Assembly (NCBI RefSeq): GCF_001613545.1
Contig: NZ_BDCO01000002.1
Span: 248,001-312,000 of the forward strand
From: Terrimicrobium sacchariphilum
GTDB lineage: Bacteria; Verrucomicrobiota; Verrucomicrobiia; Chthoniobacterales; Terrimicrobiaceae
Direction of reading: 5' to 3'
DNA: 64,000 nucleotides
The position numbers and the translations under genes are program-made. The notes under the pieces are model-generated. The model did not search any database. It saw only the letters and a list, made by a program, of their open reading frames with translations, and was not told the DNA's origin. This document shows, piece by piece, positions 1-64,000 of this stretch (within the stretch, counting starts at the first letter, position 1; every line of letters begins with the position of its first letter).

Positions 1-804
1 GTGAATTACCAGATGCTGGCTGCGGGACTCGATCGCGTGATGGAAAAAACCGGGCAGGATATCTGGGAGCAGGTAAAACATCGGGCGGCGGACTATGGCT
101 ATCCCGCCGACAATGCGGTGCCATGGATCAATCGATTCCCGGCCCCGGCGGACCTGAGAAACATCTACGGCCCGCGGCTGAACGGGTATGATGCGGCCGA
201 TGCAGACCAGTTGACTGCTGCGGCGCTCGAGGGGCGGCGATGCTTGCGAGCGCTGCTCGACATGATCCGGGCTGGGCCTGATCCGGGCGTCGCGGCGGTG
301 TCACTCGCCCATGCGCTCGGCGTGCGCGAGACATGGCACGCCCGGTGCATGCACCGATTGCGGGCCGGGGAGCTCATGGCGGGTGTTGCATTTCCTGATG
401 CCATTGCGCAGGGGACCTATCCGGTGGATGTGCATTCGCCCGAGGGAACGGTGCTGAGGTTTCTCGATGGTCGCGAGCAGTGTATCGGTCGCGATGGTAT
501 TGCGGTCTGGCGGCGCTGGCGCGATGAGACTGCGGAGAGTCCCCGCTGCTATCATCTTCCCTATCGCAGCCTGGTGCCCGAGTTCGCGGAGAATCTCCTG
601 GTGGCCGGCAGATTGATCGATGCGGATCGCGAGGCTTTTGGGGGAGTCCGCGTGATGGTCAACATGAACCAGACTGGCGAAGCGGTGGGCACGGCTGCGT
701 ACCTTGCCCTACGTGAAGAGTGCGCCGCATCGGAGGTGCCGATTGCCCAGCTCAGGCGGATGATGGTCGATGGAGGTTCGCTGCTTTCCATCGGTGATGC
801 CTGA
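1..804 (+). CDS. FAD-dependent oxidoreductase (FAD_oxidored family), C-terminal part
   Basis: C-terminal part of an FAD_oxidored (xanthan lyase-associated type) flavoprotein; the N-terminal Rossmann FAD-binding motif must lie before the window. Visible family motifs are GVRET (residues 107-111 of this reading), PYRSLVP (187-193), NLLVAGR (198-204) and the flavin-contacting RVMV...TGEAVG stretch near the end. A GTG happens to be the first codon of the window but the missing FAD domain shows it is internal. The same family recurs twice in this window, each time beside glycan-degradation genes; the substrate is unknown. It converges with a GH31 gene, with a hairpin between them. Confidence is high for the family and low for the reaction. 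Confidence 0.8.
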   Translation: MNYQMLAAGLDRVMEKTGQDIWEQVKHRAADYGYPADNAVPWINRFPAPADLRNIYGPRLNGYDAADADQLTAAALEGRRCLRALLDMIRAGPDPGVAAVSLAHALGVRETWHARCMHRLRAGELMAGVAFPDAIAQGTYPVDVHSPEGTVLRFLDGREQCIGRDGIAVWRRWRDETAESPRCYHLPYRSLVPEFAENLLVAGRLIDADREAFGGVRVMVNMNQTGEAVGTAAYLALREECAASEVPIAQLRRMMVDGGSLLSIGDA

Positions 805-810
805 AATCGA

Positions 811-843
811 AACCCGGGCGGGCAGTGGCACCCGGCCCGGGTT
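811..843. terminator. GC-rich hairpin between convergent genes
   Basis: Perfect 9-bp inverted repeat AACCCGGGC / GCCCGGGTT with a 15-nt loop, placed just after the stop of the FAD oxidoreductase and before the stop of the convergent GH31 gene. No T-tract follows, so it may be a 3' end stabiliser or a bidirectional terminator rather than a classical intrinsic terminator. Confidence 0.5.
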
Positions 844-862
844 CGGGAGATGACTATTGCCT

Positions 863-3235
863 TTAGGCCCTCCAGGTCTGGGTCTTGTAATTGCCGAGCG
901 GCACGCCTTGCGCCTTGACCTTGCGGGCGGCCTTCCCGTTGATCTCCACGGTCGCAATGTCGGTCGTGGTCGTCACGGTGAAGTCCGGTGCACCGGCGCC
1001 CTCATGGAGGGTTTCGGTGGAGATGCGGAGCGTGTTTCGGCTGAGCTTTGCCTCGATGGCGAGGCGGGTATAGGCCCCTTTTGCGTAGGCGAAAGAGAGG
1101 CCGTCATCGAACTCATACTCTGTGCCTGCGGTGCCTGCACGGGAGAGGAAGACGTGGAAGTCGACCTTGCTGCCATCGAAGGTATTATCCGCCGGAGAGA
1201 CGCGGGCAAGCGGCAGGATCGAGGCGTCGCGGATATAGAGAGGCGTATTTTCGCGGTCTGCCTTCACCGTGATGCTGCGACCGCCATCGATCCATTTCCC
1301 TGTGGAAATGTCGAACCACCGCGTGCGACCTGGCAGGACGACGTCGCGCTGGGTCTGCTTTTCCTGGACGAAGGGTGCCTGAAGGATCGAGGGACCGACA
1401 AGAAACTGGTCGTCGATTTTGCCCAGGGGCAGGCCCTTCGTGTCTGCAAAGTCGTAGAAGAGGGGCCGCAGGATGGCCTCTCCCTCGAGTTCATTGCCGA
1501 TGAAGAGCTGGTAGAGGTAGGGGCGCAGGCGGTAGCGCAGGCGGACATATTTGCGCAGGACTTTCAGGACGGCAGGACCAAACATCCATGGCTCCTGCTT
1601 GCGCGTGTCCTTCATGCTGTGGTTGCGCAGGACGGGGAAAAGGAAGCCCGCCTTGTACCAGTCCTGAATAAGCTCTGGCGTCGTGTCCCCGCCGAACCCG
1701 GCTGCGTCCGGGCCATTGAAAGGAATGCCGGAGAGGGCGAGATTCAGGGTTGTCGAGATGCAGGTCTTGAGGTGGTGGTAGTTGCTATAGTTGTCACCGG
1801 TCCAGATGGCGGTGTGGCGGCCGGAACCAGTCGAGCCGGAGCGGCAGAGCAGGAAGGGACGCTGGTCCGGGTGAGCCTTGATAAAGCCCTCGCGCGAGGC
1901 CTGCGCCATACCGAAGGCATACTGGTTATGATAGGTCTCATGGCTCTTTTTGCCATGATCAAAGCACATCTGGTCATTGTCGGCCGGCCCGGTCGACGGA
2001 TCGTTCATGTCGAGCCATGCTCCATGAATGCCGTGGGAGGCGAAGTCGGCGACTTCTTTCGACCACCACTGGCGTGCGGAGGGGAGAGAGAAATCCGGGA
2101 AAACGGTCTGGCCCGGCCATACCAGGCCGATGTACTCGAGGCCCTGCGGGTTTTTGCAAAAGGCGTCGGCTTTCCGCCCGCGTTCATAAACATCATAGCC
2201 TTTTTCCCATTTCACGCCGGGATCGATGATGGGGATGACCCTGCGGCCCTTGGCATTCAGCTTTGAGATCGCGTCGGCGGGATCGGGGAAGTGCTTTGCG
2301 TCAAAGGTGAAGACGCGATAGCCCCGCATATAGTCAATATCGAGCCAGAGTCCGTCGGCAGGTATCTCGTGCTTGGTGAAGTGTGCATCAAGCTCGAAGA
2401 GATCGCGGGCGGATTCATACCCCCAGCGGCATTGGTGATAGCCGAGCGCCCAGGCCGGAGGGCGAGGGGTGGTGCCCACGAGATTCTGGAACTTGCGAGT
2501 CAGCTCCGGCAGGGTCGGGCCGACGAGGATGAAGAGATTGGGCTGACCGGATTCTGCTCCGAGGTGAATGCGGCCATCGGAAAGCTTGGAAACGAGCTCC
2601 TCAGCGAGAAGCTCGCCCTCGGGGTTTACCTCCATCTGCTCGGCGATGGCGACCTTGAAGCCGGTGGACATAAAGGTCGAGTGCGGGTTGTCGAGGAGCA
2701 GGCCAATGTATTTGCCGCGTCGACGAATGATGAGATAAGGGATGGAAACGTAGACCGGATCGGGTGCAGGACGTCCGTTGACATAAGCCTCCGCGTTGAA
2801 GTCCCCCCACACGTCGGTGTTCCAGAATTTTGTCGTCTTCCCGGAATGTTCCAGCCCCGTCCATTTTTCGCCCATGCCGTAAAAGGCGTCGGCCTTTTCC
2901 TTGATAAACTCGAAGACTGAGGCATCGCCGCACTGGCCGAAAAACCGGCGTGGGGCGGACTCGAGCAATACTTCGCCATCGGAATCGCGGAGGATGAAGC
3001 GGTTTTTTGAAACTTCCAGCTTCGGCCCCGCGGAGATCGAGCTTGGCTTGAAGCTTAGGCCCGCCTGCGAATCGTTCACTTTCCAGCCTTTTCCGGAAAT
3101 GCCGAGATGAAAGATGCCCTCATCGGAGGCGCTCACTTTCAGGCTGTAGGAACCCAGGCTGGTCTTGAGGTTGCCTTTGGCATCGGTAGAGGCGAACTCG
3201 AAATTCGAAATGTACGGGTATTTATGAAAATGCAT
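863..3235 (-). CDS. Glycoside hydrolase family 31 alpha-glucosidase-like enzyme
   Basis: 790-residue GH31 enzyme, expected to hydrolyse terminal alpha-linked glucose, xylose or galactose by retention. The N-terminal beta-sandwich covers about residues 1-250, followed by the (beta/alpha)8 barrel starting at GTTPRPPAWALGYHQCRWGY and C-terminal beta domains. The nucleophile is D409 in AWLDMNDP (the family usually has DMNEP) and the acid/base is D481 in WTGDN. GLWLDIDYM near 295-303 is the usual GH31 strand before the active site. There is no signal peptide, so it probably acts in the cytoplasm on imported oligosaccharides. It is separated from the GH29 gene upstream by a hairpin, so it is probably transcribed alone. 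Exact substrate is not readable. Confidence 0.93.
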   Translation of the reverse strand: MHFHKYPYISNFEFASTDAKGNLKTSLGSYSLKVSASDEGIFHLGISGKGWKVNDSQAGLSFKPSSISAGPKLEVSKNRFILRDSDGEVLLESAPRRFFGQCGDASVFEFIKEKADAFYGMGEKWTGLEHSGKTTKFWNTDVWGDFNAEAYVNGRPAPDPVYVSIPYLIIRRRGKYIGLLLDNPHSTFMSTGFKVAIAEQMEVNPEGELLAEELVSKLSDGRIHLGAESGQPNLFILVGPTLPELTRKFQNLVGTTPRPPAWALGYHQCRWGYESARDLFELDAHFTKHEIPADGLWLDIDYMRGYRVFTFDAKHFPDPADAISKLNAKGRRVIPIIDPGVKWEKGYDVYERGRKADAFCKNPQGLEYIGLVWPGQTVFPDFSLPSARQWWSKEVADFASHGIHGAWLDMNDPSTGPADNDQMCFDHGKKSHETYHNQYAFGMAQASREGFIKAHPDQRPFLLCRSGSTGSGRHTAIWTGDNYSNYHHLKTCISTTLNLALSGIPFNGPDAAGFGGDTTPELIQDWYKAGFLFPVLRNHSMKDTRKQEPWMFGPAVLKVLRKYVRLRYRLRPYLYQLFIGNELEGEAILRPLFYDFADTKGLPLGKIDDQFLVGPSILQAPFVQEKQTQRDVVLPGRTRWFDISTGKWIDGGRSITVKADRENTPLYIRDASILPLARVSPADNTFDGSKVDFHVFLSRAGTAGTEYEFDDGLSFAYAKGAYTRLAIEAKLSRNTLRISTETLHEGAGAPDFTVTTTTDIATVEINGKAARKVKAQGVPLGNYKTQTWRA

Positions 3236-3428
3236 GATGAACTGAATGTGGCGGGGAATCGCTCCGGATGGCCGAAGCTGACGACCGGTTCATTCTCTTT
3301 TTATCGGGCAATCCGCCAAGAAGATAGTGAGGGGTGAAACTCTTTCTGTGTCCGTACAGTTCGTGTTGCCACGGGCACTCAAGCAAGGTTGCTGCTCCTG
3401 GGCAGTGCTGAAGCTTCTCCGAAGGGTT

Positions 3429-3458
3429 TCACGCGGCTGGAAATTACCAGCCGCGTGA
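3429..3458 (-). terminator. Hairpin downstream of the GH29 fucosidase
   Basis: Perfect 12-bp inverted repeat (TCACGCGGCTGG / CCAGCCGCGTGA) with a 6-nt AT-rich loop, about 10 bp after the GH29 stop codon. It is a strong stem without a downstream T-run. It probably ends the fucosidase transcript and separates it from the GH31 gene on the same strand. Confidence 0.6.
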
Positions 3459-3468
3459 GAAGCAATGC

Positions 3469-4716
3469 CTAGTGGGCCGGTTCGCCGGGAATCCAGAAGG
3501 TCGTTGTCGCGGTGATGGGCGCGGGATCGCCGTCCAGAGTGAGAACGATGGTGGTGGCGATGGGATCAGGGAGGGGCACGGGAAGATTTCGCAGCACGAT
3601 GCGCTCGGCGTCCTGTTCAAACTCGATCGCCTCGCCTGTGGCGAGCCACTTCGCCGAAAGCACTTTGTTCTTCGGTTCCGCCCAGCAGAGCTCGGTGGCG
3701 GTGCTGTTGCGGATGTGCAGATAAACCTGGCTGCCGCGCATGGTGACGCGACCCCAGTTGTTCCAGGCGAAGGTGGAGCGATCCGTATTGCGGATCGACT
3801 CGCGATTGCGGCTGAGCCAGGCACCGGCTTCCTTGAGGATGGCGCAGGATTCCTCGGGAATCGTTCCGTCCGGCTTCGGTCCGATATTGAGCAGGAGGTT
3901 GCCTCCGCCCGTGGCCGTCTCGCAAAGCATCTTGATGACTTCCTTGGCGTTCTTCCACTGGGTGTCTCCCGCGTGCCATCCCCAGTTGTCATTCAGCGTC
4001 ATGCAGGCTTCCCAGAGAGTGTCTTCTGCCGGCGGGCGTATTGCCTGCTCGCTGATCAGGACATGGGACGGAGCGCCATTCCGCTCATTGATCAGGAGAT
4101 GGGGTTGAAGCTGGAGGAGGTGTTCGTTGACCTCCGGGCTTTGCAGATTGTCCGGGATACAGCCGTCGTACCAGAGGTAGTCGATCTTGCCGTAATTGGT
4201 CATCAGTTCGACGAGTTGGGCGCGATAGTAGGCGATAAAGCGTTGGCGTGCTTCCTCGCTGGCCCAGTCGGTGACGCCCGGCCAGTCGCGGAAGTATGCG
4301 CCCGGGTAGTCCGGGTGAGACCAGTCGGCGGGAGAGTAGTACAGGCCGACCTTCAGGCCGGCGGAGCGAAACGCATCGACGAATTCGCCGACAAGGTCTC
4401 GCTTGGGGCCGAGGCGCGCTGCATGGAAGTCGCTCTGCTGCGTGGGCCATAGGGCGAAGCCATCATGATGGCGGGCAGTGAGAACGGCGTAGCCCATCCC
4501 AGCCTCTTTGGCGAGCTCGGCCCAGGCTTTTGGGTCGTAGTTTTCCGCGTGGAAATTTTCTACATAAAGTCTTTGGTAATTCTCCTGAGAGATGCGCTCG
4601 CGGTTGCGCACCCATTCGCCTCGAGCGGCGACCGAGTATGCGCCCCAATGAATGAACATTCCGTAGCGGGATTCGTTGAACCAGCTGAAGTGAGGAGGGG
4701 TTGCCTGGGATTTCAT
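3469..4716 (-). CDS. Glycoside hydrolase family 29 alpha-L-fucosidase
   Basis: 415-residue GH29 enzyme that removes alpha-L-fucose from glycans. Family hallmarks are FNESRYGMFIHWGAYS at residues 13-28, the metal-less barrel motif TARHHDGFALW near 80-90, and the catalytic nucleophile D184 in IDYLWYDG. A C-terminal beta-sandwich follows from about residue 330. The reading frame stays open 700 bp further upstream, but homology begins right after MKSQATPPHF, so the start at 4716 is chosen. No signal peptide is seen, which predicts a cytoplasmic enzyme. It is divergent from an alpha/beta hydrolase, with a 132-bp shared promoter region. Secreted GH29 enzymes are common elsewhere, so cytoplasmic location is an inference from this start. 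Confidence 0.9.
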   Translation of the reverse strand: MKSQATPPHFSWFNESRYGMFIHWGAYSVAARGEWVRNRERISQENYQRLYVENFHAENYDPKAWAELAKEAGMGYAVLTARHHDGFALWPTQQSDFHAARLGPKRDLVGEFVDAFRSAGLKVGLYYSPADWSHPDYPGAYFRDWPGVTDWASEEARQRFIAYYRAQLVELMTNYGKIDYLWYDGCIPDNLQSPEVNEHLLQLQPHLLINERNGAPSHVLISEQAIRPPAEDTLWEACMTLNDNWGWHAGDTQWKNAKEVIKMLCETATGGGNLLLNIGPKPDGTIPEESCAILKEAGAWLSRNRESIRNTDRSTFAWNNWGRVTMRGSQVYLHIRNSTATELCWAEPKNKVLSAKWLATGEAIEFEQDAERIVLRNLPVPLPDPIATTIVLTLDGDPAPITATTTFWIPGEPAH

Positions 4717-4793
4717 GGAAGAGTCTGATGTGATTTTTGCGGCCTTTTCGGCGGGGCCGATGAAGGGCTGATCTATGGCCAAAACCAAAGGAA

Positions 4794-4823
4794 TTGAAAA
4801 ATAATTCGTGAAGTTCTTATGAA
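4794..4823 (+). promoter_or_regulatory. Possible sigma70-type promoter of the alpha/beta hydrolase gene
   Basis: TTGAAA (-35-like) and TATGAA (-10-like) separated by 18 bp in the divergent intergenic region, placing a start of transcription about 20 bp before the ATG at 4849. Only a match to consensus by eye. Confidence 0.3.
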
Positions 4824-4848
4824 ATATCCCTCTTAGATACCGCCTTAC

Positions 4849-5610
4849 ATGAGCGCCGAATCCTCCCTGCCTGCCTTTCCCGCCAATAGTTATCGCGGTT
4901 ATCTTCGCCACGATTTTCAGCTCGATGAAAACCCTGTCACCTTGATCGAGCCTCGCAATCCTGCGCCGGGCCGGCGCTGGGTTTGGAGGGCGGAGTTCTT
5001 TGATGCTTTTCCTGCCTTTGATCTTGAGATGCTCGGGCGAGGGTGGTGGCTGGCTTACCAGAATGTCGGCAATACATTTGGGTGCCCATCGGCCATGGAT
5101 CGATTTGACCTTTTCTACAGGGAGCTCACCGGCAGATACGGGTTTCATCACCGCCCGGTGCTCGAGGGACTGAGTCGTGGAGGCCTGTATGTTTACAACT
5201 GGGCGGCGCGAAACCCGGAGAATGTCGGGCTGATCTACGCCGACAATCCAGTGTGCGATTTTAAAAGCTGGCCAGGCGGACACGGGTCGGGGCCGGGGAG
5301 CAAGGAGGATTGGGCCGCCCTGTTGCGGTGTTATGGATTTGCTTCTGAAGAGGAAGCCATGACCTGGAAGGGAAATCCGCTCGATCAGGTGCAAATCATA
5401 GTGCGCGAAGGAATTCCGATCGTGCACGTCTACGGGGATGCTGACGAGGTGGTGCCTTGGGATGAAAATACCGGGGCCATGATCAGGCGCGTACAGGCTC
5501 TAGGCGGCTCGCTCCAGACGTACCTCAAGCCAGGTGCTCTCCATCATCCCCATGGGCCAGAAGATCCGGCCGAACTGGCGGACTGGGTGATCTCGCACAC
5601 GCGAGACTAG
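4849..5610 (+). CDS. Alpha/beta hydrolase, probable esterase
   Basis: 253-residue alpha/beta-hydrolase fold protein. The nucleophile elbow is S109 in EGLSRGG, the acid is probably D199 or D197 in YGDADEVVPW, and the catalytic His lies in the HHPHG motif (H232-H235). The active-site order Ser-Asp-His is complete. There is no signal peptide. It lies divergent to the GH29 fucosidase and convergent to the LacI regulator, whose 3' end it overlaps by 4 bp. The context suggests a carbohydrate or acyl esterase that trims substituents from imported sugars, but the family resemblance does not fix the substrate. Confidence 0.75.
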   Translation: MSAESSLPAFPANSYRGYLRHDFQLDENPVTLIEPRNPAPGRRWVWRAEFFDAFPAFDLEMLGRGWWLAYQNVGNTFGCPSAMDRFDLFYRELTGRYGFHHRPVLEGLSRGGLYVYNWAARNPENVGLIYADNPVCDFKSWPGGHGSGPGSKEDWAALLRCYGFASEEEAMTWKGNPLDQVQIIVREGIPIVHVYGDADEVVPWDENTGAMIRRVQALGGSLQTYLKPGALHHPHGPEDPAELADWVISHTRD

Positions 5611-6626
5611 AGTCTTTCCGGGCACGAGGTGCCATCGCGCCATGTCCCGGAGATGAGGGTGAGACGGGGATTTTCCGGGAGCCCAAACTGGTTGTGCAGG
5701 ATCTTTGAAGCTACCGTTTCGAGAGTCATGCGCCCGAGCTCAACATTCGGCTCATCGACTCCGGCATAGAAGGGATCGGTTGGGCGGACGAGGCAGACGA
5801 GGGCAAGCTTGTCGGGGACCCGGATCTTCAACGTGTCGAGCCAGACCATCTCGTGTCCGATAAGGGTAAGGAGCACCTGGGGACGTGATTGCCTGAGCCA
5901 TTTTTGAAAATCCTGGGCGGAAGTGTCGTCGGGATTTCCGTAAAAGACGGTTGTCCTCTGCCTGCCAAAATATTCATGCTCGCACTGAGCGAAGCCTCCC
6001 AGCCACCGGGAGGGCTGGTCGGAGAGATTGTGCCTGGGCAGACAAAGGCTGATTCGTTGAAATCCCCGGGCGATCAGGTTGCGATAAGCCAACATCACAT
6101 TGGCGTGGTGATCGTGCGCGACCCGGTCGGTCGCAATCGGCCAGGAGTATCCGGTGGTCGAACTCGCATAGCGCTCCCATTGGAAGGAAATCCGCTCTTT
6201 CAAAGAGAGGAAGGGAGCAGTCAAAATAAGCCCCTTGATGCCTCGTGAGAAAAGGATCGAGTCGATGCGGGCCGGGGACATCTTTGGGGCGTGCAGGTAG
6301 AATGTCTCCGTGTAAAAGCCCAGTTCGTCGGCGCGCTGGAGTATGCCCTGGCGATACTCCTGGTAGACATGAAGGGTGGGCCACTGCTCCGGAGCGGCCG
6401 CATCGACCAGGAGGCCGACGCAGCTTCTATCCCGCAAAGGACGACCGGACCGGATCTGGTTCATTAAGGACGAAACATAAGCATTCGGCCGATAGGCCTG
6501 CTTTTGCACCTCGGCCTCGATAAGCGCCTTGGTCTCCGGGGGGATGGACCGGTCGCCGCGCAGGGCGCGCGAAACGGTGGACTGGTTGATCCCCAGCACC
6601 CTGGCGATGGCCCGTTGATTAGGCAT
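5607..6626 (-). CDS. LacI-family transcriptional regulator
   Basis: 339-residue sugar-responsive repressor. The N-terminus RAIARVLGINQSTVSRALRG is the LacI helix-turn-helix, followed by the hinge near YRPNAYVSSLM and a periplasmic-binding-protein-like effector domain from about residue 65 to the end. An in-frame TAG two codons before the ATG fixes this as the first possible start; no Shine-Dalgarno is visible because the space is occupied by the palindromic operator. It is divergent from the operon starting at 6693 and presumably controls both that operon and itself. The ligand is unknown, probably an oligosaccharide or monosaccharide. Confidence 0.92.
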   Translation of the reverse strand: MPNQRAIARVLGINQSTVSRALRGDRSIPPETKALIEAEVQKQAYRPNAYVSSLMNQIRSGRPLRDRSCVGLLVDAAAPEQWPTLHVYQEYRQGILQRADELGFYTETFYLHAPKMSPARIDSILFSRGIKGLILTAPFLSLKERISFQWERYASSTTGYSWPIATDRVAHDHHANVMLAYRNLIARGFQRISLCLPRHNLSDQPSRWLGGFAQCEHEYFGRQRTTVFYGNPDDTSAQDFQKWLRQSRPQVLLTLIGHEMVWLDTLKIRVPDKLALVCLVRPTDPFYAGVDEPNVELGRMTLETVASKILHNQFGLPENPRLTLISGTWRDGTSCPERL

Positions 6627-6631
6627 GCGCT

Positions 6632-6647
6632 ACGCATCGTGATGCGT
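6632..6647. promoter_or_regulatory. LacI-type palindromic operator
   Basis: Perfect inverted repeat ACGCATC-GT-GATGCGT between the divergent LacI gene and the PEP-CTERM operon, followed directly by another GATGCGT half-site at 6648-6654. It has even symmetry with a 2-bp centre, typical in size for LacI-family operators, although the common CG centre is not present. It ends 6 bp from the regulator start codon, implying autorepression. Confidence 0.6.
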
Positions 6648-6692
6648 GATGCGTTGTTTGCCAAGTCCTTTGTTTGCCGGGAGACTCGCCCC

Positions 6693-9380
6693 ATGCAGTT
6701 TCCCCTAACGCCTCCATATCGTTGCCGCCTGACGAAATCTCCTGTCGCGGCGGTACTTAAGCCAGCCTCTCTGGCCGCGTGCATCGTTGCGCTAATGGGT
6801 CAATCCCTAAACGCCTCCTCGGTGACCTGGGATGGTGGGGGAGCCAATGCCCTGTGGGGAACGGCTAATAACTGGGATACGAATACTCTCCCAGCCAGCG
6901 TGGATGACATCACCTTTGGTTCGGGCTTTACCTCGGGTAGTCCCAGCCTCGGAGGTGTGAGCTACACCGTCAACTCACTCACCTTCAACGGCTCCACGGC
7001 GATCTCGCTTGTGACTGGTGGCGGATCTCCGACCATCACCTTGACCTCGGGTTTGTTGACGAAGTCGACGACGGCAGCTGTAACGATCGCGCCTAACATC
7101 CTGCTGGGAGCGAATGGGAGTTGGAGCAACTCCTCCACGCCGTCGGCAAATGCTCTCAAGGTGACCGGGGTGATCTCCGATGGGGCGGCATCCTATGGTT
7201 TGACTCTCAGTGGAGGCGGACGGGTGGAACTCTACGCGAATAATACATTCGACGGGGGAGTGACGGCGAATTCCGTGAACCTCGGCGTGTATAATAATGG
7301 AGCATTGGGAACCGGTGCGCTTACGGTGCAGGGCGCCTCGGCGGTGTTTTTCACCGCAGGAACGGTTGCAAATAACATTGTCTTCAACAGCCCCAGCGGC
7401 TTCACCGGGCTATATTCCGGTTCTTACACGTCGGCGACGAACAATTTCTCGACGACCTTCACCGGCAGCATCACCGGGGCGATGAACAACCAGCAACTCC
7501 GTGTGGGTGGGAACGGACGGACATGGGTTTTTGGAACGATCAACCTTACGGGCATGCAGTCGGCGGGCCTCCAATTGGTGCCGGAGGAAGCATCGAGCAG
7601 TTCGTCGTATATCTTTTCGTCGACGCCGACTCTTAGCAATGGCCGCATCCTGCTTGGCGCGACCTCTGCGGCCGGAGCTCAGGGTAATCTCCTCGTCAAC
7701 GCCGCCACGACCTTCAATGTGACTCGTATCACACAAAACAGCGGTGGCGGCAGGGACACGATTGGCGGCATCCACACGTCCGGCACAGCGACGTTCTCGC
7801 AGTCAGAGGGCATCCTGCTCAATGATGTGACGGCCGGACAGGTCAACCTGATCTCGCTGAATTCCGGAGCGACCACGGACTTTGCGTCGCTGCTCGATGA
7901 TGGGACGAACTCGGTGGGAGTGACAGTCAACGGTACCTATCGTCAGATCGACACGACCGCATCCGCGGGCCAGGCAAACCCGGTTTACATGACCCAGACT
8001 CCCACGGGCAAGGTGAGGCTAAGCAAGTCCACCGGGAATACTTATGATGGCGGAACAGTGGTTTCCGCCGGGACATTGCTCGTGGCTAATACGAGTGGAT
8101 CGGCCACCGGTACAGGTAGTGTTTCGGTGGAGAGCGGAGCCGTTCTTGGCGGTACGGGTATCATTGCTCCCGGCGGGGCGGGAACCGTGCTGGTGAAATC
8201 CGGAGCCACGCTTGCGCCGGGCGAGGGGATCGGCCAGATCCGCTTCAATGGAGCGGCCACATCGGCGGCGGTGCTTTCCCTTGAGTCTGGAGCGGCATTT
8301 TCGTTCGAACTGGGCGCACCGGGAGTAAGCGATTCCGTGGCGATGTGGAACTACGCGCTCGGCGATCTGGTGCTCAACGGCAATGTTGTCAACTTCACCA
8401 ATCTCGGCGGGCTGGCGGAAGGAACCTATACGCTGTTCTCTTTCTTCTCGGATAGCGGCACGACATTGACGGCGAGCGGGCTGGCGTCGGGGTTGACCAT
8501 CGGAACCGGGCTCGAGTCTTATAGTGGCAGCTACTTCGTATACGGGCCCGACTCGATCAATCTCGTTGTGGCGGTACCGGAGCCATCCACAATTTGGCTG
8601 CTGGTTGCCGTGGGCGTGCTAGGTTTGTGCAAGATGAGGATGACGTCGGTCAGTAATGGACGGAGTGTCGCCTTCGGCTTTCGCAAGGTTAACGGGTTTA
8701 CCCTCATGGAGGTGCTCGCCGCAGTCGCGGTGATCGCGGTGCTCGCCGCGCTGATCCTGCCTGCGATGCAAGGCCTCCGGCAGAAAGGATTGTCCATTCT
8801 TTGTCTCCAGAACCTCCGGACACTGGCTGTTGCCTATAGTCAGTATCGGGCGGATCGGGATGGACTGCCTTTGCCTCGCGGCGTTACCTCCACCGATCCC
8901 GATTCGGAGAACGGCCATAACTTTTCCGGAATCAGCCTGCTGAGGCAGTACTATCAGGGAGGAACCGGGCCTTATGTCTTCACGCCCAGGGGGCAGTACA
9001 TCGAGGTGAAGACGGAGAAGTGCCCGATGTCGGCCATCCGGAAGGAGACCACCACAGCGAACTATAACTTTATAGCGAAGGATAATTACCTGAGCTACAC
9101 GGGAAATAATGCGGTCCGCATGGACCTGTATTTTTCCAATCACTCCAAGACCCCGCTGATGTGGGAAAGCTGGTCGATCAACTGGGGGTCCAATCCGTAC
9201 ATGCCCATGAGGCATTCCGGCAAGGTCAACATGGCATTCCTTGACGGGCATGTGGAAAGCATCCCGGGCACGGATGGCCGACTCTACAAGGGATACATCG
9301 AGTCCATCTACAAGACCGGAACTGTGGATGAGACCAAGCAGGGCAGCGGTATCGCCCTGGCGCGTGAAACCTATCCTTGA
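6693..9380 (+). CDS. Beta-strand-repeat PEP-CTERM protein fused in frame to a prepilin-like H-X9-DG protein
   Basis: 895-residue ORF that reads as two proteins. Residues about 1-45 are an export signal; about 45-625 are Gly/Ser/Thr-rich autotransporter-associated beta-strand repeats (for example NTYDGGTVVSAGTLLV); VPEPST at 628 starts a PEP-CTERM sorting signal with its membrane segment. Instead of stopping after the usual basic tail, translation continues into a type IV prepilin N-terminus (GFTLMEVLAAVAVIAVLAAL from residue 668) and a soluble domain ending with the HSGKVNMAFLDGHVE motif of H-X9-DG prepilin-like proteins. The junction contains ATGA at 8634-8637, which would be a normal stop/start overlap if the upstream frame were shifted by one base. 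A frameshift, sequencing error or true fusion are all possible. The start at 6693 is chosen because the upstream part overlaps the LacI operator. Confidence 0.8.
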   Translation: MQFPLTPPYRCRLTKSPVAAVLKPASLAACIVALMGQSLNASSVTWDGGGANALWGTANNWDTNTLPASVDDITFGSGFTSGSPSLGGVSYTVNSLTFNGSTAISLVTGGGSPTITLTSGLLTKSTTAAVTIAPNILLGANGSWSNSSTPSANALKVTGVISDGAASYGLTLSGGGRVELYANNTFDGGVTANSVNLGVYNNGALGTGALTVQGASAVFFTAGTVANNIVFNSPSGFTGLYSGSYTSATNNFSTTFTGSITGAMNNQQLRVGGNGRTWVFGTINLTGMQSAGLQLVPEEASSSSSYIFSSTPTLSNGRILLGATSAAGAQGNLLVNAATTFNVTRITQNSGGGRDTIGGIHTSGTATFSQSEGILLNDVTAGQVNLISLNSGATTDFASLLDDGTNSVGVTVNGTYRQIDTTASAGQANPVYMTQTPTGKVRLSKSTGNTYDGGTVVSAGTLLVANTSGSATGTGSVSVESGAVLGGTGIIAPGGAGTVLVKSGATLAPGEGIGQIRFNGAATSAAVLSLESGAAFSFELGAPGVSDSVAMWNYALGDLVLNGNVVNFTNLGGLAEGTYTLFSFFSDSGTTLTASGLASGLTIGTGLESYSGSYFVYGPDSINLVVAVPEPSTIWLLVAVGVLGLCKMRMTSVSNGRSVAFGFRKVNGFTLMEVLAAVAVIAVLAALILPAMQGLRQKGLSILCLQNLRTLAVAYSQYRADRDGLPLPRGVTSTDPDSENGHNFSGISLLRQYYQGGTGPYVFTPRGQYIEVKTEKCPMSAIRKETTTANYNFIAKDNYLSYTGNNAVRMDLYFSNHSKTPLMWESWSINWGSNPYMPMRHSGKVNMAFLDGHVESIPGTDGRLYKGYIESIYKTGTVDETKQGSGIALARETYP

Positions 9381-9410
9381 GTCCGGCCTGAACTTTCTTC
9401 CTCTCTTCTC

Positions 9411-9962
9411 ATGAAAACCTCCCTTTCCTTCCTCTTCGCCGGCACTTTTGTTCTCGCAGTCCTCGTTGGCAACTCGCGAGCAGACACCCTGGAGATTGAT
9501 TCTTTCGAAACCCAGCCATTCCAATGGCAGGCGGCCATGGATCAGCCCGACCGGGCTCCCTTTACCAAGGAAGCCTCTGCCCAAAAGATCAAGGAAGGCA
9601 GTGCATCCGCCCGCTGGTCGGTGTCGCAGCGTCCATGGGCCATCATGAAGCATGCGCCCGAGGACTGGAGTTCCTATCAAGCGCTCAGTCTTTGGATCTA
9701 TGCCGACAAGGCGAATGGGCAGGTCCTCAACTTTTGGGTTTATTCCGGCGAAGGAGGGCAAAACTATTATTTCCACAAGCTTGTGGTCGACTGGACGGGC
9801 TGGAAGCAGATCGTGTTGCCACTTTCCGAGTTTCACGCCGTGCGTGATCCCGCAGGCTGGAACAAGGTCACCGGCTTTATGATCTCTGGCAAGGGCGGCG
9901 AGGCTGCCCCGCTGGCTGACAGTGTGCTTTGGCTCGACGATATCAAGCTGGAGTCTCTGTGA
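9411..9962 (+). CDS. Secreted carbohydrate-binding-like protein (CBM11/CIA30-like fold)
   Basis: 183-residue exported protein. A signal peptide (MKTSLSFLFAGTFVLAVLVG, cleavage near NSRA-DT) is followed by a single jelly-roll domain with the pattern IDSFE...KEGSASARWSV...YQALSLWIYAD...VDWTGWKQIVLPLSEF...LWLDDIKLES, which is characteristic of CBM11-like/CIA30-like galactose-binding folds. No catalytic domain is present. It sits 30 bp after the PEP-CTERM/prepilin ORF and overlaps the next gene by 4 bp (GTGA), so it is in the same operon. A sugar-capture or accessory role for the large secreted protein that follows is inferred. Confidence 0.75.
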   Translation: MKTSLSFLFAGTFVLAVLVGNSRADTLEIDSFETQPFQWQAAMDQPDRAPFTKEASAQKIKEGSASARWSVSQRPWAIMKHAPEDWSSYQALSLWIYADKANGQVLNFWVYSGEGGQNYYFHKLVVDWTGWKQIVLPLSEFHAVRDPAGWNKVTGFMISGKGGEAAPLADSVLWLDDIKLESL

Positions 9963-12823
9963 TATCCCTCCTGAGAAATTGTGCCGTGGCAGGGATGATC
10001 TGCCTGGCGGGCTCCATCACTGGGGCATCCCTTTTGTGCGCAGCCGATGTCCTGAATACACCCGAGGATGGCGGACCCGGCGTGTATGGCGGCGGCAAGG
10101 TGGCAAAGCCCTTTATTCCACAGGCGAACGCAAAGGAATTCCCGATTGGCCAGACGGCAAGGATCGTCACCATCGGGGGCGGGGTGCGAGGATTTGGCCT
10201 GCTGGCCGAGTTTCCCGAGGGAGGGCCTCGTCGTATCCTGGTGAGCCGGCAGACGACGATTTCTGCGCAGGAACCCTACATCCCCGCCGCGCTGGCCAGG
10301 GTCTTTGACCCGGCCGGGAATCTTGTTGCAGTGGAGGACTTCAGCACACAGGGGAGTGGCATGGAGACCCGGGCGTTGCAGGTACCGGAGGGTGCCGCGG
10401 GGATCTGGCGTATTTCCTTCTCCGGGGGGAGACAGGGCGACCTTGTTGAGCTTCGATTGCCGCCGACAGATGCCTGGGGAGTGCGCGGTGAAATGGCGTT
10501 AGGGGTCTCTCCGACGACGCCGCGGCCGGGCTATCTGTGGGTGCCGCCTTCGTCGCGGAAGCTGTTCCTCGGCGTGGAGGCGGGAGTGCCTGCCGGGATT
10601 GCGCTGGAATCCCGGGACGGGAAACTGCTTGGCCAGGCGGAAACCCTGGGCAGTGGTCAGAGAAAGGGAAGCATCCTGCTCGATCCAGCCCCAGCCAACC
10701 AGGTGGTAAAGGTCGTACTCCCGCAGACATTTGAGGGAGCCATCGATTTCGAAGGTGCTCCCGGGTTGCTCTGTCCCACTCCGGAGGCGGCGGAACGGCT
10801 TCAAGGTGGCACCGTCGATAGCCATGGCGTGCGGGTGGCTGGTCCCCTCCAGGCCCGGGCCCGCGATTGGATGATCGCAGCTGCTCCAACCCTCGACAGG
10901 GATCCTCATCTCAACTGGCCCGCAGAGGTGCCGGCCGATCTGGCCTCGCCATCAGTCGAGGTGCTCCCTTTTGGGAAATATGGCGGGCTGAATGGTGTGA
11001 TCAGCCTGATGCGCGCCCAGAATGAAAACCTCGATCCGGCAAAGCCCTACTTTGGCATCCCGGCTCCCACCGGATTGCCCACGGATGGAACCGAAACGGA
11101 ATCTTGGATGAATTTTCTGCCTTTCCCGGGTCGGTTTCTCTCACTCTATGACTCGGCGAGCTTCGCCGCGCTCCATGCCTTCCCCGGCAAGCTGAACCCG
11201 GCCTTTCATGACTCGCAGATCCTGAAGCGGGCCATCATGGCCGCCTTCTTCCATCTGACCGCGTTGCAAGGCGATGACCTCATCCGTGACGGCCGGATGA
11301 TTACGCTGCCGTATCCGCTCACGCACACCTTCTTCATCTACGACGGACTGGCCCAGGCCTATCTATCGATCAAGGATGCCCTGCCCGCCGACGCGGGGGA
11401 AATCTGGCGGCAGGGCCTCATGGCTATCGCGGACAAGGCCGCAGATCACCAGGCATACGAATCCAACCAGTGGGCACATGTCCTCAAGGCGCATCTCGAA
11501 ACGTATCTCGCGACTGGAGAGAAGAGGTTCCTCTCCTACTTCGAACGCGGTATGCGAGCCTATCTCGGCGGCGCGTATGGGCCGAACTCGAAGTTCGGCC
11601 AGCATCCGGCCGGATACTTCCTCGAGGAGTATGGACCAGATGGCAACTACGACCGGCTCAATCTCTACAGCCTCGTCGCCTGTTACAATCACTACAAGGG
11701 CATGCCGGGACGCGATGAAACTCTGACCCAGGCGATGAAGCAGGGAATCGAGAAAAACCTCCGCTTCAAGAGCTTCTTCTGGCTGCCGCAGCCGGATGGA
11801 TCTCTACACTCGCCCACGGCACTGAATTGCCGGACCTCGGCGATGTTCTGCCTCAGTGGCTATCCTGGCGAGTTTATCGCCAGGGGGGACTTCCCGCTCG
11901 GCGCATCCCGGTATTACCTCGACAAGGAACCGGCAGAGGGCATCGGGGCTGCTGGTATTACCTCATTCGTAGCCAATACGCCGGATTGGATCGCCCGTAC
12001 GATCCGCCAGGGCGTGGCATGGGGAGGCGCGGAATTCGAGGGTGGAGGCCAGTGGCTGCCTGCACTCGCCCAGGCTTATGGCTCGGGAGTGATCGCGGAG
12101 CCGGAGGCGCTTCCTTTTACCCAAAAGGACAAGACATGGCAGCTCCCCGGGCTGCTGGCGTGGAATCGCGGTGGGATTTATGGACTGACATTTTACGATG
12201 TCGTCGGGGCGCAGCGCAAACTGGTCGGTCACTTTGGTGGTGGGCCGACTGTGCTCTGGACGCCGGCGACCGGCGCGTTTCTCTCCTCCATGCAGCCCGT
12301 GCCCAATGCGGAGGCCGGACATCTCCCGGCCTCGGCCAAGGAAATCGCAAAACCTGAGCAACTCACCTACTCCTGTGTCTTTGGCAAATCGGACAAAGGC
12401 GTATTTTTTGCCAGCGGGTCGGATCGGTCCAACCTGCGGGAATCGCCTGACGGGAGACAGTATTCCATCGTCTCACGCGCCGGCGCACCCATGCTGGCGG
12501 CATTCACCTGGGAGTACGCGTTTGTGGAAAATGGCCTCGACCTCTCAGTGGCGGCAAAGACATTGACTGCTCCTCAGGAGTGTTTTGTGAATCTCCCGAT
12601 TCTCACCAGTCTCGCTACTGCAAAGGTGACGTTGGAAAATCCGCACCGGCTGGTGTTTGCCACCGACCGGGGAAGCGTTGCCATTGAGTGGCCCGAGGCA
12701 GCTGCGGGACGTATTGAGGATTCCATATCTCCCTCCGTGAAGCGACTGGTCGTTCCCATTACGCCTGGAGGAGAGAGTATGACCTTCCGCATTCGCGTTT
12801 CCATACCAGTTGATCCATCATGA
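9959..12823 (+). CDS. Large secreted protein, putative glycan-active enzyme with an alpha/alpha-toroid core
   Basis: 954-residue exported protein of unknown activity. The GTG start at 9959 overlaps the preceding stop (GTGA) and gives a signal peptide ending near LLCA-AD. About residues 25-290 are beta-rich; about 330-640 are helical, with repeated aromatic and Tyr/His-containing helices (for example HTFFIYDGLAQAYLSI, ESNQWAHVLKAHLETYLATG, DGNYDRLNLYSLVACYNHYKG) resembling an (alpha/alpha)6 toroid; the rest is beta-sandwich, the arrangement seen in heparinase-like lyases and some glycosidases. I cannot name the family. It is coupled with a carbohydrate-binding protein before it and an oxidoreductase after it, which supports a polysaccharide substrate. 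No catalytic residue can be assigned with confidence. Confidence 0.65.
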   Translation: MISLLRNCAVAGMICLAGSITGASLLCAADVLNTPEDGGPGVYGGGKVAKPFIPQANAKEFPIGQTARIVTIGGGVRGFGLLAEFPEGGPRRILVSRQTTISAQEPYIPAALARVFDPAGNLVAVEDFSTQGSGMETRALQVPEGAAGIWRISFSGGRQGDLVELRLPPTDAWGVRGEMALGVSPTTPRPGYLWVPPSSRKLFLGVEAGVPAGIALESRDGKLLGQAETLGSGQRKGSILLDPAPANQVVKVVLPQTFEGAIDFEGAPGLLCPTPEAAERLQGGTVDSHGVRVAGPLQARARDWMIAAAPTLDRDPHLNWPAEVPADLASPSVEVLPFGKYGGLNGVISLMRAQNENLDPAKPYFGIPAPTGLPTDGTETESWMNFLPFPGRFLSLYDSASFAALHAFPGKLNPAFHDSQILKRAIMAAFFHLTALQGDDLIRDGRMITLPYPLTHTFFIYDGLAQAYLSIKDALPADAGEIWRQGLMAIADKAADHQAYESNQWAHVLKAHLETYLATGEKRFLSYFERGMRAYLGGAYGPNSKFGQHPAGYFLEEYGPDGNYDRLNLYSLVACYNHYKGMPGRDETLTQAMKQGIEKNLRFKSFFWLPQPDGSLHSPTALNCRTSAMFCLSGYPGEFIARGDFPLGASRYYLDKEPAEGIGAAGITSFVANTPDWIARTIRQGVAWGGAEFEGGGQWLPALAQAYGSGVIAEPEALPFTQKDKTWQLPGLLAWNRGGIYGLTFYDVVGAQRKLVGHFGGGPTVLWTPATGAFLSSMQPVPNAEAGHLPASAKEIAKPEQLTYSCVFGKSDKGVFFASGSDRSNLRESPDGRQYSIVSRAGAPMLAAFTWEYAFVENGLDLSVAAKTLTAPQECFVNLPILTSLATAKVTLENPHRLVFATDRGSVAIEWPEAAAGRIEDSISPSVKRLVVPITPGGESMTFRIRVSIPVDPS

Positions 12824-13845
12824 AACTTTGCACTATCGGCTGCGGAGGGCACTCGAGCGATGTTCATGGCCCCGCCCAGCAAAAGGCGGCCCGGGAGGGG
12901 GCTGTTCATCTCGTCGCGTGTTGTGACTTGAACGAAACGCTGGCAGAGACGTACCGGGCGAGATTTGGTTTCGAGCGGGCCTATACAGATATCCAGACCA
13001 TGATCGACCGGGAGGCTCCGGATGTGCTTTGCCTTATCGTGCCGACGCACGTCACCAGCGATCTGGCGGTCGACATCCTTCGCCAGGGTATCCCTCTGTT
13101 TTTGGAGAAGCCTCCCGGGCTGAGAACGGCGGAGTTGGATCGCATGAGGGCGGCGGCGCATTCCGGAAGAGTGCCGAACCAGGTAGCCTTCAACCGGCGC
13201 TACATGCCCGTGGTCGCACGGACGCATGATATCCTTGAGGCACATCTGCCGCCCGAGGCCGTCCAGCAGATCAACTACGAGATGACACGGTTCGACCGGC
13301 GGGACGCGGATTTTTCGACGACCGCCATTCATGCCATCGACGCCGTGCGCTTCCTGGCGCGAAGCCCCTACCACGAGGTGCAGATCAGCTACCGGGAGAT
13401 GCCTTGGATGGGCGGCGGAGTAGCGGCCTTTACGCTCGATGGCACCTGTGAGAGCGGCACCCAGGTGCGTATCAACATCCAGCCGATCGCGGGCAAGACG
13501 AGTGAGGGCGCCTGCATTCATGCGGCGGAGCACACATTGCGTCTCAGCCTTCTCGGTGCGGACGGGCGTCAGTTCCAAGGCTATCTGGAGCACTGGCAGA
13601 AAGACCGGCTGGCGGAGCGATTTCAGGCGACGGGAGATCTTATCGACCGCAATGGCACCTTTGGCGAGTTCCAGGCTTTTCTCGACGCTGTGCGGGAGGG
13701 CCGTATCCCCCGTCCCGGTCTGGACGATTGCGGTCAGCAGATGGCTTTGATGGAGGCCTTGCGCCGGCGTTTGTCTCGTGTCGATTTTGCAGAATCTCGA
13801 CAGGATTTGCTCGCTCCGGAGTTGATTGTCTCGAGGTTATCGTAA
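12820..13845 (+). CDS. Gfo/Idh/MocA-family oxidoreductase
   Basis: 341-residue NAD(P)-dependent sugar or polyol oxidoreductase. The Rossmann motif GCGGHSS at residues 7-13, the EKPPG motif at 96-100 (family EKP, with the usual catalytic Lys), and the HAIDAVRF stretch near residue 176 follow the family order. The ATG overlaps the previous stop codon (ATGA), so it is translationally coupled to the large secreted enzyme. It probably transforms a sugar released by that system; the substrate cannot be read from sequence. Confidence 0.87.
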   Translation: MKLCTIGCGGHSSDVHGPAQQKAAREGAVHLVACCDLNETLAETYRARFGFERAYTDIQTMIDREAPDVLCLIVPTHVTSDLAVDILRQGIPLFLEKPPGLRTAELDRMRAAAHSGRVPNQVAFNRRYMPVVARTHDILEAHLPPEAVQQINYEMTRFDRRDADFSTTAIHAIDAVRFLARSPYHEVQISYREMPWMGGGVAAFTLDGTCESGTQVRINIQPIAGKTSEGACIHAAEHTLRLSLLGADGRQFQGYLEHWQKDRLAERFQATGDLIDRNGTFGEFQAFLDAVREGRIPRPGLDDCGQQMALMEALRRRLSRVDFAESRQDLLAPELIVSRLS

Positions 13846-13934
13846 GTCTTTTCCCGCCTGGGAACGGGAGGGTCTTCGTGGCGTTTCACGGATTGGCTCT
13901 TTCCAAAAATGAGTTTTTTGGGAAAGAACGACTT

Positions 13935-15032
13935 ATGGTATCCATTCCCAAGAAGGTTCATGCCGTCTATTCCCAAGTGAAGGGGGAGATTCTTTCCGGG
14001 CGATGGGAATCCGGGGCCAAGCTGCCCAAGGAGGCTGATCTTGCGCGGCAGTTTGGCTGTAGTCCTGGCACGGTGGCCAAGGCGCTGGCAGTCCTTGCCC
14101 ATGAGGGACTCGTGGAGCGCCGCGCGCGGGCCGGGACCACGGTTACCTACGGGAAGGGGGACTCGACGGAAAAGGTGCTGGATGCGTACGCCTTTATTTA
14201 TCCCAGCGATCAGCATGAAGGCGTGTGGCGCACGGTGAAGGGCTTTCAGGATGCCGCGACACAAGCTGGTCGGCGCGTGGTCATGTTATCCGCTGGCTCA
14301 GATTATCTGCGGGAAATGGAGATGATCGCCCGGCTATCCGAATTTGACGTACGTGGGGCGGTACTTTTTCCCGTGATCCAGACGCCGGAGGACCAGGTGG
14401 CACTTTCCCGGCTGCTCGTGGAATCGCGGTTCCCGATCGTCCTTGCCGGGATGTATCTGCCCGGGCTGGGGCGCACGGCGGTGACGACGGATGGCTTTCA
14501 CGCGGGGTATACCATGACCCGGCATATGCTCTCCCGAGAGAGGCGGCAGGTGGGATTTTTCTCGAACTATGCCTGGGCGCCTTTCATGCGGGATCGCTAC
14601 CTGGGATATCGGTGGGCTTTGGATGAGGCAGGAATCCCGGAGTCGGCTGATATCGTTTATCTCGATCCGGTGATGACCCCGAATTTCGAAGACCCCCTGG
14701 CCGAGTCGCGGACGATGGCCCGGACCTATTTGCAAAGAGCGGCCGGGAAAGTGGATGCCGTCGTGTGCGCGGATGATCTTCTCGCCCTTGGCTGTATCGA
14801 GGCCGCAGGGGAGCGTGGACTAAAGGTCCCCGGAGATTTGCTGGTTTCCGGCATCGATGATTACAGTTCGCTCCCTCAAATCTCTCAGGTCGAGCTGACG
14901 ACGTACCATATCCCGTTTGAAGAGATGGGGTGCAGGGCGTTCGGTGTTTTGGACACCCTTTTAGGAAAGGAAGCCGATCAGGTCGGCGATGTGCAGTTGC
15001 GAGGTAAACTTGTCATTCGCCGGAGCGCTTAG
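13935..15032 (+). CDS. GntR-type DNA-binding domain fused to a LacI-type sugar-sensing domain, regulator
   Basis: 365-residue transcription factor. Residues about 5-72 are a GntR winged helix (VYSQVKGEILSGRWESGAKLPKEADLARQFG...TVAKALAVL pattern), and about 80-365 are a LacI/PBP1-like effector domain with the usual DAVVCADDLLALG and VSGIDDY segments. The frame is open further upstream but ATG 13935 is preceded by GGAAAGAA at ribosome-binding distance and begins right at the domain. It is 89 bp after the oxidoreductase, same strand, so this locus has two sugar-type regulators: this one and the divergent LacI protein. Its targets are probably local. Confidence 0.9.
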   Translation: MVSIPKKVHAVYSQVKGEILSGRWESGAKLPKEADLARQFGCSPGTVAKALAVLAHEGLVERRARAGTTVTYGKGDSTEKVLDAYAFIYPSDQHEGVWRTVKGFQDAATQAGRRVVMLSAGSDYLREMEMIARLSEFDVRGAVLFPVIQTPEDQVALSRLLVESRFPIVLAGMYLPGLGRTAVTTDGFHAGYTMTRHMLSRERRQVGFFSNYAWAPFMRDRYLGYRWALDEAGIPESADIVYLDPVMTPNFEDPLAESRTMARTYLQRAAGKVDAVVCADDLLALGCIEAAGERGLKVPGDLLVSGIDDYSSLPQISQVELTTYHIPFEEMGCRAFGVLDTLLGKEADQVGDVQLRGKLVIRRSA

Positions 15033-15176
15033 CCAAGGGTTTCATTTTTCCGGCTGTTCTAATAAGGGAGCGCTTGCGCGGCGCGGGATGACTTAATAGC
15101 GTCTGCGGTAGCCGGCATGAGGAAATTCGCTTCTCCAAAGCGAGAAGCGGTCGGTCGGCCATGCACTGATATTTTC

Positions 15177-16007
15177 ATGTCTCAATCCCACGTGCCGAAG
15201 ATCCCGCCCGCTGACAAGCTGATTGCCTGGTTGTACCGATCCGGCCGTCCCGGCCTCGCGGCGACGCTCCTTTGGCAGACTAAAGGCTGTAATCTTTCAT
15301 CTCTTATTCAGTGGCCGGATGCCAGTGGGATGATCTGGACGCTCAATCCCCACGTCGCTATCGACCGTGCGCTGCTGCTTACCGGTCGCCACGATCCCGA
15401 GATCTTCGATATCCTTTCGGCGGAGATCCGTCCGCATGATGTCGTCTGGGACATCGGAGCCAATATTGGCTGCCTGTCTCTTCCGCTGGTTCGTCAGCAC
15501 AAGACGGTGCGCCTCGTCGCCTTCGAACCCTCCCCGGCAGCCGCCCATCAGTTTACCTTGAATGCGGAGCTGAATGGGTTGAAGGCTGAACTTGTCACCA
15601 CGCCCCTGGCCGATTGCCTGCGTGCGGAGTGCCTGCATATCAAGCTTTCGCGAAACTCCGGCCAGAACAGCCTTCGCCCCTGGGAGGAGGTCTCATATGA
15701 CTTCAAGATTCATCTTCTGTGCGAGTCCGCCGCGAGCCTGATGGAGAAGAGCAATCTGCCGGAGCCGAATATCGTCAAACTCGACGTCGAGCAGTTTGAG
15801 GAGGAGGTTCTGCGCGGCATGGAGCCGATCCTGCGCGGCAGCAAACTGCGCCTCCTGATCTTTGAATGCATGCGAAACAATTCCCCGCAGCGATTCCAGG
15901 CGATTTCCGATCTCCTGACCGAATGCGGGTTTCGCGTCGACGAAATCCCTCCCGAACCGGGGAAACCCGTGGAGAATTTTGTCGCCCGCCGGACCGGGCG
16001 GGATTGA
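15177..16007 (+). CDS. FkbM-family methyltransferase
   Basis: 276-residue SAM-dependent methyltransferase of the FkbM type, which commonly O-methylates sugars or cell-surface glycans. The SAM-binding motif is VVWDIGANIGCLSLPL (about residues 84-99), followed by VAFEPSPAAAHQF (motif II) and the IVKLDVEQFEEEVLRGM segment that is diagnostic of FkbM proteins. An upstream in-frame ATG at 15117 would add 20 unrelated residues. It is alone on its strand and converges closely with the calpain-like gene. Confidence 0.85.
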   Translation: MSQSHVPKIPPADKLIAWLYRSGRPGLAATLLWQTKGCNLSSLIQWPDASGMIWTLNPHVAIDRALLLTGRHDPEIFDILSAEIRPHDVVWDIGANIGCLSLPLVRQHKTVRLVAFEPSPAAAHQFTLNAELNGLKAELVTTPLADCLRAECLHIKLSRNSGQNSLRPWEEVSYDFKIHLLCESAASLMEKSNLPEPNIVKLDVEQFEEEVLRGMEPILRGSKLRLLIFECMRNNSPQRFQAISDLLTECGFRVDEIPPEPGKPVENFVARRTGRD

Positions 16008-16021
16008 CGCTTTCTGCCCCC

Positions 16022-17203
16022 CTACGCTCCGTCGGTGGTGGTTTCCGGCGCGGGAGTTTCTTTCGTAGCGGGAGTCGTTTGTTCAAAGGCAAAGCCTCCC
16101 ATGAATTGCACAATGTCCTTGAGCGGGATCTCCATCACACCCTTGCTGGCCCGATAGCCAGTTTCCAGCCCGGGGGTGCCGCGTGGTGTGTAGTCCTGCC
16201 CGTGCGGGTCGCGGATGATAACACAGTCCTTCGCGGCATCGAAGCCGAGGACGGCATAGGCATGCATGGATGAGATGCCTGGGACCTTGGAGCCTTTTGC
16301 GCCTGTACCCGCGGTGATGAGGCGATGGGCGGAAGATGTTTCCTCAAGCAGAACCCGGAGTTGGCCGAGGAGGGCGTCCTTCTCGGCGGGAGTCGTTTCT
16401 GGCTTGCGCCAGGGTGAACAGGAGAAGCGCTTGATTTCGTTGCCGGTCAATACTTTCACCATCGTGCCAGCCGAGCCAGCGGTCGCCGCCACCAGCGGCG
16501 GATCCTTGAGCGACTTGTCCTCGATGCGCATCTGGCCCACGGCCTTCTCGTAAACCGTGCTCCAGTATCCTTGGTCGCCAGTGGCGGAGCTGATGGCGAT
16601 CTCTCCATCAGTGGGTGCGGTGACATGGACGGTCCGGCTGCCATTGAGGCGAACAGTGAAGCCGTCCTTGTCTCTGCTGAACCGTGCGGCTACATCCGCG
16701 GGATCGCGATTGATCAGGGCCGCCATCGGTGCGAGGCAGAAGCAAGAACCGACCTTTCCCTGGCGGAAGCCTTCGAGGCTGGGGGTTCCATTGACGAAGA
16801 GCTGTCGCGGCGCCTTCCCGATTTTATCGACATACGCGGCGTAGTAGCTGCCGAGCCGTGGCATGCCCAGATCCTCATCGCTCGCTGACGTATTGGCCTC
16901 GCCGGAATCCTGTTTCACGAGGTCGGCGAGGGCGAAGGGCGGTTGCATCGGGTGCGATTTATTGCGGGCGGCGCGGTAGATCGCGGCCACGGCGGCAGCT
17001 TCTTCTCCTCGTATCTCGGGATTGGCCAGCGCCCAGTTGATCTCGTCGAGGGTTAGTGATCCATCGTGGTCGGCGTCCCAGGCGGGGAAGCCCTTCTGGA
17101 TGATCTGCGCGAGAGGCTGTGGATCGGCCTGTGCGGGCAGCGTCAACAACGCGAGCAAGCCGGTGGCGATGAGGGTGATTGCCGGGCGTGCGCAGGTCTT
17201 CAT
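16022..17203 (-). CDS. Secreted EF-hand and calpain-like (C2-type) cysteine protease
   Basis: 393-residue exported protein. A signal peptide (residues 1-26, ending LPAQA) is followed by a complete EF-hand loop DADHDGSLTLDE at 43-54 (Ca-binding positions 1, 3, 5 and 12 intact) and a calpain-like catalytic domain: QGKVGSCFCLAP (Q148, C154), the WSTVYEKAVGQM helix near 218, and MHAYAVLGFD with H314. The third triad position is Asp (D332 in IIRDPHG) where calpains have Asn. The ATG overlaps the stop of the upstream gamma-glutamyltransferase (4 bp), so it is the last gene of a four-gene operon. Extracytoplasmic, probably Ca-dependent proteolysis is inferred; the substrate is unknown. Confidence 0.8.
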   Translation of the reverse strand: MKTCARPAITLIATGLLALLTLPAQADPQPLAQIIQKGFPAWDADHDGSLTLDEINWALANPEIRGEEAAAVAAIYRAARNKSHPMQPPFALADLVKQDSGEANTSASDEDLGMPRLGSYYAAYVDKIGKAPRQLFVNGTPSLEGFRQGKVGSCFCLAPMAALINRDPADVAARFSRDKDGFTVRLNGSRTVHVTAPTDGEIAISSATGDQGYWSTVYEKAVGQMRIEDKSLKDPPLVAATAGSAGTMVKVLTGNEIKRFSCSPWRKPETTPAEKDALLGQLRVLLEETSSAHRLITAGTGAKGSKVPGISSMHAYAVLGFDAAKDCVIIRDPHGQDYTPRGTPGLETGYRASKGVMEIPLKDIVQFMGGFAFEQTTPATKETPAPETTTDGA

Positions 17204-18873
17204 CTGGTGGGAGCGGCGAGGCCGGGAACGCGAGGATCGCTCGCACCGGTGAGGCGCCCGTCGGAGGTTTTACGAATCAGCTGGGTGCCGCCAAAGGGCT
17301 CGATCAACTCAATCTCATAGCCGAGCGTTTTGAGCTGCTTGACCAGATCGGGAGAGGTGCTTTTTTCCATGCGCAGTTGGTCGGGCGACCATTGGTGATG
17401 AAAGCGCGGAAGAGCGAGCGCATCGGCGGGCGTCATATTGTAGTCGAGCGTGTAGAGGAGCGCGAGGAGGGTCTGGGTGATTATCGTAGGTCCTCCGGCC
17501 GCGCCGACCGCCATGACGACCTGACCATCTTTCTCGACGATCGTCGGACTCATGCTGGAGAGGGGGCGCTTGCCAGGGGCGATGGCGTTGGCTTCCCCGC
17601 CAATGAGCTTGAAGTGATTTGGTACACCCGGCGCGATGGAAAAGTCGTCCATCTCATTGTTCATCAGGATGCCTGTGCCGGGGATGACGACCTTTGATCC
17701 AAAAGCGGTGTTGATCGTCGCGGTGCATGACACCCAGTTGCCCTCGGCATCCGCCGTGACGAAGTGAGTCGTGTGCTTCTCGAAGTAGTTATTCTGCCAG
17801 TCCGGCGGCGTGCCGTGATCGGGCACCGGCGTCACTTTGCCGGGCGAAACCCTGGTGGAGAGTTCCTTTGCGTACGCTTTGTCAAAGAGTCCTCTGGGCA
17901 CATGGACGAAACCGGGATCGCCCAACCAGTAAGCGCGGTCGGCAAAGGCGAGCTTCATAACCTCGGTGAGACGATTGACGAATTCCGGCGTGCCAGGCTT
18001 GACGTCTGCCGGGTTGAAGTTTTCGAGAATATTAAGCATCTGCGCGACGTGGACGCCGCCCGAACTGGGTGGGGGAAATCCCACGATCTGCCAGCCATGG
18101 TAGCTTGTGACCAGAGGCTCGCGTAGCTTGATCCTGTACGTGGCAAAGTCGTTGGCGGTGAGGATGCCTCCCGCTTCCTTCATGTAGGTCTGTGTAGCCT
18201 GGGGAAAGGGGCGTGCATAGAACCACTCCGCGCCCTGCGCGGCGAGTTCGCGATAGCTTTTGGCGAGATCCTTTTGGCGGAGGGTTTCTCCCTCGAGATA
18301 GGGTGAGCCGTCGGGCTTGAGAAAGATGGCCTTCGATGCGGGAAAGAGTGCCAGCTCCGGTGCGGTGGCCTTGAGCTTGCGCGCATAGACGAGGTCGATG
18401 GGGAACCCCTCATCGGCGCAGCGAATTCCGGCGGTGAAAGCCTTCTCCCATGGCAGTCGGCCAAATTCCTTGATTGCATAGGAATACGCGGCGACAGCAC
18501 CCGGGACACCCGAGGCGAGCGGGCCGGTTTTGCTCAGTGATTCGTCAAGTTTGCCGTCGCGCACATACATGTCCCGCGTCGCTGCGAGAGGGGCGATTTC
18601 CCGACCGTCTATGCAGATGTTGCGACCGTCCTTGAGATGAATCAGGAGGAAGCATCCGCCGCCGATTCCGGAGTTGTGCCCATCGACCACGCCGAGCGTG
18701 AGAGCTGCCGCGACCGCCGCATCAATGGCATTTCCACCATCAGCCATGGCATCGAGTGCCGCACGCGTGGCGAGCGGCTGGACGGTCGCGGCATACCCTT
18801 CAACTTTTCCCGCTTGGAGCGGCGCGCCGGTGCAGGCGATCGCCACGGACAACAGACAAATACGACGAAACAT
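17200..18873 (-). CDS. ggt: Gamma-glutamyltransferase / glutathione hydrolase precursor
   Basis: 557-residue periplasmic Ntn-hydrolase precursor. A signal peptide ends near residue 22, then PLATRAALDAMADGGNAIDAAVAAAL is the family N-terminus. DGREIAP (91-97) holds the Arg that binds the glutamyl alpha-carboxylate in the family. The autoprocessing/catalytic Thr is T368 in KHTTHF, giving a large subunit of about 345 residues and a small subunit of about 190. The oxyanion and substrate loop GKRPLSSMSPT is intact. It cleaves gamma-glutamyl peptides such as glutathione and releases glutamate. It is 9 bp after a second GGT homologue and coupled to the calpain-like protease. All key residues are present, so it is likely active. 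Confidence 0.93.
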   Translation of the reverse strand: MFRRICLLSVAIACTGAPLQAGKVEGYAATVQPLATRAALDAMADGGNAIDAAVAAALTLGVVDGHNSGIGGGCFLLIHLKDGRNICIDGREIAPLAATRDMYVRDGKLDESLSKTGPLASGVPGAVAAYSYAIKEFGRLPWEKAFTAGIRCADEGFPIDLVYARKLKATAPELALFPASKAIFLKPDGSPYLEGETLRQKDLAKSYRELAAQGAEWFYARPFPQATQTYMKEAGGILTANDFATYRIKLREPLVTSYHGWQIVGFPPPSSGGVHVAQMLNILENFNPADVKPGTPEFVNRLTEVMKLAFADRAYWLGDPGFVHVPRGLFDKAYAKELSTRVSPGKVTPVPDHGTPPDWQNNYFEKHTTHFVTADAEGNWVSCTATINTAFGSKVVIPGTGILMNNEMDDFSIAPGVPNHFKLIGGEANAIAPGKRPLSSMSPTIVEKDGQVVMAVGAAGGPTIITQTLLALLYTLDYNMTPADALALPRFHHQWSPDQLRMEKSTSPDLVKQLKTLGYEIELIEPFGGTQLIRKTSDGRLTGASDPRVPGLAAPTR

Positions 18874-18882
18874 CAGTGTGAT

Positions 18883-20583
18883 TTATTGGGCCTCCGGCCA
18901 GTTGGTTCTCCGGTCGTCGGCCACGGCTTCCCGCCGACCATCAGGCAGGAACCGGACAGCATTGACTCCTCCGAAGTAGTAGGACTTGCGGCTCTTGGAC
19001 TGAATATCCCAGTGAGCCTCACTCAGTTCCGCTCCAGTGCCGGAATCAAACCCCTCCTCGAGGTCGATCACATTTGGCGGTTCATTTGAGGAGCGGCGGC
19101 TGCGGGTGTGAAACCTTGGTTCGTCGATCGCATCTGCGAGAGTCTGCTGGTAATCCAGCACAGCGCTCAAAACCTGGTAAATGCCAGTCGGGATGCGCTG
19201 CGAAGCCGGGGACCCGAGCGCAAGCAGAGGCCGGCCATTATCGAGCACGATCGTAGGGGCCATCGTGCTGCGTGGACGTTTACCGGGCTGCACATAGTTG
19301 ATTGCTCGCGGGGACGAGAAACTGAAGTTGGACATGCAATTGTTGAGCAGGATGCCTGTGCCGGGTGCGACCACGCCAGATCCAAAGTGGTGAGCGAGCG
19401 ACTGCGTCACGCAGGCAATGTTACCCTCCTGGTCGACGACAATGAAGTGCGTCGTGCTGCCATTGGTCTCCTCTGAAACCGCGCTGCGGGAGCTGGCGTC
19501 CGGGAATGGCGTTCGCGGGTCGGCGCTGGAGGCCCGCTTCCAGATCCCCGCATAGGTGGATTGTTTGAGGATGCTGCCGGAGGTTTTCTCCGACTCTGGA
19601 GTATTGGCGAATGCTCCCGCGACGATCGGATAGATCTGCTGGAGGACACGGGCGACGGAATCCACTCGCTCGCGGCTGAGGGGCTGGTCGTGATTGGCGG
19701 CCTTGTTCTGTTCGAGCGACTTGAGCGTGAGAAGGACGATCGCTCCTCCGGTGAGGGGAGCCGGGCTGCTGTAGATCACCTTCCCGGCGTAGTCGACCGA
19801 GAGCGGGGTGAGTTTGTTGGCGCGGTAATCGGCGAAGTCCCGCTCGGAGAACCATCCGCCTCCATTAAGCGAGGCCGCGATAAGTTGCTTCGCGGTTTCG
19901 CCATGGTAGAACTCCCCGGGCCCGTCATTGGCGATTCGCTCGAGGGTCCTGGCGAGGTCGGGATTCTTGATGACATCGCCAGCGCTGGGAATGCGGTCTC
20001 CCGGCAGATAGATCGAGCGCGCCTCGGGGTCCTCCATCAGGAGGTCAAACTTTTCACGGTAGGCGGTGAGCTGCTTGGCCGGGACGGCATAGCCATCCCT
20101 GGCCGCCTCCACGGCGGGCTCCACGCAAGCCTTCCACGGGAGCTTGCCCCAGGTGTCATGCATCGCAGCGATGCCAGCGACGACTCCGGGCACGCAGGCG
20201 CTGCGATAGCCTTTTTCGCGATCTTTTTGGGAAAGCTTGAGGACCGCTGGCATGTCCAGATCCTCCGGCGCCTGGTTCAGTGCCTCTATGCAATAGACCT
20301 TCTGCGTCTTTGCCTCGTAGTAGAGTGCGATGAGCTTTCCACCCAATCCGGAGTTGAACGGCTCCGAGACGCCCAGCGTGAATGAGACGGCCACGGCGGC
20401 ATCGGCGGCAGTACCGCCTTCCTTGAGAATCTGGATTCCTGCCTTCGTCGATTCCTCGCTGCCGGAGACAATCACTCCTTCGCGGGATTCCACCCGGATG
20501 GAGGCATCGGCGGCCTGGATGAAGACAAGGGAACCCAGGAGGAACCCCATGAGGGTCCCCCGCGAGGGGATGGATATGTGCAT
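18883..20583 (-). CDS. Gamma-glutamyltransferase-like Ntn-hydrolase with altered substrate-binding motif
   Basis: 566-residue secreted paralogue of the GGT family. A signal peptide ends near residue 27 (IQAADA). GGTAADAAVAVSFTLGV and GLGG are family motifs; the processing Thr is T377 in GSTTHF, and PGKRPRSTMAPT is conserved. The RExAP motif that carries the glutamate-binding Arg is replaced by LNQAP near residues 102-106, so recognition of a gamma-glutamyl group may be lost or changed. It may act on another acyl or peptide bond. It lies 7 bp after a prepilin-like gene and 9 bp before the canonical GGT, in the same operon. Confidence 0.88.
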   Translation of the reverse strand: MHISIPSRGTLMGFLLGSLVFIQAADASIRVESREGVIVSGSEESTKAGIQILKEGGTAADAAVAVSFTLGVSEPFNSGLGGKLIALYYEAKTQKVYCIEALNQAPEDLDMPAVLKLSQKDREKGYRSACVPGVVAGIAAMHDTWGKLPWKACVEPAVEAARDGYAVPAKQLTAYREKFDLLMEDPEARSIYLPGDRIPSAGDVIKNPDLARTLERIANDGPGEFYHGETAKQLIAASLNGGGWFSERDFADYRANKLTPLSVDYAGKVIYSSPAPLTGGAIVLLTLKSLEQNKAANHDQPLSRERVDSVARVLQQIYPIVAGAFANTPESEKTSGSILKQSTYAGIWKRASSADPRTPFPDASSRSAVSEETNGSTTHFIVVDQEGNIACVTQSLAHHFGSGVVAPGTGILLNNCMSNFSFSSPRAINYVQPGKRPRSTMAPTIVLDNGRPLLALGSPASQRIPTGIYQVLSAVLDYQQTLADAIDEPRFHTRSRRSSNEPPNVIDLEEGFDSGTGAELSEAHWDIQSKSRKSYYFGGVNAVRFLPDGRREAVADDRRTNWPEAQ

Positions 20584-20590
20584 AACGACT

Positions 20591-21364
20591 TTAGTTTACA
20601 GATGGATACTCGCCGCTTCTTTTGAATTCCACGTGAGCATCGAAATAGACGTAGTGACGGCCGCCCCAGGGTGTGCGGACATCTTCACTGAGAGAGTTGG
20701 AGAGACCGCCGGTGGTGGAGGAGTTGTAGTTTTCCCCGTCGGCATTGGTGATCATCCAAATCTGGCTCAGCGGCTCCTCATCCTTGCCCTTGGGATCTTT
20801 ATCGGGATCGAGGTTGGATTTGAGGCTCACGATCCTCTTGGGATCGTAGGTGGTTGCCCCGGCGGTGCTGCTGCGATTGCCGAAGAAATAGGTGGGGACG
20901 GAGGACTTGCCGCTATTCACCACGTAGGCCACGCCAAACTGGTCCGCGCCGTACCCGCAGACCGTCTTCCAGATCTTGTCATCCTTTGAGCAGTAGCCGG
21001 CATCGATAAGCACGGTGCTGAGATAATAGGTGCGCTTGGAATCGGTTGTCACCGTACTGGGGATGGCCACGCCACGATTGATGCGGCCGGGCAGGACCCC
21101 ATCGTGCTCGCCCGCATAGGCTAATACCGCCATGGCCTGCCCCCGGAGGTTACTAACATCGCGGGCGCGCATCGAGTTGTCCTTGATCTTCGTCCAGGCT
21201 GGCATGCACAGGGCGGCGAGCGTGCCGATGATGGCCACGGTGATCATCATCTCCATGAGAGAGAACGCGCCTACGCCAGCGCGAAGACTGACCTTGCTCA
21301 GTCCGGTGTCTGCCGCAACGTTGCGGCTCGATTTGAAAAAGATCCTTGGCTCCATGTTTTTCAT
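20591..21364 (-). CDS. Prepilin-like protein (type IV pilin/pseudopilin N-terminal domain)
   Basis: 257-residue protein with a prepilin leader, cleavage expected at the G in GVGAFSLMEMM, followed by a hydrophobic helix (ITVAIIGTLAALCMPAW) and a soluble domain ending in WGGRHYVYFDAHVEF, a variant of the H-X9-DG type C-terminus common in Verrucomicrobia and Planctomycetes. The frame is open to an ATG at 21400, but that codon lies inside a -24/-12 promoter box, so a start at 21364 (MKNMEP) is preferred; 21355 is also possible. First gene of the GGT/protease operon. It may form part of a surface or secretion fibre; its link to peptide use is only contextual. Confidence 0.82.
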   Translation of the reverse strand: MKNMEPRIFFKSSRNVAADTGLSKVSLRAGVGAFSLMEMMITVAIIGTLAALCMPAWTKIKDNSMRARDVSNLRGQAMAVLAYAGEHDGVLPGRINRGVAIPSTVTTDSKRTYYLSTVLIDAGYCSKDDKIWKTVCGYGADQFGVAYVVNSGKSSVPTYFFGNRSSTAGATTYDPKRIVSLKSNLDPDKDPKGKDEEPLSQIWMITNADGENYNSSTTGGLSNSLSEDVRTPWGGRHYVYFDAHVEFKRSGEYPSVN

Positions 21365-21388
21365 AAAAATCGAAACTGGAGAGTCATC

Positions 21389-21404
21389 AGCATCTCTCAT
21401 GCCA
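21389..21404 (-). promoter_or_regulatory. Sigma54-type -24/-12 promoter of the prepilin-GGT-protease operon
   Basis: TGGCATGAGAGATGCT on the minus strand: invariant GG and GC separated by exactly 10 bp, and 9 or 10 further matches to the consensus TGGCAY-N5-TTGCW. Transcription would start near 21378, upstream of the chosen start codon at 21364. The divergent neighbour is a sigma54-dependent activator, and a palindromic site lies about 100 bp upstream, the usual distance for such activators. Confidence 0.65.
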
Positions 21405-21471
21405 AACCTATCGACTCCCCTCTGTACCTGATGGGGAGGGATTTTCTACGACCCTAATGAAAAAGAAATCT

Positions 21472-21490
21472 TGTTGTCAGTTTGTCCACC
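21472..21490. promoter_or_regulatory. Degenerate upstream activator site, tandem copy
   Basis: TGTTGTCAGTTTGTCCACC matches the better site at 21492-21510 at 13 of 19 positions and starts exactly 20 bp from it, that is two helical turns. Paired sites in phase are usual for NtrC-type activators. Confidence 0.4.
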
Positions 21491-21491
21491 G

Positions 21492-21510
21492 TGTTGTTGA
21501 TTTGACAACA
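21492..21510. promoter_or_regulatory. Palindromic upstream activator site between divergent genes
   Basis: TGTTGTTGATTTGACAACA, an inverted repeat that is 16/19 identical to the site at 22958-22976 in front of the other operon. It ends 2 bp before the start codon of the sigma54 activator gene, so binding could also repress that gene, and it is centred about 98 bp from the -24 box of the divergent operon. Confidence 0.6.
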
Positions 21511-21512
21511 TT

Positions 21513-22865
21513 ATGAGTGCCGGTAAAGCTCGTTCGAGATCGAATGTCCTCATCGTCGATGACGTGCCGGATTTTCTCAAGGAGACCTCGGCCGTGCTGC
21601 GGGCTCATTTTGGCGTCACAGTGTGCTCGAGTCCATTGAGGGGTTTGCGCCTGATCAAGCAGGGCGGCATTGACCTGCTGATCACGACGCTCGTGATGCG
21701 AGAGCTTGATGGCCTGGAGGTGATCCGGCGGGTGCGGGGAAGCGGTAGTGCGCTTCCTATTATTATGGTGACCGGCTTCGGTAATGAGAACACGGCCATC
21801 GAGGCGACCCGTGTGGGAGCCACGGACTACCTTACCAAGCCGGTCGAGCCGGAGGAGCTTATCGCGCGCGTGCGTCGCGCCCTTACCTATGCCGACGTGC
21901 AGGAGGAGGTGGACGAGCCTCTCGTGCTGAGTCAGGACACGACCATGTTGGAAGTCATTGAGGTCTGCCGCCGTGTCGCTCGCTCGCCCAGCCGGGTGCT
22001 GATCCTTGGGGAGACGGGCACGGGCAAGGAGTTGTTTGCGCGCATGTTGCATGCGCGGAGCCAGCGGGCGCGGGAGCCATTTGTCGATGTGAACTGCGCG
22101 GCCATCCCTCCCAATCTCCTCGAGAGCGAGCTGTTTGGCCATGAGCGCGGAGCTTTTACCGGAGCTACTGAGCGGCGTGTCGGGCGCTTTGAGGAGGCTG
22201 GGGAGGGTACGCTCTTTCTCGATGAAATCGGGGAGTTGGGTATCGCGATGCAATCCAAGCTCCTGCGCGTGCTTCAGACTGGTGATTTCTCCCGGGTGGG
22301 CGGTTCGCGCAATCTCCGTTCGCAGGCTCGTGTCATTGCTGCGACGAACCGCGACCTGAACCAGGAGGTGCAGGCGGGGCGCTTTCGGGCAGACCTTTAT
22401 TACCGCCTGAATGTCGTCACCCTTGAGGTGCCTCCGCTGCGCCAGCGTTTCGGCGACATACCGATCCTGGTTCGCCACTTCAGTCGTAAATTTACCCAGC
22501 CGGATCACCAGCCATTAGGGTTCTCCAGCGAAGCTATGCAACGATTGTGTGCCTATGGATGGCCGGGAAACGTGCGGGAACTTGAGCATCTTATCGAGCG
22601 ACTTTCCGTGTTGGTGACGAGAGGTGAGGTGCGGCTCTCGGATCTGCCCACACACTTTCAAGGCCTCGCGGAGGCAGCTCCGGTCTCCCCAATCCCCACA
22701 AACCGCCCCTATCATGAGGCGTTGCGGGAATTCCAACGCACCTATTTCCAGAATCTCATCGCCGCCACGCATGGCAACCTCGCCGCCGCCGCCCGGCAGG
22801 CGGGAATGGACCGCTCGCAGTTCTTTCGGAAGGTCCAGAGCCTGCGCCTTATTACTAACAGCTAG
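21513..22865 (+). CDS. Sigma54-dependent NtrC-family response regulator with degenerate receiver
   Basis: 450-residue enhancer-binding activator. Residues about 10-125 are a receiver-like domain with D16/D17 and the KP motif (LTKPVEPEEL), but the phosphoacceptor position is Thr (T59 in LLITTLVM) instead of Asp. The AAA+ domain has Walker A GETGTGKE, the sigma54-contact GAFTGA loop, Walker B GTLFLDEIGEL and the R-finger region (GWPGNVRELEH). A Fis-type HTH ends the protein (NLAAAARQAGMDRSQFFRKVQSL). No histidine kinase is adjacent. It lies between two operons that share a palindrome and -24/-12-like boxes, so it is very probably their activator. With no phosphorylatable Asp, control is likely by ligand, by another protein or by expression level. 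Confidence 0.93.
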   Translation: MSAGKARSRSNVLIVDDVPDFLKETSAVLRAHFGVTVCSSPLRGLRLIKQGGIDLLITTLVMRELDGLEVIRRVRGSGSALPIIMVTGFGNENTAIEATRVGATDYLTKPVEPEELIARVRRALTYADVQEEVDEPLVLSQDTTMLEVIEVCRRVARSPSRVLILGETGTGKELFARMLHARSQRAREPFVDVNCAAIPPNLLESELFGHERGAFTGATERRVGRFEEAGEGTLFLDEIGELGIAMQSKLLRVLQTGDFSRVGGSRNLRSQARVIAATNRDLNQEVQAGRFRADLYYRLNVVTLEVPPLRQRFGDIPILVRHFSRKFTQPDHQPLGFSSEAMQRLCAYGWPGNVRELEHLIERLSVLVTRGEVRLSDLPTHFQGLAEAAPVSPIPTNRPYHEALREFQRTYFQNLIAATHGNLAAAARQAGMDRSQFFRKVQSLRLITNS

Positions 22866-22920
22866 TAAGTAGAGCGCAGATTGCTCTTCTAACACAAAAA
22901 AACGACAGTTCTTGCTGTTA

Positions 22921-22945
22921 GGCATCAGGGAGTCTCCCTGATGCC
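22921..22945 (+). terminator. Hairpin downstream of the sigma54 activator gene
   Basis: Perfect 11-bp inverted repeat GGCATCAGGGA / TCCCTGATGCC with a 3-nt loop, 55 bp after the activator stop codon. It is followed by a G-rich stretch rather than T residues, so efficiency as an intrinsic terminator is uncertain. Confidence 0.5.
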
Positions 22946-22957
22946 TGGGGGGCTATG

Positions 22958-22976
22958 TGTTGATGATTTATCAACA
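22958..22976. promoter_or_regulatory. Palindromic upstream activator site of the epimerase-transporter operon
   Basis: TGTTGATGATTTATCAACA: perfect 7-bp arms around GATTT. It shares 16 of 19 positions with the site at 21492-21510. It is centred 130 bp upstream of the first -24-like GG of the following operon, within the normal range for a looping sigma54 activator. A weaker TATTGATG...TAACA copy lies at 23017-23034. Confidence 0.6.
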
Positions 22977-23095
22977 AAATCTGGTTATCGAGGGTGAAAA
23001 TCAATGCGGTTAAGTATATTGATGTGATGTAACATGTTTATTTTCAGCATGTAATAATCTGATTTTTGTGGCGGTTGGCGGATGGTGAAATCGGT

Positions 23096-23111
23096 TGGCA
23101 TGAAAAATGTT
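23096..23111 (+). promoter_or_regulatory. Sigma54-like promoter of the epimerase-transporter operon
   Basis: TGGCATGAAAAATGTT is 13/16 identical to the -24/-12 element of the divergent operon, but its -12 GC is GT. Two more TGGCATG-like boxes follow at 23117 and 23140; the last one (CGGCATGAAAATAGCA) has GG and GC at exact spacing but overlaps the signal-peptide codons. Which box is used cannot be decided by reading. Confidence 0.4.
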
Positions 23112-23143
23112 AAAAGGGTGGCATGGACGTTATTAGGGTCGGC

Positions 23144-24472
23144 ATGAAAATAGCAGTGCTCCTTTGGGGGGCGATGCTAGCGAATGCTTCGGCGGCATTT
23201 ACGATCCAGGACATCACGCTTCTTCAATTCAAGCTTCCGAAGAAGACGGCATTTGTGACCTCCAAGGGGACGAGTGATTCCTGCCCGGGGATATTTCTCG
23301 TCATCCGTGCGAGTGACGGCATTCGCAGCATTACCTCTGTCGGCGAGGTGCTCCCGCGTGCGCTCGTGACAAATGAAACCTCAAAGGATGCGTGGAATGG
23401 CGCTCAAGCCTTTCGCTCGGCCCTGCTCGATCGTTCGCTCTCCGGGGACTCGCTGGCGAAGGATCGCGAAACGGTGGGTCATTGGATGAATGATCTTTTT
23501 GCCATCGCGGCGGAGCAGAAGCTCACCACACAATCGCCGCCGGGGAAAGGCCGCCAGCTCCGCGCGACGTTGTGTGGCTTTGACATGGCGCTGCTCGACC
23601 TCGTCGGGCAGATATACGGTGTCTCTATCGCGGCGGTGCTGGGTGGCGCGGTGCGCAAGGAAATCGCGATCTCCGCGACGACATTCAGCGCGGATCTCGA
23701 CGGCGACGAGCTTGAGGGCAAGGTCGACTCGATCGATAGTTCCTATCGCGCAGTGCGCATCAAGATCGGCCTCGACCTGGAGTCGGACCTCAAGAAGCTG
23801 CGCGCGGTCGCCGGGTCCCTCGTGGCAGAAGGGCGCCAGCGCGAGATCTGGGTCGACGTGAATCAGGCGTGGAAGGACGCCCCGCACGCGATCGATTACC
23901 TTTCCAAGGTGCGGGATGAACTCAAGGCTGTCGGATTCACCTCGCGCTTCATCTGTGAGCAGCCGACGGCAGAGAGCGACATCGCTGCCATGGGTGAGGT
24001 CACGCGCCAGACCCGCGAGTGGGCGAAGACCGATCCCTTCCGCATTGTCATCATGGCCGACGAATCCATGTGGGATGTTGACGACGCCAGGAAGATCGTC
24101 GCGCTTGATGCCGCTGATGCGGTGAACATCAAGATCGTCAAGGCAGGTGGCCTCATCAAGTCGATGGAGCTCGGCCAGTACCTCGTCGCCAATGCTCCGA
24201 AGGTCGAGGTGTATGTGGGAGGGCTCATCATGACCGACATCAGCGCCACGGCCAATCTGCAGCTCTGCATGGCGTTGCCGCGCCTGGACTACGCCACGGG
24301 ACCCCTCCCGCGCACACACTCGTACCCTGCCCAGCCTGCCAGCGCGCCGCTCGCCTATACGCACGACCGCACGTTGGAACTGCCCCGCCAGCCGGGTCTC
24401 GGCACCGGCCTCGACCAGCAGGCGATCAAGCCTTTCGTAACCAAAACCTACCCCGCGGAACAGATGCCATGA
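23144..24472 (+). CDS. Exported enolase-superfamily enzyme, dipeptide-epimerase-like
   Basis: 442-residue protein of the mandelate racemase/muconate lactonising subgroup. Catalytic pattern (numbering from the alternative start at 23123): RIKIG with K214, metal ligands D245 (VDVNQ), E279 (CEQP) and D313 (MADES), and the opposite base K337 (NIKIVK). This order matches L-Ala-D/L-Glu epimerases and N-acylamino acid racemases. The N-terminus MKIAVLLWGAMLANASA is a clear signal-peptide pattern, which is unusual for this normally cytoplasmic family. The DxD substrate motif of classic dipeptide epimerases is not intact (TDIS), so the substrate may differ. First gene of a five-gene operon; its stop overlaps the next start (ATGA). 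Confidence 0.82.
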   Translation: MKIAVLLWGAMLANASAAFTIQDITLLQFKLPKKTAFVTSKGTSDSCPGIFLVIRASDGIRSITSVGEVLPRALVTNETSKDAWNGAQAFRSALLDRSLSGDSLAKDRETVGHWMNDLFAIAAEQKLTTQSPPGKGRQLRATLCGFDMALLDLVGQIYGVSIAAVLGGAVRKEIAISATTFSADLDGDELEGKVDSIDSSYRAVRIKIGLDLESDLKKLRAVAGSLVAEGRQREIWVDVNQAWKDAPHAIDYLSKVRDELKAVGFTSRFICEQPTAESDIAAMGEVTRQTREWAKTDPFRIVIMADESMWDVDDARKIVALDAADAVNIKIVKAGGLIKSMELGQYLVANAPKVEVYVGGLIMTDISATANLQLCMALPRLDYATGPLPRTHSYPAQPASAPLAYTHDRTLELPRQPGLGTGLDQQAIKPFVTKTYPAEQMP

Positions 24473-25494
24473 ACCAGAAAATCAAAGTCGCTCAATTCGG
24501 CCTGGGTCCCATCGGACGCAGCTGCCTCAACCTGCTCGCTCAACGCCCCGCATTTGAAATCGTCGGTGGCATCGATATCGATCCGGCACTCGCAGGAAAA
24601 CCGGTCGCGGAAATCTGTAACCTGCCGGAGATCGAAGCTGGAGTTGTGTATCCCTCCTTTGACGCGATGTACGAGGAGGTGCAGCCCGATGTGGTGCTGC
24701 ACACGGCAGGTTCCCGCGCCGCGGTCTCCTTTGCCCAGTGCCGCCCCATCCTGGAGAAGGGGCTCACGGTTGTGTCATCTTGTGAGGAACTGCTCTATCC
24801 CGCCTATCGCGCTCCCGAGGAGACGAAGGAATATGACGAGCTTTGCCGCAGCACCGGCGCGCGCATCCTCGGCACGGGGGTGAATCCCGGCTTTGTCCTC
24901 GATGTCCTGCCCGTCTGCCTCACCGGTGTGTGCCGCACGGTGACGGGCGTGTACGGCGAGCGCGTGGTGAATGCCTCATACCGTCGCCAGCCGCTGCAGA
25001 AAAAAATCGGCAGCGGCTTGCAACCGGATGAGTTCCGCGCGCTCTGGAATGAAGGCCGCGCGGGCCATGCCGGGTTCAAGGAATCGCTTCTCCTCATCGC
25101 TCACGCGCTCGGCTGGAAGATGGAGAATCTCACCGAGACGCTCGAGCCGATGATCGCCGATCACGACATCAAGACGGCGCACTTTGAAGTCGCCACGGGA
25201 CTCACCTGCGGCCTTCACCAGATCGTGAAGGCGGAGACTGCCGAAGGCTATGCCATCCATCTCGACCTGAAGATGTATCTCGACGCACTCGACCCCCACG
25301 ATGCAGTGCGCCTCGAGAGCGACCCTCCGGTCGAGGCGTACCTGAAGGGTGGCGTCTTCGGGGACTCGGCGACCGTCGCCGCCGTCATCAATGCCGTACC
25401 ACGCGTGCTCGCCGCGAGGCCGGGCGTCCTTCTCATGACGGACATCCCGCTCGCCGCCGGCGCGTCTCACACCTCACCGCTTCTGGCAGCCTAA
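24469..25494 (+). CDS. NAD(P)-binding dehydrogenase, DapB-like (diaminopentanoate dehydrogenase-type)
   Basis: 341-residue cytoplasmic oxidoreductase. The Rossmann motif FGLGPIGRS (residues 10-18) is followed by a DapB-like nucleotide domain and the GTGVNPGFVLD stretch (135-145) that typifies 2,4-diaminopentanoate dehydrogenase-like proteins. Known relatives oxidatively deaminate or reduce amino acid derivatives. It overlaps the epimerase gene by 4 bp, so translation is coupled and both may work on the same amino acid or peptide. The true substrate is not readable. Confidence 0.75.
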   Translation: MNQKIKVAQFGLGPIGRSCLNLLAQRPAFEIVGGIDIDPALAGKPVAEICNLPEIEAGVVYPSFDAMYEEVQPDVVLHTAGSRAAVSFAQCRPILEKGLTVVSSCEELLYPAYRAPEETKEYDELCRSTGARILGTGVNPGFVLDVLPVCLTGVCRTVTGVYGERVVNASYRRQPLQKKIGSGLQPDEFRALWNEGRAGHAGFKESLLLIAHALGWKMENLTETLEPMIADHDIKTAHFEVATGLTCGLHQIVKAETAEGYAIHLDLKMYLDALDPHDAVRLESDPPVEAYLKGGVFGDSATVAAVINAVPRVLAARPGVLLMTDIPLAAGASHTSPLLAA

Positions 25495-25538
25495 CCCGGA
25501 AGCGTTTCTCAACTCCACAACCTCAACTGCTGCCTAAC

Positions 25539-27401
25539 ATGAAGAAAACCATCAAACTCTCGGCCATCCTCGGCCTGATTTCCCTGGGCTGTCTGCCAGA
25601 TATATTCGCTGCCACGAAAACCTGGGACGGGGGAAGTACAACGGGAACCTTCATTATGACGACTGCCTCGAACTGGGTCGACGACGTTCTTCCAGCCTCG
25701 GGAGACGATGTGCTGTTTGACCCTGCCTACGTTGCAAATGGCATCATCGGGAGTTCCGCCAACGGGTATTTATACCTTACCAACGGATCGACCACGATGA
25801 CCACGTACCAAAGCATGGTATTTTATAATACGAATGCTGTAACACTCTCCGCCACAAGCACGTCGCCCGCAAGCGCGAAAGTCTTAACCCTTACAGGAGC
25901 TAATGCGGGGATTACCGCAGCTGGAACCGCAAATCTGACTCTCGGGCGCGGTTATGGCGGAGCACTCTCAATCGCTCTGCCAGGTGCTACGACATTCAAT
26001 GTGGTTAATTCCGGTGTGACATTAACAATTATCGATGACGTTCCGATCACGGGAGCTGGATCAGTCACGAAGACCGGTGACGGCACCTTGCTGATGGGTG
26101 TGAACAACACATTTTCCGGCGGCTTTACGCTCGAGTCCGGAACGGTCAGGACCAATGGATCGGGAACCTCGGCTCTCGCCTACAGTTCGTTTGGAACAGG
26201 CACGCTGACTCTCAAAGGCGGTAATCTTCAGTCGGTGTCGGACACCTCCCGCACGTATTACAATAATACTGTGCTGAATGGCTCGATCTCCTTTGGAGCG
26301 ACGAGCGTTAATGGCTCCGCCTTGCAGACATTCTCAAAGTCGGCTGGAGGAGTCACCACTCTGGCCAGTGATTCGACGCTGAACACGATCGCAAACGTCA
26401 CATGGGAGCAAAACATCGTCGGTGCGAACAGTACGGCTTATCGGCTCACCAAGTCTGGCAGCGGAACTCTCAAGCTGAGCGGGTCCAATAGCTATGTTGG
26501 GGGATTCACTGTTACAGGTGGCGTCCTTGAATTTGGTGGTACGAGCACGATGGGCGGCACCTCGGGCGGCTCGGTGCCAACTTACGTCTCTAATTTCTTC
26601 ACGATGGACGGCGGTACGATTCGTTTCACCTCTACGGTGCAAACGACTTCGCTTACGGCAAATCGCGGATTCATGCTCGGAGCGAACGGCGGTACCATCG
26701 ATGTGAAAGATGGCGTCACCATGCGTGCCGGTGGTCGTTTTCGTGAGTCTGTGGCAGGGGCCTCGCTGACCAAGACCGGAGAGGGGACCTACATCATGGC
26801 CCAGGGTACGAGCAACTACACGGGTACAACCACGGTCTCCGCAGGAAGTCTGCTGATACAGGAAGAAGCCACGCTCTCCAGCTCGAACGTTACGGTTGCC
26901 TCCGGCGCGACTTTTGGAGGACTCGGCTCGATCGGCGGCACGGTGACGGTGAATGGCACGCTCAGCCCGGGCTTTGCCCTGGCCTACAAGGAAGCTGGTG
27001 CGCAGACTGGTGTTTTGACCATCTCCAACAGCCTCACGATGTCGGCTGGTTCGATCCTCGATCTGGGCATCAGCGCTTCGGGCTACGATAGCATCGCGGG
27101 AGTGACCGATCTGTCTCTCGGAGGCGTGATCAAGGTGTCGTTCCTCGATGGCTATGTGCCCTTCGGCGGCAATGTCTACAAGATCATCGACTGGTCCGGC
27201 ACGGTTACGGACAATGGGTTTACCTTTGACTTCTCCGGCGCTCAGCTGGCTCAGGACCAGTACTGGGACACCTCGAGCTTCCTGACCAATGGCACGATCA
27301 CCGCCGTGCCTGAGCCGAGTGCTGTCACTTTGCTCCTGTTCTCGGTGGGCGCAGTCATTGTCCTGCGCCGCGTGCGCTCTGCCAAAGCTCTGAAAGCCTA
27401 A
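25539..27401 (+). CDS. Beta-strand-repeat PEP-CTERM exported protein
   Basis: 620-residue surface protein: a signal peptide (MKKTIKLSAILGLISLGCLP, cleavage near DIFA-AT), many autotransporter-associated beta-strand repeats (NTFSGGFTLESGTVR, NSYVGGFTVTGGVLEFG, SNYTGTTTVSAGSLLI), and a C-terminal PEP-CTERM signal VPEPSAVTLLLF with a membrane helix and RRVRS basic tail. The sorting signal implies processing by an exosortase encoded elsewhere. It lies 44 bp after the dehydrogenase and 12 bp before the transporter gene, so a cell-surface fibre or substrate-binding protein is embedded in an amino acid uptake operon. Confidence 0.88.
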   Translation: MKKTIKLSAILGLISLGCLPDIFAATKTWDGGSTTGTFIMTTASNWVDDVLPASGDDVLFDPAYVANGIIGSSANGYLYLTNGSTTMTTYQSMVFYNTNAVTLSATSTSPASAKVLTLTGANAGITAAGTANLTLGRGYGGALSIALPGATTFNVVNSGVTLTIIDDVPITGAGSVTKTGDGTLLMGVNNTFSGGFTLESGTVRTNGSGTSALAYSSFGTGTLTLKGGNLQSVSDTSRTYYNNTVLNGSISFGATSVNGSALQTFSKSAGGVTTLASDSTLNTIANVTWEQNIVGANSTAYRLTKSGSGTLKLSGSNSYVGGFTVTGGVLEFGGTSTMGGTSGGSVPTYVSNFFTMDGGTIRFTSTVQTTSLTANRGFMLGANGGTIDVKDGVTMRAGGRFRESVAGASLTKTGEGTYIMAQGTSNYTGTTTVSAGSLLIQEEATLSSSNVTVASGATFGGLGSIGGTVTVNGTLSPGFALAYKEAGAQTGVLTISNSLTMSAGSILDLGISASGYDSIAGVTDLSLGGVIKVSFLDGYVPFGGNVYKIIDWSGTVTDNGFTFDFSGAQLAQDQYWDTSSFLTNGTITAVPEPSAVTLLLFSVGAVIVLRRVRSAKALKA

Positions 27402-27413
27402 GTCGTTGTTGTA

Positions 27414-28748
27414 ATGCGTAAACCGTTCTTCCGCGTACCTCTCACGCACCAGATCCTGCTAGGCCTGTTGTTTGGCTGCCTGCTGGGCTGGGCTCTGCCG
27501 GCGGTGGGTGTTCATCTCGAGGTCGTCCGCGATGTGTTCATCCGGCTGATCAAGTGCATGGTCGCGCCCCTCGTCTTTGGCACGATCGTGGTGGGTATCG
27601 CGGGAACGGGTGACATCAAGAAGGTGGGTCGCCTTGGGGTCAAGGCGATCGCCTATTTCGAAATCGCCACCACGGCGGCCCTGGCGATCGGGCTGCTGTC
27701 GGTGAACTTCCTCCAGCCCGGCCATGGCATCATGATCTCGGGCAACACGGGGGATCTCGGCGCCGTGGCCAATACGAAGCCGCTCACCATCACGGAGACG
27801 ATCCTGCATATGTTTCCGACGAGCGTGATCGACTCGATGGCCCGGGGCGACGTGCTCCAGATCGTCACGTTCTCCGTGATTTTCGCGTTGGCGCTCGCGG
27901 CAGCGGGCCCGGTTGGCAAGCCGGTGCTCGAGTTCTGTACGAGCCTGAACAACGTGATGTTCCGCTTTGCGGACCTTGTTATGAAGCTTGCTCCCGCCGG
28001 TGTGGCTGCCTCCATGGCCGTGACGGTGAGCCACCAGGGTATCGGGGTGCTGCTCGGGCTGGGGAAGCTCGTGCTCGCGCTGTACCTCGCCCTGGCCGTT
28101 TTTATCATCTGTGTGCTTGGCACGGTCATCTGGATTGCGAGGGTGCCGCTCCTTCCCTTCATTCGAGCCGTGCGCGAGCCCTTCATGCTCGCCTTTGCCT
28201 CGGCCAGCAGCGAGGTCGCGCTGCCCCGGGCGCTGGAAAACATGACCAGATTTGGCGTTCCCTCAAAGATCGCCGGATTCGTCCTGCCCGTCGGGTATAC
28301 GTTCAATCTCGACGGCTCCACGCTCTACCTCGCGGTGGCCTCGGTCTTCATCGCCCAGGCGGCGGAGACGACCACGGGCATCCACTTTGGCCTCGGCCAG
28401 CAGCTCACGCTCATGATGGTGCTCATGCTCACCTCCAAGGGCGTGGCCGCCGTGCCGCGGGCGTCGATCGTGGTATTGACTGCGGCGCTGCATTCCTTTG
28501 GCCTCCCGCTGGAGGGCGCGGCGATGATCCTCGGCGTCGATGCCATCCTCGACATGGCGCGCACGTCGGTGAACCTGCTCGGCAACTGCCTGGCCACGGT
28601 GGCCGTGGCGCGCTGGGAGGGGGAATTTGATGCCAGCCAGGCGCGGGCGGAATTCGGCCCGCCACACCTTCAGCGTCCGGTCGAACCCGAAACGCCACCG
28701 GAGCCCGAAACAGCCCCCGCGACTCCACCAATTAGTGAACTTACCTAA
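27414..28748 (+). CDS. Dicarboxylate/amino acid:cation symporter (DAACS, glutamate/aspartate type)
   Basis: 444-residue inner-membrane carrier of the GltP/GltT/DctA family, driving uptake of glutamate, aspartate or C4-dicarboxylates with protons or sodium. Eight hydrophobic helices are visible, with the re-entrant loop SASSEVALP (serine-rich HP1), the TM7 motif NLDGSTLYLAV (family NMDGT) and the HP2/TM8 stretch with VPRASIVVLTAAL and DAILDMARTSVNLLGN. The Arg in MARTSVN is typical of acidic amino acid carriers. The C-terminus has a Pro/Glu-rich tail. Fourth gene of the operon; it would take up glutamate released by the GGT enzymes. Confidence 0.93.
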   Translation: MRKPFFRVPLTHQILLGLLFGCLLGWALPAVGVHLEVVRDVFIRLIKCMVAPLVFGTIVVGIAGTGDIKKVGRLGVKAIAYFEIATTAALAIGLLSVNFLQPGHGIMISGNTGDLGAVANTKPLTITETILHMFPTSVIDSMARGDVLQIVTFSVIFALALAAAGPVGKPVLEFCTSLNNVMFRFADLVMKLAPAGVAASMAVTVSHQGIGVLLGLGKLVLALYLALAVFIICVLGTVIWIARVPLLPFIRAVREPFMLAFASASSEVALPRALENMTRFGVPSKIAGFVLPVGYTFNLDGSTLYLAVASVFIAQAAETTTGIHFGLGQQLTLMMVLMLTSKGVAAVPRASIVVLTAALHSFGLPLEGAAMILGVDAILDMARTSVNLLGNCLATVAVARWEGEFDASQARAEFGPPHLQRPVEPETPPEPETAPATPPISELT

Positions 28749-28751
28749 GCC

Positions 28752-29528
28752 ATGAAAATGAACACTCGCCTCCTCACGACCCTGAAGGTCCTCGCCTTTG
28801 CAGCCGTCGCCTCTGCGGCGATGGCGCAGAACACCACGAAGAAAATCGCCCTCTACGACGATCTCGGCAGCGGCGGCGCGGGCATTCCGTCCGTCCAGAT
28901 GATCCTGACCAAGGCGGGGATCAATCTCACCACCCTCAGTGCCGAGCAGATCCGCAACGGCGAGCTGTCAAAATACGATGTCGTTATCTTTACAGGCGGC
29001 AGCGGCAGCAAGCAGGCCGAGTCCTTGCAGACCGCGGGCGTCGACGAGGTGCGCAAGTTTGTGCAGAACGGCGGCGGCTATATCGGCATTTGCGCCGGAG
29101 CCTATCTCGCCTGCGACCGCTTCAGCTGGTCGACCAAGATGCTTAATGCCCGCACCGTGTCGCAGAAGTGGAAGCGCGGCAAGGGCAACGTCGAGATCGA
29201 GCTGACCGATGAGGGCAAAAAGATCCTCGGCGATGTTGATGGCAAGATGCTCGTGAAGTACGCCAACGGCCCGATCATCACCTCGGCGGACAACAAGGAT
29301 ATGCCGGAGTTCATCCCGCTGGCCTACTTCCGCACGGAGATGGCGGAGAATGATACGCCGGTCGGCGTGATGGAAAACTCGCCCGCCATCGTGGCGTCCA
29401 CCTTTGGCAAAGGGAAGCTCATCACCTTCAGCCCACACCCGGAGCAGACCGACGGCCTGCACGACCTTATCACCCATGCCGTGAACTGGGTCGCCACGCC
29501 CAGCTCGGATGTCGCCGGGGTGCAGTAA
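28752..29528 (+). CDS. Exported GATase1-like / biotin-protein-ligase N-terminal-domain-like protein
   Basis: 258-residue exported protein. The signal peptide ends near AMA-QN; the mature part is a class I glutamine amidotransferase-like (BPL_N type) flavodoxin-like domain: VVIFTGGSGS, then the nucleophile elbow GGYIGICAGAYLA with C114, and a late His-containing segment TFSPHPEQTDG. Such proteins are often annotated as BPL_N or ThuA-like; no biotin ligase catalytic domain is attached. It lies 3 bp after the symporter gene and ends the operon before a strong terminator. It could hydrolyse an amide, peptide or gamma-glutamyl bond outside the cytoplasm, but this is inferred. Confidence 0.75.
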   Translation: MKMNTRLLTTLKVLAFAAVASAAMAQNTTKKIALYDDLGSGGAGIPSVQMILTKAGINLTTLSAEQIRNGELSKYDVVIFTGGSGSKQAESLQTAGVDEVRKFVQNGGGYIGICAGAYLACDRFSWSTKMLNARTVSQKWKRGKGNVEIELTDEGKKILGDVDGKMLVKYANGPIITSADNKDMPEFIPLAYFRTEMAENDTPVGVMENSPAIVASTFGKGKLITFSPHPEQTDGLHDLITHAVNWVATPSSDVAGVQ

Positions 29529-29575
29529 CTTTCCCTTCTTACCTTGCAAAAATCTACAGCCCAAATCCGTAGACA

Positions 29576-29669
29576 GGGTGCCCGGGTAGCCCCCCGGGCG
29601 CCCACCCTTTAACCCCCGCACGGGTGCCCGGCCTGCCGTCTCGGGGGAGTGCGGCCCCGGGACCCGTGC
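29576..29669. repeat. Two adjacent GC-rich hairpins with shared GGGTGCCCGG repeats (REP-like)
   Basis: The gap after the transporter operon holds GGGTGCCCGGG (29576) pairing, with a 4-nt bulge, with CCCGGGCGCCCACCC (29593), and then GCACGGGTGCCCGGCC (29618) nearly complementary to GGCCCCGGGACCCGTGC (29653). The motif GGGTGCCCGG thus occurs twice in direct orientation about 45 bp apart. It resembles repetitive extragenic palindromes. Confidence 0.5.
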
Positions 29670-29681
29670 CACTTTAAGAAG

Positions 29682-29713
29682 AAACGCCGCAGTGCCAGAA
29701 CACTGCGGCGTTT
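29682..29713. terminator. Bidirectional intrinsic terminator
   Basis: Perfect 13-bp inverted repeat AAACGCCGCAGTG / CACTGCGGCGTTT with a 6-nt loop, flanked by A residues on the left and T residues on the right, between convergent genes ending at 29528 and 29774. Best terminator in the window. Confidence 0.85.
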
Positions 29714-29773
29714 TTCATTCCCTTCGCCTGCCCACCAGCAAGCGAAAGGAGCGTGATTGACTCGTCCGGATTC

Positions 29774-31711
29774 CTAGGCCCGGCGACGACGGAGGAGGAG
29801 CACGACGCCGGTCGCGCCAGCGAAGAGCGCCAGGGTCGAGGGTTCGGGCACGACAACCACCTGGAGACCGCTCGAGAGGAAGTACGCGCTCTTGCCCGAG
29901 CCGAGATCATAGGCATTTGCCTCGCCGATGTTGGAAACATTGGTGAGGTTCACTGTCGCGAGGCCATCGATGAGGCTGTAGGTCCCGTTGGCAGTCGAAC
30001 TGTCGAGGCCGATGAGGCTGGCGATGCCAAAGCCGCTGCCGAAGGTGACTGCCGCGCCATTGACGGTGAGGGCATCGGTGAGATTGAAGACAAACTTGCC
30101 GCCTGCCGAGATTGACAGGCTGCTCGCGATCGTGCCCGTGCCACCGATGGCCGCGCCTGAGGCGACCGTGACGGTTGCCGTGCTGGCATTGGAGCCATTG
30201 ATGAGCAGCGTGCCTGCGCTCACGGTCGTCGTTCCAGTGTAGGTATTGGCGCCACCGAGGGTGACCGTGCCTGCGCCGACTTTGGTGAAGGTGCGTACAC
30301 CGCCGGTTTCTCCGAAATTGCCGGAGAACGTCGTGCTGCCGGAACCACCGAGGCTCGTGTTGCCAGCCAGGGTGACTGCGCCGCCGTAGCTCGCTGCCGT
30401 GCCGCTGCTATTGATCAAAGCGCCGCTGCTGCTGATGCCGGTGCCGGTGATCGACAGGGCCTCGGCTCCGACGGTCTGGCCATTGAGGTCCAGGACGGCT
30501 CCATTGCTAACCGTCGTGCCGCCCGCAGTACTGCCGAGGGCATTGGCATGACCGATGCGCAGCGTACCTGCATTCACTGTGACTGTCCCGGTGTAGCTGT
30601 TGTTGCCGTTGAGCACGAGCAATCCGCCACCGTCGTTGGAGACGACATTGCCAGAGGTATTATAATAATTGGTCGCGCTAAACTTGCTGACGGAGACTAC
30701 TGACGGGCCATCGGCAATGTTTGAGTTGATGATCTGGGTCGCGCCGCTAATGACCGAGGCGCGAAGGGTGGTGGCCGAGCCTGTCGATACGTTGGTGATC
30801 GCTCCGTTCAAGGTCAGGGTGGTTCCTGTCGAGGAGTTGCCGATGTTCACTCCGCTGGCGATATTGATGTTGCGGTCAGTGGTCTGATTGCCTGTTCCGA
30901 TAAAGTTCAGGAACCCGCCATTGCCAAAAGCCAAGGTTCCGGTGGTCGTCGTCGTGGCGTTACCGAGCGAGCTGTTTCCCTCGCCGACGTTTTTGATCGA
31001 AGTGTAACCGATATAGCCATCGTAACGTTGCCCCGCACCGACAAGATTTGCCACATACGAGTTATTGTCATTCGTCAGGACCATGGCAACTGTGCCAGCA
31101 GTCGTGGTTGGGGAGGTGCCATATTGGGTATAGCGCGCGGTGAACGACGCGCTCGCTCCGCCGCCGGTTACGAGTGAATTCACCACCAGCACGGGCGACG
31201 TGGTCCACTGCGCTGTCACGTTGCTGTTTACCGTACTGAGAATCTGGTGCGCCGCGTTGCTCAGGTTGAGGGTGAGGTCGGAACCGAGCGTGATCTTTGA
31301 GGCGTTGGTCGACGGCATGTAGATATTGCTCGTCAGCCCGAGGGTCGCGCCGCCTGCGTTGCCGTTAAGCGTCAGGATCTCCGCCGTAGTGAGCCCGGTG
31401 CCTGAGGCAGTCGTGTCGCCGAAATACAGGCTCTTCACCGCATAGGTACCCGCTGTGCCGGCCGAGAACGTGAGTCCGGCACCGGTATTGGTGATGGTGG
31501 AAAATTTCAGATCTGTAGCCGAGCTCCAGGTCGGTGTGGCGGTGTAGTTGGCCGAGTCGGTCCAGTCAGTGCCCGAGGTGCCGCCGGTGACGCCTGCGCC
31601 GTTCCAGACATTCTGGGCCTGGGCGGCCAGGGGAGCGATGCTCAACGCCATGGCCATGGCGATCCGCTGCTTCGGAGCGGAGTGGATGAGGGATTGGAGG
31701 AGGTTTTTCAT
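29774..31711 (-). CDS. Beta-strand-repeat PEP-CTERM exported protein
   Basis: 645-residue exported protein: a signal peptide ending near APLAAQA-QN, a WNGAG...DWTDSANY opening typical of these passengers, repeated beta-strand units (NSYTGTVTVNAGTLRIG, NTYTGTTTVSAGTLL), a C-terminal VPEPSTLALFAG PEP-CTERM motif, membrane helix and RRRRA tail. Almost no charged residues and no Cys occur in the repeat part. It is a single gene with its own putative promoter, ending at the bidirectional terminator. Role unknown; surface anchoring or matrix component is inferred from the sorting signal. Confidence 0.88.
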   Translation of the reverse strand: MKNLLQSLIHSAPKQRIAMAMALSIAPLAAQAQNVWNGAGVTGGTSGTDWTDSANYTATPTWSSATDLKFSTITNTGAGLTFSAGTAGTYAVKSLYFGDTTASGTGLTTAEILTLNGNAGGATLGLTSNIYMPSTNASKITLGSDLTLNLSNAAHQILSTVNSNVTAQWTTSPVLVVNSLVTGGGASASFTARYTQYGTSPTTTAGTVAMVLTNDNNSYVANLVGAGQRYDGYIGYTSIKNVGEGNSSLGNATTTTTGTLAFGNGGFLNFIGTGNQTTDRNINIASGVNIGNSSTGTTLTLNGAITNVSTGSATTLRASVISGATQIINSNIADGPSVVSVSKFSATNYYNTSGNVVSNDGGGLLVLNGNNSYTGTVTVNAGTLRIGHANALGSTAGGTTVSNGAVLDLNGQTVGAEALSITGTGISSSGALINSSGTAASYGGAVTLAGNTSLGGSGSTTFSGNFGETGGVRTFTKVGAGTVTLGGANTYTGTTTVSAGTLLINGSNASTATVTVASGAAIGGTGTIASSLSISAGGKFVFNLTDALTVNGAAVTFGSGFGIASLIGLDSSTANGTYSLIDGLATVNLTNVSNIGEANAYDLGSGKSAYFLSSGLQVVVVPEPSTLALFAGATGVVLLLRRRRA

Positions 31712-31800
31712 CGTGTCTGCTTTTTGGTGGGGGGTCTGTGGACCCGTTTTATTTGAGGGGAACAGGCGACTGTCAGGGAGGCGAGGGACTTAAAATTCGC

Positions 31801-31806
31801 ATTATA
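31801..31806 (-). promoter_or_regulatory. Possible -10 box of the PEP-CTERM gene
   Basis: Perfect TATAAT on the minus strand about 90 bp before the start codon at 31711. No convincing -35 element lies at the right distance, so support is weak. Confidence 0.3.
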
Positions 31807-32226
31807 GGACAAATCGACCCAGGGAGTATCTGGAGCTACGCTGTCCACCTTGCAGGGGTTGCATCAACTGACCCATGGCGGGGAATCTGTCGGATGCCGG
31901 GCTTCAACGGAGATTGAGTCTCATCCAGCATCGTGTGTCCGGAGCGTTTGCTGGCGTTTGAAAATAAACGAAAGTGATCCCAACCCACGGGGAGGAAACC
32001 GCTCGGCTGAGGCGGGGATTTAGCCCGGCGTTGTTTTCCGAGAGGGATGTCTGCCAACGCACCGGGTCCATGCGCGAGGTGATGCTGTGCACAAGCCGTG
32101 GGCGACGTTGACGCCTGCCGGATGCTGGTCGGGAAAACACACATCACGGAGCGGAAATTGATTAACGGTCTCCAGGTTCTCCCCCCTAGAGTGACTGATC
32201 GGCCGCTCTGTGGCTGACGCCTAGAG
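31807..32226. other. Intergenic region without recognisable gene
   Basis: Between the divergent PEP-CTERM gene and the MFS transporter gene. Short open frames exist on both strands, but none shows a known domain or a convincing start, and the longest (31836-32285, minus) runs into the transporter coding sequence. It must hold the promoter of the transporter, which I cannot locate. Nothing else is seen. Confidence 0.5.
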
Positions 32227-33690
32227 ATGGACTCTTCCCTTCCCACACCCTCGGACCCCAAGACCTGGAAAGTCGGTACCCTCACCTATACGAAGGCCGG
32301 CCTGGTCGGTCTCTTTGCCTGGCTGCTCTGGGGGGATTTTTGCTTCACCATCATGGAGCAGGTCATTCCCAGCATCATGCCGCTGAAGTTCAAGGAACTC
32401 GGCGCGAGCAACACGCTGATGGCCCTCATCATGACCAGCGTGCCGAGCCTGCTCAGCACGGTCTTCAACCCGATCATCAGTTTCCGGAGCGACCGTACAC
32501 GGACGAAATGGGGCCGCCGCATCCCTTATCTGCTGGGGACGGTGCCGTTTCTCAGCTTTGCCCTGCTGGCACTGGGTGTGCAGGGGCCGGTGGGCGGATG
32601 GATTCAGTCCGTCGCCAGCTCGTGGTTCTCCGGCCTGTCGCTGCCGACGGTGCTGCTGATCTACATCTGCTTCTTCCTGCTGATCTTCAATTTCTTCAAC
32701 ATCTTCGTCAGCTGCATCTTCTGGTACTTCTTCAATGATGTCGTGCCGGAGAAGCTCATGGCGCGTTTTGTCTCGTGGTTCCGTATTGTAAACGCGGGCG
32801 CAAGTACGCTTTACAACTGGTTCATCTTCAAGCACGCCGAGACCCACTTCCTGGAGATCTTCATCGGCGCGGCCGTGCTCTATCTCATTGGTTTTGGCCT
32901 CATGTGCGTGATGGTGAAGGAGGGCAAATATGCCCCGCCGCCGGAGAATATCGGGAACAAGAAGGGCGCGGTCGCCTCGGTGAAGACCTATTTCACGGAG
33001 TGCATGACGATCAAGCACTACTGGTTCCTTTACCTTACCACCTTCGGAGGAGCCATCACGGGCAGCGCCAACCTCTATATCATCTTTCAGCAGCGGTATC
33101 TCGGCCTGGACCTTGAGCATATCGGCAAGCTGAGCGCGATTAACAACATCTCGTACATAGTCTGGATTGCCATCCTGGGATTCCTGGCCGATCGGTATCA
33201 CCCGCTCCGCATCACCATCATCGGCAAGATCGCCGCGCTTTGCCTGGCGCCGCTGGGCTTGATCTGGCTGTTCTGGAAACCCTCGGCCGAGGTGGTGTTT
33301 TACTTCTATGCCGTGCTGGGCATGGTGGGAACGACTGCGATCGGGGCATTGCAGGCGATCGTTGAGATTCCGCTATTGATGCGCATTTTCCCGCGAGCGC
33401 AATATGGACAGTATTGTTCGGCACGCGCCATGTGCGGCAGCTTCTTTGGCATCACCGCCGGAGCGACGACCGGCGTGATCCTCGATCAGCTGTACGGAAA
33501 ATTTGGCGACCGCGTGTACCTGTTTCTTCCGTTCTGGAGCATCGCGGGACTGTCGATCACGATTGTCTGCCTGTTTCTGCTCTATCGGAGCTGGCAGCAG
33601 TACGGCGGCTTCGAGCACTACGTCGCTCCCATTCCTGGTCACCAGAAGGACAAGCAGCCGCCGCAGAACTGTCCGGCCGGGGTCTCCTGA
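32227..33690 (+). CDS. Major facilitator superfamily transporter, sugar-type
   Basis: 487-residue inner-membrane protein with about 12 hydrophobic helices. The signature between TM2 and TM3, NPIISFRSDRTRTKWGRRIPYLL, matches the sugar/cation symporter side of the MFS (GPH/SLC45-like DRxRxxWGRRxP). Helices are separated by a central loop near YAPPPENIGNKKGAV. It converges with the GH3 gene with one base between stops. Import of a di- or oligosaccharide for the intracellular GH3 enzyme is inferred from this proximity. Confidence 0.88.
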   Translation: MDSSLPTPSDPKTWKVGTLTYTKAGLVGLFAWLLWGDFCFTIMEQVIPSIMPLKFKELGASNTLMALIMTSVPSLLSTVFNPIISFRSDRTRTKWGRRIPYLLGTVPFLSFALLALGVQGPVGGWIQSVASSWFSGLSLPTVLLIYICFFLLIFNFFNIFVSCIFWYFFNDVVPEKLMARFVSWFRIVNAGASTLYNWFIFKHAETHFLEIFIGAAVLYLIGFGLMCVMVKEGKYAPPPENIGNKKGAVASVKTYFTECMTIKHYWFLYLTTFGGAITGSANLYIIFQQRYLGLDLEHIGKLSAINNISYIVWIAILGFLADRYHPLRITIIGKIAALCLAPLGLIWLFWKPSAEVVFYFYAVLGMVGTTAIGALQAIVEIPLLMRIFPRAQYGQYCSARAMCGSFFGITAGATTGVILDQLYGKFGDRVYLFLPFWSIAGLSITIVCLFLLYRSWQQYGGFEHYVAPIPGHQKDKQPPQNCPAGVS

Positions 33691-33691
33691 T

Positions 33692-35830
33692 TCAGCTCAG
33701 GACAAACGCCGCCGGAGTCCCGCCCTGGGAGTGGGGGGCGACCCACGCGTGAAATTCCCCTGCCTCGGGACCGTACGAGCCGTCCCGATGATGAAACGCG
33801 AGATCGTCCGGGCCAAGGAGGAAGCTGACCTCCCGGGCCTCTCCTCCGGCCAGTGGGATGCGCTGGAAGGCCTTGAGCTCCTTGACCGGCCGCGTGACGC
33901 TGCCCACGAGATCGCGGACATAAAGCTGCACGACCTCGGTGATCGGTCGGCTCCCTGTATTGACAACCTCTGCGCTGACGCGGAAGGAGCCACCCTCGGC
34001 TTTCACGAGCGTCGGTCCGTATGAGACGGTCGAATAGCTGAGCCCGAAGCCAAAGGGAAACTGCGGCGTGGTCTCGGCATCGAGATAGCAGGAGCAGAAG
34101 CCGACCGGATCGAGTGGAGTGCCCATCGGCATCTTGCGCTCCACCTCGATGGGCGGTCGGCCGGTATTCTTGTGATTGTAGTAGAGTGGGATCTGCCCGA
34201 CCGTGCGCGGAAAGGTCACGGGCAGCTTCCCCGACGGAGAATGATCGCCGAACAATAGGTCGGCAATGGCAGGGCCGCCCATCGTACCGGGGTGCCATGC
34301 CAACAGCAGGGCCGGGATGTTTTCCGCGATCCAGGGAATAGTCAATGGACGACCGGTAATCAATACGACGACGACCGGTTTGCCGAGGGCGTGGATTCTT
34401 TTCACCAGATCAAGGTGGTGCTCCGGGAGGTCCAGAAAGGCGCGGCAGTGGGACTCGCCGCTGAGACGTTCGCCCTCGCCGAGGAAAAGTACCACGGCCT
34501 CGGCCGCGGCGGCCGCCTGAAGCGCGGCCTCATCGGTCTCGGGACGCGGCGCGGCTTCGTCGGTAAAGGCCCGCACGTAGTCAATCTTGGTGGATTCCCC
34601 GACCGCGCCCCGGATCGCCGCCAGAGGCGTGCGAATGTCGGGCAGATGACGGTCGAAGGCCCAGCAGCCGATCTGGTCCAGCGGGCTGTCGGCCAGTGCT
34701 CCGATGACGGCGAGGGAGCCTGCCGCCTTGCGGAGCGGGAGCACGGAGTCCTCGTTTTTCAAAAGGACGCAGCTTTCCCGCGCGAGCTGCCGGGCAAGGT
34801 CGAGGTCTTCCGGCCGGGCTTCAAAAGGGGCTGGCGGGAGAGGCGGCAGCGGGTTTTCGAAGAGGCCGAGGCGGAACTTGATCCGGAGGATGGAGCGGAC
34901 GGCATCGTCAATACATGAGAGGGGGATCTCGCCACTGGAGACGAGCGACTCGAGGTGATCGAGGTAGCATGTGCTCTCCATCTCCATGCTGACGCCTCCC
35001 AGCACGCCCTCGCGGGCGGCCTCGCGGCTGTCCGCGCAGAAGCCATGCACGATCATCTCCTGGATCGATGTCCAGTCACTGACGACAAAGCCGTCGAATT
35101 TCCATTCCTCGCGCAGGATCTGGCGCAGGGTGAAGGCATTGCCGCTCGCGGGCACGCCATCGATCTCGTTGAAGCCCGACATGAGCGTGCAGACTCCGGC
35201 GTCGACGCAGGCCTTGAAGGGTTTCAGATACACATCGCGCAGCGTTCGCTCCGGGATGTCGGCGGTGTTGTAGTCGCGTCCGCCCTCGGTGGCGCCGTAT
35301 CCGACGAAGTGTTTGGCGCAGGCGGCGATGGAGTCAGGCCGCGAGAGGTCGTCTCCCTGATAGCCGCGCACCATGGCTGCGCCCATCGCGCCGGCGAGCA
35401 CGGGGTCCTCCCCGGCACCTTCCGCGATGCGGCCCCAGCGGGGGTCGCGGGCGATGTCGACCATGGGGCTGAAGGTCCAGCGTACTCCGGTTGCGGAGAC
35501 CTCACGGGCCGCCGTGCGGGCGGCTTTTTCCACGAGCCCGGTATTCCACGAAGCGGCCTGTCCCAAGGGAATGGGGAAGATGGTGTGATAGCCGTGGATC
35601 ACGTCGCGGGCGATGAGGAGCGGGATGCCGAGCCGGGACTCCTGCGTGCTTACGCGCTGAAACTCCGCGACTTTTGCCGCCTCGAATTCGTTGAACAGGC
35701 TGCCGACAAGTCCCTGGCGTACGAGCTCCTTGTTGGCGTCGCTGGAGCTGTGGACCTGGACCATCTGCCCGATTTTTTCGCGCAGGGTCATTTGGGAAAG
35801 GAGATGCTGGATGCGGTTTTCGATGGTCAT
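33692..35830 (-). CDS. Glycoside hydrolase family 3 beta-glucosidase-like enzyme
   Basis: 712-residue GH3 enzyme with the standard order: N-terminal barrel (about 1-320), alpha/beta sandwich (about 345-560), and fibronectin-III-like C-terminus. Motifs: IARDVIHGYHTIFPIPLG, DPRWGRIAEGAGEDP, CAKHFVGYG with the Lys-His pair, and the nucleophile D252 in FDGFVVSDWTS. The acid/base Glu is probably in GEGERLSGESHC. No signal peptide is seen, so a cytoplasmic location is expected. It is preceded on the same strand by the tandem-FAD gene with a 3-bp gap, implying an operon. Beta-glucosidase or beta-xylosidase activity is most likely. Confidence 0.93.
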   Translation of the reverse strand: MTIENRIQHLLSQMTLREKIGQMVQVHSSSDANKELVRQGLVGSLFNEFEAAKVAEFQRVSTQESRLGIPLLIARDVIHGYHTIFPIPLGQAASWNTGLVEKAARTAAREVSATGVRWTFSPMVDIARDPRWGRIAEGAGEDPVLAGAMGAAMVRGYQGDDLSRPDSIAACAKHFVGYGATEGGRDYNTADIPERTLRDVYLKPFKACVDAGVCTLMSGFNEIDGVPASGNAFTLRQILREEWKFDGFVVSDWTSIQEMIVHGFCADSREAAREGVLGGVSMEMESTCYLDHLESLVSSGEIPLSCIDDAVRSILRIKFRLGLFENPLPPLPPAPFEARPEDLDLARQLARESCVLLKNEDSVLPLRKAAGSLAVIGALADSPLDQIGCWAFDRHLPDIRTPLAAIRGAVGESTKIDYVRAFTDEAAPRPETDEAALQAAAAAEAVVLFLGEGERLSGESHCRAFLDLPEHHLDLVKRIHALGKPVVVVLITGRPLTIPWIAENIPALLLAWHPGTMGGPAIADLLFGDHSPSGKLPVTFPRTVGQIPLYYNHKNTGRPPIEVERKMPMGTPLDPVGFCSCYLDAETTPQFPFGFGLSYSTVSYGPTLVKAEGGSFRVSAEVVNTGSRPITEVVQLYVRDLVGSVTRPVKELKAFQRIPLAGGEAREVSFLLGPDDLAFHHRDGSYGPEAGEFHAWVAPHSQGGTPAAFVLS

Positions 35831-35833
35831 GGA

Positions 35834-38692
35834 TCAGGCAAGACGAAGGCGCAGGGCCTCGTGATTGTTTTCGGCGAGCAGGGCCTGCGCATAACGCGCA
35901 AAGTGCCCCCGCAAGTCGTGGGTATAGGATTGAAGGATGTTGCGGCCGGTGGCATTGGGATCGCCGGAAAGGAGCAGCCCCATGGCGAGATAAACCTCCC
36001 GCAGCGACAGATTGCGCGGATCGGTTTCGATAAGATTGTCTGTTGCCTGATCTCGCAGCACTGCGAGGTCGGTGATCTCGTGGCCAGCCATGCCCGGCTT
36101 GCGAAGCAAATCCTCCAGCGCGCTGGCCAGCACCGGGTGAGAGATCATCGCGGCGGCGAGGGCGACGGCCCGACAATGTGAGAACGCCGCGGTCTCGTCG
36201 AGCGTGCGGATCTTGGATTCCAAGGTGTAGACGGCTATGGGGTTGCGAGTTTTTCCGAGAGCGATAATGACAGAATCCAGCCAGCTCATGCTGGCGCCAA
36301 ACTGCCCCATGCCCTGGTAATCCCACCCTTCATCCCAAGGTGTGGTGCGCACGAGGGCCTCCAGGACAGGAGCTGCGGCAGCGTCGCCCATCATGCCGAG
36401 GATACGTGCCGCGTCGGGGCGGCGGGTCTCGTCCGAGAGCAGGATTTCCATGAGACGCCCCCGGGTTTTCTCTGGATGGGCGAGGAGAATCGCGATGTTT
36501 TTCAGATCCCGCCAATCGCCAGCGAGCGCCTGCTCCAGAGAAGAGGAATCGAGCGGAAAGGAATCTTCCTGCTTGAGGTTCGCCTGTTCTATGATGCCGA
36601 TGGCGACGAGTTTGCGCTGGAGTGTGCGAATGTTGAGCTGCCGGGGAGCGAGGCCGGTCCGGGCGGATTCCGCAGCGGCCAGTCCGGCGGCGAATCCCTG
36701 GTTCTGCACATCCGCTTGCATGCGCAGCAAGGGCAGAGCGTCGCGGTGGGCGCTCATTCCCAGACCGGTGACGAGAACGCCGTCGACTCCCTGCGGCACC
36801 ATGCAGCGGTACGGTACATGAGCCGTCATTGGATCATGGTCCGGCGCGACCATCATGAACACTGGATGAACCGTGAAGCCATGAGTGTCGAAGTTGCTGC
36901 GCGCGATGTAAACGGTATCTGGAAACGTACGTCCGGCGAGAATGTCGAGAGGTGAAATTTCGATCTCGCCGATGATCTGGCGGCGCTCGCGGGAACTCAC
37001 GATGGATACGGTGTCGAAGGCCGCGGGATACTTGGCTCGAGCCTCGACAAAGGCGCTCGTGACGCCGACGGGATCGGTGTCGTCAACAAAGGTATGGTCG
37101 GAGTTTTGATACTGCGAGGTCAGGGTCTTGCGGGGCGAAAGGCCGGTGCCTTGAACGGCGAGATGGTCTCCGCCGATGAGGCGGCAGGGTGCGCCAGCCG
37201 CGGCCGCGACGTCGGAGTCGCCCGTTGCGTCCACCACCGACCGCGTGCGAACGAGGCCGCTGCCAAAGGGCGTGGAGACGAGCAGTCCATCGATCTGGGC
37301 TCCTGACATCCTCACTCCAAAGGCAAAAGACCCGAGCCAGGCGTTGCCTCCTGCATCGCGAAGCAGACGTTGGTAGACACGCGACTTGACCTCGGGACTC
37401 CAGCCCGATCCGTCTTTGCTGCGGCTCCAGGAATCGTATTTGCTGACCTCCCGGTCCAGTTCCGAGGTGAACCCGGTGCGATTCCCAAACCAGTAGGCAC
37501 TGATCAGGCCCAGTGTGCCGACACCTCCGAGTCCGTGCTGGGTTTCCAGAACCAGCGTGGACACCCCGGACCGGGCCGCGGCAATACCGGCGGGCGCACC
37601 TCCTGTGCCTCCCCCGGAGACGACAACATCGTAATCCCCGAGAACGGGGAAGCTCCAGGCCGGGAGATCGAGTGTGCCAAGGTTCGTGCGCAGAAAGACC
37701 GGGGCAAACCGGTAGTGTCCTTCGGTTTCTCCGCCCGTTTGCGCGTGAAAGGTCCTTCCGGTTGCACGCGGTTTGATATTGGCGGCTATCTTCCGACCGA
37801 CCAGGCGTGCAAAAGGGATCCAGGTTCCCGGGTTCCCGCATTCCTGGACGCTCTTTCCCGAGACTGGAAGCAGGCCGTTTAGCAACCAAAGGCTGGCCTG
37901 GGGCTGGAGATCACCATCTCCGAGATCTGCAAGGCTGTCCCGGGCGGCATTGGACGCCAGCATACGGGACGGGGGAAAGACGAAAAGATCGGCAGTAAGG
38001 AGAATTGCCTCATCCACGAGGAGGGCGCGGGCGGCATGTTCCGCAAGCATGGGATCTTTTCCGAGTACGGTGGCATCGATGGAGAGCCGGAACGCCCTGC
38101 TGGTCATCTCTCCATCACCCGTTTCGGAGGGAAAAATGAAAGAGGGCGAGAGCTCGGTGATGGTCCCTGGCCAGGAGGAAGGGCGATCCTTGGCAAGAAC
38201 CGTCCATTCTACGCACCCGGCGATGCCTGTACGTTCCTGAATCGGAAGGCCCGCGAGCCGGGCGACAATGCCATGTTCCGAGGCATCGAGAATGGCTCGA
38301 CAGGTCACGGCGAGCAGGGCTGAGCGGGTGGCGAGGATCGCGCCTGCGATTTGCCCCGATTCGTCGCGCAGGATGGCAATCGGTCGGCTTTGGAAAAGGA
38401 AGGGGATGTTGGCGCCAAGCAAGGCCCCTTCGAGAGAGTGCTTGATCGCGCCCGGCCGCGCGGGAACTGATCCGGAGAAGGCTGCGTGCAGCAAAGGGTC
38501 GGCTTCCTTCCAGTCTCCCGGCCAGAGCCGGAATGTTCCGGCAAAGTCGCTGCCGACATAAGGCAGGTCACCTGCCAGCATGGCAGAGATTCCGGCTTGC
38601 TGGATCTCGAGCGATGCGGCGACGGCGGCAGTCGATGAGCCGACGACCAGGACGTCGACATCGCGAAAAAGAGGTACGGAGAGTGAAGGCAT
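35834..38692 (-). CDS. Tandem FAD-dependent oxidoreductase with C-terminal helical repeat region
   Basis: 952-residue protein. The first Rossmann-like segment (VDVLVVGSSTAAVAASLEI, residues 12-30) has a degenerate nucleotide motif (GSSTAA); a second complete one, DYDVVVSGGGTGGAPAGIAA, starts near residue 353 and begins a full FAD_oxidored domain ending with VPYRCMVPQGVDGVLVTGLG near 655-675. Residues about 740-952 are helical and may form HEAT-like repeats (LLAHPEKTRGRLMEILLSD; AARILGMMGDAAAAPVLEALV). There is no signal peptide. It is 3 bp before the GH3 gene, same operon, and divergent from the GH16 genes. Only the second FAD module is likely to bind flavin in the standard way. Confidence 0.8.
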   Translation of the reverse strand: MPSLSVPLFRDVDVLVVGSSTAAVAASLEIQQAGISAMLAGDLPYVGSDFAGTFRLWPGDWKEADPLLHAAFSGSVPARPGAIKHSLEGALLGANIPFLFQSRPIAILRDESGQIAGAILATRSALLAVTCRAILDASEHGIVARLAGLPIQERTGIAGCVEWTVLAKDRPSSWPGTITELSPSFIFPSETGDGEMTSRAFRLSIDATVLGKDPMLAEHAARALLVDEAILLTADLFVFPPSRMLASNAARDSLADLGDGDLQPQASLWLLNGLLPVSGKSVQECGNPGTWIPFARLVGRKIAANIKPRATGRTFHAQTGGETEGHYRFAPVFLRTNLGTLDLPAWSFPVLGDYDVVVSGGGTGGAPAGIAAARSGVSTLVLETQHGLGGVGTLGLISAYWFGNRTGFTSELDREVSKYDSWSRSKDGSGWSPEVKSRVYQRLLRDAGGNAWLGSFAFGVRMSGAQIDGLLVSTPFGSGLVRTRSVVDATGDSDVAAAAGAPCRLIGGDHLAVQGTGLSPRKTLTSQYQNSDHTFVDDTDPVGVTSAFVEARAKYPAAFDTVSIVSSRERRQIIGEIEISPLDILAGRTFPDTVYIARSNFDTHGFTVHPVFMMVAPDHDPMTAHVPYRCMVPQGVDGVLVTGLGMSAHRDALPLLRMQADVQNQGFAAGLAAAESARTGLAPRQLNIRTLQRKLVAIGIIEQANLKQEDSFPLDSSSLEQALAGDWRDLKNIAILLAHPEKTRGRLMEILLSDETRRPDAARILGMMGDAAAAPVLEALVRTTPWDEGWDYQGMGQFGASMSWLDSVIIALGKTRNPIAVYTLESKIRTLDETAAFSHCRAVALAAAMISHPVLASALEDLLRKPGMAGHEITDLAVLRDQATDNLIETDPRNLSLREVYLAMGLLLSGDPNATGRNILQSYTHDLRGHFARYAQALLAENNHEALRLRLA

Positions 38693-38748
38693 GGAAGGGA
38701 CCGCGAAAGGTCTATGACGATCCCATTATAGGGTGGAGATCCCCCGCG

Positions 38749-38894
38749 ACGTTAACCGGAAGCCGACCTCCCATGTGCTGTTTCCTGATGAGTCGTTTTC
38801 AGTCTGAGGAAAGTCAGAAATCAACACATCCTCAAACAGGAGACTGCTCACCTGGGCGGCGTGTTTGCGTTACTGTCACCATGAAACGTTAACC
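38749..38894. repeat. Pair of ACGTTAACC repeats in a divergent promoter region
   Basis: ACGTTAACC occurs at 38749-38757 and again at 38886-38894, both in direct orientation and each with the GTTAAC palindrome, in the 226-bp space between the divergent FAD/GH3 operon and the GH16 operon. They could be operator sites for a regulator of both; nothing else supports it. Confidence 0.3.
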
Positions 38895-38918
38895 CCCTCT
38901 CATCCCTTTTTGCTACTG

Positions 38919-40817
38919 ATGAAGAAATCTGCCCTCGCTCTGCTCGTACTGACATTCTCCGGCCTCTCTCTGTGGGCTGGTGCGCCGGATCTCCTTGAAA
39001 ATGCGAAGTCCGATCCTGCTTCGTTAAAGGAACATAAATCCGTGGTGACCCCGCCGGGGGCGGACGGGGCCATACGGGTGGAGTACAATGCAGATGGCGG
39101 ATTCCCCGGCGTGCAGATCGCTGCTCCGCCGGAGGGTTGGGATCTTTCGGGCTTTTCCGGCGTCGAGGCGGAGGTCGCCAATGAGGGGGCGACGGCAAAA
39201 TCCATCGCCCTGCGTGTCGACAATAAAGGCGGCAGCAATGCGAGCAATACCGAGTCGGTGAAGATCGGACCCGGCGAAACAAAGAAGGTGCGGGTGCGTT
39301 TTGGCTATTCCTACGGCGGAAATCCCGCCTACCAGCTCGACCCTTCCTCGGTCGTCGCACTGCTTGTTTTTGTCGGCAAACCAGCCGATGGCGGAGCATT
39401 TGTCATCAAGAGCGTTACTCCTTTCAAGGAGGAAGGCGCTCCGGCCCCTGCGACTGTGGCCCAGCCTGCGACGAATGGCGGCGAGGCAACAACGTCGCCG
39501 AGCATAGGAGGTGAACTCCTTGATCCCGCCAAGGGGGCAGAGGGCTTCAAGTTTTCCCACTCCAGCGGTTCAGTCGAGGGAGACAAGATCAAGGCGACCT
39601 TTTCCACGGATACGGATTACCCTGGCGTGCATTTCCCGATCCCGGCAGGAGGCTGGAATCTCTCAGCCTTTGGCGGAGTGGAGGTCACTGCGACAAATAC
39701 CTCGAGTGTCCCGATCACCGCCGTGCTGCGGGTCGACAATCCCGGTGACTGGAAGCAAGGCCCCTGGAACTCGCAGAGCGTGAAGCTCGCTCCCGGAGCG
39801 ACTCAGACCATTCAGGTGACCTTTGGAAAGAACAATGGCCAGCCGGGATATCCTCTGGATTCGAAGAAGATCTCGGGCATCCAGGTTTTTCTCGCCAAAC
39901 CCAAGCAGGAGATCACCCTGCTCCTCGGCAATCTCAAGGCCTTTGGCAGTCCCGGGGCCGTGGCAGGCAAGTCCACCCTCACCTCGCCCGCAGATCGTAA
40001 TACCCCGGTCACTCCTCCCGACTGGCTGGGCAAGCGCCCGCCGGTGGATGGCGACTGGACGCTGACGTTTGAAGACAACTTCGACGGCACCGCGCTCGAC
40101 AGCTCAAAGTGGGAGGCCAGCAACAGCCACTTCAGCAAGTTCTTCTACTATCAAAAGGAAAAGGCGCGCGTGGAGAATGGTGTGCTGAGGCTGGGTGCGG
40201 AGAAGAAGGCGGTCGAGGGGCGCGAGTACATTTCTGGACAGGTGACAGGTTTCGGAAAATGGGCGCAGAGCTATGGATACTTTGAGGCTCGGGTGAAGCT
40301 TCCGACCACACGCGGTTTCTGGCCCGCCTTCTGGCTGATGCCCGATCGCGATGTGAATGGCCCGACCGATCAACAGTCGATCTGGAACCGCAACTCGACC
40401 AAATGGGGTGGGATGGAGTTCGACATTCTCGAGCACCTTAGTGAATGGGGACCGGGTCGCCACAATGTCGCCGTTCATTGGGATGGCTATGGCGACCAGC
40501 ATCAAGCCTGGGGGGATACGAATGTTTATTACGGCCCCACTCCTGACGGATGGCATGTCTTTGGCATGCTCTGGGAGCCGGGCAAGCTTACCTGGTACAT
40601 TGACGGAAAGAAGACAGCGGAATGGGAGAACCCGCGAGTGGGTTCTGTCCCGGGCCATCTCCTGCTCAGCCTGCAACTCGGTGGCTGGGCGACCAAGGAC
40701 ATCGATCTTTCGAAAATCGACGAAACCTTTGATATTGATTATGTCAAAGTCTGGCAGCGCAAGGACCTTGCGGAAGCTGCAAAGAACGTCGATCTCAGCA
40801 TCCCGGCAAAAAAGTAG
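38919..40817 (+). CDS. Secreted glycoside hydrolase family 16 enzyme with two carbohydrate-binding-like domains
   Basis: 632-residue exported endo-glycanase. A signal peptide ends near SLWAGA. Two related beta-sandwich domains (about 25-165 and 200-345), each with the pattern YPGVxF/GW(N/D)LSxFxGVEV and DN...GPGETKKVxVxF, resemble sugar-binding modules of agarases. The GH16 jelly-roll starts at WTLTFEDNFDGTALDSSKW near 380; the catalytic motif EFDILE carries the nucleophile E500, D502 and acid/base E505. GH16 includes laminarinases, agarases, porphyranases and carrageenases; beta-agarase is favoured only by the GH50-like neighbour. The ATG at 38919 gives the classical signal peptide. It is followed 3 bp later by a paralogue. 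Confidence 0.9.
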   Translation: MKKSALALLVLTFSGLSLWAGAPDLLENAKSDPASLKEHKSVVTPPGADGAIRVEYNADGGFPGVQIAAPPEGWDLSGFSGVEAEVANEGATAKSIALRVDNKGGSNASNTESVKIGPGETKKVRVRFGYSYGGNPAYQLDPSSVVALLVFVGKPADGGAFVIKSVTPFKEEGAPAPATVAQPATNGGEATTSPSIGGELLDPAKGAEGFKFSHSSGSVEGDKIKATFSTDTDYPGVHFPIPAGGWNLSAFGGVEVTATNTSSVPITAVLRVDNPGDWKQGPWNSQSVKLAPGATQTIQVTFGKNNGQPGYPLDSKKISGIQVFLAKPKQEITLLLGNLKAFGSPGAVAGKSTLTSPADRNTPVTPPDWLGKRPPVDGDWTLTFEDNFDGTALDSSKWEASNSHFSKFFYYQKEKARVENGVLRLGAEKKAVEGREYISGQVTGFGKWAQSYGYFEARVKLPTTRGFWPAFWLMPDRDVNGPTDQQSIWNRNSTKWGGMEFDILEHLSEWGPGRHNVAVHWDGYGDQHQAWGDTNVYYGPTPDGWHVFGMLWEPGKLTWYIDGKKTAEWENPRVGSVPGHLLLSLQLGGWATKDIDLSKIDETFDIDYVKVWQRKDLAEAAKNVDLSIPAKK

Positions 40818-40820
40818 TTT

Positions 40821-42734
40821 ATGAAGCCCCTCCTTCTCATCCCCGTACTGTGTCTTCCCACCCTGCTTTTGGGCGAGAGTTCCCTCCCGTCTCCGACCAC
40901 GGAGGCGCCATCGCGGCCTGTGATCGACCTCTCTGCTCCCGGTGCTGACAAGCTTCTGGAGCCGAGTCATGCCTCCCAGGTCCAGGTGCAGCCGGCGACG
41001 GACGGAAAAGGTATTGACGTATCCGTTGCCGCCGGGCCTGCGGGTTTTCCTGGAGTGCGTATCGTGCCCTCGACGGGAGCCTTTGATCTTTCCGGCGCTG
41101 GCTTTGTCGAGGCACGTGTCACCAATACAGGCTCCGCCATCATCAGTGCCACGCTTCGCATGGATTCCGGGGAGAATAGTGCCAGCGGCTCCGCCTATCT
41201 GAAGCCGGGGGAAACAGGCGCGGCCCGGGCGTACTTCGCCTCGCCAGGCAAGGGATCCAATCCGCTCGACGCGGCCAGAATCACGCAAATCCTGATCTTT
41301 ATCGGCAAGAACGAGACGACGGCACGGGCGTTTCGCATCGACTCTCTCTCGGCGGGAGGTCGGGAGGGCGACACACTGCCGATCAATCCAAACACGGTGC
41401 GGGTCAAGCCGCAGGGAGGTGTGATCTTCTCACCCTCCGTGCCGGTCAGTCCCGGCTCCCAGCTCACTGGGCGCAATGGAGCAAAGGCCGAGGTGACTGG
41501 CAACAAGACGATAGGGGTGAATTTTTCCGGCAAGCCGGAGGAGAATGTGCAACTCCGGCCTGCGAAGGGATACTGGGATCTGGGGGACTTTCTTCAGGTG
41601 ACGGTGAAGGTCAAGAACACCGGTTCTCATCCGGCGTCGCTCACAGCCCAGCTTTCGAGTCAGGCCGACAGATCGGATACGGCTACGCCGACGAAGCCCA
41701 TTGCGCCTGGTGAAACGGTGGATTTGGTGGTTCCTTTTATCCCGGGCACACCTTTCAAGATCATTTCGGTTCCTGAGCAGAATCAGCTCGAAGGGAAGAA
41801 TAGCTGGGGCATGGAGTCGACACCCGGCGTTCGCTACTTCAGCCATCAAACAAATGGACTGATCCTCAGTCCGGTCGCCGGGCAGGAGCCATCGTCCTTC
41901 GAAGTGCTGGCCGTGACCGCTGGCATGCCCGAGGGCGACCCGCGTCCGGAATGGCTGGGTCAGCGCCCTCCCGTGGAAGGGGAATGGATCAAGACCTTTG
42001 AGGACAATTTCGATGGCACGACTCTCGATGAATCGAAGTGGAATGTTTATTCAGAGAATCACTGGGACAAGCGCGTCGGTTTCTCGAAGCAAAATGTCCT
42101 CATCGGCGATGGCCAGGCCCGCTTGCGCATTGAAAAGCGGGCTGGCTTTCATAATGACGATCCAAACGCCCGCGCGACGGACTTTGCTACGGGATGGCTC
42201 GATACCTATGACAAATGGCGGCAGACCTATGGATATTACGAGGTGCGGGTGAAACTACCCACTGCGCCGAGTATGTTCCCGGCATTCTGGCTCATGCCGC
42301 AGCGTGGCCCGGCAACGTGGCCGAAGTATCGTCAGGCTAGCACCAAGGATGGAGGCATGGAGTTCGACGTCTTCGAGGGGCAGTCGATGTGGGGGCCATA
42401 CCGGACCACCTTTGGCGTTCACTGGGACGACTACATGAAGTACCACAAGAGCGCAGGCACCTCAGCCCACTACAATCGCCCCGACAAGGATGGATATCTC
42501 ACCATTGGCATGCTGTGGCTGCCGGGGCATATCTCGGTATATTCCCAAGGGCGGCTCCAGGGGAGCTGGGACTCTCCGCGTGTGGGTTCCGTCCCTTCTT
42601 ACCTGATCTTTGACATGCTGCCGGGGGGATTTGAATACGATCCACTCGATCCGGCGAAGCTCCCGGCCGACCTTCAGATCGACTATGTGCGCGTATGGCA
42701 GCGGAAGGATCTCATGGAGACCGGAAAGAACTAG
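40821..42734 (+). CDS. Secreted glycoside hydrolase family 16 enzyme (paralogue)
   Basis: 637-residue exported enzyme with the same architecture as its upstream neighbour: signal peptide (MKPLLLIPVLCLPTLLLG), two beta-sandwich modules (about 35-180 and 195-365), then GH16 from WIKTFEDNFDGTTLDESKW near 390. The catalytic motif is EFDVFE with E514, D516 and E519. The GH16 domains share many blocks (PAFWLMP, DYVRVWQRKDL), but the binding modules are more divergent, so this is an old tandem duplication with different substrate preference. It ends before a GC-rich hairpin and converges with a GH5 gene. Confidence 0.9.
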   Translation: MKPLLLIPVLCLPTLLLGESSLPSPTTEAPSRPVIDLSAPGADKLLEPSHASQVQVQPATDGKGIDVSVAAGPAGFPGVRIVPSTGAFDLSGAGFVEARVTNTGSAIISATLRMDSGENSASGSAYLKPGETGAARAYFASPGKGSNPLDAARITQILIFIGKNETTARAFRIDSLSAGGREGDTLPINPNTVRVKPQGGVIFSPSVPVSPGSQLTGRNGAKAEVTGNKTIGVNFSGKPEENVQLRPAKGYWDLGDFLQVTVKVKNTGSHPASLTAQLSSQADRSDTATPTKPIAPGETVDLVVPFIPGTPFKIISVPEQNQLEGKNSWGMESTPGVRYFSHQTNGLILSPVAGQEPSSFEVLAVTAGMPEGDPRPEWLGQRPPVEGEWIKTFEDNFDGTTLDESKWNVYSENHWDKRVGFSKQNVLIGDGQARLRIEKRAGFHNDDPNARATDFATGWLDTYDKWRQTYGYYEVRVKLPTAPSMFPAFWLMPQRGPATWPKYRQASTKDGGMEFDVFEGQSMWGPYRTTFGVHWDDYMKYHKSAGTSAHYNRPDKDGYLTIGMLWLPGHISVYSQGRLQGSWDSPRVGSVPSYLIFDMLPGGFEYDPLDPAKLPADLQIDYVRVWQRKDLMETGKN

Positions 42735-42754
42735 GCGGAGTTTCGAATAACGGA

Positions 42755-42775
42755 CCGGCGGGAACGCCCCGCCGG
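42755..42775. terminator. GC-rich hairpin between convergent GH16 and GH5 genes
   Basis: Perfect 8-bp stem CCGGCGGG / CCCGCCGG with a 5-nt loop in the 51-bp space between two convergent stop codons. No T-tract follows on either strand. Probably a shared transcription end or RNA 3' stabiliser. Confidence 0.55.
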
Positions 42776-42785
42776 CCCTTAATAT

Positions 42786-43826
42786 TCAGCGCACGACACA
42801 GCCGAGCATGGCTTCGGCAATGCCTGTGCTCTGGCGATCTCCATCGACGACGCCAAACAATCCTTTGTAATCCCAGTTGGCCCAGCCAATACCATACTCC
42901 TCAAATACCGAGATGATGTCGCGGTACCAGGCCTCGCGTACCGGCATGGGGGCGTAATTCACCACGCCAAACTCTCCACAATAAAGCGGGCAGCCTGTCT
43001 TGCGCGAGACCTCGATGGCTCCGGCAAAATCCGCCACCATGTTTGCGCGGGTAAATGGTTTGTTGAGTTCCGCAAAATCCAGCGCGCCAAACTTGGTCGG
43101 CTCGGGTGGACGAACCATGGGCAGGTGTTCGTCGGCGATGGGGCGGCCGGGATACTGGATGGGACCGTCATACATCCGCCCTTCCTGGCTCCATCCCGCC
43201 CGGTGATGGGTGATGAGCATCGGATGGTAGTAGTGAAATGTGATGATTGTGTCGCGAGTGTCCGGCAGGTCGAGCTCGTGCAGGGTAAAGACCGAGTTCC
43301 AGCGATTTGAGCCGATGAGGATCGTGCGCTCCGGTTCACGCTCGCGCACGAGACGCATGGCAGCCGCCGCGACACGATTCCAGTCGGCGGGGTTGTCCGC
43401 CACTGGCTCGTTCATGAGTTCATAGGCGAGCGTGTCCGTCGAGTGCGACGAAAGTCGCGAGGATAGTTGACGCCACATGCCGGCAAAGTGCGCCTCTTCG
43501 TCGGGATCGGTGAAGAGTTTGGGTTCCGTCATCTGACCGAAGGAATGGCCGCGCAGGATATGCAGGTCGAGGATCACGCCGAGACCTTCCGCTGTCGCCC
43601 AATCTATGGCATTTTCAAGGAGGTCAAAGGCTTCGTTCTCCTGGTTTCCCTCTTCATCCCACATCTGCTCCTCGTCGACGGGCAGGCGAATGTGATCAAA
43701 TCCAAAGTCGGTGATGATGCGGATGTCCTCCGGGGTGAACCACGCGCGGCGGTCCTCGCCGCGTCGGGCGCTTTGGCTGAGCCAGTGGGAAATGTTGGTG
43801 CCTCTGAGGTAGGAGTGAGTTTTCAT
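42786..43826 (-). CDS. Glycoside hydrolase family 5 endo-glycanase-like enzyme
   Basis: 346-residue (beta/alpha)8 enzyme. Family motifs: LRGTNISHWLSQ near the N-terminus, FDHIRLPV, VILDLH, AYELMNEP with acid/base E140, FHYYHP, and LYCGEFG with nucleophile E285. No signal peptide follows from the chosen start at 43826, whose ATG overlaps the stop of the GH50-like gene (ATGA), so the two are coupled. The frame is open further upstream but that region belongs to the preceding gene. GH5 covers many beta-glucan and mannan activities; an intracellular oligosaccharide hydrolase is the simplest reading. Confidence 0.9.
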   Translation of the reverse strand: MKTHSYLRGTNISHWLSQSARRGEDRRAWFTPEDIRIITDFGFDHIRLPVDEEQMWDEEGNQENEAFDLLENAIDWATAEGLGVILDLHILRGHSFGQMTEPKLFTDPDEEAHFAGMWRQLSSRLSSHSTDTLAYELMNEPVADNPADWNRVAAAAMRLVREREPERTILIGSNRWNSVFTLHELDLPDTRDTIITFHYYHPMLITHHRAGWSQEGRMYDGPIQYPGRPIADEHLPMVRPPEPTKFGALDFAELNKPFTRANMVADFAGAIEVSRKTGCPLYCGEFGVVNYAPMPVREAWYRDIISVFEEYGIGWANWDYKGLFGVVDGDRQSTGIAEAMLGCVVR

Positions 43827-45907
43827 TTTTGAAAGCGATAGGAATAAATCTCCGCGTTGGTCTTGCGGACGGAATCGATGAACTCCTGGTGGGGAGTGTC
43901 TGTGATCGAGACGAACCCGATGCCCGCGTTCTCGCCATCCATGGCACGACCCGTGGCTGGCTGATCGGCATATTGGAACCAATGTGCACCGACAAATTTC
44001 GGGTGAGCGAGCACGCTGCGGATGTAGGCATCATAGCTCACGCCTCGTGATTTCTGGTCGGCTGCGGCGAACAGGCCGGTGTCAAAGACTCCCCGGTCGG
44101 TCGATCCGAAGTGAAACTCTCCGATCAGCACCGGCTTGTCATAGGCATCGAGTATTGCCCACTCCGTCGTGCTGAGTTTGTCGCGGTAGATATTGAAGGA
44201 GAGTACGTCGCAGTGCTTCGCTGCCGCCGCGAGCACCTCGGGGGAGTACCCGGCGAAACGGCATCCCAGGTAAAGATGGTTGGGGTCGGCTTGTTTGATT
44301 GCCTCGTTGACCGTGCGGAAGTACGTCTCGGCGTAAAGCGAGAGGAAGGCCGAAAGGTCCGCGATCACCTTGGGCCTCAGGATGCCCGGCAGGGAAACCG
44401 GAGCCTCCATTGCGCTCCAGCTGGCAAAGGAAGTTTCCCATGCGGCATTCAGAGCGCTGATGTCCCGGTACTTTTCTTGCAGCTGCTGGAGTATTGCGCG
44501 CTTCGCGGGAGACGCCTTGGCCTCGGCCTTGAGCGCGCCGATTGCCAGGCCGTAGTGGCTGGCGGGATCATTCTTGTGATAGCCCCATGCCTCCTCGTTA
44601 CCCACAAAGTATCCGATACAAAATGGGTCATCCTTGGCCCGCTTTGCCTGACCCTCGACTGCAGCGGCAACGTCTGCGGCAAATTGCGGATCGAACGGAT
44701 CATCCATCCCGCGGACATACCCCGTTCCCCATGTCACCCGGGCATGCTTGCCTGAAGGCCACACCGTCAATGTATAGGGCACCCGGCCATTCCCGATGGA
44801 ACCCCATGACGAAAAGGCTGCGATGGTGTTGAATCCCCAGGAGAGCAGACGGATGTACGAGCGATCCAGCCAGGGCTTGGTAAAGTCCGACCCGTATTTG
44901 CGGATCAGATTGGCTTTGAGAAAGTCCACGCCATCCGCTGTGGTGGCGGCTTTCAGCGCCGGGTCATCGGCAGGCAGGCCATTGAAGAGCTCTTCACGTC
45001 CTTTGATCGTGGTGACATCGGTGGTGCCAATGCAAGTCGGGCCAAAGGAGAGAAACAGCCGACCCTCGGGATCGACGAATGTCCATTTGTCGTCATGTTT
45101 TGCCACACGGAAAAACCCTGTCGCGTCGAGCTTGGGGCCACTTGCCCAACCGCCATAAATATCGCGATCCTTTGCGACGGGATGGGCGGCGAGGTCTCGA
45201 TCCTCCTCTGCCGATTGTGCCGCAAAGTCCTGATCACCTGTCACCTTGCCCGGCCAGGTTTCGCGCGTGTATTGGCCGTATTTGTCAACGAGGTTGGAGA
45301 AATCCTCTTTGTGCCCTGGTACGAGACGCACATTGTCGATGATGAGGTCCCGATTGTCCGCCGGGAGGTTGAGAAAGACCTGCCAGTTAACCACGTGGCT
45401 GAGGTCAAATGGTCCTTTCCCGAGCGAACCGACACTCCGGAATGCGCCAAAACCCGGCAGTGCCTTCACCTTGAGCGTCGAGGGATCGGTGCCAAAGGGT
45501 ATGACATACGTGGCCCGCTGGCCGCCATCGATCGATCCACGTCCCGTGCGGGAATGGTTTCCGCTTCCATCGGCCTCGGTCGAGCTGTCGATACGGGTGT
45601 TGAAGGCGACCATGTTGGGGCCGGGATTGTAAACGTCGAAGGCGAGTCCACCATACCCCCGGAAATCCTGAGGGGTGTCGAAGTCGAAAATGACTGCCGG
45701 ATAGGGTGCCGGGGTGCGAAAGGTGAGATGCAATGCCCTGGCCCCGTCGGAGGCTCCCTCCGTCGTTGTTGCATAACTGGCATCTTTTGTCGTGATACCG
45801 GTCGGCTCGCTTTCGAAGCTATTGATCGGGCGGGTATCTGTCTTGAGCGGCTCCTGGGCGCAGAGCACCACCGGAAAGCCCAGGATGGCTAGAAATCGGA
45901 TTCGCAT
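43823..45907 (-). CDS. Secreted GH50-like beta-agarase
   Basis: 694-residue exported enzyme. A signal peptide (MRIRFLAILGFPVVLCA) precedes a CBM-like domain (about 25-200, INSFESEPTGIT...LIIDNVRLVPG) and a (beta/alpha)8 barrel with YFVGNEEAW (E438 probable acid/base) and VLIGEFHFGSTDRG (E597 probable nucleophile), the arrangement of family 50 agarases. GGWASGPKLDATGFFRVAKHDDKWTFVDPEGRLFLSFG near 252-289 is also agarase-like. First gene of a GH50-GH5 operon, next to two secreted GH16 enzymes, supporting a galactan or agar-like substrate; other beta-galactan substrates cannot be excluded. Confidence 0.75.
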   Translation of the reverse strand: MRIRFLAILGFPVVLCAQEPLKTDTRPINSFESEPTGITTKDASYATTTEGASDGARALHLTFRTPAPYPAVIFDFDTPQDFRGYGGLAFDVYNPGPNMVAFNTRIDSSTEADGSGNHSRTGRGSIDGGQRATYVIPFGTDPSTLKVKALPGFGAFRSVGSLGKGPFDLSHVVNWQVFLNLPADNRDLIIDNVRLVPGHKEDFSNLVDKYGQYTRETWPGKVTGDQDFAAQSAEEDRDLAAHPVAKDRDIYGGWASGPKLDATGFFRVAKHDDKWTFVDPEGRLFLSFGPTCIGTTDVTTIKGREELFNGLPADDPALKAATTADGVDFLKANLIRKYGSDFTKPWLDRSYIRLLSWGFNTIAAFSSWGSIGNGRVPYTLTVWPSGKHARVTWGTGYVRGMDDPFDPQFAADVAAAVEGQAKRAKDDPFCIGYFVGNEEAWGYHKNDPASHYGLAIGALKAEAKASPAKRAILQQLQEKYRDISALNAAWETSFASWSAMEAPVSLPGILRPKVIADLSAFLSLYAETYFRTVNEAIKQADPNHLYLGCRFAGYSPEVLAAAAKHCDVLSFNIYRDKLSTTEWAILDAYDKPVLIGEFHFGSTDRGVFDTGLFAAADQKSRGVSYDAYIRSVLAHPKFVGAHWFQYADQPATGRAMDGENAGIGFVSITDTPHQEFIDSVRKTNAEIYSYRFQK

Positions 45908-46018
45908 GGGGAAACAGCTTCCATCATGCCAGAGACCGTTGGGTCGGCGTTAGCCGAGGGCCGATCCTTCTTGTGCTCTTTTCCGACCTTGCGATCGTTG
46001 GGAGGGTATTGACGGACC

Positions 46019-46762
46019 CTACCGCAGAGCCGCGGCATCCGCTTGGAGCCGACGCTGAAGATCCTGTCTTTGCTTCACCTTTTGCAGAGCGCCCTCAAAC
46101 GCCGGAGGCAGGACCATTGCTCCCGGAGGAGCATCTCCGAAGCGGTAAACGTAAAGCGCGCCATCCGAAATATATCCCAGAGGCAGCCCGGTCTGGGCAT
46201 CGACCCATGCCTCGGCAATGACGATATCGTTCTCTCCTTCCTTGGTTCGAAGGACATAGTGATAAGCAGGGATGGTTTTATTGAAGAGCCTCACGGCATC
46301 GTAGGTTTTTGGTCCGACCCAGTTCAGCCCCGGAAAGCCGGGGGATTTGATCGGATTTCCGACAAGACGATACGCTCCCTGCTGGTCGATGCTTTCTTCC
46401 AGGGCGGTAAAGGACTGGATCACGACCTTTTCCGGCCTTGACGATGCTGCGGATAAAGCCTGTCCATGGACGTACCATACCTCTTCCTTCTGTCCGTTGG
46501 CATACGTGATGAGATCTCGCTTCATATCGCCCTGGTGTGCGGACTCTATGCTCGTCACCAGAGATTTTGGCTGGGGGGGTGAGGATTCCTTCTTCTCGGT
46601 TGGCATTTCCTGGGTCGTGATCGTCCAGGCGGCTTTCTCGGCGACGGGTTTTACGTATGGCTCACGTGGTGGAGGGAAACTCGTGAGATCGGCGCCGGGG
46701 CTGGCGGCGGTTGCTCCGGATGCGCTGAGCACAATGGCAAGAAAAGCGATGGGGATCTTCAT
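46019..46762 (-). CDS. Small secreted protein downstream of the Verru_Chthon cassette, unknown function
   Basis: 247-residue exported protein. The signal peptide ends near GATA-AS. A Pro/Lys-rich segment (about 30-68) is followed by a beta-rich domain with YANGQKEEVWYVHGQ and TYDAVRLFNKTIPAYHYVLRTKEGENDIVIAEAWVDAQTGLPLGY, a lipoprotein-carrier-like pattern reminiscent of LolA/DUF-type proteins, and a basic helical C-terminus. I do not recognise a family. It overlaps protein A of the cassette by 4 bp, so it is the last gene of that operon and probably belongs to it. Confidence 0.75.
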   Translation of the reverse strand: MKIPIAFLAIVLSASGATAASPGADLTSFPPPREPYVKPVAEKAAWTITTQEMPTEKKESSPPQPKSLVTSIESAHQGDMKRDLITYANGQKEEVWYVHGQALSAASSRPEKVVIQSFTALEESIDQQGAYRLVGNPIKSPGFPGLNWVGPKTYDAVRLFNKTIPAYHYVLRTKEGENDIVIAEAWVDAQTGLPLGYISDGALYVYRFGDAPPGAMVLPPAFEGALQKVKQRQDLQRRLQADAAALR

Positions 46763-49700
46763 TCTGTCACCACCTCGAGTTTCTGATCCAAAACCTCACC
46801 TGTGAAGCGGTCGATCGCAACATGAAGCCAGTAGCGGCGCTCGCTTTCGACGATAAATTTGTCCAGCGCGCTGGCTGCGGGTCCGTAGCGGCCGGATTGG
46901 GCGATGATGTCGATCATGAGATTCCACGTGCGTGTCTGGGTCGTATCGCTCAAGGCGCGGATGAATGCCTCGCGCCGCGGTTTTAGGTTCTGATCGTCGA
47001 GCGTACTGAAGTTCGCGCTCTTGGTTGTCCCGGTGGTGGGACTGAGGTAGGGACTCACGAGATTAACGAGATCGCTCTTGTTGATCAGCTTGTTGGTCGA
47101 GGTGAACTGTGTGATCGCTGCGGCCAGATTGGCGGCATCCGTCGCCGATAACGACGAGGCGTCGATAGGATCAACCAAGGCATCCGAAAGGAGCGATTTC
47201 AGCACGGCCGGATTGCGGGTATTGAGGTTCACGCGCCCGGAGATCACCGGCTCGGTGGATTGCTGGATGGTGAAGACATCAAGCAGGGCAGAATCTGCGC
47301 TCTTTGAGGAAAAAAGATCTGCCGTGCGCCAGGGATTGTCGCGAAAGACAAAACCGAGTTCGCCGACCGAGCGGAACGGCCGGTTGAGGACGATCGGTTT
47401 GTCGAGCGCTCGCTCAAAGGGATTTCCCGTCGTCGCGCCAGCGTCGATGTAAAGCCCGGAGTCCGCGACCCGTCTGAGACCATCGCTATCGGTGTAGCTC
47501 GTTTCCGACCCTGCCCCGGTGCGGGTCACGCCGTTGTCCGGGGCCGATATCGCGGTGGAGCTGCCAAAGTTGTTTCGCGAGAGTTGAGCTGGGAAATACG
47601 ACGTCCCGAAGATGGCCGGCTTGAGCTGCACGGCATTGCTGTCACCGCCGAACCCTTTTTCAAAGGGAGCTGCGTTGTTTGTTGATGACCACAGCAACAT
47701 GCTTCGGGCCGCGCCAAGCGGGACCGTTCCATTGCGTGTGAACATCCACGTATTGAATCGTGTGGAGCGTGGATCGTTGGAGGCGAACATCAGCGATCGT
47801 TCCCACGTGTTGTTGTAAGTGAGATAGACTGTCCCCGTGCCGGCGGGTGAACTCCACGGATCGTTGGTGACCCCATGATACACTGCGCCGGAGTTGGCAT
47901 TGATTGTCCAGCCGGCCGGATAGGTTCCGCCGAGATAGGCGATGAAGTTGGCGAAGTATTTTCCGTCCGTCCGCGCATTGGCGGAGACGACGTAGAAGTT
48001 TCCTCCGAGCGAGTTGAACCAGGTCAGATCATTGTTCATGCCCGTGGCAAACTGGTAGGGGACCCACGCACCCGAAGGCGACTTGAACTCCATCACAGCA
48101 TTGAACGGGCTGGTGTTGTCGTAGCCCAAGGCAACCTTGGTGCTTTGGTAACGCTCTGTGGTGATGGCGCTGGCGGCACCGAGCTTGTATCGGAAATCGC
48201 TAAGTCGCAGGGCTGCGATACTGGTGCTCAGGCTCGCGCCGAGTGGTAATGCTTCCACCCACTCTCCCCGATCGACATCCGTCGGCACGGTGGCGGGAGG
48301 CTTGGCTCCCTGGAGGTCCGTGGTCATGAGAGTGGCGGGCGTGGTGAACCCTGTCCTGGCCGAGGGGGTTAGCTCGATGGCTTCGTCGATATCGGCCAGA
48401 TAGCCGGGTTCGGATTTGGAGCCGAGCGTGGATGTCAGGACGGCTGGGTCTCCATGCATGTTGTAGACGCCGACTGATCCACGAGCCCGGATGCGCAACT
48501 CCGGCACATTGTTTGGAGTGGTCCGATGAGGGTTCCAAAGGTTGAAGGAAAGGTATACCGCCGCGGTCGCGCTGGTCTCGCCCTCGGTCTGGGGCGAGGA
48601 ATAGGGCACTCCCACCACCGGCGTGACGGAGATGATGCCGGGCAGGCTCTCCACTCCACACGCCTGCCAGGCGCTCCCACTCTGTTGATACTCGATCACG
48701 GTCGGGTAAGAGTCCACATCGGCCTGGTCGATGGCTGCTGCACCCATCCGCAGGATCTGAAATGCCGGGAAGGTTTGCTGGATGCTGAGATTGTACGCGG
48801 TTCCGCTCGTTACGCCGGCATTGCCGTTTACCCCGAGGGAACCTCGCAGGATTGCGGCCTGGAGCAGCTCGAAGAAATTCGGGGCCCGCCCTTCGGATGC
48901 CACCTGGTCGAGCGTCTTGATCGTCGACTGCGGCGTCAGCTCCTCATATTTCCACACGTTCACTCCGGCGAGGTTTGGGTCGGCGGAGGCTCCCCAGGAT
49001 AGACCGAAACACGCCCGTACGGCGGCGGCGGTCACGCCGTTTGGCCCACTTGACCCCACCCAGGCGAGGCGGGGGAGGGGGAAGCGGCGCTGGACCACAG
49101 CGTCGCCCGGTTCCACTTTATATGTATAGGCTGATCCCGAGCTGTCGTAATCGGTGATGGTATGGGTGGAGCTGAAACGAACGCCCGGGAGCAGGCGATT
49201 TGGGTTGCGGTTCGCGGAAGTAAACGGGGTGGTTGTCGATACGCCTGCGTTGTTCCTATAGGCGTACAGCGAGGAGTTCGTGCCACCGAGGTCCGAGGCA
49301 TTGAACGTGGGTCCCCAGCTGGGCGCGTTGCGATCGCGGGAAAAGGTGGTGAGGTTGGGCAGGGAGTTGGTCGAGAGTCCTGCGATGCCGTCCTTGGCGG
49401 CCTTGATCAGGTCCTGACGGCTGAGAAAGGTGTTGTCCCCGGGATAGACTGTTCCAATGGCATTGGTCGCGAGGAAGTTGGTGACATAGGACACGTAGGA
49501 GGACCGGCTGGCGGCGTTTCGCCAGGTGATCAGCTTCTGTTCATCGATGGAGAGACTGGAGTCACTTAGCGACGCACCCGGCAGCGCGCCCTTGATTTGC
49601 TGCAAATCCGATGAGCTGATCGACGTGGGATGACCCGCCTGGGTGATGTCGAGCAAACCGCCGGTATCATAGATCGCATAGGCGAAGCGGCCGATGACAA

Positions 49701-50319
49701 AGTTCGTGTTACCTGCGGCGGGATTGTTCAGCGTGTCGCCGGTCGCGCCAAATCCGATCCCGCTGCCATTCGTCACCCCGGAGCGGGTCATAAGGACCCA
49801 GTAGGGCGTGGTGTTGGCTCCGGGAAACCGGCCCAGTTGAGGCAGGTTCCAGCGGTTGGTATCCACAAAGCGGCCATTCTGCGCGGCCACGGATGTATTG
49901 ACTGAAGTGGCGACGAGTCTTCCCGAGGATAGCGTGCCGGTGTAGGGCGCGGTCGTCGTGCTGATCTTGAGCAGGTTGGGCATGTCCGCATTGGTTCCCA
50001 CGTACTGCGGCATGATGTTGGTGGAGGATACGTTTGTGTAGATCGGCTTGCGGGGATAGTCGAGGAGCGGAGCAGCATCCTTGCCCATTTCGTTCTGGAG
50101 TTCCGCGATGATCCGGCGCAGCCCCCCCTGGCCGATCTGCTCGGCAGATATGGACTGGCTGTAGCTGTACGAGGCGGTGCGCTCGATGCGCATTGCCGCC
50201 ACGAAGGCAACCAGGATAAGGCACACGATCACCACCAGTGACAACACGGTGATGAGCGCCACGCCACGGGTGCGGCGGGCTGGAGTACTGCGTGGGAAAC
50301 GGTCAGGGCAGCGAGACAT
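46759..50319 (-). CDS. Verru_Chthon cassette protein A
   Basis: 1186-residue protein with a pilin-like N-terminal segment (RRTRGVALITVLSLVVIVCLILVAFVAAMRIERT, residues 17-50, without the usual FTLxE motif) and a very large Asn/Ser/Thr-rich soluble part containing repeated NTRNPAVLKSLL/INTRN-type blocks near the C-terminus. This is the largest member of the four-protein Verru_Chthon cassette, resembling PilX/GspK-type minor pilins that cap a fibre. It overlaps protein C by 17 bp and the following secreted protein by 4 bp. The cassette's role is unknown; an envelope-spanning pseudopilus is inferred. Confidence 0.87.
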   Translation of the reverse strand: MSRCPDRFPRSTPARRTRGVALITVLSLVVIVCLILVAFVAAMRIERTASYSYSQSISAEQIGQGGLRRIIAELQNEMGKDAAPLLDYPRKPIYTNVSSTNIMPQYVGTNADMPNLLKISTTTAPYTGTLSSGRLVATSVNTSVAAQNGRFVDTNRWNLPQLGRFPGANTTPYWVLMTRSGVTNGSGIGFGATGDTLNNPAAGNTNFVIGRFAYAIYDTGGLLDITQAGHPTSISSSDLQQIKGALPGASLSDSSLSIDEQKLITWRNAASRSSYVSYVTNFLATNAIGTVYPGDNTFLSRQDLIKAAKDGIAGLSTNSLPNLTTFSRDRNAPSWGPTFNASDLGGTNSSLYAYRNNAGVSTTTPFTSANRNPNRLLPGVRFSSTHTITDYDSSGSAYTYKVEPGDAVVQRRFPLPRLAWVGSSGPNGVTAAAVRACFGLSWGASADPNLAGVNVWKYEELTPQSTIKTLDQVASEGRAPNFFELLQAAILRGSLGVNGNAGVTSGTAYNLSIQQTFPAFQILRMGAAAIDQADVDSYPTVIEYQQSGSAWQACGVESLPGIISVTPVVGVPYSSPQTEGETSATAAVYLSFNLWNPHRTTPNNVPELRIRARGSVGVYNMHGDPAVLTSTLGSKSEPGYLADIDEAIELTPSARTGFTTPATLMTTDLQGAKPPATVPTDVDRGEWVEALPLGASLSTSIAALRLSDFRYKLGAASAITTERYQSTKVALGYDNTSPFNAVMEFKSPSGAWVPYQFATGMNNDLTWFNSLGGNFYVVSANARTDGKYFANFIAYLGGTYPAGWTINANSGAVYHGVTNDPWSSPAGTGTVYLTYNNTWERSLMFASNDPRSTRFNTWMFTRNGTVPLGAARSMLLWSSTNNAAPFEKGFGGDSNAVQLKPAIFGTSYFPAQLSRNNFGSSTAISAPDNGVTRTGAGSETSYTDSDGLRRVADSGLYIDAGATTGNPFERALDKPIVLNRPFRSVGELGFVFRDNPWRTADLFSSKSADSALLDVFTIQQSTEPVISGRVNLNTRNPAVLKSLLSDALVDPIDASSLSATDAANLAAAITQFTSTNKLINKSDLVNLVSPYLSPTTGTTKSANFSTLDDQNLKPRREAFIRALSDTTQTRTWNLMIDIIAQSGRYGPAASALDKFIVESERRYWLHVAIDRFTGEVLDQKLEVVTE

Positions 50320-51082
50320 AACGTTCGAAAATCTTGAGTCCGCTCGCGAGACTTTTTGGGTATGCGCTCCAGTCGAGATCGCTCCGCAGGTATTTCTCCC
50401 AATCCGATTTCACGCTGTTCGTACCGGTGGCATGGGAGGAAAAGCCGTTACGCAGAGCGGAAATCTTCGCGGGATTGGCGGTGAGAAGTTCCAGCGTTTT
50501 GTCATCGACCACGGCGATGCCCACCGAGGCGGCCCTCGGCCGGTTGGTCGCGATATAATTGGTCGACATCGAGCCGTCTGCGTAGACGAACTGGATCTGG
50601 AATCCGACTACGCCCGGCGCCGTATCGCGGGATACCGCGCCCGCTGGCGCGTTGCTCTCGCCAAAGGCGGGCGTTCCGGCGGCATTCCATGCCTGTGCGA
50701 GATCCGCACGCTGGAGTATGGTGTTAGTCGATGGGCCGAGATCATATTGCACCCAGGACAGATTGCGGGTGAGCGAGGCATTGCCGCCGAATCCCGGTCG
50801 TTCCGTGAAGAACGCGATCGTCTGGTTGGGGAATGCTGGCAGATCCTTGCGGTATACGCCGCCTTGCAGGTCGCGGGTCAGCAGGTCCATCATCGCGCGG
50901 CCTTTCGTAAAGTTGTTCACCTTGGCCTGCCCGGTGATCCACGTCTGGCTGGTTGCCGACAGCATCTGTGCAAGGACCACAGAGATCAGCGCCAGCACGG
51001 CCGTGGCCACCAGGAGCTCGATGAGCGTGAAGGCACCGCTGCCCGGCTTGCGCTGGAAGGGAATGTCAATACAAGGTGACAT
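50303..51082 (-). CDS. Verru_Chthon cassette protein C
   Basis: 259-residue prepilin-like protein: short basic leader, cleavage in GSGAFTLIELLVATAVLALISVVLAQML, then a soluble domain with TKGRAMMDLLTRDLQGGVYR and many Asn/Gln-rich strands, the pattern of cassette protein C. The start at 51082 (MSPCID) gives a 17-bp overlap with protein B; an ATG at 51112 would lengthen the leader by 10 residues. PulJ/GspJ-like minor pseudopilin topology. Confidence 0.87.
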   Translation of the reverse strand: MSPCIDIPFQRKPGSGAFTLIELLVATAVLALISVVLAQMLSATSQTWITGQAKVNNFTKGRAMMDLLTRDLQGGVYRKDLPAFPNQTIAFFTERPGFGGNASLTRNLSWVQYDLGPSTNTILQRADLAQAWNAAGTPAFGESNAPAGAVSRDTAPGVVGFQIQFVYADGSMSTNYIATNRPRAASVGIAVVDDKTLELLTANPAKISALRNGFSSHATGTNSVKSDWEKYLRSDLDWSAYPKSLASGLKIFERYVSLP

Positions 51083-51524
51083 AGGAGGAAACCTCGTATC
51101 GCCCGGCGGCATTGGACAGTGCGGCCTGGTATGGCCAGCTCAGCATGAGATACACCCTGGCGATCCGGGGACCCGTTTCGGAGTTTGTCCCCGCCCGGCA
51201 GATGATGCGATAGGTCGGAGTGCTGTTGGTTCGGCCATCCAATCCGACAAGCCCGCCTCCGGACGGATAGATGTCGGCAAACCCATTGGTCAGCGCTGCG
51301 GCTGGGATGGCAAAGCTGGGGAGATTTGTGTCGCCGGCTGCCGCGACGCGAGTGGCGAGAATTTGGGAGGCAAGGTTTGCAGCCTGGACCTGCTCCTCGG
51401 ACTCCCGACCCGCCCGTAATCCGGTGCTGAACAAACCCAGCAGGGCGACCAGGACAAAGGCGCAGATACCGAGGGCCAGCACCACCTCGACCAGTGAAAA
51501 CCCCTTTCTGCCGTCCTTGCTCAT
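51066..51524 (-). CDS. Verru_Chthon cassette protein B
   Basis: 152-residue prepilin-like protein. RKGFSLVEVVLALGICAFVLVALLGLFSTGL at residues 6-36 is the leader and membrane helix; the E at +5 after the cleavage Gly is present. The soluble part is short (AANLASQILATRVAAAG), like GspI/PulI minor pseudopilins. Between protein D (2 bp upstream) and protein C (overlapping), it is in the cassette operon. Confidence 0.88.
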   Translation of the reverse strand: MSKDGRKGFSLVEVVLALGICAFVLVALLGLFSTGLRAGRESEEQVQAANLASQILATRVAAAGDTNLPSFAIPAAALTNGFADIYPSGGGLVGLDGRTNSTPTYRIICRAGTNSETGPRIARVYLMLSWPYQAALSNAAGRYEVSSYVTLY

Positions 51525-51526
51525 TA

Positions 51527-52213
51527 TCAGGGGCGGTATACCGCGGTCTGGCCCGTGAGGCCGTTGACGCGCAGCACAGCCACGTTGTTGGCATCTCCGG
51601 CCTTTCCGCGGGTCGGATGCAGTCCGAACTCGATCACATCGATGACGCTGGATGAGACGCGGGCTTCCCCTGTGGGCGTAAATTGGATGACGCGGCTGAA
51701 ATCGATCAGGGAGGCGGCTCCGGGGAGCTTGACGCGGAAGACGGCGGTATTATCTGACGGCGTGTTGGTGATCGAGGTCGCGCTCTTTCCGTCCAGGCCT
51801 GGGATCTCGTTCTTGGTATATTTCCCAGCCTCCTCGAAGCGCATTTGATCAAATGTGCGCGGACGCGTGATGAGATCGATCTGGTCATTTGGTACGGTGC
51901 CGTAGTCTGACCATGGCTGGGGATCGGTGCCGGACTTGGAGGCGAGTACCACCATGCTGAGTTCGTCCCCATTTGGGCCATTGGGGTTGGGACGCAGGGC
52001 GACCCAGACGTAGGTATTGCGGGAGATGGCATACTGCCGTGCCTGGTCGAGCGTGCCGGAAAGCTCGATCAGAGATTGGGTCATCTGGCTGCCTTTGGCC
52101 ATGGAGCTGAGGGCGGGTGCAGCGAGGGAAACGAGGACGCTCATCACGGCGATCACCGTCAGGAGCTCCACGAGAGTGAAGCCATGGCCTTGATTGCGAG
52201 CGGTGGTTTTCAT
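51527..52213 (-). CDS. Verru_Chthon cassette protein D
   Basis: 228-residue prepilin-like protein, GspH-like. The leader MKTTARNQGHG is followed by FTLVELLTVIAVMSVLVSLAAPALSSM and a soluble domain with TLDQARQYAISRNTYVWVAL and FTPTGEARV, typical of GspH/FimT minor pilins. First gene of the D-B-C-A operon. Together the four proteins form a complete set of major and minor pseudopilins without secretion ATPase or platform protein nearby. Confidence 0.88.
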   Translation of the reverse strand: MKTTARNQGHGFTLVELLTVIAVMSVLVSLAAPALSSMAKGSQMTQSLIELSGTLDQARQYAISRNTYVWVALRPNPNGPNGDELSMVVLASKSGTDPQPWSDYGTVPNDQIDLITRPRTFDQMRFEEAGKYTKNEIPGLDGKSATSITNTPSDNTAVFRVKLPGAASLIDFSRVIQFTPTGEARVSSSVIDVIEFGLHPTRGKAGDANNVAVLRVNGLTGQTAVYRP

Positions 52214-52671
52214 GAGGGGCGTGTGGTGTTTTCTCCGCGCCGAATTGGTTTTTCTCCTCGGATCGATTCTCCAGCTGCTGGAAATGATCAGGCCGGGGGA
52301 TTGCCCAATTTCGGGTGATTACGAGGGCACTGTAGTCCGGGGGCTTCGATGGACGGTAGTCGGATGCCGATTGCCATTATGTCGTTTTCCGATGGGGGGG
52401 ATGAACGGATTAAGGTGGGGGTGTTAGGGAAAGCGGTGCTTTCCGGGAATGCTTCCTACGTTAAAGGGGGGACAGATATTTTACCTTTGGGAAGCGAGGT
52501 ATGCAACCCGCGGCATCGGGGGGGCGGCTTGTCGGCGCGAGGTGGCTTTATCCTGCCGGGAAAGCCTGTTTTGGCAGCCGATCCGACATGAAATGACACA
52601 TCTGGCGTCGGGTGGAGACTCACGCTCCCGCTTCCTTTGAGGGCAGGATTCAACGGTCCACCCACCTCACC
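52214..52671. other. Intergenic region between cassette operon and PEP-CTERM gene
   Basis: 458 bp holding the divergent promoters of the cassette (minus) and the PEP-CTERM gene (plus). A 7-bp hairpin GGAAAGC-GGT-GCTTTCC is at 52428-52444. Short open frames here have no domain or convincing ribosome-binding site. Nothing else is recognised. Confidence 0.5.
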
Positions 52672-53532
52672 ATGAACCGAAGTCTCAACTCCCTCACCGC
52701 ATCCCTTCTGGCTGTTCTTCTCGTTGCAGGTTACGCCCGCGCTGCCACGGTCATCGACTTCACGTCTGCCGAAGGCTATACGAATGGCGTTCTTAACAAC
52801 CAACCTGGAGCCTCTCCAGTCTGGAAAACAACAGGAACCTCAAGCTTCACGGGATTTCAGGTCGACGCGTCGAATGGCGGTTCTGTCGCGCTGGACACGA
52901 CGGCGAGCAGTAAGCTCGCGGGTTATGCGACTCCGGTCTATTTCATGTCGAGCGGACCCGTCACGATGACGATGGACTTTCAATTTACGCAGGCGACTGC
53001 ATCAGTGGGTTCGGCGACCAATGCCTTTGGACTGGTTTTTGCGTCGAGTCAGAATGCCGGAGGCTCTGCTACTGGACTGGCTTGGATTGGCCGCTCGGCT
53101 AACACGACCGATGGCTATCGCCTGACCGCCTTTGGCTCCAGTTCCGCGCTAGTAACGGGCACGCAGTTGGGATTAAACTCGGCGTCATCGGACAATCTTT
53201 CCGATGTGATCAGGTTGACCCTCACCCTGACGGCCGTGACTTCCACCTCCTGGAACGGGACGGCAACTTTGTATAATGTGACGACCGGAACGCAGATCGC
53301 AAACCTCGTGAAGAACGGCATTACTTCGGCGGCCGATCTTAACAATGCCATGTACGGCGGATTTCAGATTGGCTCCGGCACCCAGATGTCGTCCTCCAAT
53401 CTCGCAAATGCCTCGGTGCTCAGCTACACGACGACCGCAGTTCCCGAACCCGGTACCTATGCTTTGCTGGGATTGGGCCTGGGAGGCATGGCGTTCGTTA
53501 TCCGCCGACGAAAGGCTCTGAGCTCTCGCTAA
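52672..53532 (+). CDS. Short PEP-CTERM exported protein
   Basis: 286-residue exported protein: signal peptide (MNRSLNSLTASLLAVLLVAG, cleavage near YARA-AT), a single beta-sandwich domain (about 25-250) with IDFTSAEGYTNGVLNNQPGASPVW at its start, resembling lectin-like domains of other PEP-CTERM proteins, then VPEPGTYALLGLGLGG, a membrane helix and RRRKALSSR. The in-frame extension upstream of 52672 lacks homology. It is followed by a hairpin with a T-rich end. Function unknown; a surface lectin-like role is inferred from the fold pattern. Confidence 0.88.
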   Translation: MNRSLNSLTASLLAVLLVAGYARAATVIDFTSAEGYTNGVLNNQPGASPVWKTTGTSSFTGFQVDASNGGSVALDTTASSKLAGYATPVYFMSSGPVTMTMDFQFTQATASVGSATNAFGLVFASSQNAGGSATGLAWIGRSANTTDGYRLTAFGSSSALVTGTQLGLNSASSDNLSDVIRLTLTLTAVTSTSWNGTATLYNVTTGTQIANLVKNGITSAADLNNAMYGGFQIGSGTQMSSSNLANASVLSYTTTAVPEPGTYALLGLGLGGMAFVIRRRKALSSR

Positions 53533-53557
53533 GTTTACCCCGTGAGGGGGTAGGACG

Positions 53558-53590
53558 CCCTGGTGAATCCCGGTTACGGGTTCATCAGGG
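53558..53590 (+). terminator. Intrinsic terminator of the PEP-CTERM gene
   Basis: CCCTGGTGAATCCCG / CGGGTTCATCAGGG stem with one bulged base and a GTTA loop, followed by TTCTTGCGTTTTT. It ends at the stop codon of the convergent AraC regulator gene and could also serve that transcript. Confidence 0.65.
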
Positions 53591-53602
53591 TTCTTGCGTT
53601 TT

Positions 53603-54583
53603 TCAGGCCGGCGCTTTGCCCAAGGCTTCCTTTTGATACTGCCCGGGAGTCATTCCCGTGACACGCCGGAAGACTTTGCTGAAGTGCACACGGTCGGAGA
53701 ATCCGGCCTGGTCTGCGGCCATGCCGATATCGATCTTTGGGTTTTCCAATAGCAGCTTGGCGCGCTCGATGCGCGTATGCTGAATGTAAACACTGAGGTC
53801 GGTACCCGTATGCTGCTTGAATTTCCGGCTGAGAAAATCCGGGTGGCAGCGTAGGTGCGCGGCGAGGTCTTTGACGATCAGCGGTTCGTCGATGTGCGAG
53901 GTGATGAAATGCATCGCCTCCTTCACCACATATGGGGAGGACTCGGGATCGTCGTAGGGGAATCGCTGTGATCGGCGACGATAAAGATCGGGGCGCACTC
54001 CTGCGGCTTCGCAAAAATACTCGGCGAGACGGACGACCGTCTTCAATGTTTCCCGGTGTCTTGGGATTGATGATGGCTCGATCATCGAGATTCCACCGAG
54101 TTCCTTCAGGTAGGTTTCGGGATCGATGCCGAAGCGCGTGCAATGACGGCGGATGCGGCGGCGGGACGCCCCTTCCTTGCCCTTGACCAGCACCGAACCG
54201 TAGTAAAAAACGCCCAGTGTCCAGCCGCGAAAGATCAATGGCTCAGCCATGTCGAAGAGGCCGAGATGGCAGTATCCGGAGACGCCTTCGCGACGGTGAT
54301 ATACGAGCCGGTTTACCGCAGCCTTGTTGCGGATGCAGTGCTTCCGTCCGTGAGCGTCGGATTTGATAAACTCACAGAAGTCGCATGAGTGCGTGAGATG
54401 CAGCCAGTCGAGCTTCATCTGCGGCACGTCTTCGTGCCACCCGGTACTCCACCCGGTGAAGTCGTCAAAGCTCATGTGCAGGCCGGTCTCCTGCTCGAAG
54501 GCAACCATGACGGCCTGGATCAGGGGAACCTTCTCGAGAAGCGGCTCCGGGGACATTGGGATGGGGGGTGTGGAAGCAGTCAT
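53603..54583 (-). CDS. AraC-family regulator with PocR-type sensor domain
   Basis: 326-residue transcription factor. Residues about 20-180 form a PocR-like ligand-sensing domain with the Cys set C67, C70, C83 and C105 (HSCDFCEF, HCIRN, GYCHLGL), known in regulators of small-molecule use. Residues about 225-325 are the two AraC helix-turn-helices (IVKDLAAHLRCHPDFLSRKFKQ; IGMAADQAGFSDRVHFSKVFRRVTGMTPGQY). The start at 54583 is chosen; the frame is open upstream but only leads into the divergent promoter. It is divergent from an FAD oxidoreductase, its likely target. Confidence 0.9.
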   Translation of the reverse strand: MTASTPPIPMSPEPLLEKVPLIQAVMVAFEQETGLHMSFDDFTGWSTGWHEDVPQMKLDWLHLTHSCDFCEFIKSDAHGRKHCIRNKAAVNRLVYHRREGVSGYCHLGLFDMAEPLIFRGWTLGVFYYGSVLVKGKEGASRRRIRRHCTRFGIDPETYLKELGGISMIEPSSIPRHRETLKTVVRLAEYFCEAAGVRPDLYRRRSQRFPYDDPESSPYVVKEAMHFITSHIDEPLIVKDLAAHLRCHPDFLSRKFKQHTGTDLSVYIQHTRIERAKLLLENPKIDIGMAADQAGFSDRVHFSKVFRRVTGMTPGQYQKEALGKAPA

Positions 54584-54686
54584 CGGAAGACGACACAAGT
54601 CGAATCGGCAAGGGACTAACGATTCATCATCAAAGCATACAATATCCCTTTTATCAACCGGCAACGCCGGATTCCTGCTCAGTGCC

Positions 54687-56126
54687 ATGCCTAACTATCC
54701 CGAGACTTTTTCTCATATGGCGGATGATCTGCCATCCATTCCTTTATCGCAGGAAGCGCCGCTGGTGCAGCGATTGGCGGTGCGTGACGTGCCGTTTGAT
54801 GACTCATGGGATGTCATCGTCATCGGTGGAGGGCCATCGGGCTCCGCCGCTGCCACTGCGGCCGCCCGTGAGGGGGCGCGGACGCTCTTGATCGAATCGA
54901 CCGCATGCCTCGGTGGCTCGGGAACGAGTGCGCTGGTGCCTGCATGGACGCCATTTTCGGACCAGGAGAAAATGATCTACTGCGGGATCGCGGAGAAAGT
55001 CTTTACCACCGCCAAGGAAGGCATGGCGCACGTGAAAGACCAGGATCTCGACTGGGTTCCGATCGATGCCGAGCGGCTGAAGCGTGTATACGATCAGATC
55101 GTGACCGACTCCGGCGCGCACATCCTTTTCCAGACACTCCTGGCCGGAGTGGAGAAGGATGACGACGGCCGCATTACCTCCATCCTCGTGGCAAACAAGA
55201 AGGGCCTTACCGCCTTCCGGGCAGGTGTCTATGTGGATTGCAGCGGTGACGCGGATCTTTGCGCTTGGGCGGGAGCGGACTTTCAAAAGGGAGACAGTCT
55301 CGGCCAGATGCAGCCTGGCACCCTTTGCTTCACTCTCTCGAATGTCGACGAAAATGCCTATCTGAACGGCCCTGACCTGGGTTGGTGGAATCCCGAAAGC
55401 CCGATCCACGCCATCATCGCCTCGGGCCGCTACCCGGAGATTCCCGACAAGCACATGTGCCACAATCTCGTTGGCCCCGGGACGGTAGGGTTCAATGCCG
55501 GGCATGTGTGGGATGTCGACAATACCGACCCAGGGACCATGTCCCGTGGTATAATCAAGGGGCGCAAGCTGGCTTTTGCCTATCGCAATGCCCTGGCCGA
55601 GTTTCACCCTTCTGCCTTTGGCAATGCCTTCCTGGTGGCCACTGGCTCCGTGCTGGGGATACGGGAGACTCGCCGCATTCTCGGCGACTATGTTCTGCGC
55701 GCTGAGGACTATCTGGAGCGTCGCTCCTTTGAGGATGAAATCTGCCGCAACTGCTACTTCATTGACATGCATCTCACGAAAGAGGAGGCCAGAAGCAAGG
55801 GAGAGCTGGAGGCCGCTTTACGCTTCGATCGTTATAGGAAGGGTGAGTCCCATGGCATCCCATATCGATGCCTCACCCCGCATGGACTCAAGAATGTCCT
55901 GGTGGCCGGGCGCTCGATCTCCTGTGATCGAGCAGTGCAGGGCAGCGTGCGCATCATGCCTGTGTGTCTGGCCACCGGCGAGGCTGCAGGGATCGCGGCG
56001 GTTCATGCCTTGCGTCTGACGGATGTGGATGTGCACGCCGTCGATACGGAGCGGCTGAGGTCGCGGCTGCGGGAGATGGGGGCGTACCTGCCGGCAGAAC
56101 CCGCCGGGGTGCTTGTCAATACCTAG
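54687..56126 (+). CDS. FAD-dependent oxidoreductase (FAD_oxidored family)
   Basis: 479-residue flavoprotein. WDVIVIGGGPSGSAAATAAA (residues 41-60) is a complete Rossmann FAD motif and CLGGSGTSALVPAW is the following family signature. C-terminal motifs LGIRETRRILGDYVL, IPYRCLTPHGLKNVLVAGR and RIMPVCLATGEAAGIAAV match the family and the fragment at the start of the window. A start at 54687 is chosen since the upstream frame overlaps the divergent AraC gene; ATG 54717 is an alternative. No signal peptide. Under likely control of the divergent PocR/AraC regulator; the substrate is unknown. Confidence 0.88.
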   Translation: MPNYPETFSHMADDLPSIPLSQEAPLVQRLAVRDVPFDDSWDVIVIGGGPSGSAAATAAAREGARTLLIESTACLGGSGTSALVPAWTPFSDQEKMIYCGIAEKVFTTAKEGMAHVKDQDLDWVPIDAERLKRVYDQIVTDSGAHILFQTLLAGVEKDDDGRITSILVANKKGLTAFRAGVYVDCSGDADLCAWAGADFQKGDSLGQMQPGTLCFTLSNVDENAYLNGPDLGWWNPESPIHAIIASGRYPEIPDKHMCHNLVGPGTVGFNAGHVWDVDNTDPGTMSRGIIKGRKLAFAYRNALAEFHPSAFGNAFLVATGSVLGIRETRRILGDYVLRAEDYLERRSFEDEICRNCYFIDMHLTKEEARSKGELEAALRFDRYRKGESHGIPYRCLTPHGLKNVLVAGRSISCDRAVQGSVRIMPVCLATGEAAGIAAVHALRLTDVDVHAVDTERLRSRLREMGAYLPAEPAGVLVNT

Positions 56127-56143
56127 CGAGCGTCCCGTGCTGG

Positions 56144-56656
56144 CTAGTGCTCCAGTACTATTTCACGGAAGGTGAAGGTATTGTTGCTTTTTCCGATCCC
56201 GGCAAAACCCAGCACACAGAGGCTGCTCGCATTCTTGACGGTAAACTTGATCGTGAAATCGCTCCAATCCTGGTTCACGGTGATGTCCTTGCGCAGCAAG
56301 ACCTGCTGAGGGGCGTCCTGTGGATGAATGAAGACGATCGCCTTTCCTGGTTCCTCGGCCTTGGCCTGAAATCGGATGGTGTAGCTCTGGTCTGCCTCCA
56401 CCCCGCCAAACGAGCGATACACACGCACGTCCCCGGATGCGCCTGATTCTGAGGCCACGTCAGCCACGACCACCTGCAGGACGTTTTGACCGTCCTCGGT
56501 GATCACGGAGGCTGACACGCTCGCGCCGGGTGCACTTTTTGTGGTCCATGAGGCCGACCCGTCCTCCAGCCAGTCATTGCTGATCTGCTCTGCGCACAGA
56601 AAAGACTGCGAGAGAACGGTCATGGACAGGACGACGAAGGATTTGTGGATGTTCAT
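56144..56656 (-). CDS. Secreted carbohydrate-binding-like protein (CBM4/9-like fold)
   Basis: 170-residue exported protein. The signal peptide ends near SFLCA-EQ. A single jelly-roll domain follows (SNDWLEDGSASWTTKS...YTIRFQAKAEEPGKAIVFIH...VNQDWSDFTIKFTVKN...FTFREIVLEH), the pattern of CBM4/9 or CBM22-type sugar-binding modules. There is no catalytic part. It is 51 bp after the GH1 gene on the same strand, so probably co-transcribed with it. Cell-surface or soluble sugar capture is inferred. Confidence 0.7.
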   Translation of the reverse strand: MNIHKSFVVLSMTVLSQSFLCAEQISNDWLEDGSASWTTKSAPGASVSASVITEDGQNVLQVVVADVASESGASGDVRVYRSFGGVEADQSYTIRFQAKAEEPGKAIVFIHPQDAPQQVLLRKDITVNQDWSDFTIKFTVKNASSLCVLGFAGIGKSNNTFTFREIVLEH

Positions 56657-56707
56657 TATGGGAGGGATGGTGGGGATTTTACTTTGGGCGACTGCATGGT
56701 GCCAGTT

Positions 56708-58081
56708 TCAACCGAGCGCAGCGCCGTTGCTGCGGATTATCCCGGCGTACCACGATCCGGAGTCCTTCAGTGTGCGCTTGAGGGTTTGGTAGTCGATATG
56801 GATCAGTCCAAACCGATGCTTGTACCCTTCGCCCCATTCAAAGTTATCCATGAGCGACCAATGAAAATACCCTTCCACTCGTACGCCATCAGCTATGGCC
56901 CGGCGGAGCTGGCGCAGATACTTTGCGAGGAAGTCAATGCGTCCTGCATCATGGACCATTCCGTCGTCGGCCACCCAGTCGGCATGGGACAGCCCGTTCT
57001 CGGTGATGATGATCGGCAGCTTGTAGCGGTCATGGAGGAATTTTGGCGTCCAGAATAGGGCGTCCGGAGTGACGGCCCACATGAAGTGCGTGTGCGGATA
57101 CCCTGCGGGGAGCTTTGCCGCGATGGGCTTTCCGTCAGAGTCTGCCTTTACAATGCCATTGCTGTAGACATTGCAGCCGTAGAAATCCAATGGCTGGCAG
57201 ATGGTCTTCATTTCCTGGTCGGTGAATTTCGGCACGGCCTCGCCATATGCTTCCAGGCCAGCTTCCGGATACTGACCGAGCACGACCGGGTCGGCCCACC
57301 AGGTGGCGTTCCAGACGCTGTTCGGATGCACCTCGGCCATGGCGGCCATGGCGGCGGCCTGATCTTCCGGGGAATCGGTGGCTGGGGAGTATCCGGCCCC
57401 CACCGGAGCCCAGCCGATTCTAGCCGGGACCTTTGACTCGGCTCGGATCACCTGCGCCGCCAGCCCATGGGCGATCAGGCAATGATGTGCGGCCAGCAGT
57501 GTCTCGCGGAGACCGACCTGCAGGCCCGGCGCATGCTGGGCGCCGGTGAAATATCCCAATCCGATGAAACATTGCGGCTCGTTCAGGGTGATCCAGTGAC
57601 GGATACGATCGGAGAATCGCGATACGACGACCGAGGCGTAGTCGGCAAACCACTTTGGTGCGTCCGGGTTCAGCCATCCTCCACGGAGGAAAAGCTGATA
57701 CGGCAGATCCCAGTGATACAGCGTTGCCCAAGGCGTAATACCTGTTTCCAGCAGGGCATCCACCAGTCGATCATAGAAATCGAGTCCCTTTGCATTGATG
57801 GCTCCCGTACCATCCGGAATGATGCGCGGCCACGAGAAGCTGAAGCGGTACGCTTGCAGGCCGATCTGTCGCATGAGTGCAACATCCTCGGGATAGCGAT
57901 GATAATGATCACAGGCGACATCGCCGGTGTGTCCCTCCCAGACCTTGCCGTCATGGGAAAACAAATCCCAGATCGACGGCCCCTTTCCATCGGCATCCCA
58001 TGCGCCCTCGATCTGATAGGAGGCGGTCGCTGCCCCCCAGGTGAAACCTGCCGGAAATTGAAGAGAGGATAACGTTTTCAA
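56708..58081 (-). CDS. Glycoside hydrolase family 1 beta-glucosidase
   Basis: 457-residue cytoplasmic retaining beta-glycosidase. FPAGFTWGAATASYQIEGAW is the GH1 N-terminal signature; the acid/base is E168 in TLNEP and the nucleophile is E361 in ITENG, with the WSLMDNFEWGEGY aglycone/glucose-binding segment near 405-418. Length and all key residues match the family. It releases glucose or related sugars from beta-linked oligosaccharides. It lies between an SGNH esterase gene upstream and a carbohydrate-binding protein downstream on the same strand. Confidence 0.95.
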   Translation of the reverse strand: MKTLSSLQFPAGFTWGAATASYQIEGAWDADGKGPSIWDLFSHDGKVWEGHTGDVACDHYHRYPEDVALMRQIGLQAYRFSFSWPRIIPDGTGAINAKGLDFYDRLVDALLETGITPWATLYHWDLPYQLFLRGGWLNPDAPKWFADYASVVVSRFSDRIRHWITLNEPQCFIGLGYFTGAQHAPGLQVGLRETLLAAHHCLIAHGLAAQVIRAESKVPARIGWAPVGAGYSPATDSPEDQAAAMAAMAEVHPNSVWNATWWADPVVLGQYPEAGLEAYGEAVPKFTDQEMKTICQPLDFYGCNVYSNGIVKADSDGKPIAAKLPAGYPHTHFMWAVTPDALFWTPKFLHDRYKLPIIITENGLSHADWVADDGMVHDAGRIDFLAKYLRQLRRAIADGVRVEGYFHWSLMDNFEWGEGYKHRFGLIHIDYQTLKRTLKDSGSWYAGIIRSNGAALG

Positions 58082-58185
58082 GCACGGCGAGAATAACCCG
58101 GTCTCGCCACGCAGCGTGAGTCACCCTCCCGACGGAAGGAGTGCTTTTTCCCGACTTTTGCCGCCGTGGAAGGTTCCCTCAGAGC

Positions 58186-59364
58186 CTAGTCGGCCAACTG
58201 AACCGACGCTTTTCCCCCGGCGACGCAGAGACTTTCCAGTCGCAGTTCCTGGCCTGCGGCGAGATCGGGCAGGATCTCGATCATATGCTCGACGGCGGGA
58301 TCCAGGCCTTCGGCGAGGATTTGCACGAGACGCATGTTTCCATCAGCGCAAAGGGCGGAATATTTCTTGGGTTCGCCACCGTCGATTTTCACGACATAGC
58401 TGCCGGAGGTCTTCGTTTGCTCTCCGAAGAGCATCAGGTCGCTGCCGTACACGCGGAAGCGCAGCGGCTTGGCGCCGGGTGCGGCGATGGCGAGCGAGTC
58501 CATCCAGCGCGAGCAGACGAAGTCATAGGCGACGGCATTGCGATGCGGCTTGCCCTTGCTCCACCCTGCGGGCAGCGACGGCTGGGCGGCCAGCACGAGG
58601 CGGGTCACCGTCATGTATGTGTCGGCCTGGATCATTTTCTCCGGCACCGCGCACTTCAGGGACTTCGCGACGGCCTCCAGGTAGGCGGCCCAGGCGGCAT
58701 CCGCATAGAGCGCATATCCGGCGTCGCCGGGGTGCGTGTGATCCTCCGGCAGGTCCCAGAGTTGATCCGGTGAGGTTTTCCCTTCGGCAACGCGTGCCTT
58801 GGCGAGTGCCACCGCGTCCGCAATGGGCAATCCGTAGGCGGAGGCGATCTCCTTGTGCCTGGCATCGAGGGGGCGGGCTGGCGGGTTGGACTCGACGTCC
58901 TTTTTAGCGGGTAGGATCACCGCCACCATCGGCGCGCCGGTGCTCACGATGCGGCGGACGATCCCTTCATAGGCGGCGAGGCGATGAGGGTTCGGCTTGC
59001 CGTAGGGATCGTCGTTGATGGTGTAGTCGAGAAAGACGAGATCGGGCTTGTACGCGAGGACATCGCGCTCCAGCCGGAAGGAGGCGAGTTGCGAGCCGGT
59101 ACCGCCAATGGCGGCATCGTGAAACTGAAAGTGCGCCTTGGGATAGGTCTCTTCCAACTTGTGCTGAACGATGGCGCGATAGGAGGTCTGCTGCGGATTC
59201 GTCGACTGCGCGCCCCACGTCAGGCTCCCGCCGAGGAAAACGACGCTCAGGGTTTCGCCAGCGCGGGCCTTTTGGTCAAAGATGGCAAACTCGGGAGAAG
59301 GAGCGGTGGCGGCAATCGACGTCATGGCGAGGAGAAGTGAGAAAAACAGGGAGAGGCTCTTCAT
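58186..59364 (-). CDS. Secreted SGNH/GDSL-family esterase
   Basis: 392-residue exported hydrolase. The signal peptide ends near SIAATA. SGNH blocks: I, LGGSLTWGA with S47; II, IGGTGSQ with the Gly; III, LDYTINDD with the Asn; V, LPEDHTHPGDAG with the Asp-x-x-His dyad. The last 130 residues form a beta-sandwich (YVVKIDGGEPKKY), typical of carbohydrate esterases that deacetylate xylan or pectin. It is probably first in the GH1 operon. Removal of acetyl groups from polysaccharide before GH attack is inferred. Confidence 0.85.
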   Translation of the reverse strand: MKSLSLFFSLLLAMTSIAATAPSPEFAIFDQKARAGETLSVVFLGGSLTWGAQSTNPQQTSYRAIVQHKLEETYPKAHFQFHDAAIGGTGSQLASFRLERDVLAYKPDLVFLDYTINDDPYGKPNPHRLAAYEGIVRRIVSTGAPMVAVILPAKKDVESNPPARPLDARHKEIASAYGLPIADAVALAKARVAEGKTSPDQLWDLPEDHTHPGDAGYALYADAAWAAYLEAVAKSLKCAVPEKMIQADTYMTVTRLVLAAQPSLPAGWSKGKPHRNAVAYDFVCSRWMDSLAIAAPGAKPLRFRVYGSDLMLFGEQTKTSGSYVVKIDGGEPKKYSALCADGNMRLVQILAEGLDPAVEHMIEILPDLAAGQELRLESLCVAGGKASVQLAD

Positions 59365-59656
59365 GAATTTTGAGGGCGCATTCAGCGGATTGATTGCGCA
59401 GATATTCTTTTCTCATCACTCGCCGGTACAGGTAAAGCGGGATGACCGGCAGACGCAGCTTTCGTCTATCATGGAGGGAGGAATTGACGATGGAGCTTTA
59501 GACGACTATGTTGATCGCGTTATGAATTCATACCCTCACGGTGTGAAGAAATTCCGGGTCGCCGGTTCACCGCTCCATCGATGTTGCCCTCGACCAGGCT
59601 CTTGGTAGCTGGACTTCAGTGGCAAGCGAACCTTTACCCGCTGCCTTGAGCGTTCT
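59365..59656. other. Leader and promoter region upstream of metX
   Basis: 292 bp between the divergent SGNH esterase gene and the metX-type gene. I looked for an S-box (SAM-I) or other SAM-sensing leader and found no recognisable core, so control of metX is unassigned. The chosen metX start is uncertain and the leader may extend to 59788. Confidence 0.4.
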
Positions 59657-60958
59657 ATGATTTCTCTTCCGCTTCGTTGCACGGCGAACACCCGCGCTTT
59701 GACCGGAAAATCTGATTCTTCCATTTCGTACGTTTTGTCCTCTCAATCTGATATCACCCATAAACACGCCGACCACGGTTCCCTTGGCGTGAAATCGTCC
59801 GAATCTCCTTCTGGAGAGCACTCGCTCGGGCGTGTCTCGACCAGCTTCTTCCATTCCAAGGAGCCGTTCGAACTACGCTGTGGTGACCGCCTTGAGGAGT
59901 TCACTCTTGCCTACGAAACCTACGGCTCCCTGAACGCCGACCGATCCAATGCCATTCTGGTTTTTCATGCCATGACGGGCAGCCAGCATGCGGCGGGCTT
60001 CAATCCCGTCGTGCCAGGTCTCGATGGCCGCTGGACCGAGGAGATGTTCGGCGGATGGTGGGAGAACTTTATCGGGCCGGGGTTGGCGATCGATACGGAT
60101 AAGTATTTCGTTGTGTGCGCCAACTACCTTGGCGGCTGCTACGGATCGACTGGCCCGGCCTCGCCTCGTCACTCCGGCGGGGAACGCTGGGGAGCGGATT
60201 TTCCGCCGATTCGGATTTCAGATATCGTGGATTCGCAGATGCGGCTTCTCGATCACCTTGGCATCGAGACCCTGCATGCCGCGGTGGGCGCGTCGATCGG
60301 AGGATTCCTCACCCTGAGTCTGGCGACGCGGTATCCGGAGCGGGTCCGTACGGTCGTTCCCATCGCGACCGGACCCAGCACGACGATGCTTCAGAGGTTG
60401 ATGAATTTTGAGCAGATCGCAGCCATCGAGCAGGACCCGGAGTTTGCCAACGGGCACTACACCGCCCAACCTTTGCGCGGCCTCGCCTCGGCACGGCGCA
60501 CAGCGCACAAGACATTCGTCTCGTTGCACCACCTACGCGAGCGGGCGCGAGGCGAGCTCGTGGTGAGCGCTCCGCCGTTTGGCTGGTATCAGATCAATCA
60601 TCCGGTGGAGTCGTACATGTTTCACCAGGGGGAGAAATTCGCCGCCCGCTTCGATGCAAACTCCTACCTGCGCATCCTCGATGCCTGGCAGTGGTTTGAC
60701 CTCGTGGCTGAGGGCCACGCGAGTTCCTACAAAGAGCTCTTCTCCCGCTGCCGCGACCAGCGTTATCTCGTTTTCAGCATCGACTCCGATGGTTCCTTTG
60801 AACCTGCCGAGCAAGGGCGACTCGTCCACCATCTCGAGGCAGCAGAGGTGCCGGTGACCTGGATCAGTGTCCACTCCAGCAAGGGGCATGACGCCTTTCT
60901 GCTCGAGCCAGCGCTCTTCACTCCCCACCTTTCGCACATTCTCGCGGGCAAGGAGTGA
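59657..60958 (+). CDS. metX: Homoserine O-acetyltransferase (MetX-type)
   Basis: Alpha/beta-hydrolase-fold acyltransferase that acetylates (or succinylates) L-homoserine in methionine synthesis. LAYETYGSLNADRSNAILVFHAMTGSQH, the nucleophile S213 in VGASIGGF, the Asp in SIDSDGSFEPAEQ and the His in SKGHDAFLLE complete the triad in MetX order. The first 50-60 residues from ATG 59657 have no MetX counterpart; an in-frame GTG at 59789 would give a 389-residue protein of normal length. It converges with the metY-type gene, sharing a terminator. Acetyl versus succinyl donor cannot be told from the motif alone. Confidence 0.9.
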   Translation: MISLPLRCTANTRALTGKSDSSISYVLSSQSDITHKHADHGSLGVKSSESPSGEHSLGRVSTSFFHSKEPFELRCGDRLEEFTLAYETYGSLNADRSNAILVFHAMTGSQHAAGFNPVVPGLDGRWTEEMFGGWWENFIGPGLAIDTDKYFVVCANYLGGCYGSTGPASPRHSGGERWGADFPPIRISDIVDSQMRLLDHLGIETLHAAVGASIGGFLTLSLATRYPERVRTVVPIATGPSTTMLQRLMNFEQIAAIEQDPEFANGHYTAQPLRGLASARRTAHKTFVSLHHLRERARGELVVSAPPFGWYQINHPVESYMFHQGEKFAARFDANSYLRILDAWQWFDLVAEGHASSYKELFSRCRDQRYLVFSIDSDGSFEPAEQGRLVHHLEAAEVPVTWISVHSSKGHDAFLLEPALFTPHLSHILAGKE

Positions 60959-60970
60959 TGGAAAAGCAAA

Positions 60971-61000
60971 CGGCGCTTCCCGGAGGACCAGGAAGCGCCG
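60971..61000. terminator. Bidirectional hairpin between metX and metY
   Basis: Perfect 10-bp stem CGGCGCTTCC / GGAAGCGCCG with a 10-nt loop in the 66-bp space between the convergent stop codons. No T-tract on the plus strand; on the minus strand a short TTTGCTTTTCC follows, so it suits the metY transcript better. Confidence 0.65.
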
Positions 61001-61024
61001 CGTGAACTTGGACAGGATGCTGCC

Positions 61025-63405
<2,381 letters not shown>

Positions 63406-63418
63406 AACTAATAGCGAC

Positions 63419-63482
63419 TTACTTGGTAGTTATTTGAAAGTAAATAGGACTTTTTGACAATGCAGTCGGAGCTTGATCATTA
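63419..63482 (+). promoter_or_regulatory. Divergent promoter region of the Rrf2 gene with an inverted repeat
   Basis: TTACTT and AAGTAA (63419-63443) form an inverted repeat with a 13-bp gap, and TTGACA at 63454-63459 has a weak CATTAT -10 at 18-bp spacing. The repeat may be an operator of the Rrf2 regulator; support is only positional. Confidence 0.3.
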
Positions 63483-63573
63483 TTCCTTTGGATATAAGAT
63501 ACTTAAGAAATATCTTCAGGAGCCGTTGACGGCAGGAATTTCACGGACATAGTAGAAAATTCCCTGCCCGCCT

Positions 63574-64000
63574 GTGAGAATTTCCAACAAGACCGACTAC
63601 GCGCTGAGAGCTCTTTTCGCCTTGGTGGCCTCGCCAGGAGATACGGCGGTTTCCGCTCGCGAGATTGCCGAGAAGAGTAAGATTCCCCGCAAGTTTCTTG
63701 AGCAGATCATGCGCGAGCTCAAGGAGCAGGGTGTCGTACAGAGCATTCCAGGCAAACATGGCGGATACCGCCTCGCCCGCCCGGCGGCAGAAATCTCCAT
63801 TGGCGAGGTGGTTCGAAATTTCGATGGCCTTCATGGGCCGGCCCCTTGTGCGTGCCTGGACTGTAGCGCCGAGACCTGCCCCCACGAGAGCGCATGCCAT
63901 TTTCGCTGGCTGTTTGTCGATATTCGGGACTACGCCGCCCGGTTGCTGGACGGGGCGACCCTCGAGTCCGTCTATCGAAAGTCTGTTTCGGATCGAAGCA
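63574..64000 (+). CDS. Rrf2-family regulator, cysteine-rich, 3' truncated by the window end
   Basis: 142 codons of an Rrf2-type winged-helix regulator beginning at GTG 63574 with the classical RISNKTDYALRALFALV start. VSAREIAEKSKIPRKFLEQIM is the HTH and GKHGGYRLARP the wing. A Cys cluster (C92, C94, C97, C102 and C108 in CACLDC...CPHESAC) follows, more cysteines than the three that hold the Fe-S cluster in IscR/NsrR, suggesting metal or Fe-S sensing. The end lies beyond the window. It is divergent from the outer-membrane protein/metY pair; Rrf2 members such as CymR control sulfur metabolism, which fits, but the target is inferred. Confidence 0.85.
   Translation, partial: MRISNKTDYALRALFALVASPGDTAVSAREIAEKSKIPRKFLEQIMRELKEQGVVQSIPGKHGGYRLARPAAEISIGEVVRNFDGLHGPAPCACLDCSAETCPHESACHFRWLFVDIRDYAARLLDGATLESVYRKSVSDRS

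Follow-up and report, generated by a model that had tools for sequence, protein, structure and literature searches.

The genome of the soil bacterium Terrimicrobium sacchariphilum NM-5T (class Spartobacteria, Verrucomicrobiota) comprises 4,751,807 bases in three contigs, and the 64,000-nucleotide stretch analysed here (the window) carries at 6693-9380 on the forward strand a fusion gene of 895 amino acids, in which the ORF reading, profile matches and orthologues reveal a signal peptide, a beta-repeat passenger, a PEP-CTERM segment, a basic loop, a prepilin signal with its helix and an H-X9-DG head. The neighbouring genes were assigned by Pfam searches and by synteny among the three species of the genus that form the comparison set, namely T. 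sacchariphilum, Spartobacteria bacterium LR76 (G194) and a further species (G287). On the reverse strand lie two glycan-degradation genes, together spanning 863-5427, which encode a GH31 enzyme (863-3235) and a GH29 alpha-L-fucosidase (3469-5427), followed by a divergently oriented LacI-family regulator (5607-6626, reverse strand). Downstream of the fusion gene, all on the forward strand, a CBM11-like carbohydrate-binding protein (9411-9962) begins after 30 bp and is likely co-transcribed with it, followed by a listed 964-aa protein without a Pfam match (9929-12823; 85% identity between species) and a Gfo/Idh/MocA oxidoreductase (12820-13845). All three species share this order, from GH31 to the oxidoreductase; in LR76 a GntR-type regulator also belongs to the neighbourhood, the fetched G287 stretch ending before that position. 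The listed start of the 964-aa protein overlaps the CBM11-like gene, and translation of this protein probably begins slightly further downstream. The listed GH29 frame runs antiparallel over an esterase-like gene (4849-5610, forward strand) that is conserved at 85-88% in the relatives; the GH29 N-terminus has probably been called too long, with its start too far upstream. The divergent promoter region between the LacI gene and the fusion gene measures 66 bp, is nearly invariant among the three species and harbors an inverted repeat, ACGCATC-GT-GATGCGT (6632-6647), with perfect 7-bp arms and a 2-bp spacer, which is unchanged in all three species and has no other exact copy within the window; it is a plausible candidate operator for the LacI-type regulator.

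The different parts of the fusion protein were delimited by hydropathy and profile searches. Residues 1-42 (6693-6818) form a probable signal peptide with a basic N-terminus and a hydrophobic stretch at 18-36, as is usual at the N-terminus of PEP-CTERM proteins, and cleavage is likely near ...SLNA/SS, a position predicted from the sequence. The passenger (residues 43-627; 6819-8573) yielded in Pfam and NCBIfam searches one weak PATR/autotransporter beta-strand repeat at residues 438-464 (PF12951, score below the cut-off), and the best other PEP-CTERM proteins found in a self-search of the genome share 44-50% identity with approximately residues 431-650. The PEP-CTERM motif and its membrane helix follow at residues 628-646 (8574-8630), reading VPEPSTIWLLVAVGVLGLC, and score above the curated cut-offs of both Pfam (PF07589, 22.0 bits at residues 627-646 against 20.7) and NCBIfam (TIGR02595, 16.4 bits against 16); the tag is thus placed inside an 895-residue precursor, not at its extreme C-terminus. 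A basic loop of 22 residues (647-668; 8631-8696), KMRMTSVSNGRSVAFGFRKVNG, is predicted to be cytoplasmic from its charge and its two flanking helices, and it would serve as the prepilin leader. The predicted mature pilin N-terminus (residues 669-696; 8697-8780), FTLMEVLAAVAVIAVLAALILPAMQGLR, has glycine at -1 and glutamate at +5 (E673), and matches Pfam N_methyl (PF07963, 22.8 bits at residues 664-688, cut-off 21.2) as well as NCBIfam IV_pilin_GFxxxE (TIGR02532, 22.7 bits, cut-off 16.3). The initial annotation, which had read a PEP-CTERM with a membrane helix followed by a prepilin part, is thus borne out for both halves; it had set the prepilin N-terminus at residue 668, where the signal is indeed found but shifted by one position, 668 being the residue before the predicted cut between G668 and F669 (codon 8697-8699). 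This signal does not stand at the N-terminus behind a short leader, as 668 residues, a membrane helix among them, precede the cut. The pseudopilin head covers residues 697-895 (8781-9377), and the H-X9-DG ending proposed for it is recovered by TIGR04294 at residues 840-857 (9210-9263) with 27.2 bits against a cut-off of 19. In the predicted structure of the pilin half one long N-terminal helix is seen at residues 671-721 with a local pLDDT of 66-92, the mean pLDDT being 48 and the head mostly below 50, so that the fold of the head is of low confidence.

The frame is open for 895 codons without a stop across the junction, as had been noted initially. It is also open 5' of its ATG (6504-6692, forward strand), through the 5' end of the LacI gene, in all three species, giving a 970-codon frame. 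At 8634-8637 the sequence ATGA, likewise pointed out in the initial annotation, combines an ATG that is in frame with the ORF, and is a possible internal start of the pilin, with an overlapping out-of-frame TGA; a second in-frame ATG lies at 8640, and both ATGs are kept in all three species. The whole 895-aa ORF was recovered as one gene with the same junction in both other members of the genus (91% and 90% identity), free of stops and indels; orthologues always split into two genes, which the initial annotation had named as a refuting observation, were not what was found. For residues 626-690, which span the junction, the three species give dS values of 0.24-0.29 and dN/dS values of 0.06-0.09; the pseudopilin head has a dN/dS of 0.035-0.048, and the PEP-CTERM shows no amino-acid change at all. 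These values indicate that purifying selection acts across the fusion junction.

Pattern scans were run over 384 genomes of the class and the stretches found were then read; short gaps are over-represented in such scans, and the shares given here are therefore not a census. It proved common in the class for a prepilin gene to follow immediately on a PEP-CTERM gene, with roughly 70 such pairs read. In about 25 of these, a sample biased to short gaps, the prepilin ATG and the PEP-CTERM stop overlap over four bases (ATGA), which is the commonest junction among the compact two-gene pairs of the class. Such overlaps suggest translational coupling in the two-gene pairs. In the genome of T. sacchariphilum itself, seven PEP-CTERMs have a prepilin signal at most 150 bp downstream, where random placement would give 0.09, and fusion is seen in three of these seven close pairs; together with the curated HMM cut-offs, this count rules out a chance juxtaposition of two weak motifs. 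The reverse order was also observed, a prepilin-like gene lying directly 5' of an autotransporter-repeat PEP-CTERM gene at C2:788635-791058 (reverse strand; L034) and C2:811138-813581 (forward strand; L035). An adjacent or ATGA-overlapping gene pair is the likely ancestral state of the fusion, judging from the arrangements compared. Because the four-base overlap is common in the two-gene relatives, the ATGA at 8634-8637 may be a relic of an ancestral stop/start overlap, and an old indel shortly before position 8634, predating the genus split, may have created the fusion; the reading of this ATGA as a stop/start overlap thus appears sound as history and fails as the mark of a present error or frameshift.

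The architecture is not confined to one gene. A second fusion family was found by the genome self-search (C2:1517492-1519018, 508 aa) and a third via the relatives (C2:2721342-2723912, about 856 aa, with T5SS/PEP-CTERM repeats), both kept in all three species, and a fourth comes from another family of the class (G089, 526 aa). The four families are unrelated to one another and the G089 case is independent. The residues of both signals are highly conserved: glycine or alanine at -1, phenylalanine at +1 and glutamate at +5 of the prepilin site are kept, and the VPEP/IPEP core is invariant, in ten of ten fused sequences. Families 1-3 display three hydrophobic segments, corresponding to the signal peptide, the PEP helix and the pilin helix, and in family 4 the PEP helix falls under the hydropathy threshold used. 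Differential conservation was observed for the loop of family 3, which changes fast and differs in length by whole codons between two conserved halves, a pattern that fits the expectation for an in-frame, translated and freely varying tail. This loop (residues 564-589 of the L353 protein and the equivalents in L123 and L124) is cysteine-rich in two of the three species, with stretches such as SCCCLK and PCCGCSG. Between the PEP helix and the pilin phenylalanine, families 2-4 lack a conserved start codon: in the T. sacchariphilum copy of family 2 none of the 48 codons preceding that residue is ATG, GTG or TTG, and the loop of its family 3 copy, read in the protein sequence, contains no methionine. 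Unless a rare start codon is used, the pilin of these families could therefore be made only within the fusion. Compact fusions were also sought across 84,980 species; most of the matches listed were due to chance and the only true fusion among those listed was that of LR76 (G194), an outcome that bears little on the spread of the architecture beyond the class. In-frame matches such as VPEPADFDAFW...KFTMTEV were rejected as members of a soluble protein family, which we take to be esterase-like, without the PEP-CTERM/prepilin architecture.

The enzymes for both signals are encoded in the genome, each by a single gene. The one prepilin peptidase gene (PF01478) has the zinc-type CxxC pairs and both Asp motifs, and the one exosortase gene (PF09721, 153 bits) has the Cys, Arg and His motifs. 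A long insertion between the two catalytic Asp regions of the prepilin peptidase (L357 765-1904, contig C3) splits its Pfam match in two. In addition, several GspE/PilB-type ATPases and six secretin matches were detected. The genome contains about 113 PEP-CTERM matches, mostly scoring above the cut-off, together with no fewer than 40 prepilin-like genes, and the single exosortase and the single prepilin peptidase thus each face a very large set of substrates.

A conserved single ORF with intact signals is thus present in this genus, and both processing enzymes are encoded in the T. sacchariphilum genome; from these we infer processing of the fusion by both the exosortase and the prepilin peptidase. 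We consider it reasonably probable that the gene specifies a natural polyprotein with two sorting signals, split by the prepilin peptidase; the cleavage, deduced from the conserved site and the topology, the order of processing and the partnership of the products are predictions. The Sec signal peptide would export the beta-repeat passenger, the PEP-CTERM helix would span the inner membrane from outside to inside and leave the short basic loop in the cytoplasm, and the pilin helix would span the membrane back, so that the H-X9-DG head would stand outside. With passenger and head outside, the loop would come to lie in the cytoplasm, the site at which prepilin peptidase acts. The peptidase would then cut the loop between G668 and F669 and methylate Phe669, and this cut would free both the passenger, with the PEP-CTERM now near its C-terminus as an exosortase substrate, and the mature pseudopilin; the two products of the one chain are expected in equal amounts (1:1). 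The pseudopilin would probably serve a type II/type IV-like apparatus for handling or displaying the passenger that is its partner, as the adjacency of the two suggests, and both would probably act together, under the LacI-type regulator, in a glycan-use locus. The stop/start boundary of the usual two-gene pair would have been lost in the fusion, and the fused form retained. After the predicted cut at the prepilin site the family 2 passenger would end in ...VGRRIRRAA (GGLIIVGRRIRRAA), a canonical, textbook PEP-CTERM tail, and its pseudopilin would start with FTLPEV. In families 1 and 3 a stretch of 40-50 residues would separate the PEP motif from the C-terminus formed by the predicted cut, exceeding the usual tag length, and the tag of family 1 would approach a C-terminal position only after the cut.

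The same frame could also be read as nested genes, with translation beginning internally, at ATG 8634 or 8640, for most of the pilin, and with the long chain as a minor form or by-product, which we regard as unlikely while still giving it some weight. Both ATGs are conserved in family 1, the leader that would begin at ATG 8634, MRMTSVSNGRSVAFGFRKVNG, resembles an ordinary prepilin leader, and the ten codons ending at ATG 8634 are unchanged in all three species, a weak indication with an estimated chance expectation of about 0.07. However, no good Shine-Dalgarno sequence precedes 8634 or 8640, and with no stop between the halves, ribosomes coming from upstream would still produce the fusion. 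Moreover, families 2-4 keep the architecture without a conserved start codon, which confines the internal-start option to family 1.

Somewhat less probable is a fusion that stays uncleaved or is cut only in part, its membrane hairpin keeping the passenger at the inner membrane beside the pilin domain. The single ORF and the conserved loop of family 1 would suit such a hairpin, and the membrane helix in front of the leader may make a poor peptidase substrate; we know of no prepilin-peptidase substrate whose leader is anchored by a transmembrane segment. On the other hand, the residues at -1, +1 and +5, which are needed only for cutting and assembly, are the very ones kept in every fused sequence, the unconserved loop sequence of family 3 fits a discarded tail, and a pilin whose N-terminus stayed uncut would be unable to enter a pilus by the known mechanism.

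The PEP-CTERM of the fusions might also be a relic that has become a membrane anchor and no longer acts as a sorting signal. In the survey of Haft et al. 2006 (PMC1569441), 87% of the known PEP-CTERM cases end within ten residues, and long-tailed or rare internal copies, far from the C-terminus, were suspected to be non-functional. The family 3 PEP-CTERM, slightly under the NCBIfam cut-off, would agree with such a loss, but the core that is invariant in all ten sequences and the unchanged PEP-CTERM of family 1 speak against it, and we hold this reading to be improbable. That two genes were joined by an error of sequencing or assembly, or by a frameshift that arose recently in the strain, is refuted to the point of being negligible, although the initial annotation had allowed for a frameshift and the ATGA at the junction and the frequent four-base overlaps of two-gene relatives might suggest one. 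Two other species, strongly diverged at synonymous sites, have the same frame, length and junction, the assembly coverage of NM-5T is 425x (PMC5532833), and two further fusions are conserved in the same three species. The real fusion that the initial annotation had offered as the other option is supported.

With the polyprotein as the preferred reading, a wider view may tentatively be proposed, and we give it less than even weight: the fusions would represent a new polyprotein class, an exosortase substrate together with its own dedicated pseudopilin, split in a cytoplasmic loop, and would be the tip of a class-wide system of Verrucomicrobiota that exports or displays PEP-CTERM proteins with substrate-dedicated pseudopilins and links exosortase sorting to type II/IV-type machinery. 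Since 2006 the PEP-CTERM has by definition been a C-terminal tag, and the copies described here are internal, joined to pilin signals and under selection, in four unrelated families. If the fusion is cut as proposed, it would offer, within a single molecule, a natural reporter of two processing enzymes that have been poorly studied, and it would join two large and mostly unexplained families of Verrucomicrobiota, with more than 100 PEP-CTERM and at least 40 prepilin-like members here, in one pathway. As the species is cultured (NM-5T, JCM 17479), the question can be tested directly. No description of a PEP-CTERM/prepilin fusion or of a prepilin-peptidase polyprotein was found in the literature searched, which consists mostly of openly accessible journals. 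Both component families are already known, and what is new to us is the way they are combined and that the tag lies internally.

Several known systems share parts of this architecture. Substrates of the PEP-CTERM/exosortase system (EpsH, XrtA-type) have, like the fusion, a signal peptide, a diverse beta-rich passenger, the PEP motif, a membrane helix and basic residues, with an exosortase in the genome, whereas in the fusion the tag sits mid-precursor and its helix is followed by about 250 further residues. Similarly, the H-X9-DG (TIGR04294) prepilin-like proteins exhibit the G/FTLxE signal, the long hydrophobic helix and the H-X9-DG motif near the end, but they normally stand alone with a short leader, while the "leader" of the fusion is a whole PEP-CTERM surface protein. 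The adjacent or ATGA-overlapping PEP-CTERM and prepilin pairs of the class Verrucomicrobiae present the same components in the same order, yet as two genes with a stop between them. Finally, the cytochrome b/c1 polyprotein of Bradyrhizobium (fbcH), which is cut at an internal signal sequence, likewise gives two membrane proteins from one bacterial gene by a split at an internal export signal, but there leader peptidase cuts outside the cytoplasm, in place of a prepilin peptidase, and no sorting tag is involved.
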